Source: Mesorhizobium ciceri WSM4083
GTDB taxonomy: Bacteria; Pseudomonadota; Alphaproteobacteria; Rhizobiales; Rhizobiaceae
Direction of reading: 5' to 3'
Length of the DNA: 64,000 nucleotides
Assembly (NCBI RefSeq): GCF_000519305.1
Contig: NZ_JAFG01000003.1
Location: 437,070-501,069, forward strand
Shown here: positions 1 to 64,000 of the stretch, one piece after another
How the letters are laid out: every line of letters begins with the position of its first letter
Numbering within the stretch: position 1 is the stretch's first letter
The notes under the pieces: generated by a model
What the model was told of the DNA's origin: nothing
The model's input: only the letters and a program-made list of their open reading frames with translations
Databases searched by the model: none
Made by a program: the position numbers and the translations under genes

Positions 1-1057
1 CGAGCCGATGACCCAGCAAGGCGAGCGCCACAACGCCCACCAGATTGTACATCGGCGCGCCCCAGGCCTCGCCTGCGCCGGTAAACAGCGAGGCCACCAT
101 GACAAGCACCGCCGGACCAAGCCCCATCCACACGAGATAGGCCAGCGTGCCGCGCTCGACGGGCTGTTGCGGCGCGGGCGAACGCCGCAACAGCCCCGAT
201 ATCGCCAACACCAGCAATAAGCCGCAGAGCCCCGCCATCTGGACGCCGATATAGTAAAGGCGAGCGCGGTGGACCAACACCCATTCATCGCGCCCGGCGA
301 CATAGGTCAGCGGCAGGAAATCGATGCGGTAGAGCTGGACGGCCAGCGGCGCGGCGACGGCGAGGAAAACCGCGAGCCCAAGCCAGGGCCAGGGCGTGGC
401 GAGCCGATTGCGTGCCCGTGCGTCCGACAGCAGCCAGACCGCCCCGAAGAGCAACAGCAGCCCGGTGGAAAACTTCGCGTAGAGCCCGACGCCCGACACC
501 AGTCCGAGCGCCAGCCAGCAGCCCGGCCCACCGCCACGGCCCGCACGCCACAGCAGCCAGCAGATTGCGGCCCAGAAGGGCATCTGCGCATAGTCATGAT
601 TGAATTGCGGTGTCGGCCAGCCGAAGAAATACAATGACGGCATCAAAAGCACGGCGGCCAGCGCGCGGGTTCTCCCGAGCATGTCGCGGCCCAGCAGGTA
701 GACGAAGACGAAGGTCGCCGAGACGACAAGCTGGGCGAGCAGATATTCCGGCCAGCGGAACGATCCGGTCAGAAGATGGCTGATCTCGAGCAGCCAGCCG
801 GGAAGCTGCGGATGCTTGTAGGTCAAAAGCACCCATTCGCGGCCCCACATGAAACTCTCGACGACATCTCCGGGCGGGGCGGCATCGACAAGCGCCGGCA
901 CCACGGTCCAGCACAGGATCTGGGTCAGGCATAAAAGCGCCAAGCCGGCTTCTGGATAGCGCGTCAGCCCTGGCCAGATCGACGACTGCCGCCAGTCGCC
1001 TGGAACAGAACTGCCGACAGGCAGCCAACCGTTGATGGGCTCGTCGATTCGCGTCAT
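1..1057 (-). CDS. GT39-like membrane glycosyltransferase, 3' truncated by window edge
   Basis: The frame opens at the ATG at 1057 and stays open to base 1, so the C-terminus lies outside. About 352 residues are visible: an N-terminal hydrophobic segment, a short extracytoplasmic loop with an HPQLPGW motif near residue 83, then many membrane helices. The HPxLxxW loop and multi-helix layout match the ArnT/PMT (GT39) family, which uses polyprenyl-phosphate sugars on the periplasmic face. The acceptor cannot be told from sequence. The family assignment is inferred from motif and topology; the substrate is unknown. Confidence 0.8.
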   Translation of the reverse strand, partial: MTRIDEPINGWLPVGSSVPGDWRQSSIWPGLTRYPEAGLALLCLTQILCWTVVPALVDAAPPGDVVESFMWGREWVLLTYKHPQLPGWLLEISHLLTGSFRWPEYLLAQLVVSATFVFVYLLGRDMLGRTRALAAVLLMPSLYFFGWPTPQFNHDYAQMPFWAAICWLLWRAGRGGGPGCWLALGLVSGVGLYAKFSTGLLLLFGAVWLLSDARARNRLATPWPWLGLAVFLAVAAPLAVQLYRIDFLPLTYVAGRDEWVLVHRARLYYIGVQMAGLCGLLLVLAISGLLRRSPAPQQPVERGTLAYLVWMGLGPAVLVMVASLFTGAGEAWGAPMYNLVGVVALALLGHRL

Positions 1058-1335
1058 GCGGTGGATAAATCACACCGGACGGTTTTACGAACAGCCCAGA
1101 ACTCGAAGCTTACGAAAATGTATACTTGGGCGACCATGGCAAAACCAAGATTGAGGCAGAGTTTCGCGCCACCATGCCGCCGCTCCCATCATCACATGCC
1201 AGCAAGACAACAATGGAACACGCCATCCCACAGCACCCTGAACATGCCGGGCATGGCGCATTGGGCGTGATCGCGGCAGGCGTCGCCTAAGCCTGACCGG
1301 CTCCCGTCCTCAGAAAAGCATCCAGGATTTGAAAA

Positions 1336-2043
1336 ATGCGCCACCACCATGCCGTCATTCACTACCGTGCGCTCGATTTCTGGATGGCCCGTGCGGCCGT
1401 TCTCGTCATCATCTGCCTGCAGCTTCTGGTCATCAACAATCTCTCATTCGGGCCGCGCTGGCTGGCGCCCGCGCTGGAAGCCGCCCTGCTGCTGCCCTTG
1501 TCGGTGGCCACCGCCTGGACACAGGCCGCCACCCGGAAGGCGGTCGAGGACCACGAGTGGCATACGATCGGCCAGTTTCGGGTCATGATCCGCAGAACAG
1601 CCCTGACCATGACCGCCATCATCAGCATCATGAATTGCGGTTCGCTGGTCCTGCTGGTGCATGCCTTGCTGGAGGGCCATGCCGGCAACAGCGGCACGAC
1701 CCTGCTGATCGACGCACTCAACATCTGGGTCACCAACGTCATCGTCTTTGCCTTGTGGTTCTGGAGCACCGATCGCGGCGGGCCACCGACCTGCGGTCTG
1801 GTCAAGCTCGCGCAGGCCGATTTCCTGTTTGCACAGATGACGTTGAACGACCGTGAACTCCGAGATTGGCTGCCCGGCTTCGTCGATTATTTCTTCCTCG
1901 CCTTCACCAATGCGACAGCGTTTTCGCCCACCGATACCTTGCCACTTTCCCAGCGCGCCAAGCTGCTGATGATGGCCGAGGCCATGATCTCGCTGCTGAC
2001 CATCGCGCTGGTCGCGGCACGCGCGGTCAACATCCTCGCTTGA
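1336..2043 (+). CDS. Multi-pass membrane protein (DUF1345-like)
   Basis: 235 residues with about four to five hydrophobic segments and a C-terminal stretch of the form YFFLAFTNATAFSPTD followed by a long helix. That SPTD motif before the last helix is reminiscent of DUF1345 and ion-channel-like small membrane proteins, but I do not recognise a defined function. AGGA lies about 8 nt before the ATG, a weak ribosome site. A bidirectional terminator follows at 2061-2093, so it is probably monocistronic. Confidence 0.75.
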   Translation: MRHHHAVIHYRALDFWMARAAVLVIICLQLLVINNLSFGPRWLAPALEAALLLPLSVATAWTQAATRKAVEDHEWHTIGQFRVMIRRTALTMTAIISIMNCGSLVLLVHALLEGHAGNSGTTLLIDALNIWVTNVIVFALWFWSTDRGGPPTCGLVKLAQADFLFAQMTLNDRELRDWLPGFVDYFFLAFTNATAFSPTDTLPLSQRAKLLMMAEAMISLLTIALVAARAVNILA

Positions 2044-2060
2044 TCGGCCCGACACGCAAA

Positions 2061-2093
2061 AATAGCCCGCCCGGCGCACCGGAACGGGCTATT
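2061..2093. terminator. Bidirectional rho-independent terminator
   Basis: Arms AATAGCCCG (2061-2069) and CGGGCTATT (2085-2093) are perfect complements around a 15-nt loop. The run of A before the left arm gives a T-run for minus-strand transcripts, and TTTTGGG follows on the plus strand. It separates the convergent genes at 1336-2043 and 2130-2444. Confidence 0.85.
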
Positions 2094-2129
2094 TTGGGTT
2101 GTCTTCGATGGTTCGATGCAGCGCCGAAC

Positions 2130-2444
2130 TTAGTGGCGCTTGCCCAGCCTGTAGCTGTTGCCGCCCAGCAGGTTGACGCCGAGCCCGCTCAGGACGCCAC
2201 CGACGATATTGGTCTTGTTGCCGTTCAGAATGCCTGAGACGACATTGCCGCTCAGGATGTTGTTGCCGCTGAGCACGTCGTTCAGTGCGGTGATCTTGCC
2301 AAGGTCGATGGACGGCGAAACATTGATCAGGCTGCCCGAATTGCCTCCCAAGCCGCCCGAACCTCCGCACCCACAACCCGCCTCGGCGGCTCCAACGGAC
2401 GATGCAACTGCAACAGCGGCGAAAATGACAGTGAACTTGTTCAT
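2130..2444 (-). CDS. Small secreted Gly/Asn-rich protein
   Basis: 104 residues. A clear signal peptide (residues 1-22, ending AEA) is followed by a Gly/Cys-rich segment (GCGCGGSGG) and a body of loosely repeated N-x-L-S-G-N-x-V-S-G units (NDVLSGN, NILSGN, NVVSGI, GGVLSG). GGGAG is 8 nt before the ATG. The repeats suggest an extracellular beta-solenoid or surface-attached peptide, but no family is recognised. Gene reality is well supported by signal peptide, ribosome site and terminator. Confidence 0.7.
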   Translation of the reverse strand: MNKFTVIFAAVAVASSVGAAEAGCGCGGSGGLGGNSGSLINVSPSIDLGKITALNDVLSGNNILSGNVVSGILNGNKTNIVGGVLSGLGVNLLGGNSYRLGKRH

Positions 2445-2760
2445 GAAAGCTACTCCCGTTTGATGATGGAGATGGCTTCCGTCTTCTGTGGTCTATGTAT
2501 TTTCGGTACTTCAATCAAAAATTAACAATAATCATTATGCATAACCGATATGATTAACATGCTTGTGACAACGGGCGATGACGAGACCGGTCAGCTCGAA
2601 TGCCGCTCAGCAATGGCCGATCGGAAATACAAAAAAGCCCGCCCCGGCGTGGGCCGAAGCGGGCAGCGGTCGGTCCTGGAAATGAAAGCCACGCCGCGCC
2701 AGGTCGCCCGCCTCGGTAATTCCGTCAGGCAGTGGCCAACAGACGACGCGGTGCCAACAG
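2445..2760. other. Intergenic region, 316 bp
   Basis: The left third is AT-rich (2505-2555) and probably carries the promoter of the secreted-protein gene on the minus strand. The right part holds the terminator of the phage lysis cassette (2637-2664). No convincing gene is seen; short open frames here lack ribosome sites. Confidence 0.5.
2637..2664 (-). terminator. Terminator of phage lysis cassette
   Basis: Stem GCCCGC (2637-2642) / GCGGGC (2659-2664), with a run of six A before it on the plus strand (six U on the minus-strand transcript). It lies about 100 bp beyond the stop of the gene at 2761-3084 and would end the minus-strand phage transcript. Confidence 0.75.
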
Positions 2761-3084
2761 CTACTCCTCCACCCCCGGCTTGAATCTCCGCACCACAAAC
2801 TCGAACAGCACGTCCGAAATCCACATGGCGCAGACGCCGATCAGGAAGGCGGCCGCCAGCGTGGTGGTGTCGTCGGCTGGGTCGGGCATCGGCAGGCCGG
2901 CGATCCTGGCGTAGGAAACAGCCGGCAGCGTCAGATAGGCCGCGGCAAGCGCGCCGCAGATTGGCGAGGCCACCATTTCGCGCAGCTTGTAGCGATGCCG
3001 CGACAGCGCGCGCAGAACGCCGCCGGCGAGACCCGCCGCCACGACCGGTCCCTTGATGCCGAGCAGGTCGAAAAGATCGTTCAT
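2761..3084 (-). CDS. Phage holin-like membrane protein
   Basis: 107 residues with about three hydrophobic segments (roughly 12-26, 43-58 and 76-95) and a basic C-terminus (RRFKPG). Two ATGs are adjacent (3087 and 3084). GGAGG sits 2 nt from the first and 5 nt from the second, so 3084 is preferred; the upstream spanin stop overlaps here. Position at the end of a terminase-lysin-spanin block suggests a holin or holin-like lysis protein; this is inferred from context and topology only. Confidence 0.65.
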   Translation of the reverse strand: MNDLFDLLGIKGPVVAAGLAGGVLRALSRHRYKLREMVASPICGALAAAYLTLPAVSYARIAGLPMPDPADDTTTLAAAFLIGVCAMWISDVLFEFVVRRFKPGVEE

Positions 3085-3269
3085 CATGGCCTCCAGCCGC
3101 AAAGTTTCTGGCCCTTTTCGTTGTGAGCCAGGATCGCCGCCACCGACGCGTCGGAAAGGGCCACCGCCTCTGCCCTTGTCGGCCGGATGGGATGCCCGGC
3201 CGCGCAGAACGACCCGCCTGATGTGGTGCAGCTGGCCAGCAGGAGCGAGAGCGCTATGATTTTGACCAT
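3084..3269 (-). CDS. Rz1-like outer-membrane spanin lipoprotein
   Basis: 61 residues: signal peptide with lipobox LLASC (Cys 14), then a short body ending HNEKGQKLCGWRP. A tiny lipoprotein starting inside the 3' end of an i-spanin gene is the hallmark of an o-spanin, which bridges to the inner-membrane partner to fuse the membranes at lysis. Its first 16 bp overlap the i-spanin gene (3254-3487). The assignment is from architecture and position. Confidence 0.75.
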   Translation of the reverse strand: MVKIIALSLLLASCTTSGGSFCAAGHPIRPTRAEAVALSDASVAAILAHNEKGQKLCGWRP

Positions 3270-3487
3270 CTGGCCAGCCTCCCTCTGTTGTCGTCCGGCG
3301 CCCGGCCGGCGACGGCATCGTCGATCTTTTGGGCTTCGGTGCGCGCCGCGGCGTCGGCGGCATCCTGCCTGGCCTTCTGGCTGGCCTTGCCCTTGGCATA
3401 AGCTGTCCAGACACCGGCAAGCGCGGCGCCCATTGCCAGAAGATACGGCCAAGCCTGGCCAAGCAGCGCGAGGGTGATTGTTCCCAT
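3254..3487 (-). CDS. Rz-like inner-membrane spanin
   Basis: 77 residues: one N-terminal membrane helix (about 5-25), then an Ala/Lys/Arg-rich helical periplasmic segment ending NRGRLARWSK. GGAGA precedes the ATG at 3487, which nearly abuts the stop of the upstream gene (3489). Together with the overlapping lipoprotein it forms a typical two-component spanin pair. Confidence 0.75.
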   Translation of the reverse strand: MGTITLALLGQAWPYLLAMGAALAGVWTAYAKGKASQKARQDAADAAARTEAQKIDDAVAGRAPDDNRGRLARWSKS

Positions 3488-3488
3488 C

Positions 3489-3707
3489 TCATGTCTCCTT
3501 GGCCGGCGGCGCGACCATGCCGCGCGGCCCGTCACGCACCGCGTTGATGATGATCTTGGCAAGGGCAATGGCGCCGCTGATCTGAAGCGCGGTGCGGTCG
3601 CTCACGCCGAGCAGCGTCCAGTCGAAGCCGGCGAGCGCGCCGCCGCAGATGATGGCGATCAGCGTGTTGAGAAGATTGTGCAGCGCATTGGTGTTGAACC
3701 ATCTCAT
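3489..3707 (-). CDS. Small phage membrane protein (possible holin)
   Basis: 72 residues with two hydrophobic segments (roughly 10-27 and 42-59) and a short charged tail. The ATG at 3707 overlaps the stop of the upstream fusion gene (ATGA, 3704-3707), with GGGGAG 9 nt upstream. Two short helices between an endolysin and spanins fit a class II holin, but the sequence itself is not diagnostic. Confidence 0.65.
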   Translation of the reverse strand: MRWFNTNALHNLLNTLIAIICGGALAGFDWTLLGVSDRTALQISGAIALAKIIINAVRDGPRGMVAPPAKET

Positions 3708-4837
3708 CGAAACAGGCTCCCCAAAAAATCGACGACCTGATGCCGGAAAGCCGCGAGCGCTCCGGCCAGGAGAACGAGGATGCCGGCCGCGGCAGCCGCC
3801 TTGCCGCCAGGCGCCGGCGGCACGGGCTGGATCGACGACGCCCCATTGGGCAATGTTTCGACCCTGGGCGGCGGCGCCGCGGTCACCGGTGCCGCCGGGC
3901 GCTGCGCCGACATCAGCAGGGCCTGAACCCGCACCGACCTGACCCGATCCGACCAGCCGCGCCCGAATGTCGCCCATGTCGGCAACCGCTTGAGGAACGC
4001 CAGCCGCGCATCGCAAAGCGCATCGATGGTCACACCGGCCGGCTTTGCCTTGGCCGCCGCGACGGTGACCGGTCCGATCCGCCCGTCCTGCGCAACGCCG
4101 ACGGCCGCCTGCAAATATTTGGCTGCCCGGCCAGGCCCGCTGTTGACGGCGAAATCGAACACCGCATGGTCGACGCCATCGGGCAATTCGGCGCCGAGCA
4201 CAGCGTCCCAGTAGAAGCGGCGAAAAAGCCGAAACTCCTCGAACCAATCGGCCAGCGTGGAAAACACCTTGAAGCGGCCGGATTGCATGCGGTCGAGCAT
4301 CTCCATCAGCCCGGCCTCGACCGAGACCGAACCGTCCGGGAATTGCGCGTGGCGGGTCAGCATGTTCAGCCCGTGCGCTGAATATTGCCGGGCAAGCGCC
4401 ACGCCCGCCCCTTCCAGCGTCTCGCGGCGGCCGTCGCGCGGCCAGGCGAAGGGCAGCCATTCGCCCCAGGGTTTGAGCGTCAGCGTCTGCATCGCCGGCG
4501 TCTGCTGCGAGGCCCGCGCAGCCTTGGTGACATAGACGACATCAGCCTCCGTATCCCAGGCAAGCTCGACCGCGGCCGAAGGATGGTCCCAGCCGAAATC
4601 GAGCGCGCCGAGCCTTGGCCAGTAGCGCGGCAGCCGGAACGGCTCGCAGGCGATCAGCGCCTCGGCCACCGGGAAGATGCGGCCCGAACCCAGCACCGGA
4701 ATGCCGCGGGCGCGGGCCTCGCGCTCATGCGCCGGATAGGCGGCAACGATCGCCGCGCGCTCCTGCGGCGTGTAGTGCGCGGCATCGTCGATGGTCATGA
4801 AGGTGACGTGTCGGGACATTCTTTTGCCGCCTGACAT
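3704..4837 (-). pseudogene. Terminase large-subunit C-terminus fused to GH108 endolysin C-terminus
   Basis: The 377-residue frame joins two unrelated phage proteins. Residues about 7-203 are the nuclease half of a terminase large subunit (start VTFMTIDD, LGALDFGWDHPSA around the Asp 80 motif, end ADWFEEFRL). From about residue 206 the text becomes RRFYWDAV...DFAVNSGPGRA, the middle and peptidoglycan-binding part of a GH108 (zliS-type) lysozyme, followed by a Pro-rich linker and a C-terminal membrane helix. The lysozyme N-terminus with the catalytic Glu is absent. An in-frame deletion of the intervening phage genes near base 4225 is the simplest cause. The upstream half of the terminase is at 5086-5781. 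Confidence 0.8.
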
Positions 4838-4891
4838 TGTTCGAAGAGAATCTTGGCACCAGGAACCACCGCGAGGCCATTGGAAAGCCTA

Positions 4892-5071
4892 GGTTCCTCG
4901 CCCCCGTGAAACGGGGGAGAGGTGTCGCGGCGAAGCCGTGACGGAGAGGGGGATGGCGCGGACATAACCAGGTGAAGCGCATCCAATCTTGTTGAGCCAG
5001 CGCCCTACGAAGCCCCCTCTCCGGTCGCTTCGCGCCCACCTCTCCCCCGCCGCTGGCGGGGGCGAGGAACC
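4892..5071. repeat. RIME-like palindromic repeat inside terminase gene
   Basis: A 180-bp element with perfect 15-bp terminal inverted repeats, GGTTCCTCGCCCCCG at 4892-4906 and its complement at 5057-5071, and inner imperfect palindromes (CCCCGTGAAACGGGG; CCCCGCCGCTGGCGGGG). It separates the two terminase halves. Similar short palindromic mosaic elements occur elsewhere in the window. Confidence 0.8.
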
Positions 5072-5085
5072 CAAGTTCTGACGCG

Positions 5086-5781
5086 TCAATCCTTCCCGAT
5101 CTCTTCCACCTGTTCCGCCGACAGAAACAACAGCACCACATCCGACATCCCCAGCAGCGGCGTGAACGTCACGATGGTGATGCCGCCTGTCGCGTTGGTG
5201 CGGGTCAGGCCTTCGGAATAGATATCGAGCGGCGGTTCCTCGTCGAACCAGACGCCGTGTAAAGTCTCGCCCTGCCATCTCTCGCGGCCCTTCTCGAAAC
5301 TCTTGAACGACAGCACCGATTCATCGGCCTGCACGTCGCCACCGCCACCCCAGCGCACCACGACGCTGTCGAGCGCGCCCGGTGCGCCGCGGCCCATGAA
5401 GGTCTGCACAATGGCGTCGGCCGGGATCATTCCGGTGCCCCAGGCCGCCTGCTGCTGCGGCGGACCGACCAGCACGCGCTGCGGATTGTCACGCGTGCCT
5501 TCGCCGGTGACGCCAGCCGCCCACAGCCTGACAGCAGAGTCAAACACCTTGCCTTGCCACCACTGGGGATATCGACCGGTCAGGTGCATGGCCCATTCGG
5601 CGCCCCCTGCCCTGGTCTTGCCGAGCTGGTTGCCGGCCATGAACAGGCGCTCGCGGTTCTGGGCGCCCGCTGCGTGAAACTCGGCTTGGCGTTGATACGG
5701 TCTATAGGCCGCCAATTGATTGGTCCGGCGCCGTCTGTCCAGTTCGGCCATCAGCGCCAGATATTCCGTCTTCACGGACAT
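5086..5781 (-). pseudogene. Terminase large subunit, N-terminal ATPase half
   Basis: 231 residues with Walker A AGNQLGKT (about 49-56) and Walker B HGVWFDEE (about 175-182) of the phage packaging ATPase. The frame stops just after VEEIGKD, where homologous proteins run on into the nuclease half; that half resumes at about 4816 in another frame. The interruption is the palindromic element at 4892-5071 plus flanks. The start at 5781 overlaps the small-subunit gene by 80 bp. Packaging function must be lost. Confidence 0.8.
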
Positions 5782-6124
5782 CGCCGGGCTCTTCGAGGAA
5801 CGGCTTGATGATCGTCTCGAGGGCGCGGATGCGGCTGCGGATTTCGTCATCGCTCAGGCCGTCCATTTGGTTGATCGTGGCATCGAAATCCTTGGGCAGC
5901 ACCGACAGCACGATCTTGAGATACTGATCCGGCTTGTCGGCCCGCACCTCGGCGATGACGCCGGCGCCATGTGTGCGGAAATCGGCGCGCACGGCGGCCA
6001 GGAAATCGTCGCCCAGTGTTTTCCTGGCGCGCTTGCGGCGCGGCTTCTGTGTCGCGGCCGGTTTGGCGGCGGGCCCGCGTCTCGCCGGCTTGCGGCGTGG
6101 CCTGGCGGCTGTCTTTTCAGTCAT
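5702..6124 (-). CDS. Phage terminase small-subunit-like protein
   Basis: 140 residues: a basic Lys/Arg/Ala/Pro-rich tail (1-36), then a helical core (about 38-112) with DFLAAVRADFRTHGAGVIAEVR and a stretch ending in an acidic C-terminus. It directly precedes and overlaps the terminase ATPase gene, the usual place for the DNA-recognition small subunit. It is probably a relic without function because the large subunit is broken. Confidence 0.65.
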   Translation of the reverse strand: MTEKTAARPRRKPARRGPAAKPAATQKPRRKRARKTLGDDFLAAVRADFRTHGAGVIAEVRADKPDQYLKIVLSVLPKDFDATINQMDGLSDDEIRSRIRALETIIKPFLEEPGDVREDGISGADGRTGQTAPDQSIGGL

Positions 6125-6551
6125 GGACGTCACCACCCACGGCGTTGGCAGCGGGAATGCCGGGCTTCGGCATCGATCCGGCCCGGCTGGCCGGTTTCTT
6201 TGAACGAGCGGATTTCTTCCTGGTCCGCTTCTTGGCTCCCTGGATGCGCTTTGGCTTTGCCGCGTCGGCAGGCTTCGCCGCCGGGGCAGGCTTTGCCGCC
6301 GGGGCAGGCCTTGCCACACCGGCCCGCGCCCTGAGACGCGCCATGACCAGACCGACAAGGTGCCCGGCGATGCCGGCCTGCGGGAACCCGAACCCGCCGG
6401 CCTCGTCCCGCACCATGCCGATCTTTACGCCGGGTGCGACCTGCTCGACACGCCCCAGGCGTGGCTGCGGCGCGGCGCCCTCGAACTGGCCAATGGCGCT
6501 GACGATTTCCTGGCCGTCAGCATCGGTGATGATGGTGGCGTAGCGGGTCAT
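6117..6551 (-). CDS. Phage-associated protein with basic AKP-rich tail
   Basis: 144 residues. An N-terminal domain (1-55: RYATIITD, VSAIGQFEGAAPQPRLGRVEQVAPGVKIGM) is followed by a low-complexity basic tail rich in PAAKP repeats. The first 48 residues are repeated almost unchanged at 7600-7742. The end overlaps the terminase small-subunit start by 8 bp, so it belongs to the phage operon. No family is recognised. Confidence 0.6.
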   Translation of the reverse strand: MTRYATIITDADGQEIVSAIGQFEGAAPQPRLGRVEQVAPGVKIGMVRDEAGGFGFPQAGIAGHLVGLVMARLRARAGVARPAPAAKPAPAAKPADAAKPKRIQGAKKRTRKKSARSKKPASRAGSMPKPGIPAANAVGGDVHD

Positions 6552-6628
6552 GAATCACACTCCTGAATCAGCGCGTGTTGCGGGGACAACCCATTGATGG
6601 GAAGCTGGCTGTTCGAGGGAGGACAGCC

Positions 6629-7444
6629 ATGAGCAACGTCACCACGCATTACGGTAGCGACGGCATCGTCGAGCGTATATTGGCCGCGATTCCCGATGCG
6701 AAATCCGATAAAATCAGTGCCGCGCAGCTTTATCCGTTCGACCAGCTTCACGGCCGCGAGCTCATCGCCACGCGAGACCATGGAGCTCGTCTTGCCCCCT
6801 CGCCCACCGACCGGATCCTCGATATCGGCAGCGGCATTGGCGGCCCGGCGCGCTTCCTGGCCGCCACCTATGGCTGCCAGGTCGACGGCGTCGACCTCAC
6901 ACCAGCCTTTGTCGAGGCATCCGGCCGACTGACCACGCTCATCGGCCTTGGCGACAGGATTCGCTTCCACGAAGCCGACGCGGCGAAACTGCCCTTTGCC
7001 GACAACACATTCGACGCCGCAATCTGCTTCTATGTCGGCATGAACATCGCCGACAAGGCCGCCGTCATCGGGCAGGCTTTTCGCGTTCTGAAGCCGGGCG
7101 GCAAACTGATCTGGACCGAAGCCGTGCTGGCAGCCGGCGAGCCGAATTACCCCTTGCCCTGGGCGGTTGCACCGGAAGCCAGCCACCTTGTTGACCGGGA
7201 TACCCTGAAGACCCTGTTCGCCGACGCGGGCTTCCATATTGACGAAATCATCGACGAGACCGGCGAACATGTCGAACTGGCGATGCAAAGGGCCAGTTCC
7301 GGCATCATTCCTTCGCCTGCGCAACAGCAGGCCAATGAAATCGTGCTCGGCACCGAATTCGTGCAGCGACGCAAGAACTACATCCGCAGCCTGAGCGAAG
7401 GCAGATTGGCGTCACTGGCCGTCATCGTTTCGAAGCTTGCCTGA
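6629..7444 (+). CDS. SAM-dependent methyltransferase (class I)
   Basis: 271 residues. Motif I ILDIGSGIGGPARFLA near residue 69, then GVDLTPAFVEAS and the post-I ADAAKLPFADNTFDAA region define a Rossmann-fold class I enzyme. The N-terminal YPFDQLHGRELIATRDHG resembles the gamma-TMT / sarcosine N-methyltransferase group, so a small-molecule substrate is likely. GAGGGAGG lies 7 nt before the ATG at 6629. It is opposite in strand to the surrounding phage genes. The substrate is not predictable. Confidence 0.85.
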   Translation: MSNVTTHYGSDGIVERILAAIPDAKSDKISAAQLYPFDQLHGRELIATRDHGARLAPSPTDRILDIGSGIGGPARFLAATYGCQVDGVDLTPAFVEASGRLTTLIGLGDRIRFHEADAAKLPFADNTFDAAICFYVGMNIADKAAVIGQAFRVLKPGGKLIWTEAVLAAGEPNYPLPWAVAPEASHLVDRDTLKTLFADAGFHIDEIIDETGEHVELAMQRASSGIIPSPAQQQANEIVLGTEFVQRRKNYIRSLSEGRLASLAVIVSKLA

Positions 7445-7469
7445 CCGGAGCCGTGAGCGTAACGAAGGG

Positions 7470-7590
7470 CAGAAACAAAAAACCCGCCTGGCGGCGGGTC
7501 GTTGGCGCAACTCAGCACCATGGGCAAAAATGTAGCATAGCTGCACTCAACCCGTCAACCGTTTTCTGAGAAAAAATTCCTAAATCGGTA
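7470..7590. repeat. Direct repeat, copy A (with copy B at 8285-8406)
   Basis: About 120 bp nearly identical to 8285-8406, running from CAGAAACAAAAAA through a terminator hairpin and a minus-strand promoter to GAGAAAAAATTCCTA. The two copies bracket the phage-gene fragment (7600-7742) and the gene at 7799-8245. Confidence 0.85.
7473..7522 (-). ncRNA. Putative short RNA, copy A (promoter plus terminator)
   Basis: On the minus strand a -35 TTGACG (7558-7553) and a -10 TACATT (7534-7529) are 18 bp apart. A transcript beginning near 7522 would run about 50 nt and end at the hairpin ACCCGCC/GGCGGGT (7482-7488, 7493-7499) with a U-run. Both elements are conserved in copy B. It also contains a possible short leader frame starting ATGGTGCTGAGTTGC. 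Function unknown. Confidence 0.5.
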
Positions 7591-7742
7591 GAACCCGCCC
7601 GCACCATGCCGATCTTTACGCCGGGTGCCACCTGCTCGACACGCCCCAGGCGTGGCTGCGGTGCGGCGCCTTCGAATTCGCCGATGGCGCTGACGATTTC
7701 CTGGCCGTCATCGTCGGTGATGATCGTGGCGTAGCGGTACAT
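7512..7742 (-). pseudogene. Truncated duplicate of the 6117-6551 phage-associated gene
   Basis: Residues 1-48 (MYRYATIITDDDGQEIVSAI...GVKIGMVR) match the N-terminus of the protein at 6117-6551 at most positions. After this, at about base 7600, homology stops and the frame runs into the direct-repeat cassette, ending at 7512 after 76 codons. It has lost the basic tail. It is most simply a duplicated fragment whose 3' end was replaced by the repeat. Confidence 0.7.
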
Positions 7743-7798
7743 CGTGAGCCTCTTGAAGACTGGTGTAATTTGGTTCAATCAAAGGCGGCGGCGTCGCG

Positions 7799-8245
7799 GT
7801 GGCTGATGGCCAAGATAGAGGGCGAGTCCGATTGCCTCGATACCATCCGATCAGAGTGACCCCCGAGATAGATTGCGTCCAAAGCGACCTGCGCGAATTG
7901 CGCTGGACAAATGACGCGGTCGTGGCTGACTTCATAATCCCCGGCGACGAACACCATGTCTTGCGTGTTCTGTTCACCAATCAGGTGATCATCCGCATCC
8001 TCGACGAAATGCCGCTGAGCACCGAGCACGAGAACACGCCCAGGGAAGGTAACATTCCCCATCACTTCGCCTATCGGGTCGAAGGCGCCACCTTTGAGAC
8101 AATGCAGTCCGAGACGTGGAAGTTCACGCAGCACCCGGCAACACATTATCGCTTCGTGACCGGCTGGACATGCCTAGACGTTTTGTCGTCCAAGGAGCCG
8201 ACCTTTCGGGTCGTCAAGCGAATGCCAATTTCAACCTTCGACTGA
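7799..8245 (+). CDS. Conserved hypothetical protein
   Basis: 148 residues from a GTG at 7799; a TTG at 7832 (giving MPRYHPIRV) preceded by GAGGGCGAG is an equally good start. The core reads VADFIIPGD, VLRVLFTNQVIIRILDEMPLSTE and HYRFVTGWTCLDVLS, mixed alpha/beta without signal peptide or membrane helix. No family is recognised. It lies between the two copies of the RNA cassette and was perhaps mobilised with them. Confidence 0.65.
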   Translation: MADGQDRGRVRLPRYHPIRVTPEIDCVQSDLRELRWTNDAVVADFIIPGDEHHVLRVLFTNQVIIRILDEMPLSTEHENTPREGNIPHHFAYRVEGATFETMQSETWKFTQHPATHYRFVTGWTCLDVLSSKEPTFRVVKRMPISTFD

Positions 8246-8284
8246 CGACGAGAAACGTCTCGCAAAATACGGCAGCACAAAAGC

Positions 8285-8406
8285 CAGAAACAAAAAAACC
8301 CGCCTCGGCGGCGGGTCATTGGCGCAACTCAGCACCATGGACAAAAATGTAGCATAGCTGCACTCACCCCGTCAACCGTTTTTTGAGAAAAAATTCCTAG
8401 ACCGGT
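8285..8406. repeat. Direct repeat, copy B
   Basis: Second copy of the 7470-7590 element with a handful of substitutions; one compensates within the terminator stem-loop (loop TCGGC instead of TGGC). Its right edge enters ACCGGTCGG, where the copies stop matching. Confidence 0.85.
8290..8339 (-). ncRNA. Putative short RNA, copy B
   Basis: Same layout as copy A: -35 TTGACG at 8375-8370, 18-bp spacer, -10 TACATT at 8351-8346, then about 50 nt to an ACCCGCC/GGCGGGT hairpin with seven U. Preservation of promoter, spacing and terminator in both copies argues for a transcribed unit. Confidence 0.5.
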
Positions 8407-8546
8407 CGGAACTCCCACTCGGAGCGACGCTGGCAGCTGCGTAAAACCCTGCTTTTGCCGGCCGCTGGTCATAAGCCGGCAGGTGTGAAATCATTCGTCG
8501 AAGCTCATGGAATGATTCCCGTCGCACGGCCTTGTGGGAGAGGACG

Positions 8547-8816
8547 ATGGACAGACCAGCCATGGCATCCGTGTACAGGATGCGGCATGCACCGGCCACG
8601 GTTTCCGGGGTGCGCAGCACCGGCCAAGGTCAGGCCGATCCGGTCATCCGCGTGCGTTCGCTGGGCGAAGCCATCCGTTTCGTCGCCAACGCCTACCCCC
8701 AATACGACATCGGCGCCGTCGCCATCAGCTGTGGGGATGTTTCGATCGGCAGCCTCGGCAACCTGGAGGTCAAGGCGCTGTGGCGCGAATATGGCGAACG
8801 GCTGACGCAGGAATAG
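8547..8816 (+). CDS. Hypothetical protein
   Basis: 89 residues. GAGAGGA lies 5 nt before the ATG. The C-terminal half (VIRVRSLGEAIRFVANAYPQYDIGAVAISCGDVSIGSLGNLEVKALWREYGERL) looks like a compact alpha/beta fold. No family recognised, no signal peptide. A GTG at 8532 in frame is an alternative start. Confidence 0.6.
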   Translation: MDRPAMASVYRMRHAPATVSGVRSTGQGQADPVIRVRSLGEAIRFVANAYPQYDIGAVAISCGDVSIGSLGNLEVKALWREYGERLTQE

Positions 8817-8889
8817 GCGTTCGCCCGCAGCCTTTCTGGAGCGGAAATGCCGCTCGCGCGTTTCAACCCCAGCCACGGGAGCAATCGCC

Positions 8890-9195
8890 ATGAATGTCGC
8901 CAACCTGCAACTCGAAGGCCTGTTGATGGCCGTCGCCTCGATCAACCGCCTCCTGGTTCAAAAGGGGGTGCTGACGGCGGAGGAGATCGACCTGGCCTTG
9001 CGCAAGACCGAGGCCGGCGAAACCAACCAGGAGCGGTCCGAAGGCATGTCCGCGTCCAGCCGCGACGCCGTCAACTTCCCGATCCGGCTGCTGGAACTCG
9101 CCAACCAGTGCCAGCCGGAGGCGGAGATGCCGTCCTTTTCGAAGCTGGCCCGCATGGTCGGCAAGATAAAGGAACCCTACAACGACCAGCTGTGA
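8890..9195 (+). CDS. Hypothetical protein, mostly helical
   Basis: 101 residues, GGGAG 9 nt before the ATG. The N-terminal 45 residues (LEGLLMAVASINRLLVQKGVLTAEEIDLALRKTEAG style) form an amphipathic helix-turn-helix-like segment; the rest has a second helix (PIRLLELANQC) and a basic end. It lies 73 bp after the previous gene and may share its transcript. No family assigned. Confidence 0.65.
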   Translation: MNVANLQLEGLLMAVASINRLLVQKGVLTAEEIDLALRKTEAGETNQERSEGMSASSRDAVNFPIRLLELANQCQPEAEMPSFSKLARMVGKIKEPYNDQL

Positions 9196-9244
9196 GCGGT
9201 GCCGGCGGGCCGGCGTGCGTCCGCGGTGGCCCGCTGTCCTCGCC

Positions 9245-9673
9245 TCAAGCCCTGCCCGGCCATCCCGAATTGAGCGAAAGCACCTTGCCCGGTCCATGTA
9301 CGGCCGCAAACAGCAGTCCGGCCAGGAACGAAAAATGGTCGACGAAGAAGCCGAATTCGGCCTGGTTGCCGGCCCAGTGGCTGGGTCCGTGAAAGGCAAA
9401 AGCGAGGAACAGCACATAGGCGGCGGCGACCAGGGCTGCCTGCGAGAAGAAGGCGCCGGTCAGGAAGCACAGCACCAGCGCGACTTCCAGGATCGCCGCG
9501 CACCAGGCCAGGAACAGCGGAAACGGAAAGCCGGCAGCGGCGATATAGCCGGCGGTGGCCGCCATGCCCATGAATTTGAAGGTCACGGCCATCAGGAAGA
9601 CGCCGGCGAAGATCAGCCGGGCGATGAGAAGGGCCGCGGTCTGCCACGGCGATTGAATGATTTGCGACGACAT
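9245..9673 (-). CDS. DoxX family membrane protein
   Basis: 142 residues, four predicted membrane helices with the DoxX pattern: LLIARLIFAGVFLMAVTFKFMG in helix 1, then AGYIAAAGFPFPLFLAWCAAILEVALVL. DoxX proteins are small inner-membrane proteins linked to redox or thiosulfate metabolism, but their role is mostly undefined. The ATG at 9673 begins MSSQIIQSPW; longer upstream frames are not needed. Confidence 0.8.
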   Translation of the reverse strand: MSSQIIQSPWQTAALLIARLIFAGVFLMAVTFKFMGMAATAGYIAAAGFPFPLFLAWCAAILEVALVLCFLTGAFFSQAALVAAAYVLFLAFAFHGPSHWAGNQAEFGFFVDHFSFLAGLLFAAVHGPGKVLSLNSGWPGRA

Positions 9674-9867
9674 GCTCGTTCTCCAGCTTCGCAGGTTGCT
9701 CGCTCCTAGGACGCGCGACGGGCGCCAGCTCCGACACGCCAGGCCAATTTTTATCGACAGGGCGCTTGCCGCGGGTCGAAGCAGGCCTCGAAGCCTCGCA
9801 CCCACCGAACGATTTTCGGCTTGCCGGCTGACGGTATAGTGTTGCTCGCTCAAAGGGGGAAACGGAC

Positions 9868-10059
9868 ATGGCCAAGGCATTGACCATCGGCGCACCGCGG
9901 CATCCAGCGATGAGCACCGCCTACGAACAGCAATGCAGGGATATGCTGGCTCCGCATCTCGACGCCCTGCTCCGCAAGGTCGAGGCCGCCGGCTGGGACC
10001 GCGGGCAGGCCGCCTCGGGGCTCATGTATCTCGCCGCGATGCGGCTGAAGCCGGCCTGA
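9868..10059 (+). CDS. Small hypothetical protein
   Basis: 63 residues, preceded by GGGGGA about 8 nt upstream. It is helical (CRDMLAPHLDALLRKVEAAGWDRGQAASGLMYLAAMRL) without signal or membrane segments. Not recognised. Confidence 0.6.
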   Translation: MAKALTIGAPRHPAMSTAYEQQCRDMLAPHLDALLRKVEAAGWDRGQAASGLMYLAAMRLKPA

Positions 10060-10551
10060 CGACGCGCCGGCCCGAACGGCTTTCCCGCGCCTCGCGCGAT
10101 TGAAACTTGTTGGTAATCACGGACGTGATATTGTTAGCCGGGGCTAATGCAGCGGTGTGCCGGTGCAGCGATTTTGGGTGGGCTGAAATTTGCGAACAAG
10201 CGTCAGGTTTGGGGCGATATCGCGTGGCGTGGGGTCGGCGACGCTGGAATGCAGCGGCTGCGGCGGCGCTGGCCAGGTCTTCCAATGCCCGCGCTGGACG
10301 AGTTCCAACGGCCATTGCTGCCCTGCCGGCACCCACCGGCGCGGCTGCCCCGGCCTCAGCGCGGCATGCTCCGAATGTGACGGCGACCACGCTGCCGACG
10401 CCGACCCGATGCGGCCATCGGCCTGATACAGGCCGGTTGCGGCCTGGACATGTCGCCGGGTGGAACCGGCGGCGCCGATCTGTGTTATGTCGTGTTGATC
10501 GCGGGCGCCGAAGGTTGCGCGTTTCCCCGACAACAGAAAGCGAGGCCTGAG
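10060..10551. other. 492-bp region without a secure gene
   Basis: The most gene-like frame is 10190-10426 (+), 78 codons from a TTG, with a Cys-rich pattern CSGCGG...CC...CPG...CSEC. It has no ribosome site and its composition matches background, so it may be a decayed zinc-ribbon gene or chance. Long minus-strand frames here are compositional shadows. No repeat or RNA gene was seen. Confidence 0.4.
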
Positions 10552-10731
10552 ATGGCTGACGACAAGTCGAAGACGAAACAGGACCGCAAGCTGGTTTCGA
10601 GCGAAGAGCCCTACGAGGTTGCAGCCTTTGCCCGCAAATACGGCATTCCGCCAAGCGAGGCACAGACCATCATCAAGCGCTACGGACCCTCGCGCAAGAA
10701 GCTCGACGCCCATATGGCGGCCCGCGGCTAG
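10552..10731 (+). CDS. DUF3606-like small protein
   Basis: 59 residues: MADDKSKTKQDRK, then EEPYEVAAFARKYGIPPSEAQTIIKRYGPSRKKLDAHM. The charged head and the tyrosine-x-V...W/F..K.G...E helix-turn-helix body resemble DUF3606, small proteins common in rhizobia and of unknown function. GAGGCCTGAG precedes the ATG. Confidence 0.75.
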   Translation: MADDKSKTKQDRKLVSSEEPYEVAAFARKYGIPPSEAQTIIKRYGPSRKKLDAHMAARG

Positions 10732-10902
10732 CCGAAACCATTTCGCCTGGGCGGCGTTGAAGATGCTGCGGGCCGTGTCAACCGGGCCTGGTGGTACGGT
10801 GAACAGGATGTCTTTTTCCCGGTTTCTCATCCTGGCCAACGAAACGGCAGACGAGCATCTGTCCCACCCGGCCCGCAGCGCCACGTATTGAGGGAGGGCG
10901 TC

Positions 10903-11346
10903 ATGTCCGACACCATACGCAGGACCGGCAGTTGCCTGTGCGGCGGCGTGCAGTTCGAGGTTCACGGCGCGCCGTTGCGCGTCGGCCTGTGTCATTGCAA
11001 AGATTGCCGCAAGGCCGGCGGTTCGGTCTATTCGGCCTTTGCCATCTGGCCGCGCGAGGCTTTCGAGACCACCGGCCTCGTCAGCTCCTATGGCACGCGC
11101 AGCTTTTGCCCGACATGCGGCGGCCGCGTCGCCTGGGTCGACGACAACGAAGCCGAGGTGGCGATCGGCAGCCTCGACATCGCGCCGACCGATCTCGTGC
11201 CCGAATATGAATTGTGGACCTCCAGGCGCGAGACCTGGCTGCACGCTTTGCCCGGCGCCGAACAGTTCGAGCACGACCGCCCAACGGCGCACAACGCCGA
11301 AGCGCCGACACCGAGATCGCTGTCGGACATCGACGCCGAGATTTGA
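10903..11346 (+). CDS. GFA family (CENP-V/GFA domain) zinc protein
   Basis: 147 residues. Cys ligands of the GFA fold are present: SCLCGGV near residue 11, LCHCKDCRKAGGS near 33, and FCPTCGG near 69. Many family members were named glutathione-dependent formaldehyde-activating enzymes, but the activity is not established for most. AGGGAGGG is 5 nt from the ATG. It stands alone between small genes of unknown role. Confidence 0.85.
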   Translation: MSDTIRRTGSCLCGGVQFEVHGAPLRVGLCHCKDCRKAGGSVYSAFAIWPREAFETTGLVSSYGTRSFCPTCGGRVAWVDDNEAEVAIGSLDIAPTDLVPEYELWTSRRETWLHALPGAEQFEHDRPTAHNAEAPTPRSLSDIDAEI

Positions 11347-11440
11347 TCTCTGCGGAAGGGAACCCTGCCCTGTTGCCGACGTTACCGGATGCCTCTCACG
11401 CATGTCGCCCGGCGACTTGCGGCAATCATGGAGACGACCG

Positions 11441-11677
11441 TTGAACGACAAGATGTTTCCCCGCCCCATCAGGCTGAAATTCGCGCCTGAGCGCGAGCGC
11501 ATCATCCGCAGCGCCTGGGAAGGTCTGGAATGCCTCGGCGACTGGCCGGCTGGCCAGGGACGGCGCTACCGGGCAGCGTTGCGCAGCTGCCGCGATGCGC
11601 TGGATGGCTGGACGCCGCCGGAAAAAGCGATGCGGGCGGTGATCGACGCCGCGCGCGAAGCAAAACTCCTGCAGTAA
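11441..11677 (+). CDS. DUF982 protein, first of tandem pair
   Basis: 78 residues from a TTG at 11441 that has GGAGA 6 nt upstream; the ATG at 11453 lacks a ribosome site. The DUF982 pattern is clear: PIRLKF...RIIRSAWEGLECLGDWPAGQGRRYRAALRSCRDALDG...AMRAVIDAAREAKL. DUF982 proteins are short, rhizobia-enriched, often multicopy and of unknown function. A second member follows 14 bp downstream. Confidence 0.75.
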   Translation: MNDKMFPRPIRLKFAPERERIIRSAWEGLECLGDWPAGQGRRYRAALRSCRDALDGWTPPEKAMRAVIDAAREAKLLQ

Positions 11678-11691
11678 TTGGAAAACAGGAC

Positions 11692-11937
11692 ATGTCCGAG
11701 CTCATCCTGCCCACGCCGATGCGGATCAAGCCGCACGGGTCGGACACGATCCGCGACGTCGCCACGCTCAAGGATGCCAGCGAAATCCTGATCGACTGGC
11801 CGCAGGCCAAGCGCGGCCCGTTCTACCAGGCGGCGCGCGAGAAAGTCGAAGCCGCATTGGAAACCAAGACAGGCGCCGCCGAGGCGCAGGAAGCCTTCGC
11901 AGCGCTCTGCAGCCACGCCGGCGTCTTGGTGCGATAG
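11692..11937 (+). CDS. DUF982 protein, second of tandem pair
   Basis: 81 residues; AGGA is 1-4 nt before the ATG region. The core HGSDTIRDVATLKDASEILIDWPQAKRGPFYQAAREKVEAAL and a C-terminal AFAALCSHAGVLV match DUF982. It probably shares a transcript with the gene at 11441-11677 and arose by tandem duplication, though the two are now strongly diverged. Confidence 0.75.
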   Translation: MSELILPTPMRIKPHGSDTIRDVATLKDASEILIDWPQAKRGPFYQAAREKVEAALETKTGAAEAQEAFAALCSHAGVLVR

Positions 11938-11954
11938 CGGTTTCCATAAAAAGA

Positions 11955-11983
11955 AGCAGGCGGGGCATCGTGCCTCGCCTGCT
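11955..11983. terminator. Bidirectional terminator
   Basis: A 12-bp stem AGCAGGCGGGGC / GCCTCGCCTGCT with one wobble pair, a four-base loop, T-run GCTTTG on plus and TTCTTTTT on minus. It ends the DUF982 pair and the convergent small membrane gene at 11987-12121. Confidence 0.8.
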
Positions 11984-11986
11984 TTG

Positions 11987-12121
11987 TCATTTCGTTGGAA
12001 GCTCGCCCTGGACAATCGGCTGAGAGGTTTCGAAGCCAAAACTCTTCGGCGCCAGAAGAATCAAGGCAATCACGATGGCTATCGAGGCAAGCAACGTGGC
12101 CGTGGTCGCAATATCTCTCAC
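11987..12121 (-). CDS. 44-residue single-span membrane protein (GTG start)
   Basis: Read from GTG at 12121: an Arg-Asp head, a membrane helix TLLASIAIVIALILLAPK (about residues 10-26), then a polar tail ending LPTK. GGAGAG lies 6 nt before the GTG and the terminator at 11955-11983 follows the stop. Ribosome site, hydrophobic helix and terminator together make it a credible small protein. No family known. Confidence 0.55.
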   Translation of the reverse strand: MRDIATTATLLASIAIVIALILLAPKSFGFETSQPIVQGELPTK

Positions 12122-12211
12122 GATAATCTCTCCGAATTCCAAGTTGTGAGAGAAACGCTCCTGAGATAACGAGGTTCCATTAGCTTGCGCGATAATACCA
12201 GCCAGCGGCGT

Positions 12212-12514
12212 TTATTGCTTCGGCGGCTGGGGCGGCACTTCACCCGGCTTGATCACCGGCGTCTTGCCTTCGTCGGGGGCCGGCGCCGCCATGCCCTGGT
12301 CGCCCGTCGGGGGCGGTTTCAGCACGCCGCCGCAGTCGTTGAGCTTCGCGGTCAAATTGCCGCCATCGGCCTGCTGTCCAGGCTGCTGTTTTGCCCCTTG
12401 CTCGGTCTGGGCCCTGCATTTGTCGGCCTGCGGCGCCTCGTTCTGCTGCTGGGCCGCGGCCGGCACTGCTAGCGCCAGCATAAGGCCGATTGGCATGATG
12501 GCGAGAATTCTCAT
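12212..12514 (-). CDS. Small periplasmic Gln/Pro-rich protein
   Basis: 100 residues. Signal peptide (1-21, LALAVPAAA), then a Gln-rich body with two Cys (KCRAQ and NDCGG), likely a disulfide, and a Pro-rich tail (KPPPTGDQG...PPQPPKQ). AAGGAGG is 6 nt before the ATG. Low complexity and secretion suggest an envelope protein; no function assigned. Confidence 0.7.
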   Translation of the reverse strand: MRILAIMPIGLMLALAVPAAAQQQNEAPQADKCRAQTEQGAKQQPGQQADGGNLTAKLNDCGGVLKPPPTGDQGMAAPAPDEGKTPVIKPGEVPPQPPKQ

Positions 12515-12659
12515 CACTGCCTCCTTCTTTCTTTCACGGTCGCCCGCGGCGACCTTCCCTTCACAGGACAACGCCTGTCGGCGAAAAAGGTTGGCCGCCT
12601 CGCCGGGCGGCATTGCAACCAAATCCGTTTGCCGGCCGTTGCGCGTGCCGGAGGCGGTG

Positions 12660-13598
12660 ATGTTCGACGGTTTTCAAGACGCTGAAATCGACACCGGCGA
12701 TGCCAACATATTCTGCCTGCGTGCCGGCGGCGGGCCGCCATTGCTGTTGCTGCACGGCTTTCCGCAGACGCACCTGATGTGGCGCGACATCGCGCCCGCC
12801 CTGGCCAGCCGGTTCAGCGTCGTCTGTGCTGACCTGCGCGGCTATGGCCGCAGTTCCTGTCCGGCATCCATTCCGGACCACGCACCTTATGCCAAGCGTG
12901 CCATGGCCGCCGATATGACGAGGCTGATGGAGAAGCTGGGGTTCAGCAGCTTCATGGTCGCCGGCCATGATCGCGGAGGGCGTGTCGCCTACCGCATGGC
13001 GCTCGATCATCGGGGCAGCATCGACAAGCTCGCCGTTCTCGACATCGTGCCGACCGCCGATGCCTGGGACCGGGCCGACGCCAGGCTGGCGCTGGGTTAT
13101 TGGCCATGGTCGCTGCTGGCGCAGCCCGAGCCGTTGCCGGAAAAGATCCTGTCCGGCGCCGCCGAGGCGATCGTCGACAATGCGCTCGACGGCTGGGGCT
13201 CGTCGTCATCGGCGTTTCCAGCCGAAGTGCGTCAGGCCTATGTCGAGGCCTTGCGCGCGCCTGCCCACGCCCATGCCATCTGCGAGGAATATCGGGCGGC
13301 AGCCACGCTCGATCGCGAGCACGACCATGCCGACAAGGCAGCCGGCCGGCGCATTCGCTGCCCGCTGCTGGCGCTATGGAGCGGTCAGGGCGCGTTGGCG
13401 CAATGGTATGCCGGCGAAGGCGGGCCGCAGGCGCTGTGGCGCGGCTGGGCCGACGATGTGTGGGGCCAGGCGATGCCAGGCGGACACTTCTTTCCCGAGG
13501 AGAATCCGGCGCGGACGGCCGATCTGCTGGCCGGCTTCTTCGGTGAAACCAGTCACGGCATCTCTCGGCGAACGGGATTACCTTCGCCCTCCCTTTGA
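12660..13598 (+). CDS. Alpha/beta hydrolase, fluoroacetate-dehalogenase-like
   Basis: 312 residues from ATG 12660 with GGAGG 5 nt upstream. Oxyanion motif LLLHGFPQTHLMW (30-41), DLRGYG, nucleophile elbow AGHDRGGRVAYRMALDH with Asp 104 and Arg 105/108, and C-terminal catalytic His in GGHFFPEE follow the haloacetate/fluoroacetate dehalogenase and soluble epoxide hydrolase pattern. In characterised fluoroacetate dehalogenases a His-Trp pair in YWHW helps hold the halide; here the text is YWPW, the His being Pro 149. The substrate may therefore differ. The end overlaps the convergent mgtC-like gene by 21 bp. Confidence 0.85.
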   Translation: MFDGFQDAEIDTGDANIFCLRAGGGPPLLLLHGFPQTHLMWRDIAPALASRFSVVCADLRGYGRSSCPASIPDHAPYAKRAMAADMTRLMEKLGFSSFMVAGHDRGGRVAYRMALDHRGSIDKLAVLDIVPTADAWDRADARLALGYWPWSLLAQPEPLPEKILSGAAEAIVDNALDGWGSSSSAFPAEVRQAYVEALRAPAHAHAICEEYRAAATLDREHDHADKAAGRRIRCPLLALWSGQGALAQWYAGEGGPQALWRGWADDVWGQAMPGGHFFPEENPARTADLLAGFFGETSHGISRRTGLPSPSL

Positions 13599-14126
13599 TC
13601 GGGCCGAGGCCCCCTCCTTCTCCGCCTTTGCCTGACTGCCTTCATCACCGGCGGCAAGGCCGGGTCCGCTTTCGAACCGGCGCAGAAAGCCGGCAACGAT
13701 CAGCACGATCAGCGTGCCGAACCCGGCCACTTGCCAAAGACCCAGTCCGCAGGCGACGCCGATCGCGCCCGCCAGCCACATGCCGGCGCCGGTCGTCAGC
13801 CCATGCACCTCGCCGCGCGAAAACATGATCGAGCCGGCGGCGAGGAAAGCGACGCCGGCGGTCACCGCCTCGACCACCCGGATCGGATCGACCTTGACCG
13901 ATTCCCCCGCGAACATCGGCGCGTGCACGATCTCGACCGTCAGGATGCCGAAGGTGGCGGCGGCGACGCAGACGAGGATATGCGTGCGAAGTCCGGCCGG
14001 GCGATTGCGCCATTCGCGTTCGAAACCGATGACCGCGCCGTAGAGCGTCGCCAGCAACAGCCTTGCCGCGATGACCGGAAACGAGGTGTAGGTGGGATGG
14101 CCGAATTCCTCGACGAGCTGTTCCAT
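13578..14126 (-). CDS. MgtC/SapB family membrane protein
   Basis: 182 residues. The MgtC signature is plain: LLLATLYGAVIGFEREWRNRPAGLRTHILVCVAAATFGIL, then GVAFLAAGSIMFSRGEVHGLTTGAGMWLAGAIGVACGLG. About four membrane helices and a charged cytoplasmic tail. Family members act in Mg2+ homeostasis or as ATP-synthase modulators in some pathogens; here the role is unknown. GGAGGGG is 6 nt before ATG 14126. Confidence 0.85.
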   Translation of the reverse strand: MEQLVEEFGHPTYTSFPVIAARLLLATLYGAVIGFEREWRNRPAGLRTHILVCVAAATFGILTVEIVHAPMFAGESVKVDPIRVVEAVTAGVAFLAAGSIMFSRGEVHGLTTGAGMWLAGAIGVACGLGLWQVAGFGTLIVLIVAGFLRRFESGPGLAAGDEGSQAKAEKEGASARSKGGRR

Positions 14127-14263
14127 GATGTCCCCTCCGAAAGCTTGACGCCACAACGCGGCCGCCGGGTCACGGTTCCTGAATCCGTCGCCGGATGCGG
14201 CAAGGATGCGGCCGTTTTTGAAATCGCATCTGTCGGGGTGTTGATGGAACGACCCTCAAGGGC

Positions 14264-15319
14264 TCAGGACGTTTCGGTTTCAGGCAGGTCGGCGCCCAAC
14301 TGCGGAACGATGATCGAATCCAGCGGCGCCGTCAGCGACCAGCTGAGATGGCCCGGGCTGCGATCCAGCACCGCCAGGCCGTTCAGCGATTGCGGCGCGA
14401 CCCGTTGCAGGACGACGGTGCCGAAACCCTTGCGCGTGCTTTCGTCCCGACGCTCTCCCTCACGCACCGGCATCGTCTCGTCCCAGAGCAGATGGATTTC
14501 CAGCTTGTCCGAAGCGCCTTCGACGATCCGCCAGGTGATCTCCAGCCGCCCGGCCTCGCTCGCCAGCGCGCCATATTTGGAAGAGTTGGTGCCGAGCTCA
14601 TGAAACGCCATGCCGAGATTTTGCACGGCATTCGGCTGCAAGGTCAAAAGCGGTCCCGACAGCGATACCCGCGCCTCGTGACCGAACGGCTTGAGCTGCT
14701 CCTGGGCGAGGTCGAAGAGGCTGGCGCCGGCCCATTCCGAGTTCACCAGCAGATCGTGCGACCGCGACAGCGCCATGATGCGGGAACGGATCAACTCCTC
14801 GAATTCACGCGGATCGGTCGAGCGTTTGCTGGTCTCCCGGATCATCGAGAGGATCACCGCGAACTGGTTCTTGACGCGATGGTTCACCTCGCGGAGCAAA
14901 AGCCTGATCCGGCGCTCGCTCTCCTTGCTGGCGGTGATGTCGCGGGCGATCTTCGAGGCGCCGATGATCTCGCCGGACGCGTTCCTGATCGGCGAAATGG
15001 TCAGCGACACGGCGATGAGGCCGCCATCCTTGTGCCGGCGGATCGTCTCATAGCTGGCCAGGAGTTCGCCCTTGCGAATCCGGCTGATGATGTCGGTCTC
15101 TTCATCCTTGAGATGATCGGGGATGAGCATGAGCACGGACCGGCCGACGGCCTCTTCGGCGGTGTAGCCGAACATGCGTTGCGCCGCCGCGTTCCAACTG
15201 GTGATGATGCTGTTCAGATCCTTGCTGACGATGGCGTCGAAGGATGAATCGACAATCGCCGCCAACCGCGCATCGGCGGTGATGGCGATCAAGGCATCAC
15301 GGCCCGCCAAATCTGTCAC
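14264..15319 (-). CDS. PAS-HWE sensor histidine kinase
   Basis: About 351 residues from GTG 15319, which has GGGAGAAGGGG 6 nt upstream; the ATG at 15340 lacks a ribosome site. One PAS domain (about 15-135, VDSSFDAIVSKDLNSIITSWNAAAQRMFGYTAEE) is followed by the HWE kinase core: phosphoacceptor RLLLREVNHRVKNQF, N-box FHELGTNSSKYGALAS and LLWDE. HWE kinases phosphorylate general stress or light-response regulators in alphaproteobacteria. No partner regulator is adjacent and there is no membrane segment, so it is a cytosolic orphan kinase. Confidence 0.85.
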   Translation of the reverse strand: MTDLAGRDALIAITADARLAAIVDSSFDAIVSKDLNSIITSWNAAAQRMFGYTAEEAVGRSVLMLIPDHLKDEETDIISRIRKGELLASYETIRRHKDGGLIAVSLTISPIRNASGEIIGASKIARDITASKESERRIRLLLREVNHRVKNQFAVILSMIRETSKRSTDPREFEELIRSRIMALSRSHDLLVNSEWAGASLFDLAQEQLKPFGHEARVSLSGPLLTLQPNAVQNLGMAFHELGTNSSKYGALASEAGRLEITWRIVEGASDKLEIHLLWDETMPVREGERRDESTRKGFGTVVLQRVAPQSLNGLAVLDRSPGHLSWSLTAPLDSIIVPQLGADLPETETS

Positions 15320-15505
15320 TGTCGTCCCCTTCTCCCTCATGCGCGGATTGCGCGCATGGCCACCAATGCGCCGCGGTGCGTTTTGGTTGCAATCGCCTCC
15401 AACATTCCTCCCGGGAACAGTCCGGGCAGTTCATGTCCGGAACCTTGCGCGCCTGCGCGAGTTGCACCCGACACCCCCATGGACGGCTCAATAAGGAGGC
15501 ACACA

Positions 15506-15988
15506 ATGAGCGACGGCAACAGCGATCTCGACCGGGTCTGGAAACTGATGGACAGGATCGGTTTCTGTATGCTCGCCACTCGCGAAGGCGATGACATCCG
15601 CTCGCGACCGATGGCGGCGCATGTAGTGCGCGACGAAAACGCCATCTACTTCCTCACCGATGTCGACAGTCACAAGGATGACGAGATCGAAGCCGAGCCC
15701 AATGTCGGTCTCGCCTTCGCCGATTCAGGCGGCCAGAAATATGTTTCCGTCAGCGGTCTGGCGGCGGTTTCGAACGACCGCGCCAAGATCAGGGAGTTGT
15801 GGTCGACCCCGGCCAAGGCCTGGTGGGACAGCGCCGATGATCCTTCGATCCGCGTGCTTAAGGTGACGCCGAAAGACGCCCAGTATTGGGACAGCCCCGG
15901 CACCGTGGTCAGCTACGTGAAGATGCTGGCCGCAGCGGTCAGCGACAGCCGCCCGGAAATCGGTGACACCGGTAAGGTCAGGATGTAG
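15506..15988 (+). CDS. Pyridoxamine 5'-phosphate oxidase-like (general stress protein 26 type)
   Basis: 160 residues, perfect AAGGAGG 8 nt before the ATG. The split-barrel flavin fold shows as WKLMDRIGFCMLATREGDDIRSRPMAAHVVRDENAIYFLTDVDSHKDDEI, then FADSGGQKYVSVSGLA and WWDSADDPSIRVLKV. Proteins of this type bind FMN or F420-like cofactors and are linked to stress survival. Monocistronic. Confidence 0.85.
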   Translation: MSDGNSDLDRVWKLMDRIGFCMLATREGDDIRSRPMAAHVVRDENAIYFLTDVDSHKDDEIEAEPNVGLAFADSGGQKYVSVSGLAAVSNDRAKIRELWSTPAKAWWDSADDPSIRVLKVTPKDAQYWDSPGTVVSYVKMLAAAVSDSRPEIGDTGKVRM

Positions 15989-16079
15989 CCGGACGGCGTT
16001 GAAAATCCCGACATCAGTCAGATGTGCGAATGCCGGCGGGTCGCATTTTCGCATATTGCCGGCGGCATACCGGCGCGGA

Positions 16080-16277
16080 TCAGTCTGGCTTGGGAGGGTC
16101 AGGGGCATTCGGCACTGGCTCGGCCGAAGCCTCCCTTTGCGGACAGTCCTCATAGCTGTGGTCGCGCCCGCCGCAGAAAGAACAGCACATGGCCTCGCGA
16201 TCCCCGTTTCCGGGCCGCCATTGCGGGGTTTCGTAGGGCTTCCTGCCATCCATCCCCAGCAATGCGCGACGGACCAT
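16080..16277 (-). CDS. Short protein with CCHC zinc-knuckle motif
   Basis: About 65 residues from ATG 16277 (alternatives at 16253 and at the ATG of MCCSFCGG, which has GAGG just upstream). It contains CSFCGGRDHSYEDC, an exact C-x2-C-x4-H-x4-C zinc knuckle, followed by a Glu/Pro-rich tail. No strong ribosome site supports any one start. It overlaps no convincing plus-strand gene. The motif makes it more than a random frame, but the gene is unproven. Confidence 0.45.
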   Translation of the reverse strand: MVRRALLGMDGRKPYETPQWRPGNGDREAMCCSFCGGRDHSYEDCPQREASAEPVPNAPDPPKPD

Positions 16278-16369
16278 TTGGTTGCGCCGCCACAGACGGC
16301 CAGCCGGCGGTTGCGGAACCACCCGTCGGGATGCGAGTTTCGCCCGATACATCCATTCGAGGAACAGCC

Positions 16370-16663
16370 ATGCCAATGCGCCGAATTGCCTTGATGACGG
16401 CAGCGATCCTGCTGGCCGCGACCGGCCTCGCCGAAGCCAGGCCCGACACCCGCAAGATGAGTTGCGATCAACTCCGGCAACTGCTCCAAAGCCGCCATGC
16501 CGTGGTGCTGACCACAGGCCCCAACACCTATGACCGCTATGTCAGGCAGTTCGGCAACGAATGCGACTGGCCGGAGGTGCCGATGTCGGCCTATGTCCCG
16601 ACCCGTGACGGCAGTTGCCCGGTCTACCGCTGCGAGGAACCTGTCACCAACTTTCCGGACTGA
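16370..16663 (+). CDS. Small secreted Cys-containing protein
   Basis: 97 residues: signal peptide 1-23 (ILLAATGLAEA), then MSCDQLRQLLQSRHAVVLTTGPNTYDRYV...NECDWPEVPMSAYVPTRDGSCPVYRCEEP with four Cys. GAGGAA is 6 nt upstream. The C-x-x-L...A-V-V-L...CP-VY-C pattern recurs in small rhizobial periplasmic proteins of unknown function. Likely disulfide-bonded. Confidence 0.75.
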   Translation: MPMRRIALMTAAILLAATGLAEARPDTRKMSCDQLRQLLQSRHAVVLTTGPNTYDRYVRQFGNECDWPEVPMSAYVPTRDGSCPVYRCEEPVTNFPD

Positions 16664-16747
16664 CACCGCGCCTCCAATCGGCTTTGCCGCCGCAGTGCGT
16701 TGATCCCGGCGCGCGAACCGGCTAGGGGTGGGACGCAACGTGCATTT

Positions 16748-16821
16748 TCCCGCTTCGTCTAATGGTAGGACAGCGCCCTTTGAAGGCGTGAATCGAGGTT
16801 CGAGCCCTTGAGCGGGAACCA
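16748..16821 (+). tRNA. tRNA-Gln (anticodon TTG), atypical
   Basis: A 74-nt cloverleaf: acceptor TCCCGCT/AGCGGGA (7 bp, U1-A72), D-arm with AATGGTAGGA, anticodon stem GCGCC/GGCGT around loop CTTTGAA (anticodon TTG), T-arm CGAGG/CCTTG with loop TTCGAGC, discriminator A and an encoded CCA (16819-16821). U1-A72 is typical of glutamine tRNAs. The A discriminator and two wobble pairs are unusual, suggesting an extra or acquired copy rather than the housekeeping one. Confidence 0.85.
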
Positions 16822-16955
16822 GCAACCAAGCGTTCGGCTGTCAAAAGCTGCGCGCAGGGCTGGCCAGCCGGCATCAGCGTATTAGCGAACGCTTGTATTT
16901 CGCCCCAAGCAGGATCATCATCCGGACCGTGAGTGGCTTGAAGGGGTACAGCGCC

Positions 16956-17105
16956 ATGGAACTGAGTTGCTTTGACGGGGGCGTCCTTGCGTCGACGATG
17001 TCCCTGAACGTCACGGCGGTTTTCATAATATTGGCCGCATTTGCCGCATTTCGGCTGGTTGCAATGTCAGGCGAAGGTTCTGTCGACCAACTCCAGACGG
17101 CGTAG
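16956..17105 (+). CDS. Small single-span membrane peptide
   Basis: 49 residues from ATG 16956 (a later ATG at 16998 and a TTG at 16893 are in frame). One hydrophobic helix, VTAVFIILAAFAAFRLVAM. No strong ribosome site, so the start is unsure. It precedes the gene at 17136 by 30 bp. Could be chance. Confidence 0.4.
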   Translation: MELSCFDGGVLASTMSLNVTAVFIILAAFAAFRLVAMSGEGSVDQLQTA

Positions 17106-17135
17106 CCCGCAGGGAACTCCCGTAGGAGAAGGCAT

Positions 17136-17321
17136 ATGGCCGCGAGAAAAGTGGTCGCCGTCAAGGATTGGTCTTGCGGCATGAGCGACGAGCTTGGCCG
17201 CGTCGTCCTGACCATCAACCCGACCGAGGGTGAGCCCATCCTGGTTTTGATGACAATTTTCCAGGCGGCAAGGATGGCCGGGGAATTGCGGGCGCCGAAA
17301 CTCGTCTCCATATCTCGGTGA
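17136..17321 (+). CDS. Small hypothetical protein
   Basis: 61 residues; GGAGAAGG is 5 nt before the ATG. Sequence MAARKVVAVKDWSCGMSDELGRVVLTI...PILVLMTIFQAARMAGEL is mixed strand and helix. No family recognised. Confidence 0.65.
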   Translation: MAARKVVAVKDWSCGMSDELGRVVLTINPTEGEPILVLMTIFQAARMAGELRAPKLVSISR

Positions 17322-17517
17322 CGCAGCGCCCCTGGGCAAAGCGGATCAAGCTCGCCGGGGCGGCCCCAACGCCCTCCCCAGCGAGCTGTTGCTCCGTTAC
17401 GATGAACAATGGAGCAATTACTGCTTTACGGATCCGGGCGCCGTTAAGTTGCATCCGGCTCCTGAAACCATTTCGCGGACCCTGCGTTGACCACCGGGCC
17501 GACACAGGAGACATTCC

Positions 17518-17724
17518 ATGACCGTCAACTGCCGCATATCGATCGACAACCGGCCGGAGGCCACCGACGCCGTTTTCCAGGCGGTTCCCCGGATCGGCGA
17601 AAGCGTTGCGCTGTCGATCGACGGAACCACGCAGGATCTGCGGGTATCGCGCGTCGTGCACGTCACCAATGGCAGCCTGGAAGGTGCCGCGATCGTCGTC
17701 GAAGTGACGACCAACATCCTCTGA
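17518..17724 (+). CDS. Small hypothetical beta-rich protein
   Basis: 68 residues with AGGAG 8 nt upstream. Alternating hydrophobic residues (VNCRISIDN, VALSIDGTTQDLRVSRVVHV, AAIVVEVTTNIL) predict a small beta barrel. No known family; no signal peptide. Confidence 0.65.
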   Translation: MTVNCRISIDNRPEATDAVFQAVPRIGESVALSIDGTTQDLRVSRVVHVTNGSLEGAAIVVEVTTNIL

Positions 17725-17813
17725 ACCGAGAGTCTCGTCCCGGTACGCCAGCCGGCGCCGCGTCGCGGCAACTGCCGAACGGCCTACGGGCCAGGGCGGC
17801 TCAGTGAACCGCC

Positions 17814-18056
17814 CTACTCCTTGTCGCCGTCGGAAATGCCGTTGCCGCCGGCGGTTGGCAGGATGCCGAAGTCTTGCGACTTCGTCCCTTGCTCCGCCGT
17901 CAGGAAGCCATCCGAGGCAAGACCGCGCCGCAGCAATTCCCTCACGGCGGCCGAACGGCTCGGCATGCGCTTGTCGAAGCGCCAGTTTTCCAGCGCCGCC
18001 AGTTCTTCTGACGTCAGCATGATCTGCAACCGTTCCGGGCGTTCCAGTTCAGTCAT
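17814..18056 (-). CDS. Ribbon-helix-helix DNA-binding protein
   Basis: 80 residues from ATG 18056 with GAGGGAAG upstream. ERLQIMLTSEELAALENWRFDKRMPSRSAAVRELLRRGL is a textbook MetJ/Arc/CopG fold: one strand, helix, turn with SRSAAVRELL, helix. The remaining tail is polar. It has no toxin gene neighbour, so it may be an orphan regulator. A perfect dyad 37 bp upstream (18093-18111) is the likely self-operator. Confidence 0.8.
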   Translation of the reverse strand: MTELERPERLQIMLTSEELAALENWRFDKRMPSRSAAVRELLRRGLASDGFLTAEQGTKSQDFGILPTAGGNGISDGDKE

Positions 18057-18092
18057 CGCGCTTCCCTCGCTCAGCACCACGAATACGTAGAA

Positions 18093-18111
18093 TGAGTATT
18101 CAACTTACTCA
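18093..18111. promoter_or_regulatory. Probable operator of the ribbon-helix-helix gene
   Basis: TGAGTA (18093-18098) and TACTCA (18106-18111) form a perfect 6-bp inverted repeat with a 7-nt spacer in an AT-rich promoter region. A further ACTCAT half-site follows at once. Short dyads with repeated half-sites are usual for CopG-type self-repression. Confidence 0.55.
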
Positions 18112-18337
18112 ACTCATAATTAGGAAACCGCTCCTAGCGCGTCAAGACCTCGCGATGGGTGAACTGCTTGTCATGCTCAGGATGAGCCTTATGCGTATTC
18201 GGCGTAAGGAACACACTTGCATAACTATTCTAACTATTTGATTTGTTTGAATATTATTTAATTAGTGACTTGCCAGGGCGATCCCCCTGCCGCATTGTGC
18301 AACCTGAACAGAAAACCGTTCCCTTTGGGAGGTTTCG

Positions 18338-18655
18338 ATGCGGTATGATTACTCGGCGCGACTGCGCGAAGACATCCGTTCAGCGGTCCAGATCGCCTTC
18401 AGGAAGACCGGCATCGTCAGTATCACGGCGGTGGCGGAGCATGTAAGGGTCAGGAATCTGGCCGAAAACGTCGCCCTCGAGGACGTCGAATACCTTGTCT
18501 TCCAGGCAGCCCAGCTGATTGGCGCCGCAATTGAATTCGACGGGCTCACCAATTTCGATGGCGTGGCTGGTCTGTTCGTGGATGGCCTCGGTGGTGATGA
18601 TGGCGAGCACGTCATCACCCAACGCGACAGGCCTGGTCCGGCCACCCTGCAGTAG
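18338..18655 (+). CDS. Hypothetical protein
   Basis: 105 residues, GGGAGG 7 nt before the ATG. The N-terminal 30 residues (YDYSARLREDIRSAVQIAFRKTGIVSITAVAEHVR) resemble a helix-turn-helix; the rest is acidic. No family recognised. AT-rich promoter-like DNA (18190-18270) lies upstream. Confidence 0.6.
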   Translation: MRYDYSARLREDIRSAVQIAFRKTGIVSITAVAEHVRVRNLAENVALEDVEYLVFQAAQLIGAAIEFDGLTNFDGVAGLFVDGLGGDDGEHVITQRDRPGPATLQ

Positions 18656-18758
18656 GGCAGTTCCGGTTGAACCCGCATTTGTTCCGTGCCGGTCAGGGGG
18701 CCTCCTCAAAAGGCCGCCCTGCTGTTTCTGTACCCTGGTGATGACCGGAGCCGTTCCG

Positions 18759-19628
18759 TCAGGCGGAACCGGCGACTTGTGAGGCGAAGTCGCGGTAGGA
18801 ACGCAGCGGGCGGCCCAGAAGCGCGGTCAGCCGCTCGACGTCGCCGGCCTCGGGCAGCATGCCGTCGGTCAGGAACCGTTCGCCCATCAAGCGCATGTCG
18901 TACGCCATCCAGGCAGGCAGGAACTGCTTGAGATTCTGCTCGAAACCTTCAGTGTTGTCGCCGCCGTAGCTGATCGGGCGGGCGAGCACGTCAGACCAGA
19001 TGCCCGCGATATCCGTTCCCGTCAGTGTCTGCGGACCGACGAGGTTGATCCGCTCCAGCGCAAGCGGCTCCGCGGACCGTTCGCGACGCAGCAACTCGAG
19101 AGCGGCGATCTCCGCGATGTCACGCACGTCGATCATGGCGAGACCCTTGGCGCCGATCGGCATCGTGTAGGTGCCGTAGCCGGTGATCACGTCTTCGATC
19201 ATCAGGTCGTTCTGGATGAAATAGGCCGGGCGCAGGATCGTAGCCTGGAAGCCCATCTGCTCGATCATTCGCTCGACGCCGAACTTGCCGGCGAAATGCG
19301 GCACGTTCACATAGACGTCGGCGTGGATCACCGAGAGATAGACAATCCGCTCGATGCCCGCCGATCGGGCGACGTTGAGCGCGACCAAAGCCTGGGTGAA
19401 TTCGTCCGCCACCACCGCGTTCAAGAGGAACAGGGTGGAAACACCGGACATGGCTTTGCGCAGCGAATCGACATCGAGAAAGTCGCCTTTCGCGACCGAT
19501 ACGCCCGCCGGGAAGCTGGCTTTCGACGGGTCGCGGACGAGAGCACGGACATCGGCGCCGCGCTTGACGAGGTGCTCGACGACTTGGCGGCCGACATTGC
19601 CTGTGGCGCCGGTAACGAGGATGGTCAT
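18759..19628 (-). CDS. NmrA-like NAD(P)-binding protein
   Basis: 289 residues. N-terminal Rossmann motif TILVTGATGNVGRQVVEHL, then DFLDVDSLRKAMSGVSTLFLLN and ILRPAYFIQNDL, characteristic of the atypical SDR / NmrA group (including quinone reductase-like QorB). It lacks a YxxxK pair, typical of atypical SDRs. It faces the LysR gene at 19732, which probably controls it through the operator between them. Confidence 0.85.
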   Translation of the reverse strand: MTILVTGATGNVGRQVVEHLVKRGADVRALVRDPSKASFPAGVSVAKGDFLDVDSLRKAMSGVSTLFLLNAVVADEFTQALVALNVARSAGIERIVYLSVIHADVYVNVPHFAGKFGVERMIEQMGFQATILRPAYFIQNDLMIEDVITGYGTYTMPIGAKGLAMIDVRDIAEIAALELLRRERSAEPLALERINLVGPQTLTGTDIAGIWSDVLARPISYGGDNTEGFEQNLKQFLPAWMAYDMRLMGERFLTDGMLPEAGDVERLTALLGRPLRSYRDFASQVAGSA

Positions 19629-19702
19629 GGAATTTCTCCTGTTGGGTTGCTTGACAGGCCCAATATGTGTGGCTCACAAACATTCAAATAGGCGGAAATT
19701 TT

Positions 19703-19715
19703 AGACGTACCGTCT
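19703..19715. promoter_or_regulatory. Palindromic site in NmrA/LysR divergent promoter
   Basis: AGACG (19703-19707) and CGTCT (19711-19715) are perfect complements around TAC, 17 bp before the lysR-type start. TTGACA at 19651-19656 is a possible -35. A likely binding site for the regulator. Confidence 0.5.
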
Positions 19716-19731
19716 CACTGGTGGAACACTC

Positions 19732-20616
19732 ATGGATCTTCTGGCCCTGACCGATTTCAACCTCGTTGCCCGCCATGGCGGTTTCGGCAAAGCGGCAAGG
19801 GCCACCGGCCGGCCCAAGGCAACGCTGTCCCGGCGGGTTGGAGACCTGGAGAGCAGCCTTGACCTGCGCCTGTTTGAACGGGGTGCGCGTAACCTGAAGC
19901 TGACCGAGGAAGGACGAGCGCTTTTCGAGCGGACGGGGGCGTTGCTTGCCGAACTGGACGAGACGGCCGCGGCGATCGCCTCGGGCGGTCAAAGACCCAA
20001 GGGCAGATTGCGTATCAGCGCGCCCCTGCTTTTTTCTCAGACCGCGATGGGGAGGATCGCCGCGGGATTTGCCCTCAAATTTCCGGAGGTGAGGCTGGAG
20101 GTCACGACCGAGGACCGGGCTGTGGACATGATCGAGGAAGGCTACGACCTGGTAATCCGGGTCAACCCGGATCCCGACGAAAGCCTGGTCGGACGGGCGT
20201 TTCTCCGTGACCGGCTGGTCGTCGTGGCGAGCCCTGACCTTCCTCGCACCGGTGGTCCGGCCCCTGGCGTTGCGCGCGGGACAGGCGAACGGCAAACATG
20301 GCACGTGAAGACTGAGGGTGGCCGGTCGTCGATTAAAATCGAGCCGGTCCTCACTTTGGGAACGCTCATTATGGTGCGCGATGCGGTGCGAGCGGGGGTC
20401 GGTGCGGCACGTCTTCCCATTTCGTTGGTGGCCCACGATTTGGCTGACGGCACACTGGTGAATTGGGGAGACATTGACGGCCCTGAGATCGCTCTGTGGA
20501 CGCTCTACCCCTCCCGGCGGCTGCTCAGCCCGCGCGTGTCGGCGTTCCTGGACTTTCTGAAACAGGCCTTCCCGAACGGGACGCCGGACGAACTGGCCGC
20601 CTATATCGGCAGGTGA
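19732..20616 (+). CDS. LysR family transcriptional regulator
   Basis: 294 residues: winged helix-turn-helix (1-60, FNLVARHGGFGKAARATGRPKATLSRRVGDLE...LFERGARNLKLTEEG) and a substrate-binding domain (about 88-290, GRLRISAPLLFSQTAMGRIAAGFALKFPEVRLEV). It belongs to the group usually placed divergent to redox enzymes, here the NmrA-like gene. Effector unknown. Confidence 0.9.
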   Translation: MDLLALTDFNLVARHGGFGKAARATGRPKATLSRRVGDLESSLDLRLFERGARNLKLTEEGRALFERTGALLAELDETAAAIASGGQRPKGRLRISAPLLFSQTAMGRIAAGFALKFPEVRLEVTTEDRAVDMIEEGYDLVIRVNPDPDESLVGRAFLRDRLVVVASPDLPRTGGPAPGVARGTGERQTWHVKTEGGRSSIKIEPVLTLGTLIMVRDAVRAGVGAARLPISLVAHDLADGTLVNWGDIDGPEIALWTLYPSRRLLSPRVSAFLDFLKQAFPNGTPDELAAYIGR

Positions 20617-20846
20617 TGCCCGGCCGCTTTCGGGCGCCCCGGGAACCTTGGCAGAGCGTAGGCTTCACGTCACCTGCCAGCCTGCTTGGCAGAATATGCC
20701 TTGGCCTGTTTCCGATTCACTCATTCGACAGAACCCGGCAAACAGGCCGATCGCGCCGGCAGGACGCCGTTTCGCGAACGATTGTTTTTGGTATGGAACA
20801 AACTGGGTGCATGGAGGTTTGGCCTCGCCGCACTCAGGAGGACGTG

Positions 20847-21032
20847 GTGAAGGCTCTGCGCAGTCTCCTTGCCGAACTGTCATCCAACTGGCTCAGGCGC
20901 CGCAAGGCGCAAGCGTCCAATACCGCTGTGAATGCCAAAGCCACGCCCAGCGTTGCGCCGCAGGCGTCAAACCAGCGTGCCGCTCATAGGCCCAAGCCTC
21001 CGTCCACCCGCGATGTCGCTTCCAACATGTGA
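20847..21032 (+). CDS. Small basic protein
   Basis: 61 residues from GTG 20847, which has AGGAGG 5 nt upstream (GTG 20844 is too close). An amphipathic head LRSLLAELSSNWLRRRK is followed by a polar Ala/Pro-rich tail. Next gene starts 16 bp later. No family recognised. Confidence 0.5.
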   Translation: MKALRSLLAELSSNWLRRRKAQASNTAVNAKATPSVAPQASNQRAAHRPKPPSTRDVASNM

Positions 21033-21048
21033 GTGAGTTGCAAAGGCC

Positions 21049-21243
21049 ATGATGATGCTGAATCGCCTGATTACGGATCCGCTTCTCCGCCTTTTCCTCG
21101 GTATAGTTGCCGGCACATTGGCTGGAGGCGGTGTCGGCGAAGTGGTCGGCAACCATATTATGGCCGATCCCCTTGTCGGCGCTTCCGTGGGCGCTTTTGT
21201 CGGCGCCGCGATTGCCGGAGTGATACTGGCCGTCGAAGAATAG
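21049..21243 (+). CDS. Small glycine-zipper membrane protein
   Basis: 64 residues, three possible tandem ATGs (21049-21057). Two hydrophobic segments (LFLGIVAGTLAGGGVGEVVG and GASVGAFVGAAIAGVIL) rich in G-x3-G pairs. Such proteins pack in the inner membrane; no role can be assigned. It may be cotranscribed with the gene before it. Confidence 0.65.
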   Translation: MMMLNRLITDPLLRLFLGIVAGTLAGGGVGEVVGNHIMADPLVGASVGAFVGAAIAGVILAVEE

Positions 21244-21344
21244 CGCTGCCGCATGGTGAACAAGCCATTCGGCGGCCGCGTCATCTTCAAGCCACCGACA
21301 TGCGGCCGAACACCCTGTGGGAATTGAGCGATCGGCTGCTATAA

Positions 21345-22376
<1,032 letters not shown>

Positions 22377-22431
22377 GGGCTCCTGCCCCAGCGTCCGCGA
22401 CGGTCTCGCCAAGCTTCGTTCGATAGACAAG

Positions 22432-22920
22432 CTATCGAAAGCCGAGATGCTTCCGATAACAATGGGTTTCCACGGTGAACCTGCCGGCGGCATTGTCCGG
22501 CAGCCAAAGTGCGTCTTCGAAGGTGCGGCTCAAGCGCCACCCTTCGCGGGCATAAAATCTCTGCGCGCGGAGATTTCCCGCCGTGCAGAAAAGCTCTGCC
22601 TCCGCCACGCCTTGTTCGGACAAGAGATGCTCGGCGCGTGACAGCAGATCGCGGGCGGTCCCGCTTCCCCGTGCTTGCGGGCTTACATAGAGTTTGACCA
22701 GTTCCGCTCCGTTGATGGAGACGAAGCCAAGCAATCCATCGGCTGCCGCCACATGGAAGGCATCGGTGGATTGCTCCAGCCACAGCGCAAAATGCGCCGG
22801 CGTTCGGTACGCCAGGATTTCGGCTGGAACCAGATGCGCATGGGCATCATGCCAGCCCTGATGCCACAGTTGCACGATCGCCGACCGGTCGGCTTCTTGG
22901 GCTGGACGAATTTCGAGCAT
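22432..22920 (-). CDS. GNAT family N-acetyltransferase
   Basis: 162 residues with the GNAT core: IRPAQEADRSAIVQLWHQGW, strand LLGFVSING, and the acetyl-CoA loop LYVSPQARGSGTARDLLSRAEHLL, then FYAREGWRLSR. Substrate unknown. A terminator-like hairpin lies just outside its 5' side at 22951-22973. Confidence 0.85.
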   Translation of the reverse strand: MLEIRPAQEADRSAIVQLWHQGWHDAHAHLVPAEILAYRTPAHFALWLEQSTDAFHVAAADGLLGFVSINGAELVKLYVSPQARGSGTARDLLSRAEHLLSEQGVAEAELFCTAGNLRAQRFYAREGWRLSRTFEDALWLPDNAAGRFTVETHCYRKHLGFR

Positions 22921-22950
22921 TTCTCACCGCCGACGGGTGGCCAATTCCGT

Positions 22951-22973
22951 AAGGCCGCGTGGAGGGCGGCCTT
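22951..22973. terminator. Terminator-like hairpin
   Basis: Perfect 8-bp stem AAGGCCGC / GCGGCCTT around a 7-base loop, followed by GTTG on plus. It sits upstream of the GNAT gene and beyond the end of the 23086-25071 gene, so it could end that minus-strand transcript. Confidence 0.55.
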
Positions 22974-23085
22974 GTTGCATGGGCCTTCCGCCGATTTCGG
23001 TCAACCCAGATTTATGGGTTCACAGCCTCGCAATTCATGCCTGCCTTGTCGATCCCGACATTGCCGAAGAAGGCCAAGGCAGAGC

Positions 23086-25071
23086 CTAACCCGCCGCTGC
23101 CGCCGTGACCTTCTTGGACGCGGCCCGCGGTCGCCGCATGCGCCGTTTGGCGACAAGCTTGAGCGCGACCGGGGGCTCGTTTGACAGCGCGCCCAGCACG
23201 GCGTCGACCATGCCATGCGCCACGAAATCCGCGTTCAAGTCACGGGCCAGTTTGTCGGCCGTCTCCTTGTCCTCAGCAGCGGCCTCCGACCAGAACACGA
23301 TTCCCACCCGAAGTGCGGCCTTGGCGCGCTTCAGCCGGCGAACCAGGAAACGGGCGTGCTTGACGGAATCCCGGTTCAGGAATCCGACCACGACGGTGTC
23401 GACGGTTTCGAGCTCAAGGCGGCGAATGCTGGCGGGCTCCATATCGGCGAAGCCGGCTTTCGATACCGTCGCGCCCTGGACCTCCAGCACCTGCGCCAGC
23501 ATAGCGGCGGCGGCGTCGTCGAGCTCGCCACGCCCGCCGGCGCAAAGCACGGACATATCCGTGCCGTCGGGCAGTTCGGTCTCGTCCTCCCCGCCGGGAT
23601 CGCCATCGTCGCTCGCCTCTGCGGCCACGTGCGGCTCTTCCGCCTCGCCTGCCTCCTCCTGCGCGCTGTCGTCGAGATTGGCCACCAGCATCAGGGCACT
23701 GGCCGCCACCTGCCGCCTCTGCAAATCGCCCATGACGCCGCGCACACGGTCCTGTTCGCCCAGCAGAAGCGCCGGAATGGCAACCTTGTCATAGAATTCG
23801 ACCAGATATTTCTCCTCCAGCATCTCCTCGGCATGATCGGTGGCTTCTTCCGGATCGCCGGCCAGCAGCCGCTGGTACAGGCGTGCATGGGGTTCGAGCA
23901 CGGGCTCGTTGCCGAACAGCACGTCGAGGAATTCAAACTGCGGCACGTGCCTGCCCAGCACCACCAAGCAGACGGTGAGCGGTGTCGACAGGATCAGCCC
24001 GAGCGGTCCCCAGAGCCACGTCCAGAAAATCGCCGCGACGATGATCGCCAGCGGCGACAGTCCGGTCCGCGAACCATAGAGCCAGGGTTCGATGACATTG
24101 CCGGTGATCAGCTCCATCACCACGAACAGGGCGGCCGTCCACAGCACGAGCGACCAGCCCGGTGCCACGGCCAGCGCCAGGAACAGCGGCAAAAGCATGC
24201 CTATGATCGGGCCGATATAGGGCACGAAACGCAGCGCCAGTGCCAGCAGCCCCCACAGCAGCGCATTGGGAATGCCGAGGGCCCAGAGCCCGATCGCGAT
24301 CGGCACGGCGTAGACGATGTTGACGACCAATTGCATCAGGAGATAACGGCCCACCCGCTTGGCGGCCTCCTGAAGCGCCTCGGTGGTTCGGTGGAGGTCG
24401 CCGTAACCGACAAGCCGGATGAAGCGGTCACGCAAATCCTCCCGCTCGAGCAGCATGAAGATGACGACGACGATGATCAGCCCGGCCGATCCGAGCGGGC
24501 TGATCAGCGGCCCGACGATGTTCTGCAGGACCTGAAGCGGCCTTTCGCGCGCGACGATCTCGACCGGCACCGGCTCGCGCGGCGGCTTTTCCGGGGTGGC
24601 AGCCGGCAGCGAGGGGTCCTGCCTGTCGATCTCCTGGCCGACCCGCTCGACCACCTGGCTCAGTCTGGCAAGGATCCCGCCCCCGACCCCGGTTTCCTTG
24701 AGCGAGCGGATCTTGGTCAGGATGTTGGTCTGGTAGACCGGGATGTTCTGCGCCAGTTCGCTGACCTGCGTGGCGACGATGAAGGAGAACAGGCCAAGTG
24801 CGGCGAAAGCGCCGAGCACGCTGGCAATGACGGCGGCAATCCGGGGTATGCCGATCTTTTTAAGTGCCGAGACAAGCGGCGCCAGTGCGAAGGTCAGCAG
24901 CAGCGCGATCGCGATCGGCAGGAAAACCTCGCGCCCGAAATACAGGGCCGCCACCGTCGTGACGATGGCCGCCACGTTGGGCAAAGAGGTTCGCGGATGG
25001 GGCGCGGCCGCTGAAAGGGCGTCCCCCAGCCCATCAGCCGGAGACGCCGTGCCGTTTCGACGATTGGCCAC
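23086..25071 (-). CDS. AI-2E family permease with long C-terminal domain
   Basis: 661 residues from GTG 25071, which has AGGGGAGG 6 nt upstream. Residues about 30-370 form the eight-helix AI-2E/TqsA/PerM permease (RFVPYIGPIIGMLLPLFLALAV; VIEPWLYGSRTGLSPLAIIVAAIFWTWLWGPLGLILSTPLTVCLVVLGRHV). About 290 further residues are cytosolic: a helical part (RLLAGDPEEATDHAEEMLEE), an acidic linker, and an alpha/beta segment (DDAAAAMLAQVLEVQGATVSKAG...VDTVVVGFLNRDSVKHARFLVRRLKRA) recalling a B12-binding-like Rossmann fold. The transported compound is unknown. Confidence 0.85.
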   Translation of the reverse strand: MANRRNGTASPADGLGDALSAAAPHPRTSLPNVAAIVTTVAALYFGREVFLPIAIALLLTFALAPLVSALKKIGIPRIAAVIASVLGAFAALGLFSFIVATQVSELAQNIPVYQTNILTKIRSLKETGVGGGILARLSQVVERVGQEIDRQDPSLPAATPEKPPREPVPVEIVARERPLQVLQNIVGPLISPLGSAGLIIVVVIFMLLEREDLRDRFIRLVGYGDLHRTTEALQEAAKRVGRYLLMQLVVNIVYAVPIAIGLWALGIPNALLWGLLALALRFVPYIGPIIGMLLPLFLALAVAPGWSLVLWTAALFVVMELITGNVIEPWLYGSRTGLSPLAIIVAAIFWTWLWGPLGLILSTPLTVCLVVLGRHVPQFEFLDVLFGNEPVLEPHARLYQRLLAGDPEEATDHAEEMLEEKYLVEFYDKVAIPALLLGEQDRVRGVMGDLQRRQVAASALMLVANLDDSAQEEAGEAEEPHVAAEASDDGDPGGEDETELPDGTDMSVLCAGGRGELDDAAAAMLAQVLEVQGATVSKAGFADMEPASIRRLELETVDTVVVGFLNRDSVKHARFLVRRLKRAKAALRVGIVFWSEAAAEDKETADKLARDLNADFVAHGMVDAVLGALSNEPPVALKLVAKRRMRRPRAASKKVTAAAAG

Positions 25072-25220
25072 GTGATGCCTCCCCTGCCAAATGCCATGAT
25101 CGGGCATATAGAGCGGACGTGCAACTTTAGCCAACGATGAAATACGCCGCACTCGACAGGCAATGATCCGGCCCGCACCGGCCGCTCTCGAAGGGCGGAC
25201 GTCAGGCTCGCCCGATCGGA

Positions 25221-26294
25221 TCAGCGTGCCGCGTGCCTGGCCAGCGCGTGCTCGATCAGCACGTCGATGGTCTGGCTGTAGCCGATGCCTGAGGCGGCAA
25301 GCGCCTTGGCATACATCGAGATGTCGGTGAAGCCAGGAATGGTGTTGACCTCGTTGACGAGCAGGCTGCCATTGGCGCGCAGGAAGAAATCGACGCGCGC
25401 CATGGCTTCGCAGCCAAGCGCCTGGAACGCCTGCCGCGCCATATCCCTGGCCTTCTCGGCCACATCGGCCGGGACATCGGCGGGCACCTTGACCAGCGCG
25501 CCGTCGGCATCGAGATATTTGGCTTCATAGGTGTAGAAGCCGTGCTTGCCGGCCGGAATGATCTCGCCGGGCAGCGACACCGTCAGCGACCCGTCGGCGC
25601 GCTCCAGCACCGAGAACTCGATCTCGCGGCCCTCGACGAATTCCTCGATCAACACTTTGCCGTCGTAGCGGAAAGCCGTGTCGATGGCCTGCTCGAAGCC
25701 GTCCCTGTCATTCACCTTGCTGACCCCGAAGGACGAGCCCTGGCGCGCCGGTTTGGCGAAGAACGGCAGGCCGAGCGTGCCGGCAATCTCCTGGAAGGAA
25801 TGCTTGCCGTTTCGATGCACGGTGACGGAGCGGGCAACCGCCAATCCCGCCTCGCGCATCAGCCGCTTGGCGACATCCTTGTCCATGGCGGCGGCCGAGG
25901 CGAGGATGCCGCAGCCGACATAGGCGACATCGGCGACCTCGGCATAGCCCTGCACCGAGCCGTCCTCGCCGAACGGCCCGTGCAGTACAGGGAACACGAC
26001 GTCGATGGGGGGCAGGTCAGGCTGCGTACCATCCCGAGCCACAGCGACCAGCCGGCCCTTACCGCCGGGCAGCAGCGCGACCTCTGCACCATCCCCGGAT
26101 ACCGGCGCCCCTGCCCCGTCGGCCACGGAGGATTGTTGCAGCAGCCACCTGCCGTCTCGCGAGATGGCGATCGGCACGATGTCGTAGCGTGTCCGGTCGA
26201 TCGCCTTCAGCACATTGGCGGCCGAAAGGCGCGACACGTCATGCTCGGCCGAACGCCCGCCGTAAAGGATGGCCACTCTTGTCTTGTCCGTCAT
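25221..26294 (-). CDS. ddl: D-alanine--D-alanine ligase
   Basis: 357 residues of ATP-grasp type. Diagnostic stretches: ILYGGRSAEHDVSRLSAANV, FPVLHGPFGEDGSVQG, AMDKDVAKRLMREAGL, PFFAKPARQGSSFGVSKV, and metal/substrate end DFFLRANGSLLVNEVNTIPGFT. It makes the D-Ala-D-Ala dipeptide of peptidoglycan. It lies outside any cell-division cluster, so it is probably a second, accessory ligase. It follows a C39-like peptidase gene by 24 bp on the same strand and seems to share its operator. Confidence 0.9.
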   Translation of the reverse strand: MTDKTRVAILYGGRSAEHDVSRLSAANVLKAIDRTRYDIVPIAISRDGRWLLQQSSVADGAGAPVSGDGAEVALLPGGKGRLVAVARDGTQPDLPPIDVVFPVLHGPFGEDGSVQGYAEVADVAYVGCGILASAAAMDKDVAKRLMREAGLAVARSVTVHRNGKHSFQEIAGTLGLPFFAKPARQGSSFGVSKVNDRDGFEQAIDTAFRYDGKVLIEEFVEGREIEFSVLERADGSLTVSLPGEIIPAGKHGFYTYEAKYLDADGALVKVPADVPADVAEKARDMARQAFQALGCEAMARVDFFLRANGSLLVNEVNTIPGFTDISMYAKALAASGIGYSQTIDVLIEHALARHAAR

Positions 26295-26318
26295 CGAAAT
26301 CCCTCGATTGTCAAAAAA

Positions 26319-26936
26319 TCAAATGGCGACGGCAATGCCGCGATTGGCGAAGAAGCAGTCGAAATCGGCCGGCGCCAACACTGCGTCTGCCTGTGTGGCG
26401 GGGTCATGGCCGGACGGGTTGTGGAAGCGGAAACCCTCGTCGGACGCCGCGGTGACCAGCACCAGATGGCCGCCCTTCGAGGGCGGCTCGCGCTCGGGCC
26501 AGCGGATCGAACTGCTGACCGACGCGATGAAGAAGCGCGTCCGCTGTATGATCGCCGGAATCTCCGCCGTCGCGACATTGGTCACCACCTCGGCCCGGAG
26601 TCCAAAAACCTCTTTCACGAAGCTGACGAAGGGCGCGTAGATCAGCCCCTTGATCGATCCTTCGTTGACGACATAGCCGCCATATAAGGTGCAGCGCCTG
26701 GCAAGCTCGATCGTCGGCACGATCTCGCCGCGGCTGGCCAGGATCATCTTCAGGCACGCCATGCCGCAGATATTGGCCGCCCAGGCCGCATACTCATCGA
26801 GGGTTTCCGCCCCGGATCGCCTCCACAGCGGATCGCGCCTGAGCGCAACATCCGCGCCGTCGGCGAGCACGTCCAGCGTCAGGTCGGGCGTCTCCCACTG
26901 GCTGAAAAACGGCACGGTTTCAGGCAATGGGCTCAT
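26319..26936 (-). CDS. C39-like papain-fold cysteine peptidase
   Basis: 205 residues from ATG 26936 (GAGGAG upstream). The Cys motif ANICGMACLKMILASRG (Cys 57), the His motif KGGHLVLVTAAS (His 157) and FHNPSG match C39_2-type (BtrH/NlpC-like) papain folds; the usual Asp-Pro after the His is Asn-Pro here. No signal peptide, so it is cytosolic. It is first in an operon with ddl. Substrate unknown; an amide- or peptide-handling role beside an ATP-grasp ligase is plausible. Confidence 0.7.
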   Translation of the reverse strand: MSPLPETVPFFSQWETPDLTLDVLADGADVALRRDPLWRRSGAETLDEYAAWAANICGMACLKMILASRGEIVPTIELARRCTLYGGYVVNEGSIKGLIYAPFVSFVKEVFGLRAEVVTNVATAEIPAIIQRTRFFIASVSSSIRWPEREPPSKGGHLVLVTAASDEGFRFHNPSGHDPATQADAVLAPADFDCFFANRGIAVAI

Positions 26937-26958
26937 GCGGACTCCTCGGGCGGCTGGC

Positions 26959-26988
26959 TTCATCTCGTATACGAGGATACGAGATGAA
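26959..26988. promoter_or_regulatory. Operator with overlapping palindromes upstream of C39-ddl
   Basis: Arms TTCATCTCGTAT (26959-26970) and ATACGAGATGAA (26977-26988) are perfect 12-bp complements. Within them CTCGTATACGAG (26965-26976) is itself a perfect 12-bp palindrome, giving three CTCGTAT half-sites. It is 22 bp before the C39 start, fitting a repressor site. Confidence 0.7.
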
Positions 26989-27037
26989 TGAAAAGCCGCT
27001 TAGGCCCGTTCAGGTGTGGCGAGCCGTATGCTGCGCC

Positions 27038-27553
27038 CTACTCGGCCTTCGCCCAGGCGAAAACCAGCCATGCATATTTCGATTTTTCGTCGGGTTCGAC
27101 AGTGTAGGTCATCTGCATGTCGCCGTCCTTGGCGTAGATATCCAGCCGGGGCGCCGTATCCAGCTTGAGCCACGCCGAACTGTTGCTGAAGGACCAGGTT
27201 CCGCACCAGACGCAAGGCCCCGACGTCGGATCGCCCGGCTGATGAAAATTGTAGCGGCCGTCCGCCGTGATCTCCAGATAGTCGAACGCGCCGTAAAACG
27301 CGGTCACCGTCTGCTGGAACTCACTGGCGGCCGCTTCCTGTTCCGGTGTCGGCGCATCCTTCATATCGCGCGGCGGCCGGATGGCTCCACCGTTGAGTTT
27401 CCATTTGCCGACAAAATCCTTCTCGGTCGGAAGATATTCTTCCTGAGCCTGCGCCGATGAAATATAAGCAAAAGATGATATACTTGTGAGGTCCGCGGCC
27501 CCGATCGCAAATAGAAGCGTGGCGGCACGGACCGCCCTTGTTGGGTTTTGCAT
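27038..27553 (-). CDS. Secreted hypothetical protein
   Basis: 171 residues: long signal peptide (1-36, SSAQAQ), mature domain beginning EYLPTEKDFVGKWKLNGGAIRPP and containing DYLEITADGRYNFHQPGD and CVWCGTWSFSNSSAWLKLD. The pattern of GKWK...G.Y...GTW suggests a lipocalin-like small beta barrel. No partner is evident. Confidence 0.7.
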   Translation of the reverse strand: MQNPTRAVRAATLLFAIGAADLTSISSFAYISSAQAQEEYLPTEKDFVGKWKLNGGAIRPPRDMKDAPTPEQEAAASEFQQTVTAFYGAFDYLEITADGRYNFHQPGDPTSGPCVWCGTWSFSNSSAWLKLDTAPRLDIYAKDGDMQMTYTVEPDEKSKYAWLVFAWAKAE

Positions 27554-27739
27554 AAAAAATGTGTCTCCACGGGGTAAGGGGAGTTTTATTGAGGATTTTG
27601 CAGCGTGCGTTGCTTCGATACCGATTCCCGCCCGCCATTCGCACGGTTAGCATCGGGGCCATCGATCTGGCAACGCAAGGCAACTTCTCTCCGGCATAGC
27701 CCATGCGCCCGCGATCCCGGCCGGCTGAATATCGGCAGC

Positions 27740-28168
27740 TTAGAAGGTGATCTTCACCGAAGCGGCGCTGCGCGTATGCGGACCGTGATGGACCGCCTCG
27801 ATGTTGTTGCCGTCGGGATCGAGCAGGAAGGCGGCGTAATAGCCGGGGTGATAGGGACGTTCGCCCGGCGCCCCATTGTCCGTGCCGCCAGCCGCCAGCC
27901 CGGCTTTATAGAAGCCATCGACCATGGCGTGGTCCCTTGCCTGGAAAGCCAGGTGATGGCGGCCGGTGAGTTTTCCCTGTGCGGCCCGGCTGTCGGCAGT
28001 GGAGACAAACAGCTCGTCGGCCCAGAAAAAGTCGGCGCCGCTACCGCCGATCGGGACATCGAGCGCCTGCAGGACCGCCTCGTAGAAACGCCGGCTGGCC
28101 GCGAGGTCCCTGACCACCAGTTGGATGTGGTCGATGAGGCGGCCGCGATGTAATTCCTGGGTTCCCAT
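27740..28168 (-). CDS. VOC (glyoxalase/bleomycin-resistance) family protein
   Basis: 142 residues from ATG 28168 (GGAGGAGG 9 nt upstream). Two beta-alpha-beta-beta-beta modules: RLIDHIQLVVRDLAASRRFYEAVLQALDVP and GRHHLAFQARDHAMVDGFY...GYYAAFLLDPDGNNIEAVHH. His, His and Glu metal ligands are in place (DHIQ, HHLAF, NIEAV). Substrate unknown. Confidence 0.9.
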   Translation of the reverse strand: MGTQELHRGRLIDHIQLVVRDLAASRRFYEAVLQALDVPIGGSGADFFWADELFVSTADSRAAQGKLTGRHHLAFQARDHAMVDGFYKAGLAAGGTDNGAPGERPYHPGYYAAFLLDPDGNNIEAVHHGPHTRSAASVKITF

Positions 28169-28240
28169 GAAAACGCCTCCTCCTGTGGGTTCGAATTTAG
28201 GTTCGGACAGGGCGTCGTCAATGCGGATACTTCCCAGCAA

Positions 28241-28352
28241 ACAAAAAGCCCGCCGGGAGGGGATCCGGCGGGCCTTTTGAAAGCATGTCTAGCCTTCAGA
28301 GGTCTGAGGGGGGATCAGACCTGGTAAGAACCTTTGTTGGCCGCGGAGGTTC
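28241..28352 (-). ncRNA. Structured small RNA candidate with C-rich loops
   Basis: On the minus strand three perfect hairpins follow each other: P1 GAACCT/AGGTTC (28352-28328), P2 AGGTCTGA/TCAGACCT with loop TCCCCCC (28322-28300), and P3 GCCCGCCGG/CCGGCGGGC with loop ATCCCCTC (28273-28248), ended by five U. C-rich loops that could pair with ribosome binding sites are typical of trans-acting alphaproteobacterial small RNAs. No coding frame competes here. No -10/-35 was pinned down. Confidence 0.6.
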
Positions 28353-28491
28353 CACCCGAACAAAAAAATTGCCGATGGCCGGTCGAAACCGCGGAATTCA
28401 AGCGGCGGAGGCGATTTCTTAGCGAGACCACTCACAGTTTGGAACTTTCCGCTCGCAACCGGGTTTGGTGGCGCGGTGGGAGGAATTGCGA

Positions 28492-28794
28492 TTGGATAGT
28501 TTTCAGAGGCTCGAAGCGCTGGTCGACAGCGCCGGTGTCGACGATATCGAGGAAGCAACCGCTCTGCTGCGCCGGTTCAAGGGCAGGTCGCGCGAGGTCG
28601 CGGCAGCCATCGACGAATTCATGCTCGATTTCATGACCTTGGTCTTCGTCGTCGAAAACGGCGAAGAAGGTTTCGAAAGGCCGGTCCGCGAGCTCGCTCG
28701 CACCAGGCTTTCAAAGCTTGAGCGGCTGGTGACTGTAACGGCGGAGGAAAAGCCGGCTTCCAGCGCCGGCCTATCCCTTCAGGATGGCGGCTAG
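28492..28794 (+). CDS. Hypothetical helical protein (TTG start)
   Basis: 100 residues from TTG 28492 with GGAGG 8 nt upstream; TTG 28465 is an alternative. All-helical: LEALVDSAGVDDIEEATALLRRFKGRSREVAAAIDEFMLDFMTLVFVVENGEEGFERPVRELARTRLSKLERL. No family. Its last 24 bp overlap the convergent aminotransferase gene. Confidence 0.55.
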   Translation: MDSFQRLEALVDSAGVDDIEEATALLRRFKGRSREVAAAIDEFMLDFMTLVFVVENGEEGFERPVRELARTRLSKLERLVTVTAEEKPASSAGLSLQDGG

Positions 28795-29979
28795 CCTTGG
28801 AATGCCTTCGCTCACCGCGCGCCGGTCGGCGAGCGTGAAGGACAGCCGCAGCGTGTTGCGCCCGGTGCCGTCGGCAAAAAAGGCGCTGCCCGGCACGAAG
28901 GCGACCCGCGCCTCCTTCACCGACCGCGCCAGAAGCGCCGTGGCATCGGACCCCTCGGGCAGCGTCATCCAGACGAACATGCCGCCTTCCGGACGGCTCC
29001 AGGTCACGCCTTCCGGCATGTTGGCTTCCAGTGCTGCCAGCAGCCCGTCGCGACGCTCGCGATAGGCGCCGATGAGTTTGTCCACCTGGCCGTCGAACAC
29101 AGCCTCGGCGACGCGATGCATCACCACCTGGTTGATCGACGGGCTGTGCAAATCGGAGGCCTGCTTCATCAGCACCAGCTTCTCGACCACATGGCGCGGC
29201 GCACAGACCCAGCCGACGCGCATGCCCGGCGACAGGATCTTCGAGAACGAGCCGCAATAGAGCGTACGCGCCTTGTCGATGGAGCCGGAGCGCGCGCAGT
29301 CGAGCGCAAGGATCGGCGGCACGCCTTCGCCGTCATAGCGCAGCGCGCGATAGGCGGCATCCTCGATCACGGCGATGTCGAGTTCGCCGGCAAGGTCGAG
29401 CACCGCCTCGCGCTGCTGGCGGTTCAAAGTCTCGCCGGTCGGGTTGGCGAAATCCGGCACCAGATAGGCGAACTTGACCTTGCCGCCACTCGCGGCCGCC
29501 GCCGCGCGATAGGCATCGGGCGTCATGTTGCCGCCGTCCACCGTCAGCCGCTCATAGCGCGGCTCATAGGCGTTGAAGGCCTGCAGGGCGCCGAGATAGG
29601 TCGGCCATGTCACCAGCGCGCTATCACCCGGCGACAGGAACAGCTTTCCCAGATAATCCAGCGCCTGCTGCGAGCCGGAAGTGATGAAGATGTTGGCCTC
29701 GTCGCAGGTAACGCCGAGCTTGCCCATCTGTCCGGCCAGCCAGCGCCGCAGCGGCAGATAGCCTTCCGAGACCTGGTACTGCAGCGCCGCACCCGCCTCC
29801 GAGCCGCCCAGGACATCGGCATAGGCGTCGCGGATGGCATCAGCCGGGAACAGCGCCGGATCGGGAATGCCGCCGGCAAACGAGATGATGTCCGGCTGGT
29901 CGAGCAGCTTCAGCAGCTCGCGGATTTCGGACGCTTTCATGCGCGACGAGCGCGAAGCCAACAGGTTCATAAGGGTCAC
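28771..29979 (-). CDS. PLP-dependent class I/II aminotransferase (2-aminoadipate type)
   Basis: 402 residues from GTG 29979, which has GGGGAGG 6 nt upstream (ATG 29970 lies closer). Motifs: SFAGGIPDPALFP, ITSGSQQALDYLGKLF, DFANPTGETL, IEDAAYRALRYDG and the PLP lysine in GSFSKILSPGMRVGW. It fits the KAT II/LysN branch that transaminates aminoadipate, kynurenine or branched-chain amino acids. A perfect dyad at 30003-30029 covers its promoter. Confidence 0.85.
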   Translation of the reverse strand: MTLMNLLASRSSRMKASEIRELLKLLDQPDIISFAGGIPDPALFPADAIRDAYADVLGGSEAGAALQYQVSEGYLPLRRWLAGQMGKLGVTCDEANIFITSGSQQALDYLGKLFLSPGDSALVTWPTYLGALQAFNAYEPRYERLTVDGGNMTPDAYRAAAAASGGKVKFAYLVPDFANPTGETLNRQQREAVLDLAGELDIAVIEDAAYRALRYDGEGVPPILALDCARSGSIDKARTLYCGSFSKILSPGMRVGWVCAPRHVVEKLVLMKQASDLHSPSINQVVMHRVAEAVFDGQVDKLIGAYRERRDGLLAALEANMPEGVTWSRPEGGMFVWMTLPEGSDATALLARSVKEARVAFVPGSAFFADGTGRNTLRLSFTLADRRAVSEGIPRLAAILKG

Positions 29980-30002
29980 GGCACGCCTCCCCGGACGCTG
30001 CA

Positions 30003-30029
30003 ATATAGGTCAACTTGGCTGACCTATAT
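30003..30029. promoter_or_regulatory. Operator dyad before the aminotransferase gene
   Basis: ATATAGGTCA (30003-30012) and TGACCTATAT (30020-30029) are perfect 10-bp complements with a 7-nt centre, 24 bp upstream of the GTG start. The length and position suit a dimeric GntR- or Lrp-type repressor. Confidence 0.65.
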
Positions 30030-30146
30030 CCCCTCTTGGCCGCGAATTGAAGTGTGCCTGAACGATTTCCCGAATGCGCCAGCGCTGGCGCAATGCTCGA
30101 ACGCCGCGAGCAGTTCCACCAAAAATGTGCAGCGGTTTCCGTCCGC

Positions 30147-30599
30147 CTAAAGGCTCTTCTTGTAGCCGAGATGGCTGCCGGTGAAGCCGAGGCTTTCGTA
30201 GAAACGGTGCGCGTCCGCCCGCCCCTTGTCGGTGGTCAGCTGGACGAGGTTGCAGCCCCGCGCCCGGCACGCGTCGATCGCCCATTCGATCATCTGCCTG
30301 CCGATGCCGTCCGAACGCCTGTGGCCGGCAACCCGAACCGCCTCGATCTGCCCGCGCCAGGCGCCCTTGCGCGAGAGCCCGGCAAGGAAAGAAATCTGCA
30401 AGGTACCGATCACTTCGGCCCCGTCGACGGCCACCGCCAACAGCTGATTGGGATCGGCATCGATGGCCTTGAACGCATCGGCATAGCCTTGCGCCAGCGG
30501 CACCGAGGCGTCCTCGCGGCCGGCGCCAAGCGGATCGTCGGCCAGCATGGCGACGATATCAGGCAGGTCGGAGGCTTGCGCACGGCGGAAGGTGATCAT
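30147..30599 (-). CDS. GNAT family N-acetyltransferase
   Basis: 150 residues from ATG 30599. ITFRRAQASDLPDIVAML, VIGTLQISFLAGLSRKGAWRGQIEAVRVAGHRRSDGIGRQMIEWAID and FYESLGFTGSHLGYKKSL give the complete GNAT fold, close to the PhnO/YhbS-like single-domain group. Substrate unknown. It follows the aminotransferase on the same strand but about 140 bp of DNA with the dyad separates them. Confidence 0.85.
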   Translation of the reverse strand: MITFRRAQASDLPDIVAMLADDPLGAGREDASVPLAQGYADAFKAIDADPNQLLAVAVDGAEVIGTLQISFLAGLSRKGAWRGQIEAVRVAGHRRSDGIGRQMIEWAIDACRARGCNLVQLTTDKGRADAHRFYESLGFTGSHLGYKKSL

Positions 30600-30668
30600 G
30601 GTGCGGAGATATCGCGAGGCACTGGTGGCCGCAAGATTTGAATACGCTCTCCACCGGGCGCTGGTGCC

Positions 30669-30840
30669 GCCCCTCATCTGCCTGCTGGCATCTTCTCCCC
30701 GTATAGTGACGGGGAGAAGGACGCTGTGTCAGATGATTTCGCCAAATCGCCAGCGTCGCAGAAAAAGCGCCAACGTGGCGGCCGGCCCCTTTCTCCCCGT
30801 CACTATACGGGGAGAAATGTCCGGCAGGACAATGAGGGGC
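30669..30840. repeat. RIME-like palindromic repeat
   Basis: 172 bp bounded by GCCCCTCAT and ATGAGGGGC. Each end carries a hairpin (TTCTCCCCGT...ACGGGGAGAA); the two hairpins are reverse complements of each other around a roughly 70-bp unique centre. The right end TGTCCGGCAGGACAATGAGGGGC recurs at 33215-33244. Confidence 0.85.
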
Positions 30841-30857
30841 AGCGCTAACTTTGCTGG

Positions 30858-31581
30858 CTACACCTCGCCTTCATACGCCAACTGCGCCTGCGTCAGCGCC
30901 TCATCGAGCCTCGCACCCTCGGCATATCCAGCCAGGTTCTGCGGCCGCTCGATGCCGGGCAGCAGCCTCGGACACGGCTCGGCGGCGCCGACCACCATCC
31001 GCACCGGGATGACCCCGGCCCAAACCGGATGCCCGTAATCCTCCTCGTCGTCGCCGACGCCCTTGGCGCGCACTTTGGCCGATGCCTCTTCGATGCGCAT
31101 GCCGATCACCGTCGTCGCCTTGGCCTCCTGCGCCGAAATGGGCCGCAAGGTCTCGCTCCGGCCAGGATAGAAGCGGTCGACGACGCCGGCCAGCGCCTTC
31201 ATCTTCCGGATCGTCGACGATCCGCGCCGTGCCGAAACACATCGCCGAGCGGTAGTTGGCCGAGTGGTTGAAGCCCGAGCGCGCCAGCACCAGCCCGTCG
31301 AGATGCGATACCGTGAGACACGCCGGCGTGCCGCCGCGCAGATTGCGCAGCATGCGGCTGGCCGACGAGCCGTGCCAGTAGAGCATGTCCCCCTCGCGCC
31401 AGTGGATAGTCGGCGTGCAATAGGGCTGGCCGTCGAACGTATAGGCGACATGGCATAGCAGCCCGGCATCCAGTACCGCGAAGACCGCCGCATGGTCGTA
31501 GCTGCCGCGCTCGTGCAGGCGCTTGACGCGGTTGCGGCTGGTGGTCGGAAAGCTGGCTGGCGTGTCGTTCACGGCTTGCAT
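30858..31581 (-). pseudogene. PNPOx-like flavin protein with frameshift
   Basis: The first part (31581 to about 31206) reads MQAVNDTP...VKRLHERGSYDHAAVFAVLDAGLLCHVAY and ends GTARIVDDPE; the second part (about 31205 to 30858) reads MKALAGVVDRFYPGRSETLRP...DEEDYGHPVWAGVIPVRMVVG in another frame. Together they make one intact pyridoxamine-phosphate-oxidase-like protein of about 240 residues. A single-base change at CCGGAAG/ATGAAG near 31205 breaks it. Either a recent mutation or a sequence error. It is divergent from a MocR gene. Confidence 0.8.
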
Positions 31582-31615
31582 CCTTGGTTGTTGTCTGCCA
31601 ACCATGCGCCATGAC

Positions 31616-31637
31616 ATTGGTCGATAAAAGAACCAAT
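31616..31637. promoter_or_regulatory. Possible MocR operator, ATTGGT/ACCAAT
   Basis: ATTGGT at 31616-31621 and ACCAAT at 31632-31637 are inverted with a 10-bp spacer in the 59-bp gap between the divergent genes. TTGGTTG/CCAACCA (31584-31603) is a related dyad, and ACCAAT/ATTGGT recur at 31656 and 31669. MocR proteins bind repeated half-sites in such gaps. Confidence 0.5.
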
Positions 31638-31640
31638 CCG

Positions 31641-33056
31641 ATGAAGAAAAAACAGACCAATTTGCCGGATTGGTCGGCGCTGATCCCGGTCCTCCCGGGC
31701 GACGGACCGCGCAGCCGCGAGCTTTATGCGGCGCTCAGGCGGCTGATCGAGACCGGCGCGCTGGCCGCCGGGGCGAAACTGCCGACCACCCGGGATCTCG
31801 CACAGCGCTTCGGCCTGTCGCGTTCGGCGGCGGTTGCCTGTTTCGAAATCCTGATCTCGGAGGGGTTTGCGGTTGCCAAAGTCGGCGCCGGAACCTTCGT
31901 CGCGCCTGACGTGCCGCATCTGCCGACAACACTGGTCAAGCCACGGCCACCCGAGATCGATGCCGCCACATCGTTGCCTTGCGGCCTTGGCGTGGCGGTG
32001 TCCGATCCGCGCACGCTTGATTTGTTTCGCATCCTTTTGTCGCGCCACCTCGCCCGCCCCGGGCCGGAGCATTTCCGCTATGGCGATCCGCGCGGCGGGC
32101 TTGGCCTGCGCACCGCGATCGCAACCTATCTCCGAACCGCACGCGGCGTGCGCTGCGACGCCGGCCAGATCGTGCTGACCTCGGGCACGCAGCAGGGGCT
32201 CGATCTCCTGGTGCGTGCAGCACTTCGTCCCGGCGATGCCGTCTGGATCGAAAACCCCTGCTATCCCATGGCGCACGCCGTGCTTGCCGGCAGCGGCGCC
32301 AAGGTTTTTGGGGTGCCGGTCGACGCGGAAGGGCTCGATCCCGAGATCGGCGAAAGCCTGTGTTCCAAGGCGCGCGCGGCCTATGTCACGCCTTCGCACC
32401 AATATCCGCTCGGCGTGACGATGACGATGCGCCGCCGTCTCGCTTTGCTCGACTGGGCGCGGCGCAACGATGCCTGGATCATCGAGGATGATTACGACAG
32501 CGAGTTCCGCTATGCCGGCCCACCGCTGACCTCGCTGCAAGGCATGGACGGTTCAGGCCGTGTCGCCTATCTCGGCACCTTCTCGAAAATCCTCTTCCCC
32601 GGCCTGCGCATCGGCTATGTCGTGGTGCCCGAAGCGCTGCTCGATGCCGTGATGGCGGTCAGGGCGCGCTCCGACCGCTTCCCCTCGACGCTGGCCGAAG
32701 GCGCGCTGACCGACCTGTTGAACGAGGGCCATTTCGCCGCGCATCTCAGGCGCGTGCGCCGCCGGGTGCAAGCCGCGCGCGACATGCTGGTCGCCGGCCT
32801 CGATATGCATTGCGGCGATGCCCTCGATGTGACCGTCCCCGAACAGGGGCTGCACTTGATGGCGACGCTGAAGGATGCCGGGCCGGACACAGCGATCGTC
32901 GAGGCGGCGAAGGCGGCAGGTGTCGGCGCCAGGGCCTTGTCCTCCATGTTCATCGGCGGGGCGCCCCGGCAAGGTCTGGTGCTGGGTTTTTCCGGCTTTT
33001 CGGATGAGGAATTGATGGCCGCGACGGTGCGACTGGGCGGGGTGATGGGATATTGA
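31641..33056 (+). CDS. MocR/PdxR-type regulator (GntR HTH + aminotransferase-like)
   Basis: 471 residues from ATG 31641 (an upstream ATG at 31611 is in frame). GntR winged helix at about 20-85 (RELYAALRRLIETGALAAGAKLPTTRDLAQRFGLSRSAAVACFEILISEGF), then a fold-type I aminotransferase domain with TSGTQQGLDLL, DDYDSEFRY and PLP lysine in GTFSKILFPGLRIGY. Such regulators sense PLP or amino acids and often control pyridoxal or transport genes. Here it faces a PNPOx-like gene. Confidence 0.9.
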   Translation: MKKKQTNLPDWSALIPVLPGDGPRSRELYAALRRLIETGALAAGAKLPTTRDLAQRFGLSRSAAVACFEILISEGFAVAKVGAGTFVAPDVPHLPTTLVKPRPPEIDAATSLPCGLGVAVSDPRTLDLFRILLSRHLARPGPEHFRYGDPRGGLGLRTAIATYLRTARGVRCDAGQIVLTSGTQQGLDLLVRAALRPGDAVWIENPCYPMAHAVLAGSGAKVFGVPVDAEGLDPEIGESLCSKARAAYVTPSHQYPLGVTMTMRRRLALLDWARRNDAWIIEDDYDSEFRYAGPPLTSLQGMDGSGRVAYLGTFSKILFPGLRIGYVVVPEALLDAVMAVRARSDRFPSTLAEGALTDLLNEGHFAAHLRRVRRRVQAARDMLVAGLDMHCGDALDVTVPEQGLHLMATLKDAGPDTAIVEAAKAAGVGARALSSMFIGGAPRQGLVLGFSGFSDEELMAATVRLGGVMGY

Positions 33057-33080
33057 GTGACAATGGGCAAGCACAGCGCT

Positions 33081-33244
33081 GCCCCTCATCCGCCTACCGG
33101 CACCTTCTCCCCGTTAGTGACGGGGAGAAGGGAGCTGCCGCGATCCTGGTGCCTTTGCCTGTGGGGATTGGCGAAAGCGCCGATGCCAGCGTCTTTCTCC
33201 CCGTCACTATACGGGGAGAAATGTCCGGCAGGACAATGAGGGGC
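33081..33244. repeat. RIME-like palindromic repeat
   Basis: 164 bp between GCCCCTCAT and ATGAGGGGC, with the same hairpins as the element at 30669-30840 (left loop shortened to CCCCGTTAGTGACGGGG). It fills the gap between the MocR gene and the convergent gene at 33263. Confidence 0.85.
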
Positions 33245-33262
33245 GGCGCAACCCTCTGAGGT

Positions 33263-33760
33263 TCAATCCGCATCACCTGCAGGCCCGGCCTTGCCGCACT
33301 GCGCCAGCACCTTGCCGATGGCCGCGCTCGACCCCTTCAGCGGAAAGCTGATCTCGCCATATTTGGCTGAACTGACCGACACATCGCCCTTCCCACGCAA
33401 CAGGTCCAGCAGCGGATCAGCTTTCGCCAGATTGACCACGAAGTAGTTGTACATGGCCTCCAGCTGCAGTGTCTTCGTTACCGTCTTGCCGTCGGCCTTG
33501 AACGCGAACGAACCGCTGATGCCAGGCTCCAGCTGCTGGCCGGTGGCGCCGAGATCGTAGCTCAGCACCGCCGTGTCGAAACAGATGAGCATCAGATGCG
33601 CATCGCCTTTTGGCCCACCGCAGACCGAGGCCGTCAGCACACTGCCGCCCTCGTCTTCCTCCATCTTCGCACTCCAGCCACCGCAGGACGCGGCAAACGC
33701 CGGTTGCGCGGCCTGCAGGACCGCAACCGCACCGGCAACGACGAGATATCCAGCTCTCAT
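33263..33760 (-). CDS. Secreted hypothetical protein
   Basis: 165 residues from ATG 33760 (GGGGGAAG upstream): signal peptide 1-24 (LQAAQPAFAA), mature part with SCGGWSAKMEEDEGGSVLTASVCGG, MLICFDTAVLSYDLG and ISFPLKGSSAAIGKVLAQCG. Four Cys and beta-rich text suggest a disulfide-stabilised periplasmic protein. No family named. Confidence 0.7.
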   Translation of the reverse strand: MRAGYLVVAGAVAVLQAAQPAFAASCGGWSAKMEEDEGGSVLTASVCGGPKGDAHLMLICFDTAVLSYDLGATGQQLEPGISGSFAFKADGKTVTKTLQLEAMYNYFVVNLAKADPLLDLLRGKGDVSVSSAKYGEISFPLKGSSAAIGKVLAQCGKAGPAGDAD

Positions 33761-33852
33761 GACTTCCCCCCAATTGACTCCATCTAGGGCATTTGCAGCA
33801 CCAGCAGGCATTCTATAGGAAAAGCAGTCCTGTGGCATTGCCTGTTGCGGCG

Positions 33853-34485
33853 ATGTCGCCCGGTCTGATTTTGCGGAGAGCGGTGTTGAGAGCTTGTGTT
33901 CGTCTGTGTCTTCTGTTGGCCGCTTTGCTGGCCTTGCCGCTGGCCGCCCATGCCGAGTGGAAGCCGGTCGAAAAGATCGAGCCTTACGCCGTCTCGGGCC
34001 AATCCGGCGCCGAACTCTACCGCTCGATCGGCGAGAACGGGCCAAAGCTCGGCGTTGCCCGCGCCATCGCCTACACCAATTTCAAACTGACCTGGGGGGT
34101 CAGGAACTACAAGCCCAGCGGCAAGGACTGCGTGCTGACGGCGGGGCGGCCGAAACTGATCATCACCTACACCTTGCCGAAGCCTGCGGGTTCGTTGCCG
34201 CCGACCGTCCAGAAGAACTGGGACGTGTTCATAGCCGGCGTCAGTGCCCATGAGAAGGTGCATGGCGCCAGCATGGTCCAGATGGTCCACGACATAGAAG
34301 CGGTGACGGACGGCCTGACCCTTACCGATGATCCCAAATGCAGCAAGACCAGGGCCGAGGTGGTCCGTCGGCTGGACGCGATATCGAAGGCGCGGGTACA
34401 GGCAAGCCGCGATTTCGACCGCGTCGAATTCGGCAATGGCGGCAATTTGCAGAAACTGGTTTTTTCGCTCGTGACCGGCCCCTGA
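33853..34485 (+). CDS. Secreted DUF922-type zinc protease
   Basis: 210 residues from ATG 33853; GTG 33883 is possible. Signal peptide ends about residue 34 (LPLAAHA). Zinc motif HEKVH (His 133, Glu 134, His 137) follows VFIAGVSA; the flanking KNWDVF and HGASMVQMVHDIE fit DUF922, small secreted metallopeptidase-like proteins. Target unknown. No operon partner. Confidence 0.8.
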   Translation: MSPGLILRRAVLRACVRLCLLLAALLALPLAAHAEWKPVEKIEPYAVSGQSGAELYRSIGENGPKLGVARAIAYTNFKLTWGVRNYKPSGKDCVLTAGRPKLIITYTLPKPAGSLPPTVQKNWDVFIAGVSAHEKVHGASMVQMVHDIEAVTDGLTLTDDPKCSKTRAEVVRRLDAISKARVQASRDFDRVEFGNGGNLQKLVFSLVTGP

Positions 34486-34534
34486 AGCCACCAAAAGCTA
34501 CTGGGCCAATCTCAACCGGGACCCGCCCTTCGGT

Positions 34535-34650
34535 CGGATGAGGGGTGTTCCAGCTTGGCGCCGACGGCGCTCCGTCACCCACCCCTCAACCGTCTCGGCG
34601 CTGCGCGCCGATCCACCTTCTCCCACAAGGGGAGAAGGGAAAAACAAGCC
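34535..34650. repeat. Degenerate palindromic repeat
   Basis: Fragments of the same repeat family: GGATGAGGGGTG (34537), CCACCCCTCAAC (34579), and the hairpin CTTCTCCCACAAGGGGAGAAG (34617-34637). It fills the gap between the convergent genes ending at 34485 and 34651. Confidence 0.6.
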
Positions 34651-35709
34651 TCACCGCGTTTCCGCACTCGCCCGCAGCTCCGCGCGCTTCTCGTCCGATA
34701 CCACTGCCAGATCCAGCACCTTCTGCAATTCGGCGGCATGGCGGAAGGACGGTTCGGTCTGCACGCCGGATCGCACCGCGTCAGTGAAACGCTGGTAGTT
34801 GGTCGGCACCGTGCCGGCGTCGAGCTCTTCCCATATGGCGTTCTCGACATTTTCGCCGATGCAGGCCTTGAGCGTCGAGCCGTCGAGATTATGCACCACT
34901 TCGATGCCGCCTTTCTCGCCATAGATGCGCAGACGCAGCTCGTTGAGATGGCCTGTTGCCCAGCGGCTGGCATGCACCACGCCGAAGGCGCCGTTGGAGA
35001 AATCCAGTGTCATGGCGAAGCTGTCATTGGCGTCGAGCCCGTAGTCGCCGATGCGGTTGCCGGGCGCCTTGTCGAAGGCGCGCAGCCGGCAGAAGACATG
35101 GTCGATGTCGACGGCTGCGCCATAGCTGGCGAAATCGAGGATGTGGATGCCGACATCGCCAAGCACGCCATTGGAGCCGTGGCCGCGCGACAGGCGCCAG
35201 AGCCATTTCGGATCGGTGCGCCAGTCGCCCCAGAATTTCGACACCAGCCAGCTTTGCAGATAGGACGCCTCGACATGCCTGACCGTGCCGATTTCGCCCG
35301 CCTGCACCATCTGGCGGGCCTTCTGCAGCGCCGCCACATTGCGATAGGTCAGGTTCACCATGTTGACGATGCCCGCGGCCTCGGCGGCGTCGGCCATCTC
35401 GGTCGCCTTGCCATAGTTTTCGGCCAGCGGCTTCTCGCACAGCACCGGCTTGCCGGCGGCGATCAGCGCCATGGTGGTCGGGTGGTGGATGCGGTCGGGC
35501 GTGACATTGGCCACCGCGTCGAACTCACCCCATGCCAGCGCCTCCTCCAGCGCGGTAAAGCGGTTGGGAATGTCAAAGCTGTCGGCGAACTCGCCGATCC
35601 GTGCCGGATCGACATCGACCGCGCCGACTATGTCGACGCCGTCGATGGCGGTGAAGCGCCGCGCATGTTCCTGCGCCATCCAGCCGGTGCCGAGTATCAA
35701 AAGCCGCAT
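34651..35709 (-). CDS. Gfo/Idh/MocA family oxidoreductase
   Basis: 352 residues. N-terminal Rossmann MRLLILGTGWMAQEHARRFTAIDGVDIVGAVD, the signature VLCEKPLAENY with the catalytic Lys in EKP, and the C-terminal alpha/beta substrate domain (GVLGDVGIHILDFASY). AAGGAG is 7 nt from the ATG. It follows the SDR gene at 35759-36463 by 49 bp on the same strand; together they likely oxidise a sugar or inositol-like polyol. Controlled with it by the divergent LysR. Confidence 0.9.
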   Translation of the reverse strand: MRLLILGTGWMAQEHARRFTAIDGVDIVGAVDVDPARIGEFADSFDIPNRFTALEEALAWGEFDAVANVTPDRIHHPTTMALIAAGKPVLCEKPLAENYGKATEMADAAEAAGIVNMVNLTYRNVAALQKARQMVQAGEIGTVRHVEASYLQSWLVSKFWGDWRTDPKWLWRLSRGHGSNGVLGDVGIHILDFASYGAAVDIDHVFCRLRAFDKAPGNRIGDYGLDANDSFAMTLDFSNGAFGVVHASRWATGHLNELRLRIYGEKGGIEVVHNLDGSTLKACIGENVENAIWEELDAGTVPTNYQRFTDAVRSGVQTEPSFRHAAELQKVLDLAVVSDEKRAELRASAETR

Positions 35710-35758
35710 TCTTTGCTCCTTGGGGTGAGATGCCGCAATCCCCTCCCGGTCGGAGCCA

Positions 35759-36463
35759 TCAAATAGCGCGAATGATGCCGCCGTCGACCCGAATGTTCTG
35801 GCCGGTGATGTAGCCGGCGCCTTCCGAGGCCAGGAAGGAGATGGTCGCGGCGATCTCTTCCGAGGTGCCATAGCGCTGCATCGGCACGCTGTCGCGGCGC
35901 TCTTCGGTGGCTGGCAGGCTGTCGATCCAGCCAGGCAGCACGTTGTTCATGCGCACATTGTCAGCGGCATAGGTGTTGGCGAAGATCTTGGTGTAGGCGG
36001 CGACGCCGGCGCGGAACACGGCGGAAGTCGGGAACATCGGGCTCGGCTCGACCACCCAGGCCGTCGAGATGTTGATGATGGCGCCGCCCTTCTGCTTGAC
36101 CATCTGCGGCGCCACGATGCGCACCGGCCGGATGACGTTCAAGAGATAGACATCCATGCCGGTGTGCCATTGCTCGTCGGTGATTTCGAGGATCGGCGCG
36201 CGCGGCCCGTGGCCGCCGCTGTTGACCAGCACGTCGATGCGGCCATAGCGCTCCAGCGTCAGGTCGACGAGGCGCTGCAGATCTTCATTGGATTGGTTGG
36301 AGCCGGTGACACCGAGCCCGCCAAGCTCTTTGGCCAGCGCCTCGCCCTTGCCGGACGAGGAAAGAATGGCGACCTTGAAGCCGTCCGCCGCCAGCCGCTT
36401 CGCCGCCGCCGCACCCATGCCGCTGCCGCCGGCCACCACAACAGCTACTTTTTCTACACTCAT
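35759..36463 (-). CDS. SDR family protein without a normal YxxxK
   Basis: 234 residues. Rossmann VAVVVAGGSGMGAAAAKRLAADGF, DVLVNSGG, IINIST and GQNIRVDGG are all SDR. At the catalytic site, however, the text runs FPTSAVFRAGVAAYTKIF: where YxxxK is expected there is SAVFR, with Ser and Arg in place of Tyr and Lys. It may be inactive or use another mechanism. First gene of the unit with the Gfo/Idh gene, divergent from the LysR at 36591. Confidence 0.85.
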   Translation of the reverse strand: MSVEKVAVVVAGGSGMGAAAAKRLAADGFKVAILSSSGKGEALAKELGGLGVTGSNQSNEDLQRLVDLTLERYGRIDVLVNSGGHGPRAPILEITDEQWHTGMDVYLLNVIRPVRIVAPQMVKQKGGAIINISTAWVVEPSPMFPTSAVFRAGVAAYTKIFANTYAADNVRMNNVLPGWIDSLPATEERRDSVPMQRYGTSEEIAATISFLASEGAGYITGQNIRVDGGIIRAI

Positions 36464-36528
36464 CGGATTTTCCTCTCAGGGTTTGCGGGCACCGCAAGCG
36501 GTGTTTTCGGGAGTTGAGCGTTGATATA

Positions 36529-36556
36529 GCTGGTTTTCCCCGCTGGTTCGAACCAG
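36529..36556. promoter_or_regulatory. LysR operator between divergent genes
   Basis: CTGGTTCGAACCAG (36543-36556) is a perfect 14-bp palindrome, and a further GCTGGTT direct repeat lies at 36529-36535. It is in the 127-bp gap between the SDR start (36463) and the LysR start (36591), the classical place for a LysR site. Confidence 0.65.
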
Positions 36557-36590
36557 AATGCTTGAAATCAACCTGTAGAAAAACTCCTGC

Positions 36591-37487
36591 ATGCCCGAAG
36601 CCTTCCTCAGCCTGCCGCCGTTGAATGCGCTGCGCGCCTTCGAAGCCTCGGCGCGTCATCTCAACTTCCGCATCGCCGCCGAAGAGCTCAACGTCACGCA
36701 AGGGGCGGTCGCCCAGCACATTCGCGGGCTGGAAGCCGATCTCGGCACAAAGCTGTTCGAGCGGCTGCCGCGCGGCCTGGCGCTGACCGATGAGGGCCGC
36801 GCCTATGTCCCCAATATCCGTCGCGCCTTCGACCTGATCTCGGAGGCGACGCTGCTGCTTCGTCCCGAGCCGGCGCGGCTGACGATCAGCGTGACGCCGA
36901 GCTTCGCTACCAAATGGCTGATCCCGAGATTGCACGACTTCGTCGCGCACAACCCGCTGGTCGACCTGCGCGTGCTGGCCAGCGAAAGCCTGTCGAGCTT
37001 CCAGGCCGACGGCGTCGACATTGCTGTACGGCAAGGCCGGCCGCCCTTCGGCGCCGGACTGGTCGTCGACCTGCTGTTTCCCCAGCAAATCGTCGCCGTG
37101 TGCAGCCCGGCCCTGCTGCCGGCCGGCGCGATCGAGATCGCAGCCTCCGAAATCCAGCACCACGTGCTGCTGCACGATGCCCACAATCTGTGGCCGGAAT
37201 TCATGGAGAAAGCGGTCGGCCTGAAGATGACGACCGAATTGAAACGGATGCGCTTCAACCAGACGGGCCTCGCCATCGACGCGGCCGTCGCCGGCCAGGG
37301 CATTGCGCTGGCCAGCCGCTTTCTCGTCGCCGCCGACCTCGCCGCCGGCCGTCTGGTTCAGCCCGTCAGCGGCGAAATGCGCGGCACGCAGGATTTTTAT
37401 GTCGTGATGCCGAGAAAGCAGCGCCATCCCGAGCCGACGCAAGCCGTGCGGCAATGGTTGCTGGATGCGGGAGAAAGGCCAATCTAG
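36591..37487 (+). CDS. LysR family regulator (GcvA-like)
   Basis: 298 residues. HTH LPPLNALRAFEASARHLNFRIAAEELNVTQGAVAQHIRGLEADLGTKLFERLPRGLALTDEG matches the GcvA/AmpR branch; effector domain begins LTISVTPSFATKWLIPRL. Divergent from the SDR/Gfo pair with a palindromic site between, so it most likely regulates that pair. Confidence 0.9.
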   Translation: MPEAFLSLPPLNALRAFEASARHLNFRIAAEELNVTQGAVAQHIRGLEADLGTKLFERLPRGLALTDEGRAYVPNIRRAFDLISEATLLLRPEPARLTISVTPSFATKWLIPRLHDFVAHNPLVDLRVLASESLSSFQADGVDIAVRQGRPPFGAGLVVDLLFPQQIVAVCSPALLPAGAIEIAASEIQHHVLLHDAHNLWPEFMEKAVGLKMTTELKRMRFNQTGLAIDAAVAGQGIALASRFLVAADLAAGRLVQPVSGEMRGTQDFYVVMPRKQRHPEPTQAVRQWLLDAGERPI

Positions 37488-37493
37488 ATCGGC

Positions 37494-37742
37494 CTAGATC
37501 GGCAGCAAGGCGTCGGGCTTCACATTGGCGATCGAAGCGTAGGTGTGCGTTTCCCGCACCCCGGGCAGCGGCAGGATGACCCGCTGCAGAAAGTCCTGGA
37601 ACATCACCATGTCGGCGAAGCGGTCGAAGACATGCGGCGCCATGTGGTCGAGTCGCACCTCGATGAAGACGAGTTGCGCCTGCCCGATCCGAGCAGGGTC
37701 GAGCATGGCGCGGATGAAGCCTTCGGCGAACGGCCGCTTCAC
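37494..37742 (-). pseudogene. Decayed Lrp/AsnC regulator
   Basis: 82 codons holding two pieces of an AsnC ligand-binding domain: IGQAQLVFIEVRLDHMAPHVFDRF and DMVMFQDFLQRVILPLPGVRETHTYASI. The middle strand-helix of the domain (normally about 30 residues around a DYLL/DYLV motif) and the whole N-terminal HTH are missing. A half RIME-like repeat (37754-37810) now abuts its 5' side. Non-functional remnant. Confidence 0.7.
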
Positions 37743-37753
37743 GCGCTGCGTCC

Positions 37754-37810
37754 GTCCCTCGCCCCGTTTATGGGGAGAGGATGCCGGCAGGCAGGTGAGG
37801 GGCAGCGCCG
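37754..37810. repeat. Half RIME-like repeat
   Basis: CTCGCCCCGTTTATGGGGAGAG hairpin followed by GATGCCGGCAGGCAGGTGAGGGGC, i.e. the right half of the repeat family. It sits where the Lrp coding sequence is cut off. Confidence 0.7.
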
Positions 37811-37847
37811 ACGCTGAAATAGAGCGGCAATCGGCACCGCCAGTACC

Positions 37848-38465
37848 CTACCCCTCCACCGTCTCCAGCACGCTCAGCAGCGTGCCTTCCATGTCAGGCT
37901 CGTCGCCGGAGCAGACGCACAGCATCTCGGCGTCGCCTTCGCCGACCGACAAATAGGCGTGGCCCATGGTGGAATCGATGTAGACGCTTTCGCCCTGTTT
38001 CAGCCGCACCGGCGCGTACTGGTCGGTGTGCAGTTCGATCTCACCCTTGAGCACGATCAAAAATTCCTCGCCGGCATGCCTGGTCAGCGGACCGAATTCC
38101 TGCGGCGTGCGGGCGCGTGCATAGGCGTGGATCGGCACCATGCGCTTGCGCACCAGATCGGTCGCCAGATAGCGGTAGTCGTAGTTGCGGGTCAGCTGGC
38201 GCAGCGTGTTGGACGGCGAGGTCACCGAACGACGGGTGCGCGCGGACGGCTGCTTGCGGTCGCCGCTGAGCAGTTCGGTGACATGGATGCCCAGCCCCTC
38301 GCAGATCTGCAGCAGCTTGTCGTAGCTCAGCGACATCTGGTCGTTCTCGACCTTGGACAGCGTCGACACGGCGACGCCGGTCAGCGTGCTGACCTCCTGC
38401 AAGGTCCAGCCATGCGTCTTCCTCAAGCCGCGCAGGCAATCACCGAGGTTCGGTTGCTCCGACAT
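37848..38465 (-). CDS. XRE-cupin transcriptional regulator
   Basis: 205 residues from ATG 38465 (GGAG 7 nt upstream). XRE HTH at about 8-62 (LRGLRKTHGWTLQEVSTLTGVAVSTLSKVENDQMSLSYDKLLQICEGLGI) and a C-terminal cupin (HAGEEFLIVLKGEIELHTDQYAPVRLKQGESVYIDSTMGHAYLSVGEGDAEMLCV). This architecture (PuuR/SutR-like) controls amino acid, polyamine or sulfur uptake. It is divergent from the amino-acid oxidase gene at 38603. Confidence 0.9.
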   Translation of the reverse strand: MSEQPNLGDCLRGLRKTHGWTLQEVSTLTGVAVSTLSKVENDQMSLSYDKLLQICEGLGIHVTELLSGDRKQPSARTRRSVTSPSNTLRQLTRNYDYRYLATDLVRKRMVPIHAYARARTPQEFGPLTRHAGEEFLIVLKGEIELHTDQYAPVRLKQGESVYIDSTMGHAYLSVGEGDAEMLCVCSGDEPDMEGTLLSVLETVEG

Positions 38466-38501
38466 CGTCAGCTCCGTTGCGCGGCCCATCGAGCCGCCAG
38501 T

Positions 38502-38514
38502 CTACCCTAGGTAG
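38502..38514. promoter_or_regulatory. Palindrome in the XRE-cupin/DAO divergent promoter
   Basis: CTACC (38502-38506) and GGTAG (38510-38514) are complements around CTA. AT-rich promoter DNA follows (38525-38595). Candidate site for the XRE-cupin protein. Confidence 0.45.
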
Positions 38515-38602
38515 TCCAACTCCCTGCCGCTATCAACAACGCTAACAATTTTCTTATACGCTAAATATTGACTGGATACGAAATTATTTCTACCCATAGG
38601 AG

Positions 38603-39736
38603 ATGCAGTCGAAATCTCCTCAAAAAATCGTCGTCATCGGCGGCGGCATTGCCGGCCTCTCGCTGGCGGCTGCCGTGCAGCCCTGGGCCGAGGTCACCGT
38701 GCTCGAGCGCGAGCCGCATCTCGGCTATCACGCCAGCGGCCGCTCGGCGGCGCTGTTTTCCGAAACCTATGGCAATGCGCTGGTGCGGGCGCTGTCGCTG
38801 GCCAGCCGACAGGCGATCATCGATGGCGGCTTCGCCGCTCACCGGCGCGGCGCGTTGCACGTCGGCGGTGTCGAAGACAATGCAGCCGTCGACCGCATGG
38901 CGGCCGAGATGCAGGCGCTGGTGCCCAGCGTGCGGCGCCTGTCGGCTGCCGAAGTCAACGTGCTGGTGCCGGTCATCGCCACGGCAACCACTTGCGGCGG
39001 CGTCCATGAACCCGGCGCGCTCGATGTCGACACGGGAAAGATGCTTGCGGCTTCAGCCTCGGCGCTCAAGGCGGGCGGCGGCGTCATCCGCACCGGCGAG
39101 GAAGTGCTGGAGATTTCCCGCGTCGCAAACGGCTTCAGCGTCGCGACCAATGCCGGCGCCTACCAGGCCGACATCGTCGTCGACGCCGCTGGCGCCTGGG
39201 TCGATGTCGTCGCCGGGCTGGCCGGTCTCTCCGGTCTCGGCTTCCGGCCGAAGCGCCGCACCGCCTTCCTGTTCGATCCACCCGCCGGCACGGACATCAG
39301 CGCTTGGCCGCTGGTGGTCGATTTGCATGAACAATTCTACTTCAAGCCCGATGCCGGCAGGTTGATCGGCTCGCTGGCCGACGAGACCGATTCCGAACCC
39401 TGCGACGCCTTTCCGGAAGACATCGACGTCGCCATCGCCGTCGACCGCATCGAACAGGCGACGTCGCTGCGCATCGGCCGTCCGTCGACGCCGTGGGCTG
39501 GCCTGCGCACCTTTTCGCCCGACCGCACGCCGGTCATCGGTTTCGACCCTCGCCTGCCCGGCTTCTTCTGGCTCGGCGGCCAGGGCGGCTACGGTTTCCA
39601 GGTGTCGCTGACGCTGGCGCGGCTGGGCTCAGTGCTGCTGCGCGGCCAGCCGCTGCCGGACGATCTCACGGCACGCGGTATCACCTCCGCCGCGCTTGCG
39701 CCCGACCGTTTCATCACCCCGGCGGCGACGCCATGA
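38603..39736 (+). CDS. FAD-dependent D-amino-acid-oxidase-type oxidoreductase
   Basis: 377 residues. FAD site IVVIGGGIAGLSLAAAV, then a second FAD motif LEREPHLGYHASGRSAALFSETYGN and C-terminal GFFWLGGQGGYGFQVSLTLA of the DAO (DadA/glycine-oxidase) superfamily. AGGAG directly abuts the ATG, an unusually short spacing that may lower translation. First gene of a likely operon with the binding protein (39792) and serine hydrolase (41441). It probably deaminates an amino or imino acid imported by that system. Confidence 0.85.
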   Translation: MQSKSPQKIVVIGGGIAGLSLAAAVQPWAEVTVLEREPHLGYHASGRSAALFSETYGNALVRALSLASRQAIIDGGFAAHRRGALHVGGVEDNAAVDRMAAEMQALVPSVRRLSAAEVNVLVPVIATATTCGGVHEPGALDVDTGKMLAASASALKAGGGVIRTGEEVLEISRVANGFSVATNAGAYQADIVVDAAGAWVDVVAGLAGLSGLGFRPKRRTAFLFDPPAGTDISAWPLVVDLHEQFYFKPDAGRLIGSLADETDSEPCDAFPEDIDVAIAVDRIEQATSLRIGRPSTPWAGLRTFSPDRTPVIGFDPRLPGFFWLGGQGGYGFQVSLTLARLGSVLLRGQPLPDDLTARGITSAALAPDRFITPAATP

Positions 39737-39791
39737 ACTTCACCGGCCTGCCCTTCCCTCAACCCGTAAAGTGTCATCAGGAGCGTTTGCG

Positions 39792-41396
39792 ATGAAATCC
39801 ACCGTTCTGCGCGCAGTGCTTACCTCGTCGCTGCTGGCCTCGTCCGTCCTTCTTGGCGGACAGGCCTACGCCAAAACCCTGGTCTATTGCTCGGAAGCCA
39901 ATCCCGAGACCTTCAACCCTGCGATCGGCACGGCGGACTCCACCATGGATGCCGCCGCCAAGACGATTTTCAACCGGCTGGTCGAGTTCAAGCCTGGCAC
40001 GACCGAGGTCGGGCCGGCGCTGGCCGAAAGCTGGGAGGTCTCAGCCGACGGCAAGATCTACACCTTCCATCTCAGGCACGGCGTGAAATTCCAGTCGAAC
40101 GACCACTTTACACCGTCGCGCGAGTTCAATGCCGACGACGTGCTGTACACCTTCAACCGCCAGCGCGATGCCAGCAATCCCTACCACAAGCTCGGCGGCG
40201 GCGCTTACGAGTACTTCAACGCACTGGGTATGGGCACGCTGATCGACAAGATCGACAAGGTCGACGACCACACCGTGCGCTTCACGCTGACGGCTGCCAA
40301 CGTCACCTTCCTGCCCGGCATTGCGCTCGACTATCTCTCCATCCTGTCGCTGGAGCAGACCGAAAAGATGGTCGCCGCCGGCACGCCGGAACTGATCGAC
40401 AGCGAGCCCGTCGGCACCGGCCCGTTCGTGCTGCAGGCCTATGTCCCCGACAGCCAGATCCGCTACGCCGCCAACAAGGATTACTGGCGCGGCGCGCCGA
40501 AGATCGACACTCTGGTCTTCGCCGTCACGCCCGAACCGACCACGCGCGTCGAGCGCCTCAAGGCCAATGAATGCCAGGTCGCCGCCGCGCCCCCGCCAAG
40601 CGCCGTCGCCGATTTGCGCACCGATCCCGACATCACCGTGCTCGACCTCAAGGGCCAGAACATCGGCATTCTCGGCTTCAATGTCGAACACCAGCCGCTC
40701 GGCGATGTGCGCGTGCGCATGGCACTGGCCAAGGCCGTCGACCGCAAGGCGATCGTCGACGCCGTCTATGCCGGCGCCGGCACGGTCGCCGGCAGCGTCG
40801 TGCCGCCGGCGCAGATCGGGGCCGTCACCGACGCCGGCATCGACTATGATCCGGATGGCGCGAAGACACTGCTGAAGGAAGCCGGCCACGAAAGCGACCT
40901 GAAAATCAGCCTGTGGGCGATGCCGGTGTCGCGGCCCTACAACCCCAACGCCAAGCGCATGGCCGAGATGATCCAGGCCGACTGGGCGAAAGTCGGCGTC
41001 AAGGCCGAGATCGTCAGCTTCGAATGGGGCGAATATCTCAAGCGCACCGCCTCGGGCGAACAGGACGCCTACCTGCTCGGCGGCAGCAGCGACAATGGCG
41101 ACCCCGACAACATGCTGAGCTACCTGCTGTCCTGCGACGGCGTGAAGGGCGGCTCCAACCGCTCGCGCTGGTGCGATCCAGCCTTCGAGAAGCTGCTGCA
41201 GGACGGCCGCGTCGCCGCCGATCCGAAACAGCGCGCCGACATCTACGCCAGGGCGCAGGCGATCCTGAAGGTCGAGGTGCCGGTGGCGCCGATAGCCCAT
41301 TCGGTGGTGGCGATCCCGATCCGCAAGAGCGTGCTCAACTATGTTCTCGACCCATTCGGCCGGCAGAATTTTGCCGCGGTCGATATGGCGGAATGA
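39792..41396 (+). CDS. ABC transporter substrate-binding protein, dipeptide type (SBP_bac_5)
   Basis: 534 residues: signal peptide 1-28 (LLGGQAYA), then KTLVYCSEANPETFNPAIGT, NRLVEFKPGTTEVGPALAESWEVSADGKIYTFHLRHGVKF and a long two-lobe body, all typical of DppA/OppA-like proteins. No permease or ATPase gene follows here, so it must use a transporter encoded elsewhere. It lies 55 bp after the oxidase gene, same strand. Confidence 0.9.
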   Translation: MKSTVLRAVLTSSLLASSVLLGGQAYAKTLVYCSEANPETFNPAIGTADSTMDAAAKTIFNRLVEFKPGTTEVGPALAESWEVSADGKIYTFHLRHGVKFQSNDHFTPSREFNADDVLYTFNRQRDASNPYHKLGGGAYEYFNALGMGTLIDKIDKVDDHTVRFTLTAANVTFLPGIALDYLSILSLEQTEKMVAAGTPELIDSEPVGTGPFVLQAYVPDSQIRYAANKDYWRGAPKIDTLVFAVTPEPTTRVERLKANECQVAAAPPPSAVADLRTDPDITVLDLKGQNIGILGFNVEHQPLGDVRVRMALAKAVDRKAIVDAVYAGAGTVAGSVVPPAQIGAVTDAGIDYDPDGAKTLLKEAGHESDLKISLWAMPVSRPYNPNAKRMAEMIQADWAKVGVKAEIVSFEWGEYLKRTASGEQDAYLLGGSSDNGDPDNMLSYLLSCDGVKGGSNRSRWCDPAFEKLLQDGRVAADPKQRADIYARAQAILKVEVPVAPIAHSVVAIPIRKSVLNYVLDPFGRQNFAAVDMAE

Positions 41397-41409
41397 AGTT
41401 TGGCGCCCT

Positions 41410-41432
41410 GCCCTCGGGCTCGACCCGAGGGC
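41410..41432 (+). terminator. Intercistronic hairpin
   Basis: GCCCTCGGG (41410-41418) and CCCGAGGGC (41424-41432) form a perfect 9-bp stem. No T-run follows, so it may be a stability hairpin after the binding-protein mRNA rather than a full terminator. Confidence 0.5.
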
Positions 41433-41440
41433 GCACCGAT

Positions 41441-42580
41441 ATGAATAAAACCAGTAATTTAGCGGCGAAAGCAGAATCCATGCGTGAAGACCTGAACGCC
41501 CTCCTCAAGACCTATCTCACCGATGGCGCGGTGGGCGCATCACTCGCCTACTCGACAGGCGCCGCACCAACCGCCCTCACCGCCGGCCTCGCCGATCGGG
41601 AACATGGCGTTGCCGTCTCGCCCGACCGCCTGTTCAAGATCGGCAGTTGCACCAAGACCTTCGTTGCCGCGGCGCTGGCCAAGCTCGCCCAGGACGGCAA
41701 GCTCGATCTCGGCGCGCCGATCGCCTCCTGGTTTCCCGACCTGCCAGGAGCAAAAGACATTTCGGTGCGCCAGCTGATCAACCACCGCAGTGGCCTGCCG
41801 GAGTTCGAATATTACATTCCGATGGACCCGAGCCGGCAATGGACGCCGCAGCAGCTGGTCGACATCGCCTTCGCCTCCGACAAGCAGAAGGCGCCGGGCG
41901 GAGCCGCCGTCTACAACAACACCGGCTATGTGCTGGCCGGCATGGTAATCGAGGCGGTCTCCGGCCAGCCGCTCGGCGGCTATGTCAGAAGTGCAGTGCT
42001 GCAGCCGCTTGGCCTCAAGAATACCTGGTCGCCGGCCACCGAAGCCTTTCCGGAAAAACCGATGGTGCGCGGCTATTACCACCGGCCGCCGCCGGCGGCG
42101 AATGCGCCCGCCGATATCGCTTCGGGTGGCGAAATGTGGCGCATGGACGGCGTGCTCCCCTATTCCGACGAATTGCAGGATTCTTCCGATTCCTTCCCGT
42201 TCGGCGCCGCCTATGGCTGCGGCGACATGGTGTCGACGCCGTCGGATATGGTGGCCTTCATGCGCGGCCTCTTTTCCGGAAAGCTGCTGTCGCCGCCGTT
42301 CTTCGCCGAGATGTTCGAACACCGCGTGCCAGCGAGTTTTCCGGGCACCCGCATGCGCGAAACCGGCGCCGGCATGTTCCAGAGCACCTACGCCAACCGC
42401 GCCTTTTACGGCCACCAGGGCAGCATTCCCGGCTACGTCGCCGTCATGTTGCATGACCCGATCTCAGAACTGACCATCGCCATGACCAGCAATGTCGGTT
42501 CCGGTAACCGGCTGTCCTTCCAGGCCAGCGGCTTGCATCCGGTGGTCGATAAGGCGATCCAGATCATTCTGGAAAACTAG
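41441..42580 (+). CDS. Serine hydrolase of the class C beta-lactamase / D-aminopeptidase fold
   Basis: 379 residues from ATG 41441 (GAGGG 9 nt upstream; ATG 41480 is the alternative). SxxK motif GSCTKTF (Ser about residue 69), tyrosine motif YNNTGY, and HQG near the C-terminus are the three active-site boxes. No signal peptide, so it is cytosolic. Its place behind the oxidase and dipeptide-binding protein suggests a D-aminopeptidase or ester hydrolase that frees substrate for the oxidase. Exact substrate is inferred. Confidence 0.8.
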   Translation: MNKTSNLAAKAESMREDLNALLKTYLTDGAVGASLAYSTGAAPTALTAGLADREHGVAVSPDRLFKIGSCTKTFVAAALAKLAQDGKLDLGAPIASWFPDLPGAKDISVRQLINHRSGLPEFEYYIPMDPSRQWTPQQLVDIAFASDKQKAPGGAAVYNNTGYVLAGMVIEAVSGQPLGGYVRSAVLQPLGLKNTWSPATEAFPEKPMVRGYYHRPPPAANAPADIASGGEMWRMDGVLPYSDELQDSSDSFPFGAAYGCGDMVSTPSDMVAFMRGLFSGKLLSPPFFAEMFEHRVPASFPGTRMRETGAGMFQSTYANRAFYGHQGSIPGYVAVMLHDPISELTIAMTSNVGSGNRLSFQASGLHPVVDKAIQIILEN

Positions 42581-43290
42581 CCGCGAAAGATCGCCACGGC
42601 GGCAGCGACGATCGCCGCGTTGTCCTTCGCCACAGTTCCGTCGGAGAGCGTCTTGCCGTCTTCCAGACCGACCCGTGTCGACCAGCGCTGGAGATGCGCA
42701 AGCTTGACGAAGGGCCAGACAGTTGCATCGACGCCATGCAGCAGGATCGGCCGCCGTAGCCCGGCGCGCTCGAGCACGGCGGCGATGCCATGCGCTTCGT
42801 CGAGTGCAGCGGACAGGTCCGGGATGTCGATCTCGATCAGAATGCGCAGCACCTGGTCGTGGCCGGGAAGCGCTACGAAGCGCTCGGCATCGGCGACGAC
42901 GGCAAGCCCCGTCTCGATGCCGACACCACGCTGGCGCAGCAGCTCCATCACGGCGGGCGCATCCGGTTCGGACAAGTTGACCGAGGCATAGTCGGGCAGG
43001 TCTCGCCAGCCTGCGATCGCCGTGCGGGTCCGCTCGACGTCATTCTCGATCCAGGCGCCGGTCGACACGCCAACCAGTGTTCCCGGGCAGGTCCGGCGCA
43101 CCGCCAGCACCGTGGCGTCGACGGCTGCCAGGCTTTCGCGCCCGTCAGTGCCGCGCGGATGGATATGCAGTTCGGCCGCTCCAGCGGCGACGCAGGCTGC
43201 GGCATCGCTGGCCATTGCCTGCGCGTCGAGCGGCAGCCTTGGATGAAAATCGCGCACGCGCGCGCCGTTGATGCAGGCCTGGACGATCAT
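42577..43290 (-). CDS. BKACE-family beta-keto acid cleavage enzyme
   Basis: 237 residues from ATG 43290 (GGTGAG upstream; GTG 43299 possible). IVQACINGAR, AELHIHPRG with two metal-binding His, and VSTGAWIE are BKACE (DUF849) landmarks; the family splits beta-keto acids with acetyl-CoA, as in lysine fermentation, but has many substrates. The chain is shorter than the usual 270-300. Its end overlaps the serine-hydrolase gene by 4 bp, convergent. Confidence 0.85.
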   Translation of the reverse strand: MIVQACINGARVRDFHPRLPLDAQAMASDAAACVAAGAAELHIHPRGTDGRESLAAVDATVLAVRRTCPGTLVGVSTGAWIENDVERTRTAIAGWRDLPDYASVNLSEPDAPAVMELLRQRGVGIETGLAVVADAERFVALPGHDQVLRILIEIDIPDLSAALDEAHGIAAVLERAGLRRPILLHGVDATVWPFVKLAHLQRWSTRVGLEDGKTLSDGTVAKDNAAIVAAAVAIFRG

Positions 43291-43719
43291 CGGTCTCACC
43301 TTGCGCAGGAAATTGACAGTCTAATCACGCGGCGGTGAAACCGCCAATCTCCCCCTTGGGGGCAGGGCTATCGCATATGGATTTTTGCGAAGAACCCCCA
43401 CCCTCACCCTCCCCACAAGGGGGAGGGAACGCTGCCGCGTGCCTCTAATTCTTCTTTGGTGCCGAAAAGACAGGCGATTTGCGCAGGTCAGCGCCTACGG
43501 AAGTTTCCCCCCCTGTGGGGAGGGGTTAGGGGTGGGGGTCCGTGCCGGGCAGACATCTCAGGAACTCCATATGCGATAGCCATGCCCACGTAGGGGGGAG
43601 CTCGGCAGCTTCAACGACGCGCGCCTCCCCGCAACATTCGGCGGCATTTGAATAAAAGCCGCTTGTGGATATTTACCCGGCGTTCCCTCGTCTCCGGCAA
43701 GGTCTTTTAGGGCGGGATC
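43291..43719. other. 429-bp intergenic region
   Basis: Mostly the nested palindromic element at 43366-43581 with outer palindromic pieces (43349-43365, 43582-43601). No gene is supported. A short AT-rich stretch at 43645-43665 may be the promoter of the gene at 43720. Confidence 0.6.
43366..43581. repeat. Palindromic insertion element with 16-bp perfect ends
   Basis: GGCTATCGCATATGGA at 43366-43381 is exactly inverted at 43566-43581. Inside, CACCCTCACCCTCCCCACAAG and a matching TGTGGGGAGGGGTTAGGGGTG near 43512-43533 form a second palindrome. It lies in the middle of another palindromic repeat (CTCCCCCTTGGGGG on the left, GGGGGGAG on the right), i.e. it is nested. Confidence 0.75.
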
Positions 43720-43926
43720 ATGGAGGGACCATTGACCAGCGATTTTTCAGCCGCCCGCATCCACCTCGAACGCGCCTATCATTATCTGCAAGGCAACGAC
43801 GAGACGAGTCGCGCGGCCTGCGACGCGCTCGATCTGTTGATCGAAGCGGTGACGGAGGCGCAGCACAGGCGACCCGAGGCTGGAGTGCTGGAGTTTCCGC
43901 AATCGACGGCGCGGCGAACCGGATAG
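43720..43926 (+). CDS. Small hypothetical protein
   Basis: 68 residues, GGGCGGG 5 nt before the ATG. Helical: FSAARIHLERAYHYLQGNDETSRAACDALDLLIEAVTEAQHRRPEAGVLEF. No family. Convergent with the GGDEF-EAL gene. Confidence 0.6.
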   Translation: MEGPLTSDFSAARIHLERAYHYLQGNDETSRAACDALDLLIEAVTEAQHRRPEAGVLEFPQSTARRTG

Positions 43927-43980
43927 ACTGTGGCGAGTTTCAGGTCAGTCCGGCCTGGCCTGAAATTCGCCGCACCCGGA

Positions 43981-46077
43981 TCACGATGCCTTGCGGGCCG
44001 CCGCTCCCTTGGTCGCACGCACGACAATCCGCTCCAGCGGCTCCGGCCGATGCAGCAGAAATCCCTGGCCGAAGGCGACGCCCATGTCGCTCAGCATCGC
44101 CAGCGTGTCCTGCCGTTCGATCTTCTCGCCGACCACGTCGCAGCCGAGGCTGCGCGCGATGCTGGTGATGGCCAGCACGATCTCGCGGTCGAAACGGCTT
44201 TGCGTGATGTGCTCGATAAAGGAACCGTCGATCTTGATCGTGTCGACGGGGAAGCGCCTGAGATATTCGAACGAGCTCATGCCGGCGCCGAAATCGTCGA
44301 GGCTGACCCGGCAGTGCCGTTCGCGCGCCTTGCGCACGAACTGTTCGGCGGCATCGAAATTGGTGACGGCGGCGGTTTCGGTGATCTCGAAGCCGATGCC
44401 CGAATGAAGCGCCCCGGTCTCTTCGATGACGCTGTCGACAAATGCCCATAATTGCGGATCGCTCAGCGTCTGTGCCGACAGGTTGAAGCCGAGCGTCAGT
44501 GCGCCCGAGCGCAAGGCAGCACCATGCCGCGACAGCGCGGTGCGGATGATCCAGCGGTCGAGCCGCGACGCGATGCCGAAGCGCTCGGCCACCGGAATGA
44601 ACTCGCCGGGCGGCACCAGCCGGCCATTGCGTGCGGCAAGCCTGGCCAGCACTTCGACATGGCGGCTTTCCTGCCACGGCTTGCCGAGCAGGTGGATTTC
44701 CTGACCGAACAGTTTCAGCCGTCCGTCTTCCATGGCATCGACGGTGTCGGCGGCGACACGCGCGGCATTCAGCCCGCCCAATCCCGCCTCTGCTGCCGCG
44801 GAGAAGACCGCGAAGCGGTTGCGGCCGGCGGCCTTGGCCGCGTAGCAGGCGTCATCGGCACAGGCCAGCGCGTCGGCGACCGTGGTGCTGGCATCATCGA
44901 CGAAAGCGATGCCGATCGAGGCCGCCAGCTTGCGGGTCGACGCGGCCACGCCGAGATCGGCCTCGCGCACCGCGCCAAGCACGGCCGCGGCGATCCGCTC
45001 GGCCTGCGCGGCATCGCAATGCGGCACCAGCAGCGCGAATTCGTCGCCACCCAGCCGCGCCGCGTGTGCTGTCGGCGGCAGGCAGGCGCGGATGCCGGCG
45101 GCAACGCTCTTCAGCGCCAGGTCGCCGGCGGCGTGGCCGGCAAAATCGTTGAGCGCCTTGAAGTAGTCGAGATCGACGTAAAACACCGCCAGAGGCGCAC
45201 CCGCCGCGATATGATCGGCGAGCAGCCGGTCGAAGGCGGAGCGGTTGTACAGGCCGGTCAACGCATCGTGACGGGCGGCATAGGCGAGCTCCTGCTCGCG
45301 CAGTTTTTCCTCGGTGATGTCGCGCACCGTGCCAAGCACCTGGCCAGCCGCACCGGCGATGGCGATGAAGCGCACTAGCGATTCGACATGGCGAATGACG
45401 CCGTCGCGCTTGATGATCCGGTACTGCGAGGCGGTAACTCGGTCCGAACCGGGTGTCGGCAAATGCGCCTGCTCGGTGGCTTCCCTGTCGTCGGGGTGCA
45501 GGAACGTATGCCAGAGGTCGGCGGTCACCTCGTCGGTATCGGCGACGAGGCCGAATATGTCTCTGGTGCGGGCGTCCCAATAGCTCTTGTTGGTGGCGAT
45601 GTCGTGGTGCCAGATGCCGGTGCCGCTGGCAGCGAGTGCCAGCCGGAAGCGCACATTGACCTGCTCGAGTTCGGCTTCGGCGGCCTTCTGCTTGGTGATG
45701 TCGGTCTGCACGCCCATCAGCCTGAGCGGCTTTCCCATCGCGTCGCGCTCGACAATGCCGCCGCGATCGAGCACCCACACCCAGTGGCCCTGCTTGTGCT
45801 TCAGCCTGAGTTCGGTCTCGATGGCGTCGGTCTGTCCGGCAATGTGGCGGTCGCCGCTGGTCAGCGCCCGCTCGCGGTCGTCGGGATGGGTCAGCTGCAG
45901 CCAGAGATCGGCCGTGTCGGCAAGCTCGCCCTCCTCATAGCCGAGCATGCGCCACCATGTCGGCGAATAGAAGCAGCTGCCGTTTGCAATATCCCAATCC
46001 CAGACTCCAAGATGGGCGCGCTCGAGCGCCAGCGCCCAGAACTCTCCATTGCGATTTTTCTTGCTCTGACGCGCCAT
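43981..46077 (-). CDS. PAS-PAS-GGDEF-EAL protein (cyclic-di-GMP turnover)
   Basis: 698 residues from ATG 46077. PAS/PAC 1 about 15-135 (LGVWDWDIANGSCFYSPTWWRMLGYEEGEL), PAS 2 about 145-265, GGDEF domain about 280-430 with intact RLGGDEFAL and the N-terminal HDALTGLYNR, then an EAL domain. The EAL core is altered: the usual QP(I/V) is QEI and the EAL triplet is EVL (RHVEVLARL), while DDFGAG, IKIDGSFI and GQGFLLHRP remain. It probably makes cyclic-di-GMP; phosphodiesterase activity is uncertain. No membrane segment. Confidence 0.9.
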   Translation of the reverse strand: MARQSKKNRNGEFWALALERAHLGVWDWDIANGSCFYSPTWWRMLGYEEGELADTADLWLQLTHPDDRERALTSGDRHIAGQTDAIETELRLKHKQGHWVWVLDRGGIVERDAMGKPLRLMGVQTDITKQKAAEAELEQVNVRFRLALAASGTGIWHHDIATNKSYWDARTRDIFGLVADTDEVTADLWHTFLHPDDREATEQAHLPTPGSDRVTASQYRIIKRDGVIRHVESLVRFIAIAGAAGQVLGTVRDITEEKLREQELAYAARHDALTGLYNRSAFDRLLADHIAAGAPLAVFYVDLDYFKALNDFAGHAAGDLALKSVAAGIRACLPPTAHAARLGGDEFALLVPHCDAAQAERIAAAVLGAVREADLGVAASTRKLAASIGIAFVDDASTTVADALACADDACYAAKAAGRNRFAVFSAAAEAGLGGLNAARVAADTVDAMEDGRLKLFGQEIHLLGKPWQESRHVEVLARLAARNGRLVPPGEFIPVAERFGIASRLDRWIIRTALSRHGAALRSGALTLGFNLSAQTLSDPQLWAFVDSVIEETGALHSGIGFEITETAAVTNFDAAEQFVRKARERHCRVSLDDFGAGMSSFEYLRRFPVDTIKIDGSFIEHITQSRFDREIVLAITSIARSLGCDVVGEKIERQDTLAMLSDMGVAFGQGFLLHRPEPLERIVVRATKGAAARKAS

Positions 46078-46254
46078 CGTCTGCTTCGCCTGCCCCACTG
46101 CGGGCAATCTGCGGCAAAACCAGAGAAGAAAGCGTTACTTGGCTGAGGCGGGCTGTTTCCTTGGGGTCCTCACCCGCCTTTCGATTGGTCGGCAAGAACC
46201 GGAGTTTTGCCTCCGGCGGATCGTCCTAGTCATGGCTCCAGGTCATCGGCCAAT

Positions 46255-46291
46255 CCGATGATCCCGGATCATCGGCGGCGCCGATGATCCG
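46255..46291. promoter_or_regulatory. Triple half-site operator before SnoaL-like gene
   Basis: CCGATGATCC (46255-46264), GGATCATCGG (46266-46275) and CCGATGATCCG (46281-46291) give three copies of one half-site, the first two a palindrome with a one-base centre. The nearest downstream start is 46316, 25 bp away. Confidence 0.6.
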
Positions 46292-46315
46292 TTGCAGAGA
46301 CAAGAGGACCTTCCA

Positions 46316-46765
46316 ATGACCAAGCAAGAGGATAACAAGGCCGTCGTCGTCAGATGGTTCACCGACTTCTGGGGTGAAACCTGCGACCTGTCCGTGGTCG
46401 ACGACATCGCGGCACCCGACATGCTGCTGAGATACTCGCTGCACGAGCCGCGCCGCGGCCGCGACGACATCAAGGCCTTCATGACCGACTTCCGCGCCGC
46501 CTTCCCGGATCTCAACTTCTGGGCCACGGCCGACCTGATCGCCGAGGGCGACTATGTCGTCGGCCAGTGGGAGGGCGGCGGCACGCACACCGGCCCGGCC
46601 TTCGGCGATTTCCTCGCCGGCTCGCTGCCCGCCGCCACCGGCCGCACCATGCGCTTCACCGGCACCACCGTGCTGAAGGTGGTCGACGGCAGGATCGTCG
46701 AGGAGATCGGGCTCGATGACGGCGTCGCCGCCCTCACCCAGCTCGGCCTGATCAAGGCCGCATGA
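46316..46765 (+). CDS. SnoaL-like polyketide-cyclase fold protein
   Basis: 149 residues from ATG 46316 (GAGGA upstream). VVVRWFTDFWGETCDLSVVDDIAAPDMLLRYSLHEPRRGRDDIKAFMTDFRAAFPDLNFWATADLIAEGDYVVGQWEGGGTHTG is the SnoaL/NTF2-like pattern. Such small cups bind hydrophobic ligands, often in stress-related roles. A strong terminator follows. Confidence 0.85.
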   Translation: MTKQEDNKAVVVRWFTDFWGETCDLSVVDDIAAPDMLLRYSLHEPRRGRDDIKAFMTDFRAAFPDLNFWATADLIAEGDYVVGQWEGGGTHTGPAFGDFLAGSLPAATGRTMRFTGTTVLKVVDGRIVEEIGLDDGVAALTQLGLIKAA

Positions 46766-46777
46766 TCGAGCCGTATG

Positions 46778-46820
46778 ATTGAAAGGGCCATCGCCACGCA
46801 GGCGATGGCCCTGTTTCAAT
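46778..46820 (+). terminator. Rho-independent terminator
   Basis: ATTGAAA-GGGCCATCGCC (46778-46795) pairs with GGCGATGGCCC-TGTTTCAAT (46801-46820) around ACGCA; the lower stem ends with TGTTTCAAT. It directly follows the SnoaL-like gene. Confidence 0.8.
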
Positions 46821-47053
46821 CGTGACCGAAGCCTGATGACACGGAAGCCTGCAACAGGTGAAACCAGCGCGCAAACGTGACGCCGGGCCGTTGCGGCGCA
46901 ACATCTCCGTCAATAAATCCTTGCCAACAAATTACGAATTATAACTATCTAATTTGGAAAACTCTACTTGAAATACAGTGTAACATGATGGTAATACTTT
47001 ATCCGCAAAATACTCCACAACAGTCTTTTGGGCAACTGGCGGGATGTCCCTCG

Positions 47054-48151
47054 ATGAATGAGCACACCGGTCAGCGCGGCGACAATCGCCGCCCAGCTGC
47101 AACCCTGGACCTGGACATCGCAACGACCAGGAGCGGCTGGCTGCTGCTTGCCTTGTGTCTGACCTATGCCGTGACCGCTCTTTGCCTGCAGCCGGATCGC
47201 TACCTGCATCTGGCGCAATCCTATGCCGAGCCGTTCGCCTTCTTCCTGCCCGCGCTTCTGGCGGCTGGCCTTGGCGTGGCGGGGCTGGCATTTGCCCGGC
47301 ATACCCCAACGAGGTTTATCCTCGACATACTCAGGCAGCGTTGGCTGACAGCCGCGCCCGTTATCCTTCTGTTCTTTCTCGGCATCACCGCCTTCACCAC
47401 CTTGAAGGTCGCCATCCCGGACACGGTGCCGTTCTACGCCGACCGTGCCCTGGCGGAGCTTGATCTTCGGCTGCATGGCGTCGACCCCTGGACATGGGCG
47501 CACAGCGTGGTTCCCGAATCGGTCTCGGTCGCCATTTTCGCCGGCTATGGATATGTCTGGCTCGTGCAATGGTTCGGCACGGTGCTCTTCGTTGCCTTCT
47601 GGAACAATCCGGCCAGCCGCTTGCGCTATCTATGGGCGTTCGCGCTGACCACGATCCTGTGCGGTACCGTTCTCGCGACCCTGCTGTCGTCCACCGGCCC
47701 GATATTCCACGACCAGTTCTACGGCGGTGACCGGTTTGCCGCACTGCAAACCGCCCTGGCGCAGAACCGCTACGCCGCGTCGGTACATGTCTATGCCGAC
47801 TATCTGCTTGTGGCCTACCAGAGTGGCCGCCCGGAACTGGGCGGCGGCATCTCCGCCATGCCAAGCATGCATGTCGCCATCGCCACGCTCAACGCACTCT
47901 TCCTGGCCGGCTTCGGTCGTCGGTGGGCAATCGCCGGCTGGTCCTTTACGGCCTTCATCCTATTCGGCTCGGTTTACACCGGCTGGCACTATGCCGTGGA
48001 TGGCTATCTCTCGATCCTTGTCGTGTCCCTGCTCTGGTACGTGACGGGACGCTTCGTCTTGCCGCAAGCGAGCCGGGATGCCATCGAGGTGGGATTGGCG
48101 ATCCCGGATCAGGCGGCACAAAGACCGATCGGGCAGCGCTTTTCCTCATAG
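47054..48151 (+). CDS. PAP2-superfamily membrane phosphatase
   Basis: 365 residues from ATG 47054 (weak ribosome site; ATG 46984 is upstream in frame). At least six membrane helices, with phosphatase motifs SMHVAIATL and GWHYAVDGYLS near the end, as in the PAP2_3 / inositol-phosphotransferase-like branch. AT-rich DNA at 46915-47030 is a likely promoter and suggests separate expression. Substrate unknown; lipid phosphate is usual. Confidence 0.85.
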   Translation: MNEHTGQRGDNRRPAATLDLDIATTRSGWLLLALCLTYAVTALCLQPDRYLHLAQSYAEPFAFFLPALLAAGLGVAGLAFARHTPTRFILDILRQRWLTAAPVILLFFLGITAFTTLKVAIPDTVPFYADRALAELDLRLHGVDPWTWAHSVVPESVSVAIFAGYGYVWLVQWFGTVLFVAFWNNPASRLRYLWAFALTTILCGTVLATLLSSTGPIFHDQFYGGDRFAALQTALAQNRYAASVHVYADYLLVAYQSGRPELGGGISAMPSMHVAIATLNALFLAGFGRRWAIAGWSFTAFILFGSVYTGWHYAVDGYLSILVVSLLWYVTGRFVLPQASRDAIEVGLAIPDQAAQRPIGQRFSS

Positions 48152-48330
48152 GAGTTGCGAGAACGTCGAAGCGGTCACCATCGGGAGTGCCAAGCTCCGG
48201 CTCGCTCTCAAAACAGCTGTGATTTCGGCGATCGCCCAATGGTAATCGGCTTCGGTCCCAATGGGTCGAATGTTTCCACACTTCTCCAGATCAATCTTGT
48301 CATACTCTTTGTGCGTGCCGACGAACAGGC
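48150..48330 (-). pseudogene. Relic of a HigB-HigA toxin-antitoxin pair
   Basis: Reading the minus strand from about 48328: LFVGTHKEYDKIDLEKC is the end of a HigB toxin, followed without a stop by NIRPIGTEADYHWAIAEITA, the start of a HigA antitoxin; after a frame change comes FESEPELGTPDGDRFDVLATPM, the next part of HigA. The HTH end of HigA and most of HigB are gone. The order (toxin then antitoxin) and spacing match higBA. Non-functional. Confidence 0.75.
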
Positions 48331-48335
48331 ATGCA

Positions 48336-48361
48336 CGTTTCCTGACGCTTGTCAGGAAACG
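48336..48361. promoter_or_regulatory. Perfect inverted repeat upstream of ada
   Basis: CGTTTCCTGAC (48336-48346) and GTCAGGAAACG (48351-48361) pair perfectly over GCTT, 37 bp before the ada start. It could be a hairpin in the leader or an operator. Confidence 0.5.
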
Positions 48362-48398
48362 GGTGGCGAAGCCGGCCTCCAGCGGCTTCAATGCGGTC

Positions 48399-49523
48399 AT
48401 GTTCATCACCCTGGCCAAGAATCTGAAATCCACGCCGCTGCCGGTTGCCGATGATCCGCGCTGGGCGCGCATCGTTGCGCGCGACAAGTCGGCCGACGGC
48501 GAATTCTGGTATTCGGTGGCGACGACCGGCGTCTATTGCCGGCCTTCCTGCCCGTCGCGGCGCGCCAACCCCAGGAATGTGCAACTGCACGGCACGCTGG
48601 ATCAGGCCAGGGCAACCGGCTTTCGCCCCTGCCGGCGCTGCAACCCGAATGGCCCGTCGCTCGAGGCCGGCAACGCGGCGATGGTCGCCGATGCCTGCCG
48701 CAGGATCGAGCAGAGCGAGGAAGAACCGTCGCTCGCTGAACTGGCTGATGCCGCCGGCCGCAGCGCCGGGCATTTCCACCGCATCTTCAAAGCCGTCACC
48801 GGGCTGACGCCGAAGGACTATGCCGCCGCGCATCGCGCCGCCAGGGTCCGCCAGGGTCTGGAAGACGGCGCCAGCGTGACGACGGCGATCTACGATGCCG
48901 GCTTCAATTCGAGCGGGCGATTTTACGAGAAATCCACTGGCATGCTCGGCATGACGCCAACGCGCTATCGCGCCGGCGGCGCCCATGAAGAGATCCGCTT
49001 TGCCGTCGGCGAATCCTCACTCGGCACCATCCTGGTCGCCTCCAGCCAAAAGGGCGTCGTCTCAATCCTGCTCGGCGACGATCCCGACGCCCTGGTGCGC
49101 GACCTGCAGGACCGTTTCCCCCAGGCACGGCTGATCGGCGGCGACCGCGACTATGAGGCGCTGGTCGCCCGCGTCGTCGGTTTCGTCGAGGCTCCGGCGC
49201 TGGGCCTCGATTTGCCGCTCGACGTGCGCGGCACCGCCTTCCAGCAGCGCGTCTGGCAGGCCTTGCGCGACATCCCCGCCGGCCGCACGGTTTCCTATGC
49301 CGAGATCGCGCAGCGCATCGGCGCGCCGAAGGCGACCCGCGCCATCGCCGCCGCCTGCGCCGCCAACAATCTTGCCGTCGCCATTCCCTGCCACCGCGTG
49401 ATCCGCAGGGATGGCGCCCTGTCCGGCTACGCCTGGGGCGCTGAGCGCAAACGCGCACTGCTCGACCGCGAGGCGGACGGGTCGAACGCACCCGGCAGCG
49501 CTTACCGATCCGCGCGGAGATGA
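48399..49523 (+). CDS. ada: Bifunctional Ada: alkylation-repair regulator and methyltransferase
   Basis: 374 residues from ATG 48399. Zinc N-terminus with methyl-phosphotriester acceptor Cys 47 (GVYCRPSC), further ligands Cys 51, 78 and 81 (RPCRRC), an AraC HTH (about 95-205, SLAELADAAGRSAGHFHRIFKAVTGLTPKDY) and a C-terminal O6-methylguanine methyltransferase with acceptor Cys 331 (IPCHRV). It repairs alkylated DNA and, when methylated, activates the alkylation regulon. Heads a block of repair genes. Confidence 0.95.
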   Translation: MFITLAKNLKSTPLPVADDPRWARIVARDKSADGEFWYSVATTGVYCRPSCPSRRANPRNVQLHGTLDQARATGFRPCRRCNPNGPSLEAGNAAMVADACRRIEQSEEEPSLAELADAAGRSAGHFHRIFKAVTGLTPKDYAAAHRAARVRQGLEDGASVTTAIYDAGFNSSGRFYEKSTGMLGMTPTRYRAGGAHEEIRFAVGESSLGTILVASSQKGVVSILLGDDPDALVRDLQDRFPQARLIGGDRDYEALVARVVGFVEAPALGLDLPLDVRGTAFQQRVWQALRDIPAGRTVSYAEIAQRIGAPKATRAIAAACAANNLAVAIPCHRVIRRDGALSGYAWGAERKRALLDREADGSNAPGSAYRSARR

Positions 49524-49532
49524 CGGCCAAGC

Positions 49533-49763
49533 ATGCGCGCGATGGCAATATCTCATGACAGCGTCACCGATGGGACAGCCCGCACCACCGCCGCCGGCAA
49601 CCGCGCCCAAGAGGCGAAGTCCCAGGTCATGGCCGCCATCGGCGGGCTTGTCGACGAGGGTAAGGCTGAGTGGAACCACACCGCAACCGGCGACATCGAG
49701 CTGCGCCTGCTGAGCGGTGAGGTGTTCATGCTCGGCGAAGTGTCGGTCACGCGTGTGGCATGA
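49533..49763 (+). CDS. Small hypothetical protein between ada and ogt
   Basis: 76 residues (ATG 49533, or 49542). ISHDSVTDGTARTTAAGNRAQEAKSQVMAAIGGLVDEGKAEWNHTATGDIELRLLSGEVFMLGEVSVTRVA: N-terminal polar, C-terminal beta-like. It starts 9 bp after ada, so it is likely in its transcript. No family recognised. Confidence 0.65.
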   Translation: MRAMAISHDSVTDGTARTTAAGNRAQEAKSQVMAAIGGLVDEGKAEWNHTATGDIELRLLSGEVFMLGEVSVTRVA

Positions 49764-49807
49764 GCATGCTTGGCTGAAGTGCGGACGGTTCAAAATCAGC
49801 ACTCTAT

Positions 49808-49969
49808 GGCGCCCCCCTCTGTCCTGCCGGACATCTCCCCCACAAGGAGGGAGATTGGCCGTTCCGGCGCCGGCTCTCGTCCTGCAACGTTGGAGATTGG
49901 CGAAGGCCGTAATGACAGCCAATCTCCCCACTCGTGGGGGAGATGTCCGGCAGGACAGAGGGGGGCGCC
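49808..49969. repeat. RIME-like palindromic repeat
   Basis: 162 bp between GGCGCCCCCCTCTGTCCTGC and its complement; inner hairpins ATCTCCCCCACAAGGAGGGAGAT and ATCTCCCCACTCGTGGGGGAGAT are similarly placed. The unique centre is about 55 bp. It separates the ada transcript from ogt and fills the 308-bp gap. Confidence 0.85.
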
Positions 49970-50071
49970 GTAGAGCGCCTGCCTTGGAGATTCGAATTTG
50001 AAAGCAAGCATCGGAGTGAGCACCGACCGGCGCACGGCTAGGGTTCAGGCACAGACAAAGGAGTAAAGGCG

Positions 50072-50629
50072 ATGAGCCTCATGCAAACTCAAACGACCGC
50101 ACCCACCGCGACCGTCCACAATGCCCTCGACACCATCGCCTACGCCATCGGCGAATCCCCGATCGGCAAAATCCTGGCAGCGCGCAGCCAGATCGGCGTC
50201 TGCGCCATCATGATCGGCTCCGACGCCGACGCGCTGGAGCGGGACCTTGGCGATCGCTTCCCCGGCAAGGTACTGGTCGAAGACGAGGCCGCACTGCGCG
50301 ACGATCTCGCGGCAATCGCGCGCTTCATCGAAATGCCTGGCGTCGGCCTCGACCTGCCACTCGACCTGCGCCAAGGCACGCCATTCCAGCAGCGCGTGTG
50401 GGAGGCGCTCCGAGGCATCCCGTGCGGCGCCACCATCACCTACACCGCGCTCGCCCGGCGTCTCGGCCAGCCGAACGGCGCCCGCGCCGTGGCGACCGCC
50501 TGTGCGGCCAACGCGATTGCGCTGGGCATACCCTGCCACCGTGTTGTCCGCGCCGACGGCACGCTGTCGGGCTACCGCTGGGGCGTCGAGCGCAAGCGCG
50601 CTCTGATCGACAAGGAGGCTACGATATGA
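50072..50629 (+). CDS. ogt: Methylated-DNA--protein-cysteine methyltransferase
   Basis: 185 residues. Single MGMT domain with RVWEALRGIPCGATITYTALARRLGQPNGARAVATACAANAIALGIPCHRVVRADG and acceptor Cys 155. It is close to the C-terminal half of Ada in the same neighbourhood, probably by duplication. AAAGGAG precedes the ATG by 8 nt. Overlaps the next gene by 4 bp. Confidence 0.9.
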   Translation: MSLMQTQTTAPTATVHNALDTIAYAIGESPIGKILAARSQIGVCAIMIGSDADALERDLGDRFPGKVLVEDEAALRDDLAAIARFIEMPGVGLDLPLDLRQGTPFQQRVWEALRGIPCGATITYTALARRLGQPNGARAVATACAANAIALGIPCHRVVRADGTLSGYRWGVERKRALIDKEATI

Positions 50630-51369
50630 ATGCCCATGCCAAGGTTGCCGCATCGGCGGTTGAAGCTGCTCAGACACGTGTTGCCGTTTACGACTGGCCC
50701 GCCCTTGCCGCCGAACTCGACGGCTTCGGCTGCGCGGTGATTGAAAAGCTGCTGTCGCCCGAAGAGTGCCGGCAGATCGCCGGCCTCTATCCCGAGGAGA
50801 AGCATTTCCGCAGCCACATCCATATGGCCAGGCACGGCTTCGGCAAGGGTGAGTACCGCTATTTCCGCTATCCCTTGCCCGACCTCCTGGGTGGCCTGCG
50901 CAGCGCGCTCTATCCCAGGCTGGCCGAGGTCGCCAATCGGTGGAACGAGCGCATGGGGCAGGCCATGCGTTATCCCGCGACGCATGCCGCGTTTCTCGAA
51001 CAGTGCCATGCCGCCGGCCAGACGCGGCCGACGCCGCTGCTGCTGCAATATGTGCCTGGCGACTTCAACTGCCTGCACCAGGATCTCTATGGCGACCTCG
51101 CCTTTCCGCTGCAGGTGGCGATCCTGCTCTCCGAACCGGGCCAGGATTTCAGCGGCGGCGAGTTCGCGCTGACCGAGCAGCGGCCGCGCATGCAGAGCCG
51201 GGTCGAAGTGGTGCCGCTGCGACAGGGCGACGCCGTTGTCTTTGCCGTCCACAACCGGCCGGTGCAGGGTACCAAGGGCAATTACCGGGTCAACCTGCGC
51301 CACGGCGTCAGCCGGCTGCGCTCAGGCATGCGCCACACCGTAGGCATCATTTTTCACGATGCGAAGTGA
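50626..51369 (+). CDS. 2-oxoglutarate/Fe(II) oxygenase
   Basis: 247 residues. The ATG overlaps the ogt stop (ATGA at 50626-50629), with AAGGAGG upstream. Iron ligands His 151-x-Asp 153 (CLHQDLYGDL) and probably His 226 (LRHGVSRL), 2-oxoglutarate Arg 236. N-terminal LDGFGCAVIEKLLSPEECRQIAGLY matches the P4H-like family. Coupling to ogt suggests a role in alkylation damage, though it is not AlkB by sequence. Confidence 0.85.
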   Translation: MNAHAKVAASAVEAAQTRVAVYDWPALAAELDGFGCAVIEKLLSPEECRQIAGLYPEEKHFRSHIHMARHGFGKGEYRYFRYPLPDLLGGLRSALYPRLAEVANRWNERMGQAMRYPATHAAFLEQCHAAGQTRPTPLLLQYVPGDFNCLHQDLYGDLAFPLQVAILLSEPGQDFSGGEFALTEQRPRMQSRVEVVPLRQGDAVVFAVHNRPVQGTKGNYRVNLRHGVSRLRSGMRHTVGIIFHDAK

Positions 51370-51386
51370 GCAGGGAGAAGACCCCC

Positions 51387-51986
51387 TCACCCCACCGGCG
51401 CGTAGCGGTTGACCACCATACCGCAGGCATAGGCCTTCGAGCCGAGCAGCGCCAGGTTTTGGAAACCGCCCTGGTCGAAGATGCGGCGTCCGGCACCCAG
51501 CACCGCCGGGTTGATGAACAGCTGGAACTCGTCGACCAGCCCGGCGGCGATCAGCGCCGCGGCGAAGCCAGCGCCGCCGAACACCGCCATGTCGCCACCC
51601 TCGCCTGCCTTCAGCGCATTCACTTCGCGCGGCATGTCGCCGCTGACCACGCTGGTGCGCTCCCAAGCCGGCTCCCAGTCCGATTGCTTGAGCTTTTTGC
51701 TGAGCACCACCTTGCGGGCGTCGACGACGCGCTGCGCAAAGGCGTAGAACGGATCGCGCGGAAACTTCCTCGCCGCATTGCTCCAATGGGTGAGATAGCC
51801 CTCCTGCGCCATCTTGCGGCTGAGCAGGATGGTGTCGATGCCGGCGAAAACGGCGTTGAAGTCCTGCTTCAGCGCGTCGTCCCAGGCGCTCTCGTCGCCC
51901 CATTCCCAGAGCTGCCAGGGATGGTCCTCATTGGCGCCGACAAAGCCGTCGACCGACATCTGCATCTGAAGGATCAGCTTTTTCAT
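51387..51986 (-). CDS. Dihydrofolate-reductase-fold protein (RibD C-terminal/YyaP type)
   Basis: 199 residues from ATG 51986 (AGGAG upstream). KKLILQMQMSVDGFVGANEDHPW, TILLSRKMAQEGYLTHW, MAVFGGAGFAAALIAAGLVDEFQLFINPAVLGAGRRIF form the DHFR-like NADP fold. Function unknown. Divergent from the HxlR gene at 52090, which may control it. Confidence 0.85.
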   Translation of the reverse strand: MKKLILQMQMSVDGFVGANEDHPWQLWEWGDESAWDDALKQDFNAVFAGIDTILLSRKMAQEGYLTHWSNAARKFPRDPFYAFAQRVVDARKVVLSKKLKQSDWEPAWERTSVVSGDMPREVNALKAGEGGDMAVFGGAGFAAALIAAGLVDEFQLFINPAVLGAGRRIFDQGGFQNLALLGSKAYACGMVVNRYAPVG

Positions 51987-52089
51987 TGTCGTTCTCCTCA
52001 GGGCCATCGCAAAACAGTTTACATTTGGAACCGTTGACGCAAGGCCAAAACGATGTCAATAGTAAAGTGATTTAAAAATGGAAGCATAG

Positions 52090-52506
52090 ATGTCGACGCG
52101 CGAAAAGTCCGGCTGCCCGATCAACCTGTCGATCGAACTGATCGGCGACCGCTGGACGCTGCTCATCATCCGCGACATGGTCTTCGCCGGGAAAAAGCAC
52201 TTTCGCGAATTCCTGCAATCCGACGAAGGCATCTCCTCGCGCACGCTGGCCGAGCGACTGCAAACGCTTCAGGAGGAAGGCATCCTCACCCGAAGCGACG
52301 ACCCGACGCATGGCTTGAGAACGGTCTACCGGCTGACCGAAGCAGGCATCGACCTCTTGCCGGTGCTGGCGACGCTCGGCGCCTGGGGCAGCAAGCACCG
52401 CAAGGCCGACGACAAGCTGGCCAGGATTGCCGACGAATTGGCGGCAGGCGGCGAAGCGGCGCTGGAAAAGATGAAAGCGGCGCTGCGATCGGAGCATATT
52501 GTCTAG
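52090..52506 (+). CDS. HxlR-type winged-helix regulator
   Basis: 138 residues. CPINLSIELIGDRWTLLIIRDMVFAGKKHFREFLQSDEGISSRTLAERLQTLQEEGILTR is the HxlR domain; the N-terminal conserved Cys 9 is present, a known thiol or quinone sensor in this family. It is divergent from the reductase-like gene, which it probably regulates in response to reactive carbonyls or similar. Confidence 0.85.
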   Translation: MSTREKSGCPINLSIELIGDRWTLLIIRDMVFAGKKHFREFLQSDEGISSRTLAERLQTLQEEGILTRSDDPTHGLRTVYRLTEAGIDLLPVLATLGAWGSKHRKADDKLARIADELAAGGEAALEKMKAALRSEHIV

Positions 52507-52561
52507 GCGGTTGCGTTCAGGCCAAACCGGCACGGCTGTTGCCGCACAAATCGCCCTTCGC

Positions 52562-52595
52562 TTGACAACGATCCACCTTTGTTCTTTATTTGTTC
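52562..52595 (+). promoter_or_regulatory. SOS (LexA-controlled) promoter of dinB
   Basis: -35 TTGACA at 52562-52567, 17-bp spacer, -10 TTTATT at 52585-52590. Overlapping the -10 is GTTCTTTATTTGTTC (52581-52595), a perfect alphaproteobacterial SOS box (GTTC-N7-GTTC). LexA would block the -10 until DNA damage. Confidence 0.9.
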
Positions 52596-52626
52596 CAATC
52601 TATCAGCAACTGCGGATGTGCGGTCG

Positions 52627-53874
52627 ATGGAAACGACAGCCACCATCCTGCATGCCGATCTCGACGCTTTCTACGCCTCGGTCGAGCAGTTGCTCGATCC
52701 GTCGCTGCGCGGCAAACCGATCGCCGTGGGCGGCGGCGTCGTGCTCGCCGCCTCCTACGAAGCGCGCGCCTTCGGTGTGCGCGGCGGCATGCCGGGGCGC
52801 AAGGCGCGCGAACTCTGCCCGCAATTGATCTTCGTCGGTGGCAATTTCAGCCACTACCAGCGGCTGGGCGACGCGGCGATCAAGGTGCTCGACGATTTCA
52901 CGCCATTGGTCGAGCGCATTTCCATCGACGAGGCGTTTGCCGACGTCGCCGGCTGCACGCATCTGTTCGGCTCCCCGCAGGAGATCGCGACAACCATCCG
53001 CCGCCGCGTGCGGGCCGAACTCGGCCTGCCGATCTCGATCGGCGTGGCGCGCACCAAGCATCTGGCCAAGATCGCCTCGCAAGTCGCCAAGCCCGACGGG
53101 CTGGTGGTCGTCGAACCCGGCACCGAGCTCGCCTTCCTGCATGATCTGCCGGTAGGTCTGATGTGGGGCGTTGGCCCGGCGACCAGGGCGCGGCTGGCCG
53201 AAATCGGCGTCGAGACCATCGGTCAACTGGCCAGGACGCACAGCGGCGCGCTGACGCGCCTGCTCGGTCCCGCCGCCGGCGAAAAGCTCGCCGCGCTGTC
53301 ATGGAACCGCGACTCGCGAAAGCTGGAGACGAAGCGCCGCGCGCATTCGGCCGGCGCCCAATCGGCGCTTGGCCAGAAGCCCGCCGTGGCTGATGTCATC
53401 GTGCCCACTCTGCTGCATCTGGCCGACCGCGTCGCCAGCCGGCTGCGCGCCAAGGCGCGGCCCGGCCGCACGGTGACGGTGCGCGTGCGCTTTGCCGATC
53501 TCCGCGCCGTCACCCGTTCGATCACGCTTGACCAGCCGATCTCGGCGACCGCGATGCTGGCCGAGATCGCCGGCGATCTGGTGCGCGGCGTGCTCGCCGA
53601 TAATCCACAGGAGAAAACGATCTCGCTGCTGGCGATCTCGGTCTCGCATCTCGAGGAAAGCTTCGAGTTGCAGCTCGACCTGCCGCTTGGCCTCGCTGAC
53701 GAGAAACACCGGCCCGGCACGAAGAAGGGCCTGGCACGCTTCGACGCGGACCGCGCCATCGACAAGATCCGCGAGCGCTTCGGCAAACAGGCCGTCGGCT
53801 ACGGCACGGTGGCGCTGGAGGCGGCACGCTCGGTTCCCGACGAATTCAGGGAATTGGCGCAGAAGGAGTTGTGA
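52627..53874 (+). CDS. dinB: DNA polymerase IV (Y family)
   Basis: 415 residues. Catalytic motifs LHADLDAFYASVEQLLDP and SIDEAFADVAG carry the metal Asp/Glu; ASYEARAFGVRGGMP and the HhH/palm/little-finger regions complete the Y-family polymerase. It copies past damaged bases with low fidelity. The start at 52627 follows the SOS box by about 32 bp, so it is a direct LexA target. No beta-clamp consensus was identified with certainty at the C-terminus. Confidence 0.95.
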   Translation: METTATILHADLDAFYASVEQLLDPSLRGKPIAVGGGVVLAASYEARAFGVRGGMPGRKARELCPQLIFVGGNFSHYQRLGDAAIKVLDDFTPLVERISIDEAFADVAGCTHLFGSPQEIATTIRRRVRAELGLPISIGVARTKHLAKIASQVAKPDGLVVVEPGTELAFLHDLPVGLMWGVGPATRARLAEIGVETIGQLARTHSGALTRLLGPAAGEKLAALSWNRDSRKLETKRRAHSAGAQSALGQKPAVADVIVPTLLHLADRVASRLRAKARPGRTVTVRVRFADLRAVTRSITLDQPISATAMLAEIAGDLVRGVLADNPQEKTISLLAISVSHLEESFELQLDLPLGLADEKHRPGTKKGLARFDADRAIDKIRERFGKQAVGYGTVALEAARSVPDEFRELAQKEL

Positions 53875-53892
53875 GCCGGAGACAGCCGGGCT

Positions 53893-54921
53893 TTATTGCG
53901 TCTCTTCGCCGTCCCAGTACCGCCTTACCGCTCCCATGTCGAAAATGCCGTCGCGCGGGCGCAAGGCGTCGACCGCCATCTTGTTGGAATCGGGATAGAC
54001 ACAGACCTCGTTGGGGTTTTTCTCGCCGATCATCAGATAGCGGCACGGTCCCGTACCGCTGTTGAGGAAGGAATGTCCGACCGCCCGGCCGGCCGGAAAG
54101 CAGACATAGTCGCCGGCTTTCATCTCATAGCGCTCCTCGCCAAGCAGCAGCGTCACCTGCCCTTCCAGGATCAGCGCATGCTCTTCTTCCAGCATATGGT
54201 AGTGCCTGGGCGCCAGGCGCATGCCGGGGCTCGGCGCCTCGATCAGCATACCGACATGATAGTCGGACCGTCCCAAGGCGGCATAGGTGAGGTGTTTGGA
54301 CTGACCACCGAACCGCGCGCCCTCGCCTTCCTGTTTCCACTCGACAGCATCGCTGGCGACCGGCGAGATCGGAGTGGCTGCTGCCTTGGTGACACCGGCC
54401 ATCACATCCGATGGCAGCGGGTCGCCGGCGGCGAGGCCGGTGTTCTCGCCGTCCCAGTAGGTTCGGGTTGCCGATAGGTCGAAGATCGCGCGGCTGCCCA
54501 GCGCGCGCACCAGCACCTTGTTGGAGGCGGTGTAGACGACAACGTCGTTCGGGTTGCGCTCGCCTACGATGACATAGCGGCACGGCGCATCGCCGGTGTT
54601 GATCAGGCAGTGTCCCGCCGCAGCACCAGCCGGAAAGCAGATGTAGTCGCCGGCCTTCATGGCGTAGGCGGCGTCGCCGACATAAGCGGTCAGCGCCCCT
54701 TCGAGGATGAAGACATGCTCTTCCTCGAAAATGTGGTAGTGCGCCGGTGAGGTCTGCTTGCCCGGCGGCAGTTCCTCGATCGCCACGCCGACATGGTAAT
54801 TCTCGCCTAGGGCGGCCAGCGACAGATGCCGGTAGCGCACGGCAAAGCGCGGCACATCGGACCATTCCGTCCATGGCACGCTGTCCGATGCGAATGGCAC
54901 TGGCGATTTGTCGTCTGCCAT
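53893..54921 (-). CDS. Bicupin protein
   Basis: 342 residues made of two similar cupin domains (about 18-165 and 185-340). Each holds HYHIFEEEHVFILEGALT / HYHMLEEEHALILEGQVT, the His-x-His...Glu metal set, then AGDYICFPAG / AGDYVCFPAG and the ending TRTYWDGE / VRRYWDGE, showing an internal duplication. Reaction unknown; metal-dependent isomerase or dioxygenase is common. No operon partner. Confidence 0.85.
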   Translation of the reverse strand: MADDKSPVPFASDSVPWTEWSDVPRFAVRYRHLSLAALGENYHVGVAIEELPPGKQTSPAHYHIFEEEHVFILEGALTAYVGDAAYAMKAGDYICFPAGAAAGHCLINTGDAPCRYVIVGERNPNDVVVYTASNKVLVRALGSRAIFDLSATRTYWDGENTGLAAGDPLPSDVMAGVTKAAATPISPVASDAVEWKQEGEGARFGGQSKHLTYAALGRSDYHVGMLIEAPSPGMRLAPRHYHMLEEEHALILEGQVTLLLGEERYEMKAGDYVCFPAGRAVGHSFLNSGTGPCRYLMIGEKNPNEVCVYPDSNKMAVDALRPRDGIFDMGAVRRYWDGEETQ

Positions 54922-55054
54922 CAGGCCTCCTGCTCCTGCCGCCTACCTCGTCGCGACGGAACAAAGCTGCCAGCTTCCGGCATCATCGCCAAGCGGTGTT
55001 CGCCACACTCCTGACAGAGCCGGGCAGGAGTCGCTGGCCTTTCGAAACAGGCTC

Positions 55055-56656
55055 TCAGCCCCTGATCGCCTTGCCCGCCTGCTGCAGCAGCTCGAACGCC
55101 GCGAAGCGCTTGGCGTGCCAGCCGGCCAGCGTAGCATCGGGACGGTAGACCTCGCCGAGTTCCGACATGCCGGCCATCGCCGTAACCAGATCGTTGTAGG
55201 TCCCGGCGGCGACCGCACCTAGCATCGCCGAGCCGAGCAACACCGGTTCCGGCGAGGTCGACGCCACCACCACCATGCCTGTGGTATCGGCAAGCAGCTG
55301 GCGCACCAGCGGGCTTTGGCCGGCGCCGCCGCTGACCACGATGGTGTCGACGGCAATGCCCTTGTCATGCTCGGCCCGCACGATCTGGCGTGCGCCGTAG
55401 CCCAGCCCGCAGACCCCGGCGACATAGAGCCCGACCAGGCTGTCGAGGCTGGTGTCGAGATCGAGCCCGGCGATCAGCGCTCGCGCGTCCGGGTCGCCGA
55501 AAGGTGCGCGGTTGCCGAGGAATTCCGGCACGACATGGATACCGCCGACCAGCGCCGGCGTTGCTGCGGCCCCGTTGCGGCTTTGCGCCTGCAACGACAG
55601 CCAGGCGCTGAGGCTGAGCCCCTCGGCTTGCGCGTTGGCGGTCGCTTCGCCAGCCGCGGGATGCATGCACACCAGATGGTCGATAGCGGCACCGGCTGCC
55701 GACTGGCCGCCCTCGTTCAGCCACAAGCCCGGCACCATGGCCGAGAAATACGGACCCCAGACGCCGGCGACGAAAGCCGGCTCGGCGGTCGACGACATGG
55801 TGCAGGCCGAGGTGCCGAAAACATAAGCCATGCGCGAAAGAACGCTGCCGAACTCGCCGCGCGCGCCGACCGTACCGACGCCACCGGCATGCGCATCGAT
55901 CAGCCCGGCCGCTACCGCCGTGCCGGGGACGAGGCCAAGGTCCGCAGCCGCCTGCGCGGTCAACCCGCCGCCAAGTGCGGCACCCGCCGGCACGATCTGC
56001 GTGCCGATGCGCTCGAATGCCTCGTCGGCCAGCGCGCCGAGGCCGATCTTGCGGAAATAGGCCTCGTCCCAGCGGTTTTCATGCGCCAGATAGGTCCATT
56101 TGCAGGTCACCGTGCAGACCGAACGGGAAAGGCTGCCGGTCGCCCGCCAGGTGAGGAAATCGGCGAGGTCCATGAACTGCCAGGCAGCGTTGAAAGTGGC
56201 AGGCAGGTTTTCCGCCAGCCACAGGAGTTTCGGCGTTTCCATTTCCGGCGAGATGACGCCGCCGACGTAGTTCAGTACCGCCTCGCCGCTGCGGTTGATG
56301 CGGCGCGTCTGCTCGACCGCGCGGTGATCCATCCAGACGATGATGTTGCGTTCCGAATTGCCGGACTTGCTTACCGGCAGCGGCACGCCGCCCTTGCCCA
56401 GTACCACCAGCGAACAGGTGGCGTCGAAACCGATGCCGCTGATCGCCTCGGGTGCCACGCCCGATTGCGCGACAGCTTCACGCGTGGCCGCGCACACCGC
56501 CCGCCAGATGTCGTTGCTCGACTGCTCGACAATGTCGCCGGCCTCGCGCCAGACCTCGATGTCCCGCTTGGCCGAGGCGAGCAAGGTGCCGGTGTGGTCG
56601 AACACCCCGGCCCGCGCGCTGCCGGTGCCGACGTCGATGCCGAGATAATGGGGCAT
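55055..56656 (-). CDS. FGGY-family carbohydrate kinase (D-ribulokinase type)
   Basis: 533 residues. LGIDVGTGSARAGVFD (phosphate 1) at the N-terminus, GIGFDATCSLVVLG, the FGGY segment and ATP region VSGGAGQSPLVRQLLADTTG follow the 5-carbon kinase branch (YDR109C/FGGY type) that phosphorylates D-ribulose. Last gene of the transporter-dehydrogenase unit; heptamer repeats lie just before it. It would convert a ketose from the SDR to a phosphate. Confidence 0.85.
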   Translation of the reverse strand: MPHYLGIDVGTGSARAGVFDHTGTLLASAKRDIEVWREAGDIVEQSSNDIWRAVCAATREAVAQSGVAPEAISGIGFDATCSLVVLGKGGVPLPVSKSGNSERNIIVWMDHRAVEQTRRINRSGEAVLNYVGGVISPEMETPKLLWLAENLPATFNAAWQFMDLADFLTWRATGSLSRSVCTVTCKWTYLAHENRWDEAYFRKIGLGALADEAFERIGTQIVPAGAALGGGLTAQAAADLGLVPGTAVAAGLIDAHAGGVGTVGARGEFGSVLSRMAYVFGTSACTMSSTAEPAFVAGVWGPYFSAMVPGLWLNEGGQSAAGAAIDHLVCMHPAAGEATANAQAEGLSLSAWLSLQAQSRNGAAATPALVGGIHVVPEFLGNRAPFGDPDARALIAGLDLDTSLDSLVGLYVAGVCGLGYGARQIVRAEHDKGIAVDTIVVSGGAGQSPLVRQLLADTTGMVVVASTSPEPVLLGSAMLGAVAAGTYNDLVTAMAGMSELGEVYRPDATLAGWHAKRFAAFELLQQAGKAIRG

Positions 56657-56673
56657 GGGGGAAACCTTCGGTT

Positions 56674-56754
56674 TAGCGAGTAGCGAGTAGCGAGTAGCGA
56701 GTAGGTAAGTCGTTGGATTCTTCCCTATTCGCTACTCCCTATTCCCTATTCGCT
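56674..56754. repeat. Heptamer tandem repeats facing each other
   Basis: Four TAGCGAG units (56674-56701) face degenerate inverted copies (CTATTCGCTACTCCCTATTC, 56725-56751) and can form a long hairpin between the kinase and SDR genes. Confidence 0.7.
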
Positions 56755-57482
56755 TAGAGATCATTGCTCTGCGGCAAAATCACCAGATCCCGGATCGTCA
56801 CGTTGCGCGGCCGGGACAGCATGAACATCACCGCCTCGGCCACCTCGCGCGGCTGCATCAGGCCGCCGGCGGCGAGTTCTTCCTCGAGCTTCGCCTTCGG
56901 CCAGTCGTCGACCAGTGCCGTCACCACCGGGCCGGGCGCCACCGCACCGACGCGCAGGCCGTGCTTGGCTACCTGCCGGCGCACCGTGTGGACGAAGGCC
57001 TGCACGGCGTGCTTGGAGGCCGTGTAGATCGGCTCCCACACCACCGGAACCAGTCCGGCGATCGAACTGGTGACGATGATGTCGCCGGTCTTGCGCTCGA
57101 TCATGTGCGGCAGCACCGCCTGGATCGAGCGGAAGCAGGCATTGATGTTGAGGTTGAGCATGCGGTCCCAGGCGTCGGGATCGCCGGTCGCCACCTCGCC
57201 GCCGACATAGGCGCCGGCATTGGCATGGAAGATATCGAGCTGGCCGGCCTTCTCCAGAATCTGCGGCATCATGGTGGCGACGCTGGCCGGCTGCATCAGG
57301 TCGATGACCAGCGGGATCGCCTTGGGGCCGAGTTCGGCGCACAGTTTGTTCAGCGTCGCCTCGGCGCGGTCGACCAGCACCACGCTGGCGCCCGCCGCCA
57401 GCATGTGCCTGGCGCATTCGAGGCCGATGCCTGATGCCGCGCCGGTGACGGCGGCAACTTTTCCGGACAGTTCTTCGCTCAT
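56754..57482 (-). CDS. SDR dehydrogenase, ribitol/polyol type
   Basis: 242 residues from ATG 57482. [30 protein letters not shown], catalytic Tyr and Lys in IYTASKHAV and a Rossmann core place it among classical SDRs close to ribitol 2-dehydrogenase-like enzymes. It sits between the transporter genes and the kinase and probably oxidises the imported polyol to a ketose. Confidence 0.85.
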
Positions 57483-57504
57483 GTCTTGCTTCCTGTTGAT
57501 GGGT

Positions 57505-58764
57505 TCAGGCCCGGCCATGCGAGACACGCGAGCGGCGTGCCAGCGAGTCGACGATGACCGCGATGGCAAGCACGGCGCCGGTGATCATGTACCGAAGCGA
57601 CGAGGACAGATCGAGCAGCGTCAGGCCACTGGCGATCGACTGAATGACGATGATGCCGAGCAGTGCCGAATAGGCGCTGCCGCGGCCGCCGAACAGGCTG
57701 GTGCCGCCGATGACGGCCGCCGCGATGGCGTTGAGGTTGACGTCGCCGGTGCCGGCCTGCTGGCTGGCCGAGGCAAGGCGGGCAGCCGACAGCACGCCAC
57801 CGAAAGCGGCCAGCATCGAGCACAGCACGAAGGCGCTGGAATAGATCAGCCGCACATTGATGCCGGCGCGCCGTGCCGCCTCGCGGTTGCCGCCGACCGC
57901 CGACATCGAGCGGCCCCATTTGGTCCGCGTCAGCGCGTAATGCATCGATATGACCAGGCCGACGAACAGGCCGAACATCCACGGAATGCCGCGCGCCTGG
58001 TTGAGATAGAAGACAATGAGTTCGAGAATGACCGTGATCACCACCGCCCGTGTAACCAGGCCGCCGGTCGACGGCGCCGACAGATTGGCGGCGCGGCGGC
58101 GCGTAACGGTGCGCAGGCCGGTGACCAGCATGACGATGCCGGGCACGGCTGCCAGTCCGAACGATACGAACTTCGGCATCATCAGCAACTGACCGAAGTT
58201 CACCAGGTTCGAGCCGTAGGGCAGGTTGATCGAGCCGGTGGAACCCAGGATGTAGAGCTGCAGGCCGAGCACCGCCAGCAGGCCGGCAAGCGTCGAGACG
58301 AAGCTCGGCATGCCGAGCCGGTTGAACAGCAGCGCATAGAGTGCGCCGATGAAGCCGCCGACGGCCACGGCGGCCAGAATGGCGAGCGCCACCGGCCAGC
58401 CCTGGTTGACCCACAGTGTGCCGACCATCGCCGAGGCGAAGCCGCTGATCGAGCCGACCGACAGGTCGATTTCGCCGACCATCAAGACGCAGACGATGCC
58501 GAGCGCGATGACGCCGACGGTGGAGCAATCGAACAGCAGATTGACCAGATTGCTTGATGACAGGAAGATCGGGTTGATGCTGGCGAACACCGTCCAGATG
58601 ATAACCAGCCCGACGATGACCGGCAGCGAACCGAGATCGCCGGAACGGACCCGGTCGAAGAACCTGCGGATGGCGCCGCCGATCCCGGCCTCATGCTTGA
58701 CGCGCACATCGGCGCGGTCGAGCTGCGGCGGCACGGGGGCGGCCTGTTCGGCTTCGCGGCTCAT
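57505..58764 (-). CDS. Sugar ABC transporter permease (XylH/RbsC type)
   Basis: 419 residues from ATG 58764, overlapping the ATPase stop by 4 bp. About ten membrane helices with [53 protein letters not shown] and the long loop [31 protein letters not shown] of BPD_transp_2 permeases. The length fits XylH (about 390) better than RbsC (about 320). Confidence 0.9.
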
Positions 58765-59591
58765 GGGCGTGGCTCCTGGGTTTGGTCTTGCCTGGCAGTT
58801 TGAGCCTGGCGTCGCTCGGCACGCCGCGACACCGAATTGTTCGACGCGCCGGTGATGGCGCTGACCAGTTCCTGGTTCGAGGCATCGGGTGAGAAGATGC
58901 CGTTGTTGCGGCCAAGCCGCAGCACGACGATGCGGTCGGCGACGGCGCGCACGTCTTCCATATTGTGGCTGATGATGACGACGCCGAGGCCGCGGTCGCG
59001 CACGCGCTCGATCAGGTTGAGCACTTCCGCGGTCTGCGCCACGCCGAGCGCTGCCGTCGGCTCGTCGAGCAGGATGAGCTTGGGTTCGAGCAGCAGCGAG
59101 CGGGCGATCGCCACGGTCTGGCGCTGGCCGCCCGACAGCGACGCGACCACTTCGCGCACGCTTGGGATACGCGCCGAAAGCTCGTTGAGCAGCGTCCAGG
59201 CGCGCACTTCCATCGCCACCTCGTCCAGCCGCAGCGGGCTGAGCTCGCGGCCGAGGAAGATGTTGGCGACGATGTCGAGGTTCTCGCACAGCGCCAGATC
59301 CTGGAACACAGTGGCGATGCCAAGCGTCAGCGCCGCGCTCGGATCGGCAAGCGTCACCTGCTTGCCGCGAAAACTGATGATGCCCGAACTCGGCTGGTGC
59401 ACGCCGGCCAGGATCTTGACCAGCGTCGACTTGCCGGCGCCATTGTCGCCGACCAGCGCCACCACTTCGCCGGCATGGACATCGAGATCGATGTCGGTGA
59501 GCGCCGAAACGGCGCCGAAATTCTTCGAAACGCCGCGCAGGCTGAGCACCAGCTCGCCTGCCGGAACCGGTTCGTCCGGGGTATCGATCAT
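58761..59591 (-). CDS. Sugar ABC transporter ATPase, single domain (FrcA/XylG-like)
   Basis: 276 residues. Walker A GDNGAGKSTLVKIL, signature LSGGQRQTVAIARSLLLEP, Walker B LILLDEPTAAL and His switch SHNMED. One nucleotide-binding domain only, unlike the two-domain RbsA/MglA type, so it resembles FrcA of rhizobia. Works with the permease at 57505. Confidence 0.9.
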   Translation of the reverse strand: MIDTPDEPVPAGELVLSLRGVSKNFGAVSALTDIDLDVHAGEVVALVGDNGAGKSTLVKILAGVHQPSSGIISFRGKQVTLADPSAALTLGIATVFQDLALCENLDIVANIFLGRELSPLRLDEVAMEVRAWTLLNELSARIPSVREVVASLSGGQRQTVAIARSLLLEPKLILLDEPTAALGVAQTAEVLNLIERVRDRGLGVVIISHNMEDVRAVADRIVVLRLGRNNGIFSPDASNQELVSAITGASNNSVSRRAERRQAQTARQDQTQEPRP

Positions 59592-59686
59592 GCCTGGAAG
59601 CCTTTCAAAACCGGTTCAAAAGTGTCGGATGAGCGCTGCCTGGCCACCGCGCGGTGGCCAGGCAGCGGAGCGGGCAAGGGTCGCGG

Positions 59687-60775
59687 TCAGTTCCCGATGC
59701 CCAGCTTCTTGCAGCCTTCCGCGTAACGATCGACGCAGAGTTCGGCCGCGGTGTTGATCTTCTTGTCGATGATCTCGGCCTTCAGGTTTTCCTGCGTCAC
59801 CACGGCTGGCGTGAACAGCTGCGAGGGCGTGTCGTACAGCGTCATCTCGGCCTTCGGCGTCTCGCCTGAAAGCAGCTTGATGGCGATGTTGGCGGCGGCC
59901 GCCGCCACGATCTCGCTCGGCTTGGAGATGGTGTTGTACTGGTCGCCGGCGATGATCAGCTGCAAGGCGGCGATCGTCGCGTCATTGCCGGTCACCGGCG
60001 GCACTGGATCGACGCCGGCCGCCTTGAAGGCTGCGATGGCGCCGCCACCGGTGCCGTCATTGGCGGCGACCACGCCGAGGATTTTTGGTCCAAAGCGGGT
60101 GATCTGGCCGCCGGCCCATTGCTGTGCCTTCGGCGGCGCCCATTCCGGCGTGTCGTATTCGGCCAGGATCTTGTAGCCGCTATTGTCGAGGCCGGCATGG
60201 ATGCCCTTCTTGATCAGGCCGGCCGCCGCGTCGGTCGGCGAGCCGTTGATCTGCAGCACACCGCCGCTGGCCGGATCGACCTTCAGCGCCTTCAGATGCT
60301 CGACCAGCGAGTCGGCGATGGCCTTGCCGATGCCTTCATTGTTGAACGACACATAGAAATCGGCCGGCGCTGTCGGGATCGGCCGGTCATAGGCGATGAC
60401 CTTGATGCCCTGGCTCTGCGCCAGCTTGACCAGCGAGGCGGCGGCGGTCGAGTCGACCGGATCGAGCACGATCGCCTTGGCGCCCTGCGAGATCACCGAG
60501 TTGAACTGCTGCTGCTGGCGCGAGGCGTCGGCATCGGCGTTCTGGTAGAGCACCTTGCAGCCCGGGCACAGCTTCTTCATCTCGGCGGCGAAGCCGGGAT
60601 AATCATGCTGCTCGTAGCGGGTCGAGGCCTGGTCGGGCATCAGGAAGGCGACGGTCGCGTCGGTGACTTCGGTGGCCCTGGCGATAGCGGCGGTGCCGGC
60701 CAGCAGCGACAGCGCAAGGGCTGCCACGCCGGCGGACTTGCCAGCGGACTTCAATGAAGATGAAAGTTTGGTCAT
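59687..60775 (-). CDS. Sugar ABC transporter substrate-binding protein (XylF-type)
   Basis: 362 residues from ATG 60775 (GGAGAAG upstream): signal peptide 1-36, then VAFLMPDQASTRYEQHDYPGFAAEMKKLCPGCKVLYQNADADASRQQQQFNSVISQGAKAIVLDPVDSTAAASLVKLAQSQGIKVIAYDRPI, as in D-xylose-binding proteins. First structural gene of the transporter operon. Substrate likely a pentose or polyol. Confidence 0.9.
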   Translation of the reverse strand: MTKLSSSLKSAGKSAGVAALALSLLAGTAAIARATEVTDATVAFLMPDQASTRYEQHDYPGFAAEMKKLCPGCKVLYQNADADASRQQQQFNSVISQGAKAIVLDPVDSTAAASLVKLAQSQGIKVIAYDRPIPTAPADFYVSFNNEGIGKAIADSLVEHLKALKVDPASGGVLQINGSPTDAAAGLIKKGIHAGLDNSGYKILAEYDTPEWAPPKAQQWAGGQITRFGPKILGVVAANDGTGGGAIAAFKAAGVDPVPPVTGNDATIAALQLIIAGDQYNTISKPSEIVAAAAANIAIKLLSGETPKAEMTLYDTPSQLFTPAVVTQENLKAEIIDKKINTAAELCVDRYAEGCKKLGIGN

Positions 60776-61021
60776 TCGGTCTTCTCCGTTTCTGGATATG
60801 GTTGTAAGAAGGTCGTTGACTGCTTTGGTCTGAAGACACCCATCCGCCCTCGCCCAAACTGCATTGGGAACCGGGACCCGGCGCCGGCCTTTTGAGCCGC
60901 GCCGACAACCTCCGCCGACGGAGGAAATTTGAGACAAGCACTCTCCATCGCGAACCGCTCCACGGCTCACGTCGTCATGCAAAAGAAAAAATCCTCCCTT
61001 GGTTCCTCCCTGGCTCCTCCG

Positions 61022-61906
61022 TTAAGCGGCTTTTCCCGCGTTGATGTTGTCGGCCAGCAGGCGCCTGAAGCGCGAGGGCGGCATGCCCTTCTCCGCCAGG
61101 AACTGCCGGTTGAAATTGGACAGGTTGTTGAAGCCGACCTCGTAGCAGATGTCGGTGATCGAGGCCTGCTCGTCGCTCATCAGGATCTGGCAGGCGAGAT
61201 TGATGCGCAGCCGTTTGACATACTGCACCAGCGACATGCCGGTGTGGCGGCGAAACGAGCGCGAGAAGGCGCCGGTCGACTGACCGGCGATGGCGGCGAG
61301 ATCCGCCTCGTCGAACAACTGCGTCAGGTTCTCCCTAATATAGGCGAGTGCCTTGTTCATGCCGGCGGTCATGTAGCCGGAGGGGTCAGGCCGGTAGCTG
61401 GCGCTGGCCAAAAGCTGGAATTCCTGGGCGCGGCTGAGCAGGCCGGCGATCATCATGAACAGCTCGATGCGGCGCACGCCTTGCGCCTGCATCATCTCTT
61501 CCATCAATGGTGCCAGCGCCTTGCTGGTGCGGCTGGAAAACAGCACGCCGCGACGTGACGCCTCGAGCAGAGCCGTAAGCCCCGCCAACTCCGGCAGCAC
61601 ATGCATGGCATCACCGATAAAACTCTCGGAAAACTGGATGATGCGGCCGCGCAGCGGGATCGAGCTGTCCTTGGGTATATCGCTGACCCAATTGTGCGGC
61701 AGGTTTGGGCCCGTCAGCACCAGATTGCCCGGCTCGAACTCGCCGATGAAGTCGCCGACGAAATAGCGGCCATTGGTGAAGATCACCTGATGCAGTTCAT
61801 ATTCGGGATGGAAGTGCCAGCGCACCGTATGGAAGGGGTAGCCATGCGACCACGCCTTGAAGGACTCCCCGCGTCGTATCTGGACTACTTCCAGGTCCGG
61901 TTCCAT
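61022..61906 (-). CDS. AraC family transcriptional regulator
   Basis: 294 residues from ATG 61906 (GGGAGGAAA upstream). N-terminal cupin-like sensor (about 20-110, FKAWSHGYPFHTVRWHFHPEYELHQVIFTNGRYFVGDF) and the double HTH (about 190-290, YIRENLTQLFDEADLAAIAGQSTGAFSRSFRRHTGMSLVQYVKRLRINLACQILM). It lies upstream of and in line with the transporter genes and is the likely activator of the operon. Confidence 0.9.
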   Translation of the reverse strand: MEPDLEVVQIRRGESFKAWSHGYPFHTVRWHFHPEYELHQVIFTNGRYFVGDFIGEFEPGNLVLTGPNLPHNWVSDIPKDSSIPLRGRIIQFSESFIGDAMHVLPELAGLTALLEASRRGVLFSSRTSKALAPLMEEMMQAQGVRRIELFMMIAGLLSRAQEFQLLASASYRPDPSGYMTAGMNKALAYIRENLTQLFDEADLAAIAGQSTGAFSRSFRRHTGMSLVQYVKRLRINLACQILMSDEQASITDICYEVGFNNLSNFNRQFLAEKGMPPSRFRRLLADNINAGKAA

Positions 61907-62362
61907 GTCCGTTTCCTCCCGGGCCGGCACGGATGTTTGCCGCGTTCGGCCCAATTCCCTAAACCGGCCGAATTGGTTTCGGCTCTGCATTTCAAGAGCC
62001 ACGGTACCGGCTCATGACAACAGGCGCCACCACGATTCAAGGCAATGGATGATACTTTTTTAACCGTGAGGAGGCGCTCAGAGGCGTTATTCGGGCAGAA
62101 CAGGTCAGTCTTGCTGACGCGTTCGCTCAACTAACCCAGGACAATACCGCCGCCCGGAAAGGAATTCCGACGTCTCCGGTGGTCGCCTGGCCTACGCTTC
62201 ACGACATCCCCGGTGATTGGCGGATCAGGCAAGCACGATCTTCATGGCGGATCCGATCTATGGGCCCACATGACGCCGCCAGCACTTTCGAACAAGATTA
62301 CCAATTTCCATATTTGTAAAACGATCGGGCCGCGCTAGCCTGAACTCATGCGGGGAGGACGG
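61907..62362. other. 456-bp intergenic region, divergent promoters
   Basis: It separates the AraC gene from the SDR gene at 62363. AT-rich DNA at 62280-62330 is a promoter candidate for the SDR. A weak frame on the minus strand (around 62040-62130) has no ribosome site. No RNA gene, repeat or insertion element was found. Confidence 0.5.
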
Positions 62363-63145
62363 ATGGAGCTTCAACTCAACGGCAAGGTGGCGCTGGTCAC
62401 CGGCTCCACGCAAGGCATTGGCCGCGCCATCGCAGAGACGCTGGCGCGCTGCGGCGCCGGCGGCCTGCTCGTCACCGGGCGCGAGAAGACGCGCGGCGAT
62501 GCCGTGGCGGAAGAGCTTTCGCGGCTCGGCACGCCGACGGTTTTCGTCGCCGCCGACCTCGCCGACCCGGCCGCCCCTGCCCTTTTGGCGCAAGCCTGCA
62601 TCGAGCGCTTCGGCCGCATCGATGCGCTGGTCAACGCCGCAGGGCTGACCGACCGCGCCTCGTTCCTCGATGCCGATCTCGACGGCTGGGCCTCGCTGTT
62701 CGCCGTCAACGCGCGGGCGCCGTTCTTCCTCATGCAGGCGGCCATCGCCGACATGAAGAAGCGCGGTCAGGGCGGCGCCATCGTCAACATCCTGTCGATC
62801 AACGCCCATTGCGGCTCGCCGGAGCTCGCCGTCTATTCCGCCAGCAAGGGCGCGCTGGCCACGCTGACCAAGAACGCCGCCAACGCCCATCGCTTCGATC
62901 GCATCCGCGTCAACGGCATCAATGTCGGCTGGACCGACACGCCGGCCGAACGCGTCATGCAGGCCGACACGCTGGGCAATGGGCCGGGCTGGCTCGATGC
63001 CGCCAACGCCTCGCAACCCTTCGGCCGCCTGTTCTCGACAGGCGATATCGCCAACCTCGCCGTCTTCCTGCTTTCGGATGCTGCCGGGCCGATAACCGGC
63101 ACGCTCGTCGACCAGGAACAGTGGGTGATCGGGGCGAACCGGTGA
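62363..63145 (+). CDS. SDR family oxidoreductase
   Basis: 260 residues from ATG 62363, with GGGGAGGA 4-5 nt upstream (ATG 62348 also in frame). VALVTGSTQGIGRAIAETLARCG, DALVNAAGLTD, catalytic Tyr and Lys in VYSASKGALATLTKN and the ending GPITGTLVDQEQWV fit classical SDRs of sugar or polyol metabolism. Perhaps part of the same catabolic region but on its own transcript. Confidence 0.9.
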   Translation: MELQLNGKVALVTGSTQGIGRAIAETLARCGAGGLLVTGREKTRGDAVAEELSRLGTPTVFVAADLADPAAPALLAQACIERFGRIDALVNAAGLTDRASFLDADLDGWASLFAVNARAPFFLMQAAIADMKKRGQGGAIVNILSINAHCGSPELAVYSASKGALATLTKNAANAHRFDRIRVNGINVGWTDTPAERVMQADTLGNGPGWLDAANASQPFGRLFSTGDIANLAVFLLSDAAGPITGTLVDQEQWVIGANR

Positions 63146-63281
63146 GCGCCAGCGAAACGCAAGCGCCCTGCATGGCGCATTTCGGCGTCGGCGCTTTCAC
63201 CGTTGCCATCAGAAGTTGATCGCGAATGACGGTAAGCTGAAAAAGCCTATCGCCGCATTCGCTCAAAGCACCCGCGCCGCC

Positions 63282-63992
63282 TCACAGCGCCAGGCTCCCC
63301 TGCTCCACCTCCACGGCATTCGGATCTCCCGGTGCGGTGGCCCAGGCCAATTCAACCAGCGTCACGGTGCGCCGGCCTGTCCCGTCCAGCTGGCAGACGA
63401 TGAGGCCCTGCTCCTCGATATAGGTCAAGAGGCGCCGGGCGCGGCGCAGCGAGTGCGAGCCGTAGGCGCGGGCGATCGCGGCGTCGCTCGGGCACGGCCA
63501 GCCCTCCTTCGCCGCGCGGGCGATCATCATGAACACGCCCTGCATGTCGTCGGGCAGCAGCGACGCGCGGACGGAAACGTCCCGCCATGCGTCATCACTT
63601 TCGGCCACGTCGGAGCCGAGGCCGGCCCGGGCGCGCGTCAGCATGCGGCGGAACTCCGGCAGGTCGGGCACGACCGACGCGAGGCCTTCTATGCGGCAGC
63701 GGACCACGAATTCCTGATAGAGCACCCCGATCACGCGAAAACCCGCATCGGGCTGCGCCAGGATGGCGCGCAGCACACGATCGACGCGCTCGCGGCGCTC
63801 GGCCAGATCCTCGGCGCTGACTTGCGGCTCCGCAGGTTCGGGGCGGATTTCCAAGGCCGCCGACTTCGCCGCCATCAGCTGGTCAAGCAGGTCCGGCGAC
63901 GCCGGGCGGCGCGGCGTACGCACCGTCTCGGGCGGCGGCGCCGCCAGTATGATCGCGCGTGCATCCTCGAGTGCTGCTTCCGGCATCGCCAT
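63282..63992 (-). CDS. Unrecognised protein with winged-helix-like end
   Basis: 236 residues from ATG 63992; the frame stays open beyond the ATG to base 64000, so the true start may lie outside. Helical middle (LAERRERVDRVLRAILAQPDAG, VIGVLYQEFVVRCRIEGLASVVPDLPEFRRMLTRARAGL), then SDAAIARAYGSHSLRRARRLLTYIEEQGLIVCQLDGTGRRTVTLVEL, which looks like a winged helix (helix-turn-helix plus strands). Probably a regulator or replication-type accessory; not assignable. Confidence 0.6.
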   Translation of the reverse strand: MAMPEAALEDARAIILAAPPPETVRTPRRPASPDLLDQLMAAKSAALEIRPEPAEPQVSAEDLAERRERVDRVLRAILAQPDAGFRVIGVLYQEFVVRCRIEGLASVVPDLPEFRRMLTRARAGLGSDVAESDDAWRDVSVRASLLPDDMQGVFMMIARAAKEGWPCPSDAAIARAYGSHSLRRARRLLTYIEEQGLIVCQLDGTGRRTVTLVELAWATAPGDPNAVEVEQGSLAL

Positions 63993-64000
63993 CAGCCGCG

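Follow-up and report, generated by a model that had tools for sequence, protein, structure and literature searches.

On the minus strand of the window, a 64,000-nucleotide stretch of the genome of Mesorhizobium ciceri WSM4083 within which all positions below are counted, lies what is, by its sequence, a conserved small RNA gene that encodes a known kind of RNA and, in the Rfam release searched, matches no family above threshold. The best explanation, which we consider probable, is a stand-alone gene for a trans-acting small RNA with a promoter of the kind recognized by EcfG, the sigma factor of the general stress response in alphaproteobacteria. The earlier note on this DNA had proposed a trans-acting RNA of the alphaproteobacterial type with C-rich loops, and this is still the best reading; in the 30 homologues the paired positions are kept. 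Its view of an RNA with a transcript of its own likewise agrees with a terminator hairpin at one end and invariant promoter-like boxes at the other.

Under the mechanism that we propose, transcription from GGAAC-N16-GGTT (28353-28329) would be started by a sigma factor of the ECF type, EcfG being the most likely one, and the resulting RNA of about 83-88 nt would end at its own terminator and fold into three hairpins. The C run of hairpin 1, near the 5' end, and the CCCCUC of the terminator loop would base-pair with target mRNAs, at G-rich stretches or at Shine-Dalgarno regions, a trans pairing like that of GsrN in Caulobacter and of the ar14 RNAs in Sinorhizobium. Judging from these features, the RNA probably tunes other genes under stress. 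The features of the locus are collected in Table 1.

Table 1. Features at and around the small RNA gene (positions within the window)
Feature	Position	Strand	Remarks
Small RNA as modelled, 88 nt	28241-28328	-	30 homologues with model R1
-35 box GGAAC	28349-28353	-	Predicted ECF/EcfG-type promoter; invariant in 30/30 homologous loci
-10 box GGTT (consensus CGTT)	28329-28332	-	GTT invariant in 30/30; abuts the modelled RNA
Stem P1 of the earlier note	28328-28352	-	Overlaps the first RNA base; read here as promoter DNA
Hairpin 1	28300-28322	-	8 pairs; loop UCCCCCC at 28314-28308; 92.4% of cells paired, 30 sequences
Hairpin 2	28278-28298	-	7 pairs; variable loop without C-richness; 100% of cells paired, 6 counted pairs
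Hairpin 3, intrinsic terminator	28243-28277	-	Loop AUCCCCUC at 28264-28257, then T-rich end
Sigma-70-like promoter TTGACG-N16-TAAATT	28194-28221	-	3' of the RNA terminator; 1 found vs 0.2 expected (shuffles)
Glyoxalase-fold (VOC) gene	27740-28168	-	PF00903, 48.8 bits; 3' of the RNA, outside the RNA gene
Divergent gene, 109-aa protein	28465-28794	+	Adjoins the RNA in 29/30 loci
Aminotransferase gene	30003-28771	-	Ends ~440 nt upstream of the RNA

Strand, extent and fold of the RNA

The predicted fold belongs to the minus strand, on which the 88-nt stretch 28328-28241 reaches -44.6 kcal/mol (z -7.04), with none of 200 shuffles as good, compared with z -2.80 and 2 of 200 shuffles as good for the plus strand of 28241-28328. 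The true 5' end would fall within about 10 nt after the GTT of the -10 box, which gives an RNA of roughly 83-88 nt, shorter than the 112 nt assigned to it earlier. Both C-rich loops reported in the earlier note, TCCCCCC (28314-28308) and ATCCCCTC (28264-28257), are present, on the minus strand only, and the loop of hairpin 1 has a C run in all 30 homologues (six C in the window). The three-hairpin architecture proposed there survives in part, in that hairpin 1 and the terminator stand, the stem called P1 is read here as promoter DNA, and a hairpin that had not been listed (28298-28278) is conserved, alignment A3 showing 180 of 180 cells as paired. Thirteen pairs are predicted for the terminator hairpin, 97.2% of whose cells are paired over the 30 sequences.

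The statement that no protein gene ends in front of this terminator is not quite correct, as the aminotransferase gene does so on the same strand. Such an arrangement would also be expected if the site were a mere terminator of the aminotransferase transcript, accompanied by chance hairpins and with no RNA gene present. However, a terminator-like site of its own lies directly after the aminotransferase gene (28764-28752; the scan gave 2 sites vs 1.3 expected by chance), and the fold z of -7.0, the 30 homologues with a conserved fold and the invariant boxes at the RNA start leave this explanation with hardly any probability.

Promoter-like boxes upstream of the RNA

Of the 45 bases upstream of the RNA, the alignment of the 30 loci shows only GGAAC and GTT as invariant columns. 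The boxes are separated by 16 nt in 29 loci and by 17 nt in one, plus one free base before GTT, which is G in 14 loci, A in 9, T in 6 and C in 1. The 13 named Mesorhizobium records, many of which may be the same genomes, show both boxes alike (13/13).

In the window, these boxes take part in the six-pair stem GAACCT..AGGTTC that the earlier note called the perfect stem P1. The six pairs do form in the window, but 15 of the 30 homologues lack one inner pair and 7 lack the outer pair; in one and the same alignment, 86.7% of the P1 cells are paired vs 96-100% in RNA hairpins 1 to 3. The reading of P1 as a stem of the RNA is rejected, because its pairs are not kept across the homologues. Since AAC and GTT are reverse complements of each other, the promoter takes on the look of a small stem, and chance extends the AAC/GTT stem to six pairs in the window, where its outer base is the end coordinate of the earlier note, 28352. 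Judged by its sequence, P1 is most likely promoter DNA of the form GGAAC-N16/17-NGTT, of the EcfG type. The EcfG motif of Rhizobium etli is given as GGAAC-N16-CGTT (PMC3892343), and the sigma-T search described in the GsrN study relied on GGAAC and CGTT spaced 15-17 nt (PMC5869019). Promoters of this kind resemble short stems and can mislead RNA gene prediction, as happened here.

The stress locus and the identity of the sigma factor

In the window genome, nepR is on contig C35 and the RNA on contig C2. The frames beside nepR, which we take from their sequence to be ecfG and phyR, lie in a region with ten GGAAC-N16-CGTT sites within 11.5 kb around nepR, all ten with C before GTT. The same 11.5 kb yield no GsrN-like RNA (Rfam at E up to 0.05; R1, the model of the RNA described below, at E up to 1). 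Genome-wide, GGAAC-N16/17-CGTT is not enriched (137 sites vs 172 for the reversed control), and both boxes followed by CCCC occur at 25 sites, three of which are the RNA locus, vs 26 for the reversed control.

Of the EcfG site, the RNA loci have GGAAC and GTT in 30/30 and the full CGTT in 1/30. Because C before GTT is scarce in the RNA genes, vs 10/10 at the stress locus, the sigma factor may differ from EcfG, or these sites may be deliberately weak. The same RNA could accordingly have a promoter served by an ECF sigma factor other than EcfG: 29 of the 30 loci lack the C of CGTT, as does every one of the 14 promoter-bearing loci of the two further RNA groups described below, and all ten stress-locus sites carry it. 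Against this, both the spacing and the -35 box match those of EcfG, and we know of no other alphaproteobacterial sigma factor with such a -35/-10 pair, so that an ECF factor other than EcfG appears unlikely. EcfG is retained as the most likely candidate.

Homologues and conservation

A first DNA search of 61 genomes returned seven matches over most of the query (the query's own included), one match over 88 of 251 bases and some shorter ones. The covariance model R1 was built from eight of the first matches; it comprises the RNA only and starts after the -10 box. In 146 genus genomes, R1 identifies 30 homologues scoring 51-105 bits, with a cut-off of at least 51 bits; the 31st match (48.9 bits, genome G121) is a locus of the R2 group described below. 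At E 0.01, R1 matches 145 of the 146 genomes, but this tally mixes in other terminator-ending RNAs. The neighbourhood is alike in all 30 loci, 29 of them lying beside the gene for the 109-aa protein and one beside the glyoxalase-fold and aminotransferase genes. The exact pattern of hairpins 1 and 2 occurs in 13 named records, all from Mesorhizobium (including M. ciceri WSM1271 and strains of M. loti), and over 297 genomes drawn from the family R1 gives nothing above 41.3 bits outside the genus. None of the four best out-of-genus matches shows a GGAAC-type promoter before this RNA; one of the four is an ar14.

The earlier note had pointed to conservation of the paired positions and to compensatory changes in related genomes as what to look for, and both are seen. 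In the RNA-only alignment of the 30 homologues from the 146 genus genomes, 96.5% of the cells are paired, and double-sided pair changes occur in 9 cells vs 2.8 in shuffles that keep relatedness (0/500 as high). Since most stem positions are invariant (13 of 26 pairs never vary, and double-sided changes fall in four pairs only), the covariation support, which comes from few lineages, is modest.

Other matches of R1 concern different elements. Many genus genomes carry an RNA-like element of 66-70 nt with a C-containing loop and a terminator and no GGAAC before it (L152:688-835; L154-L160); the L152 copy overlaps with a match to BASRCI27 that stays below threshold (51.6 of 59.8 bits). Among 19 weaker or foreign R1 matches, one (L153) fits none of the described groups.

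Genomic context

The RNA lies in an intergenic stretch of about 300 nt, between the glyoxalase-fold gene and the divergent gene. For the 109-aa product of the latter, no Pfam or NCBIfam match was found at E 0.001; relatives are present in 85 of the 146 genus genomes, with several per genome in some. Elsewhere in the window, a second small RNA is recognized, Rfam Atu_At1 (RF02496), at 10766-10874 on the plus strand (99.3 bits, full length).

The glyoxalase-fold gene follows on the same strand, with 72 nt from the RNA end to its start codon, an arrangement compatible with a cis-acting 5' leader or attenuator. This explanation is rejected, because the RNA and the glyoxalase-fold gene each occur without the other. 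The gene is absent at 8 of the 29 RNA loci with enough flank (the 30th, at a contig end, was left out of the count), and seven of nine RNA-less loci keep it with its own TTGAC..TAAATT, which precedes the gene in 7/7 of the printed RNA-less loci. A leader is therefore very improbable, and the TTGACG-N16-TAAATT of the window is probably the promoter of the glyoxalase-fold gene.

Among the 38 close relatives of the 109-aa gene (E up to 2.4e-29), the RNA lies beside 29 and is missing at 9; on the strand inspected, the two boxes were seen in none of these nine RNA-less stretches. On quick trees of the neighbour genes, which cover genomes with such a gene and in which most supports are weak, the presence and absence of the RNA requires 2 changes (glyoxalase-fold gene, 28 rows) or 3 (109-aa gene, 38 rows). 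An RNA that was present first and then lost a few times would fit this distribution.

Further RNA groups of the same plan

Two groups of weaker R1 matches (37-49 bits) come from other loci and are further RNAs that share the plan. The plan consists of GGAAC-N16/17-NGTT, a hairpin with a C-rich loop near the 5' end, a second hairpin and a terminator. Two models without the promoter, R2 and R3, each based on three sequences, find 8 and 7 loci, respectively, in the 146 genus genomes at E up to 1e-6. In 8/8 R2 and 6/7 R3 loci, the motif GGAAC-N16/17-NGTT runs up to the RNA start or one base beyond it, the R3 locus without boxes (L211) being the weakest match. None of the 14 promoter-bearing loci has C before GTT. 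By eye, R3 shares with R1 the sequence around hairpins 1 and 2, and R2 shares mainly the plan.

The R2 type (L212-L219, in 8 of the 146 genus genomes) has other stems, a C-rich hairpin 1 loop and GGAAC-N16-GGTT at the RNA start. An R3 copy is present in the window genome itself (L210, contig C38:42042-42117, plus strand, 70.7 bits); GGAAC-N17-GGTT stands at its start, and its middle part is shortened.

These groups suggest, and we put this forward tentatively, at somewhat short of an even chance, that in Mesorhizobium at least three scattered RNA genes that share one plan, two in the window genome and off the stress locus, could form a post-transcriptional arm of the stress response, gained, lost and altered in their stems by lineage, with a shared non-canonical -10 box that would set their expression apart from the protein-coding regulon.

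Relation to ar14 and other Rfam families

The earlier note had suggested an Rfam search. At gathering thresholds, a scan of the window finds nothing at the RNA locus; a relaxed scan does give a candidate, ar14 (RF02344), as the best match, at 36.3 bits vs a gathering threshold of 58.8 (E 2.5e-5 in 380 bp). The window genome contains five ar14 copies above threshold, and the RNA locus is the sixth, below it. Three of these copies stand in a row (C1:190108-190584, minus strand, L050-L052), about 178 nt apart.

The RNA could then be a diverged ar14 member of the NfeR1 type, with anti-Shine-Dalgarno loops and transcribed by sigma-70, as its three hairpins, its C-rich loops, the best Rfam match of the locus and the five copies in the same genome would all allow. 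In ar14, as in the RNA described here, the terminator is the last of three hairpins and C-rich loops are thought to pair with Shine-Dalgarno regions (PMC7143759). However, a CCUCC-type anti-Shine-Dalgarno motif occupies all three ar14 loops (PMC7143759, and in the copies of the window genome as well), whereas the RNA is without CCUCCUCCC loops, its loops being UCCCCCC, a plain variable one in hairpin 2 and AUCCCCUC, so that only two are C-rich. The ar14 promoter is described as a sigma-70 promoter with a conserved motif (PMC7143759), in contrast to GGAAC-N16/17-NGTT in 30/30 loci here, and 0 of 35 ar14 loci (30 of relatives and the five of the window genome) have the latter in the 60 nt upstream. 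Furthermore, R1 scores these five copies at about 12-26 bits vs 104 for its own RNA, and a scan of 20 of the 30 homologous loci at E up to 0.01 matches ar14 in one (37.1 bits) and sX13 in three, all below gathering. Membership in ar14 is rejected on the sub-threshold score and the differing loops and promoter, and has only a slim chance of being correct.

The matches of sX13 (RF02232) to the three homologues reach 36-40 bits vs gathering 50, and that of anti-hemB (RF02837) to the window 23.9 bits vs gathering 49.5. Both families are from other classes, and the similarity is most likely one of plan only.

Comparison with GsrN and ReC64

The stand-alone RNA appears to work most like GsrN of Caulobacter, a likeness of features. 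GsrN also has a GGAAC-type ECF promoter directly upstream and a terminator at its end (PMC5869019), and the 5' hairpin of both exposes a C-rich loop, with six tandem C in GsrN (PMC5869019) and six C here. The -10 box differs, with CGTT in GsrN and GGTT here. Adjacency to ecfG-nepR-phyR served as a criterion for GsrN-like RNAs of Rhizobiaceae, and BLASTn matches of GsrN are reported only in Caulobacteraceae (PMC5869019). The RNA described here lies away from the stress locus, as does gsrN itself in C. crescentus.

The two RNAs also differ with respect to katG, a GsrN target that is not target-like for the RNA here. In 9/9 genomes, the chosen 250 nt before the katG start codon contain no run of at least five G, and the pairing energy of the katG leader with the RNA is within the null. 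As a target in common with GsrN, katG is rejected for these two reasons. The literature search found nothing that joins GsrN with Mesorhizobium. In the portion of the Mesorhizobium huakuii small RNA table available from PMC5596092, no entry could be tied to the RNA by strand, flanks and length, and the RNA may still be there.

ReC64 of Rhizobium etli, likened here by description, not by sequence, is an 88-nt small RNA and thus similar in length (PMC3892343). Its EcfG1 promoter was proven by fusions and 5' RACE; it adjoins phyR-tcrY (PMC3892343), whereas the RNA described here lies elsewhere. From what these sources describe, EcfG-linked small RNAs of alphaproteobacteria are few (GsrN, ReC64 and proposed relatives) and were mostly recognized beside the stress locus (PMC5869019, PMC3892343). 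If the Mesorhizobium RNA is EcfG-driven, then stress-response RNAs in these symbionts also sit off the stress locus, in several forms, and such RNAs could be found by their promoter and C-loop hairpin.
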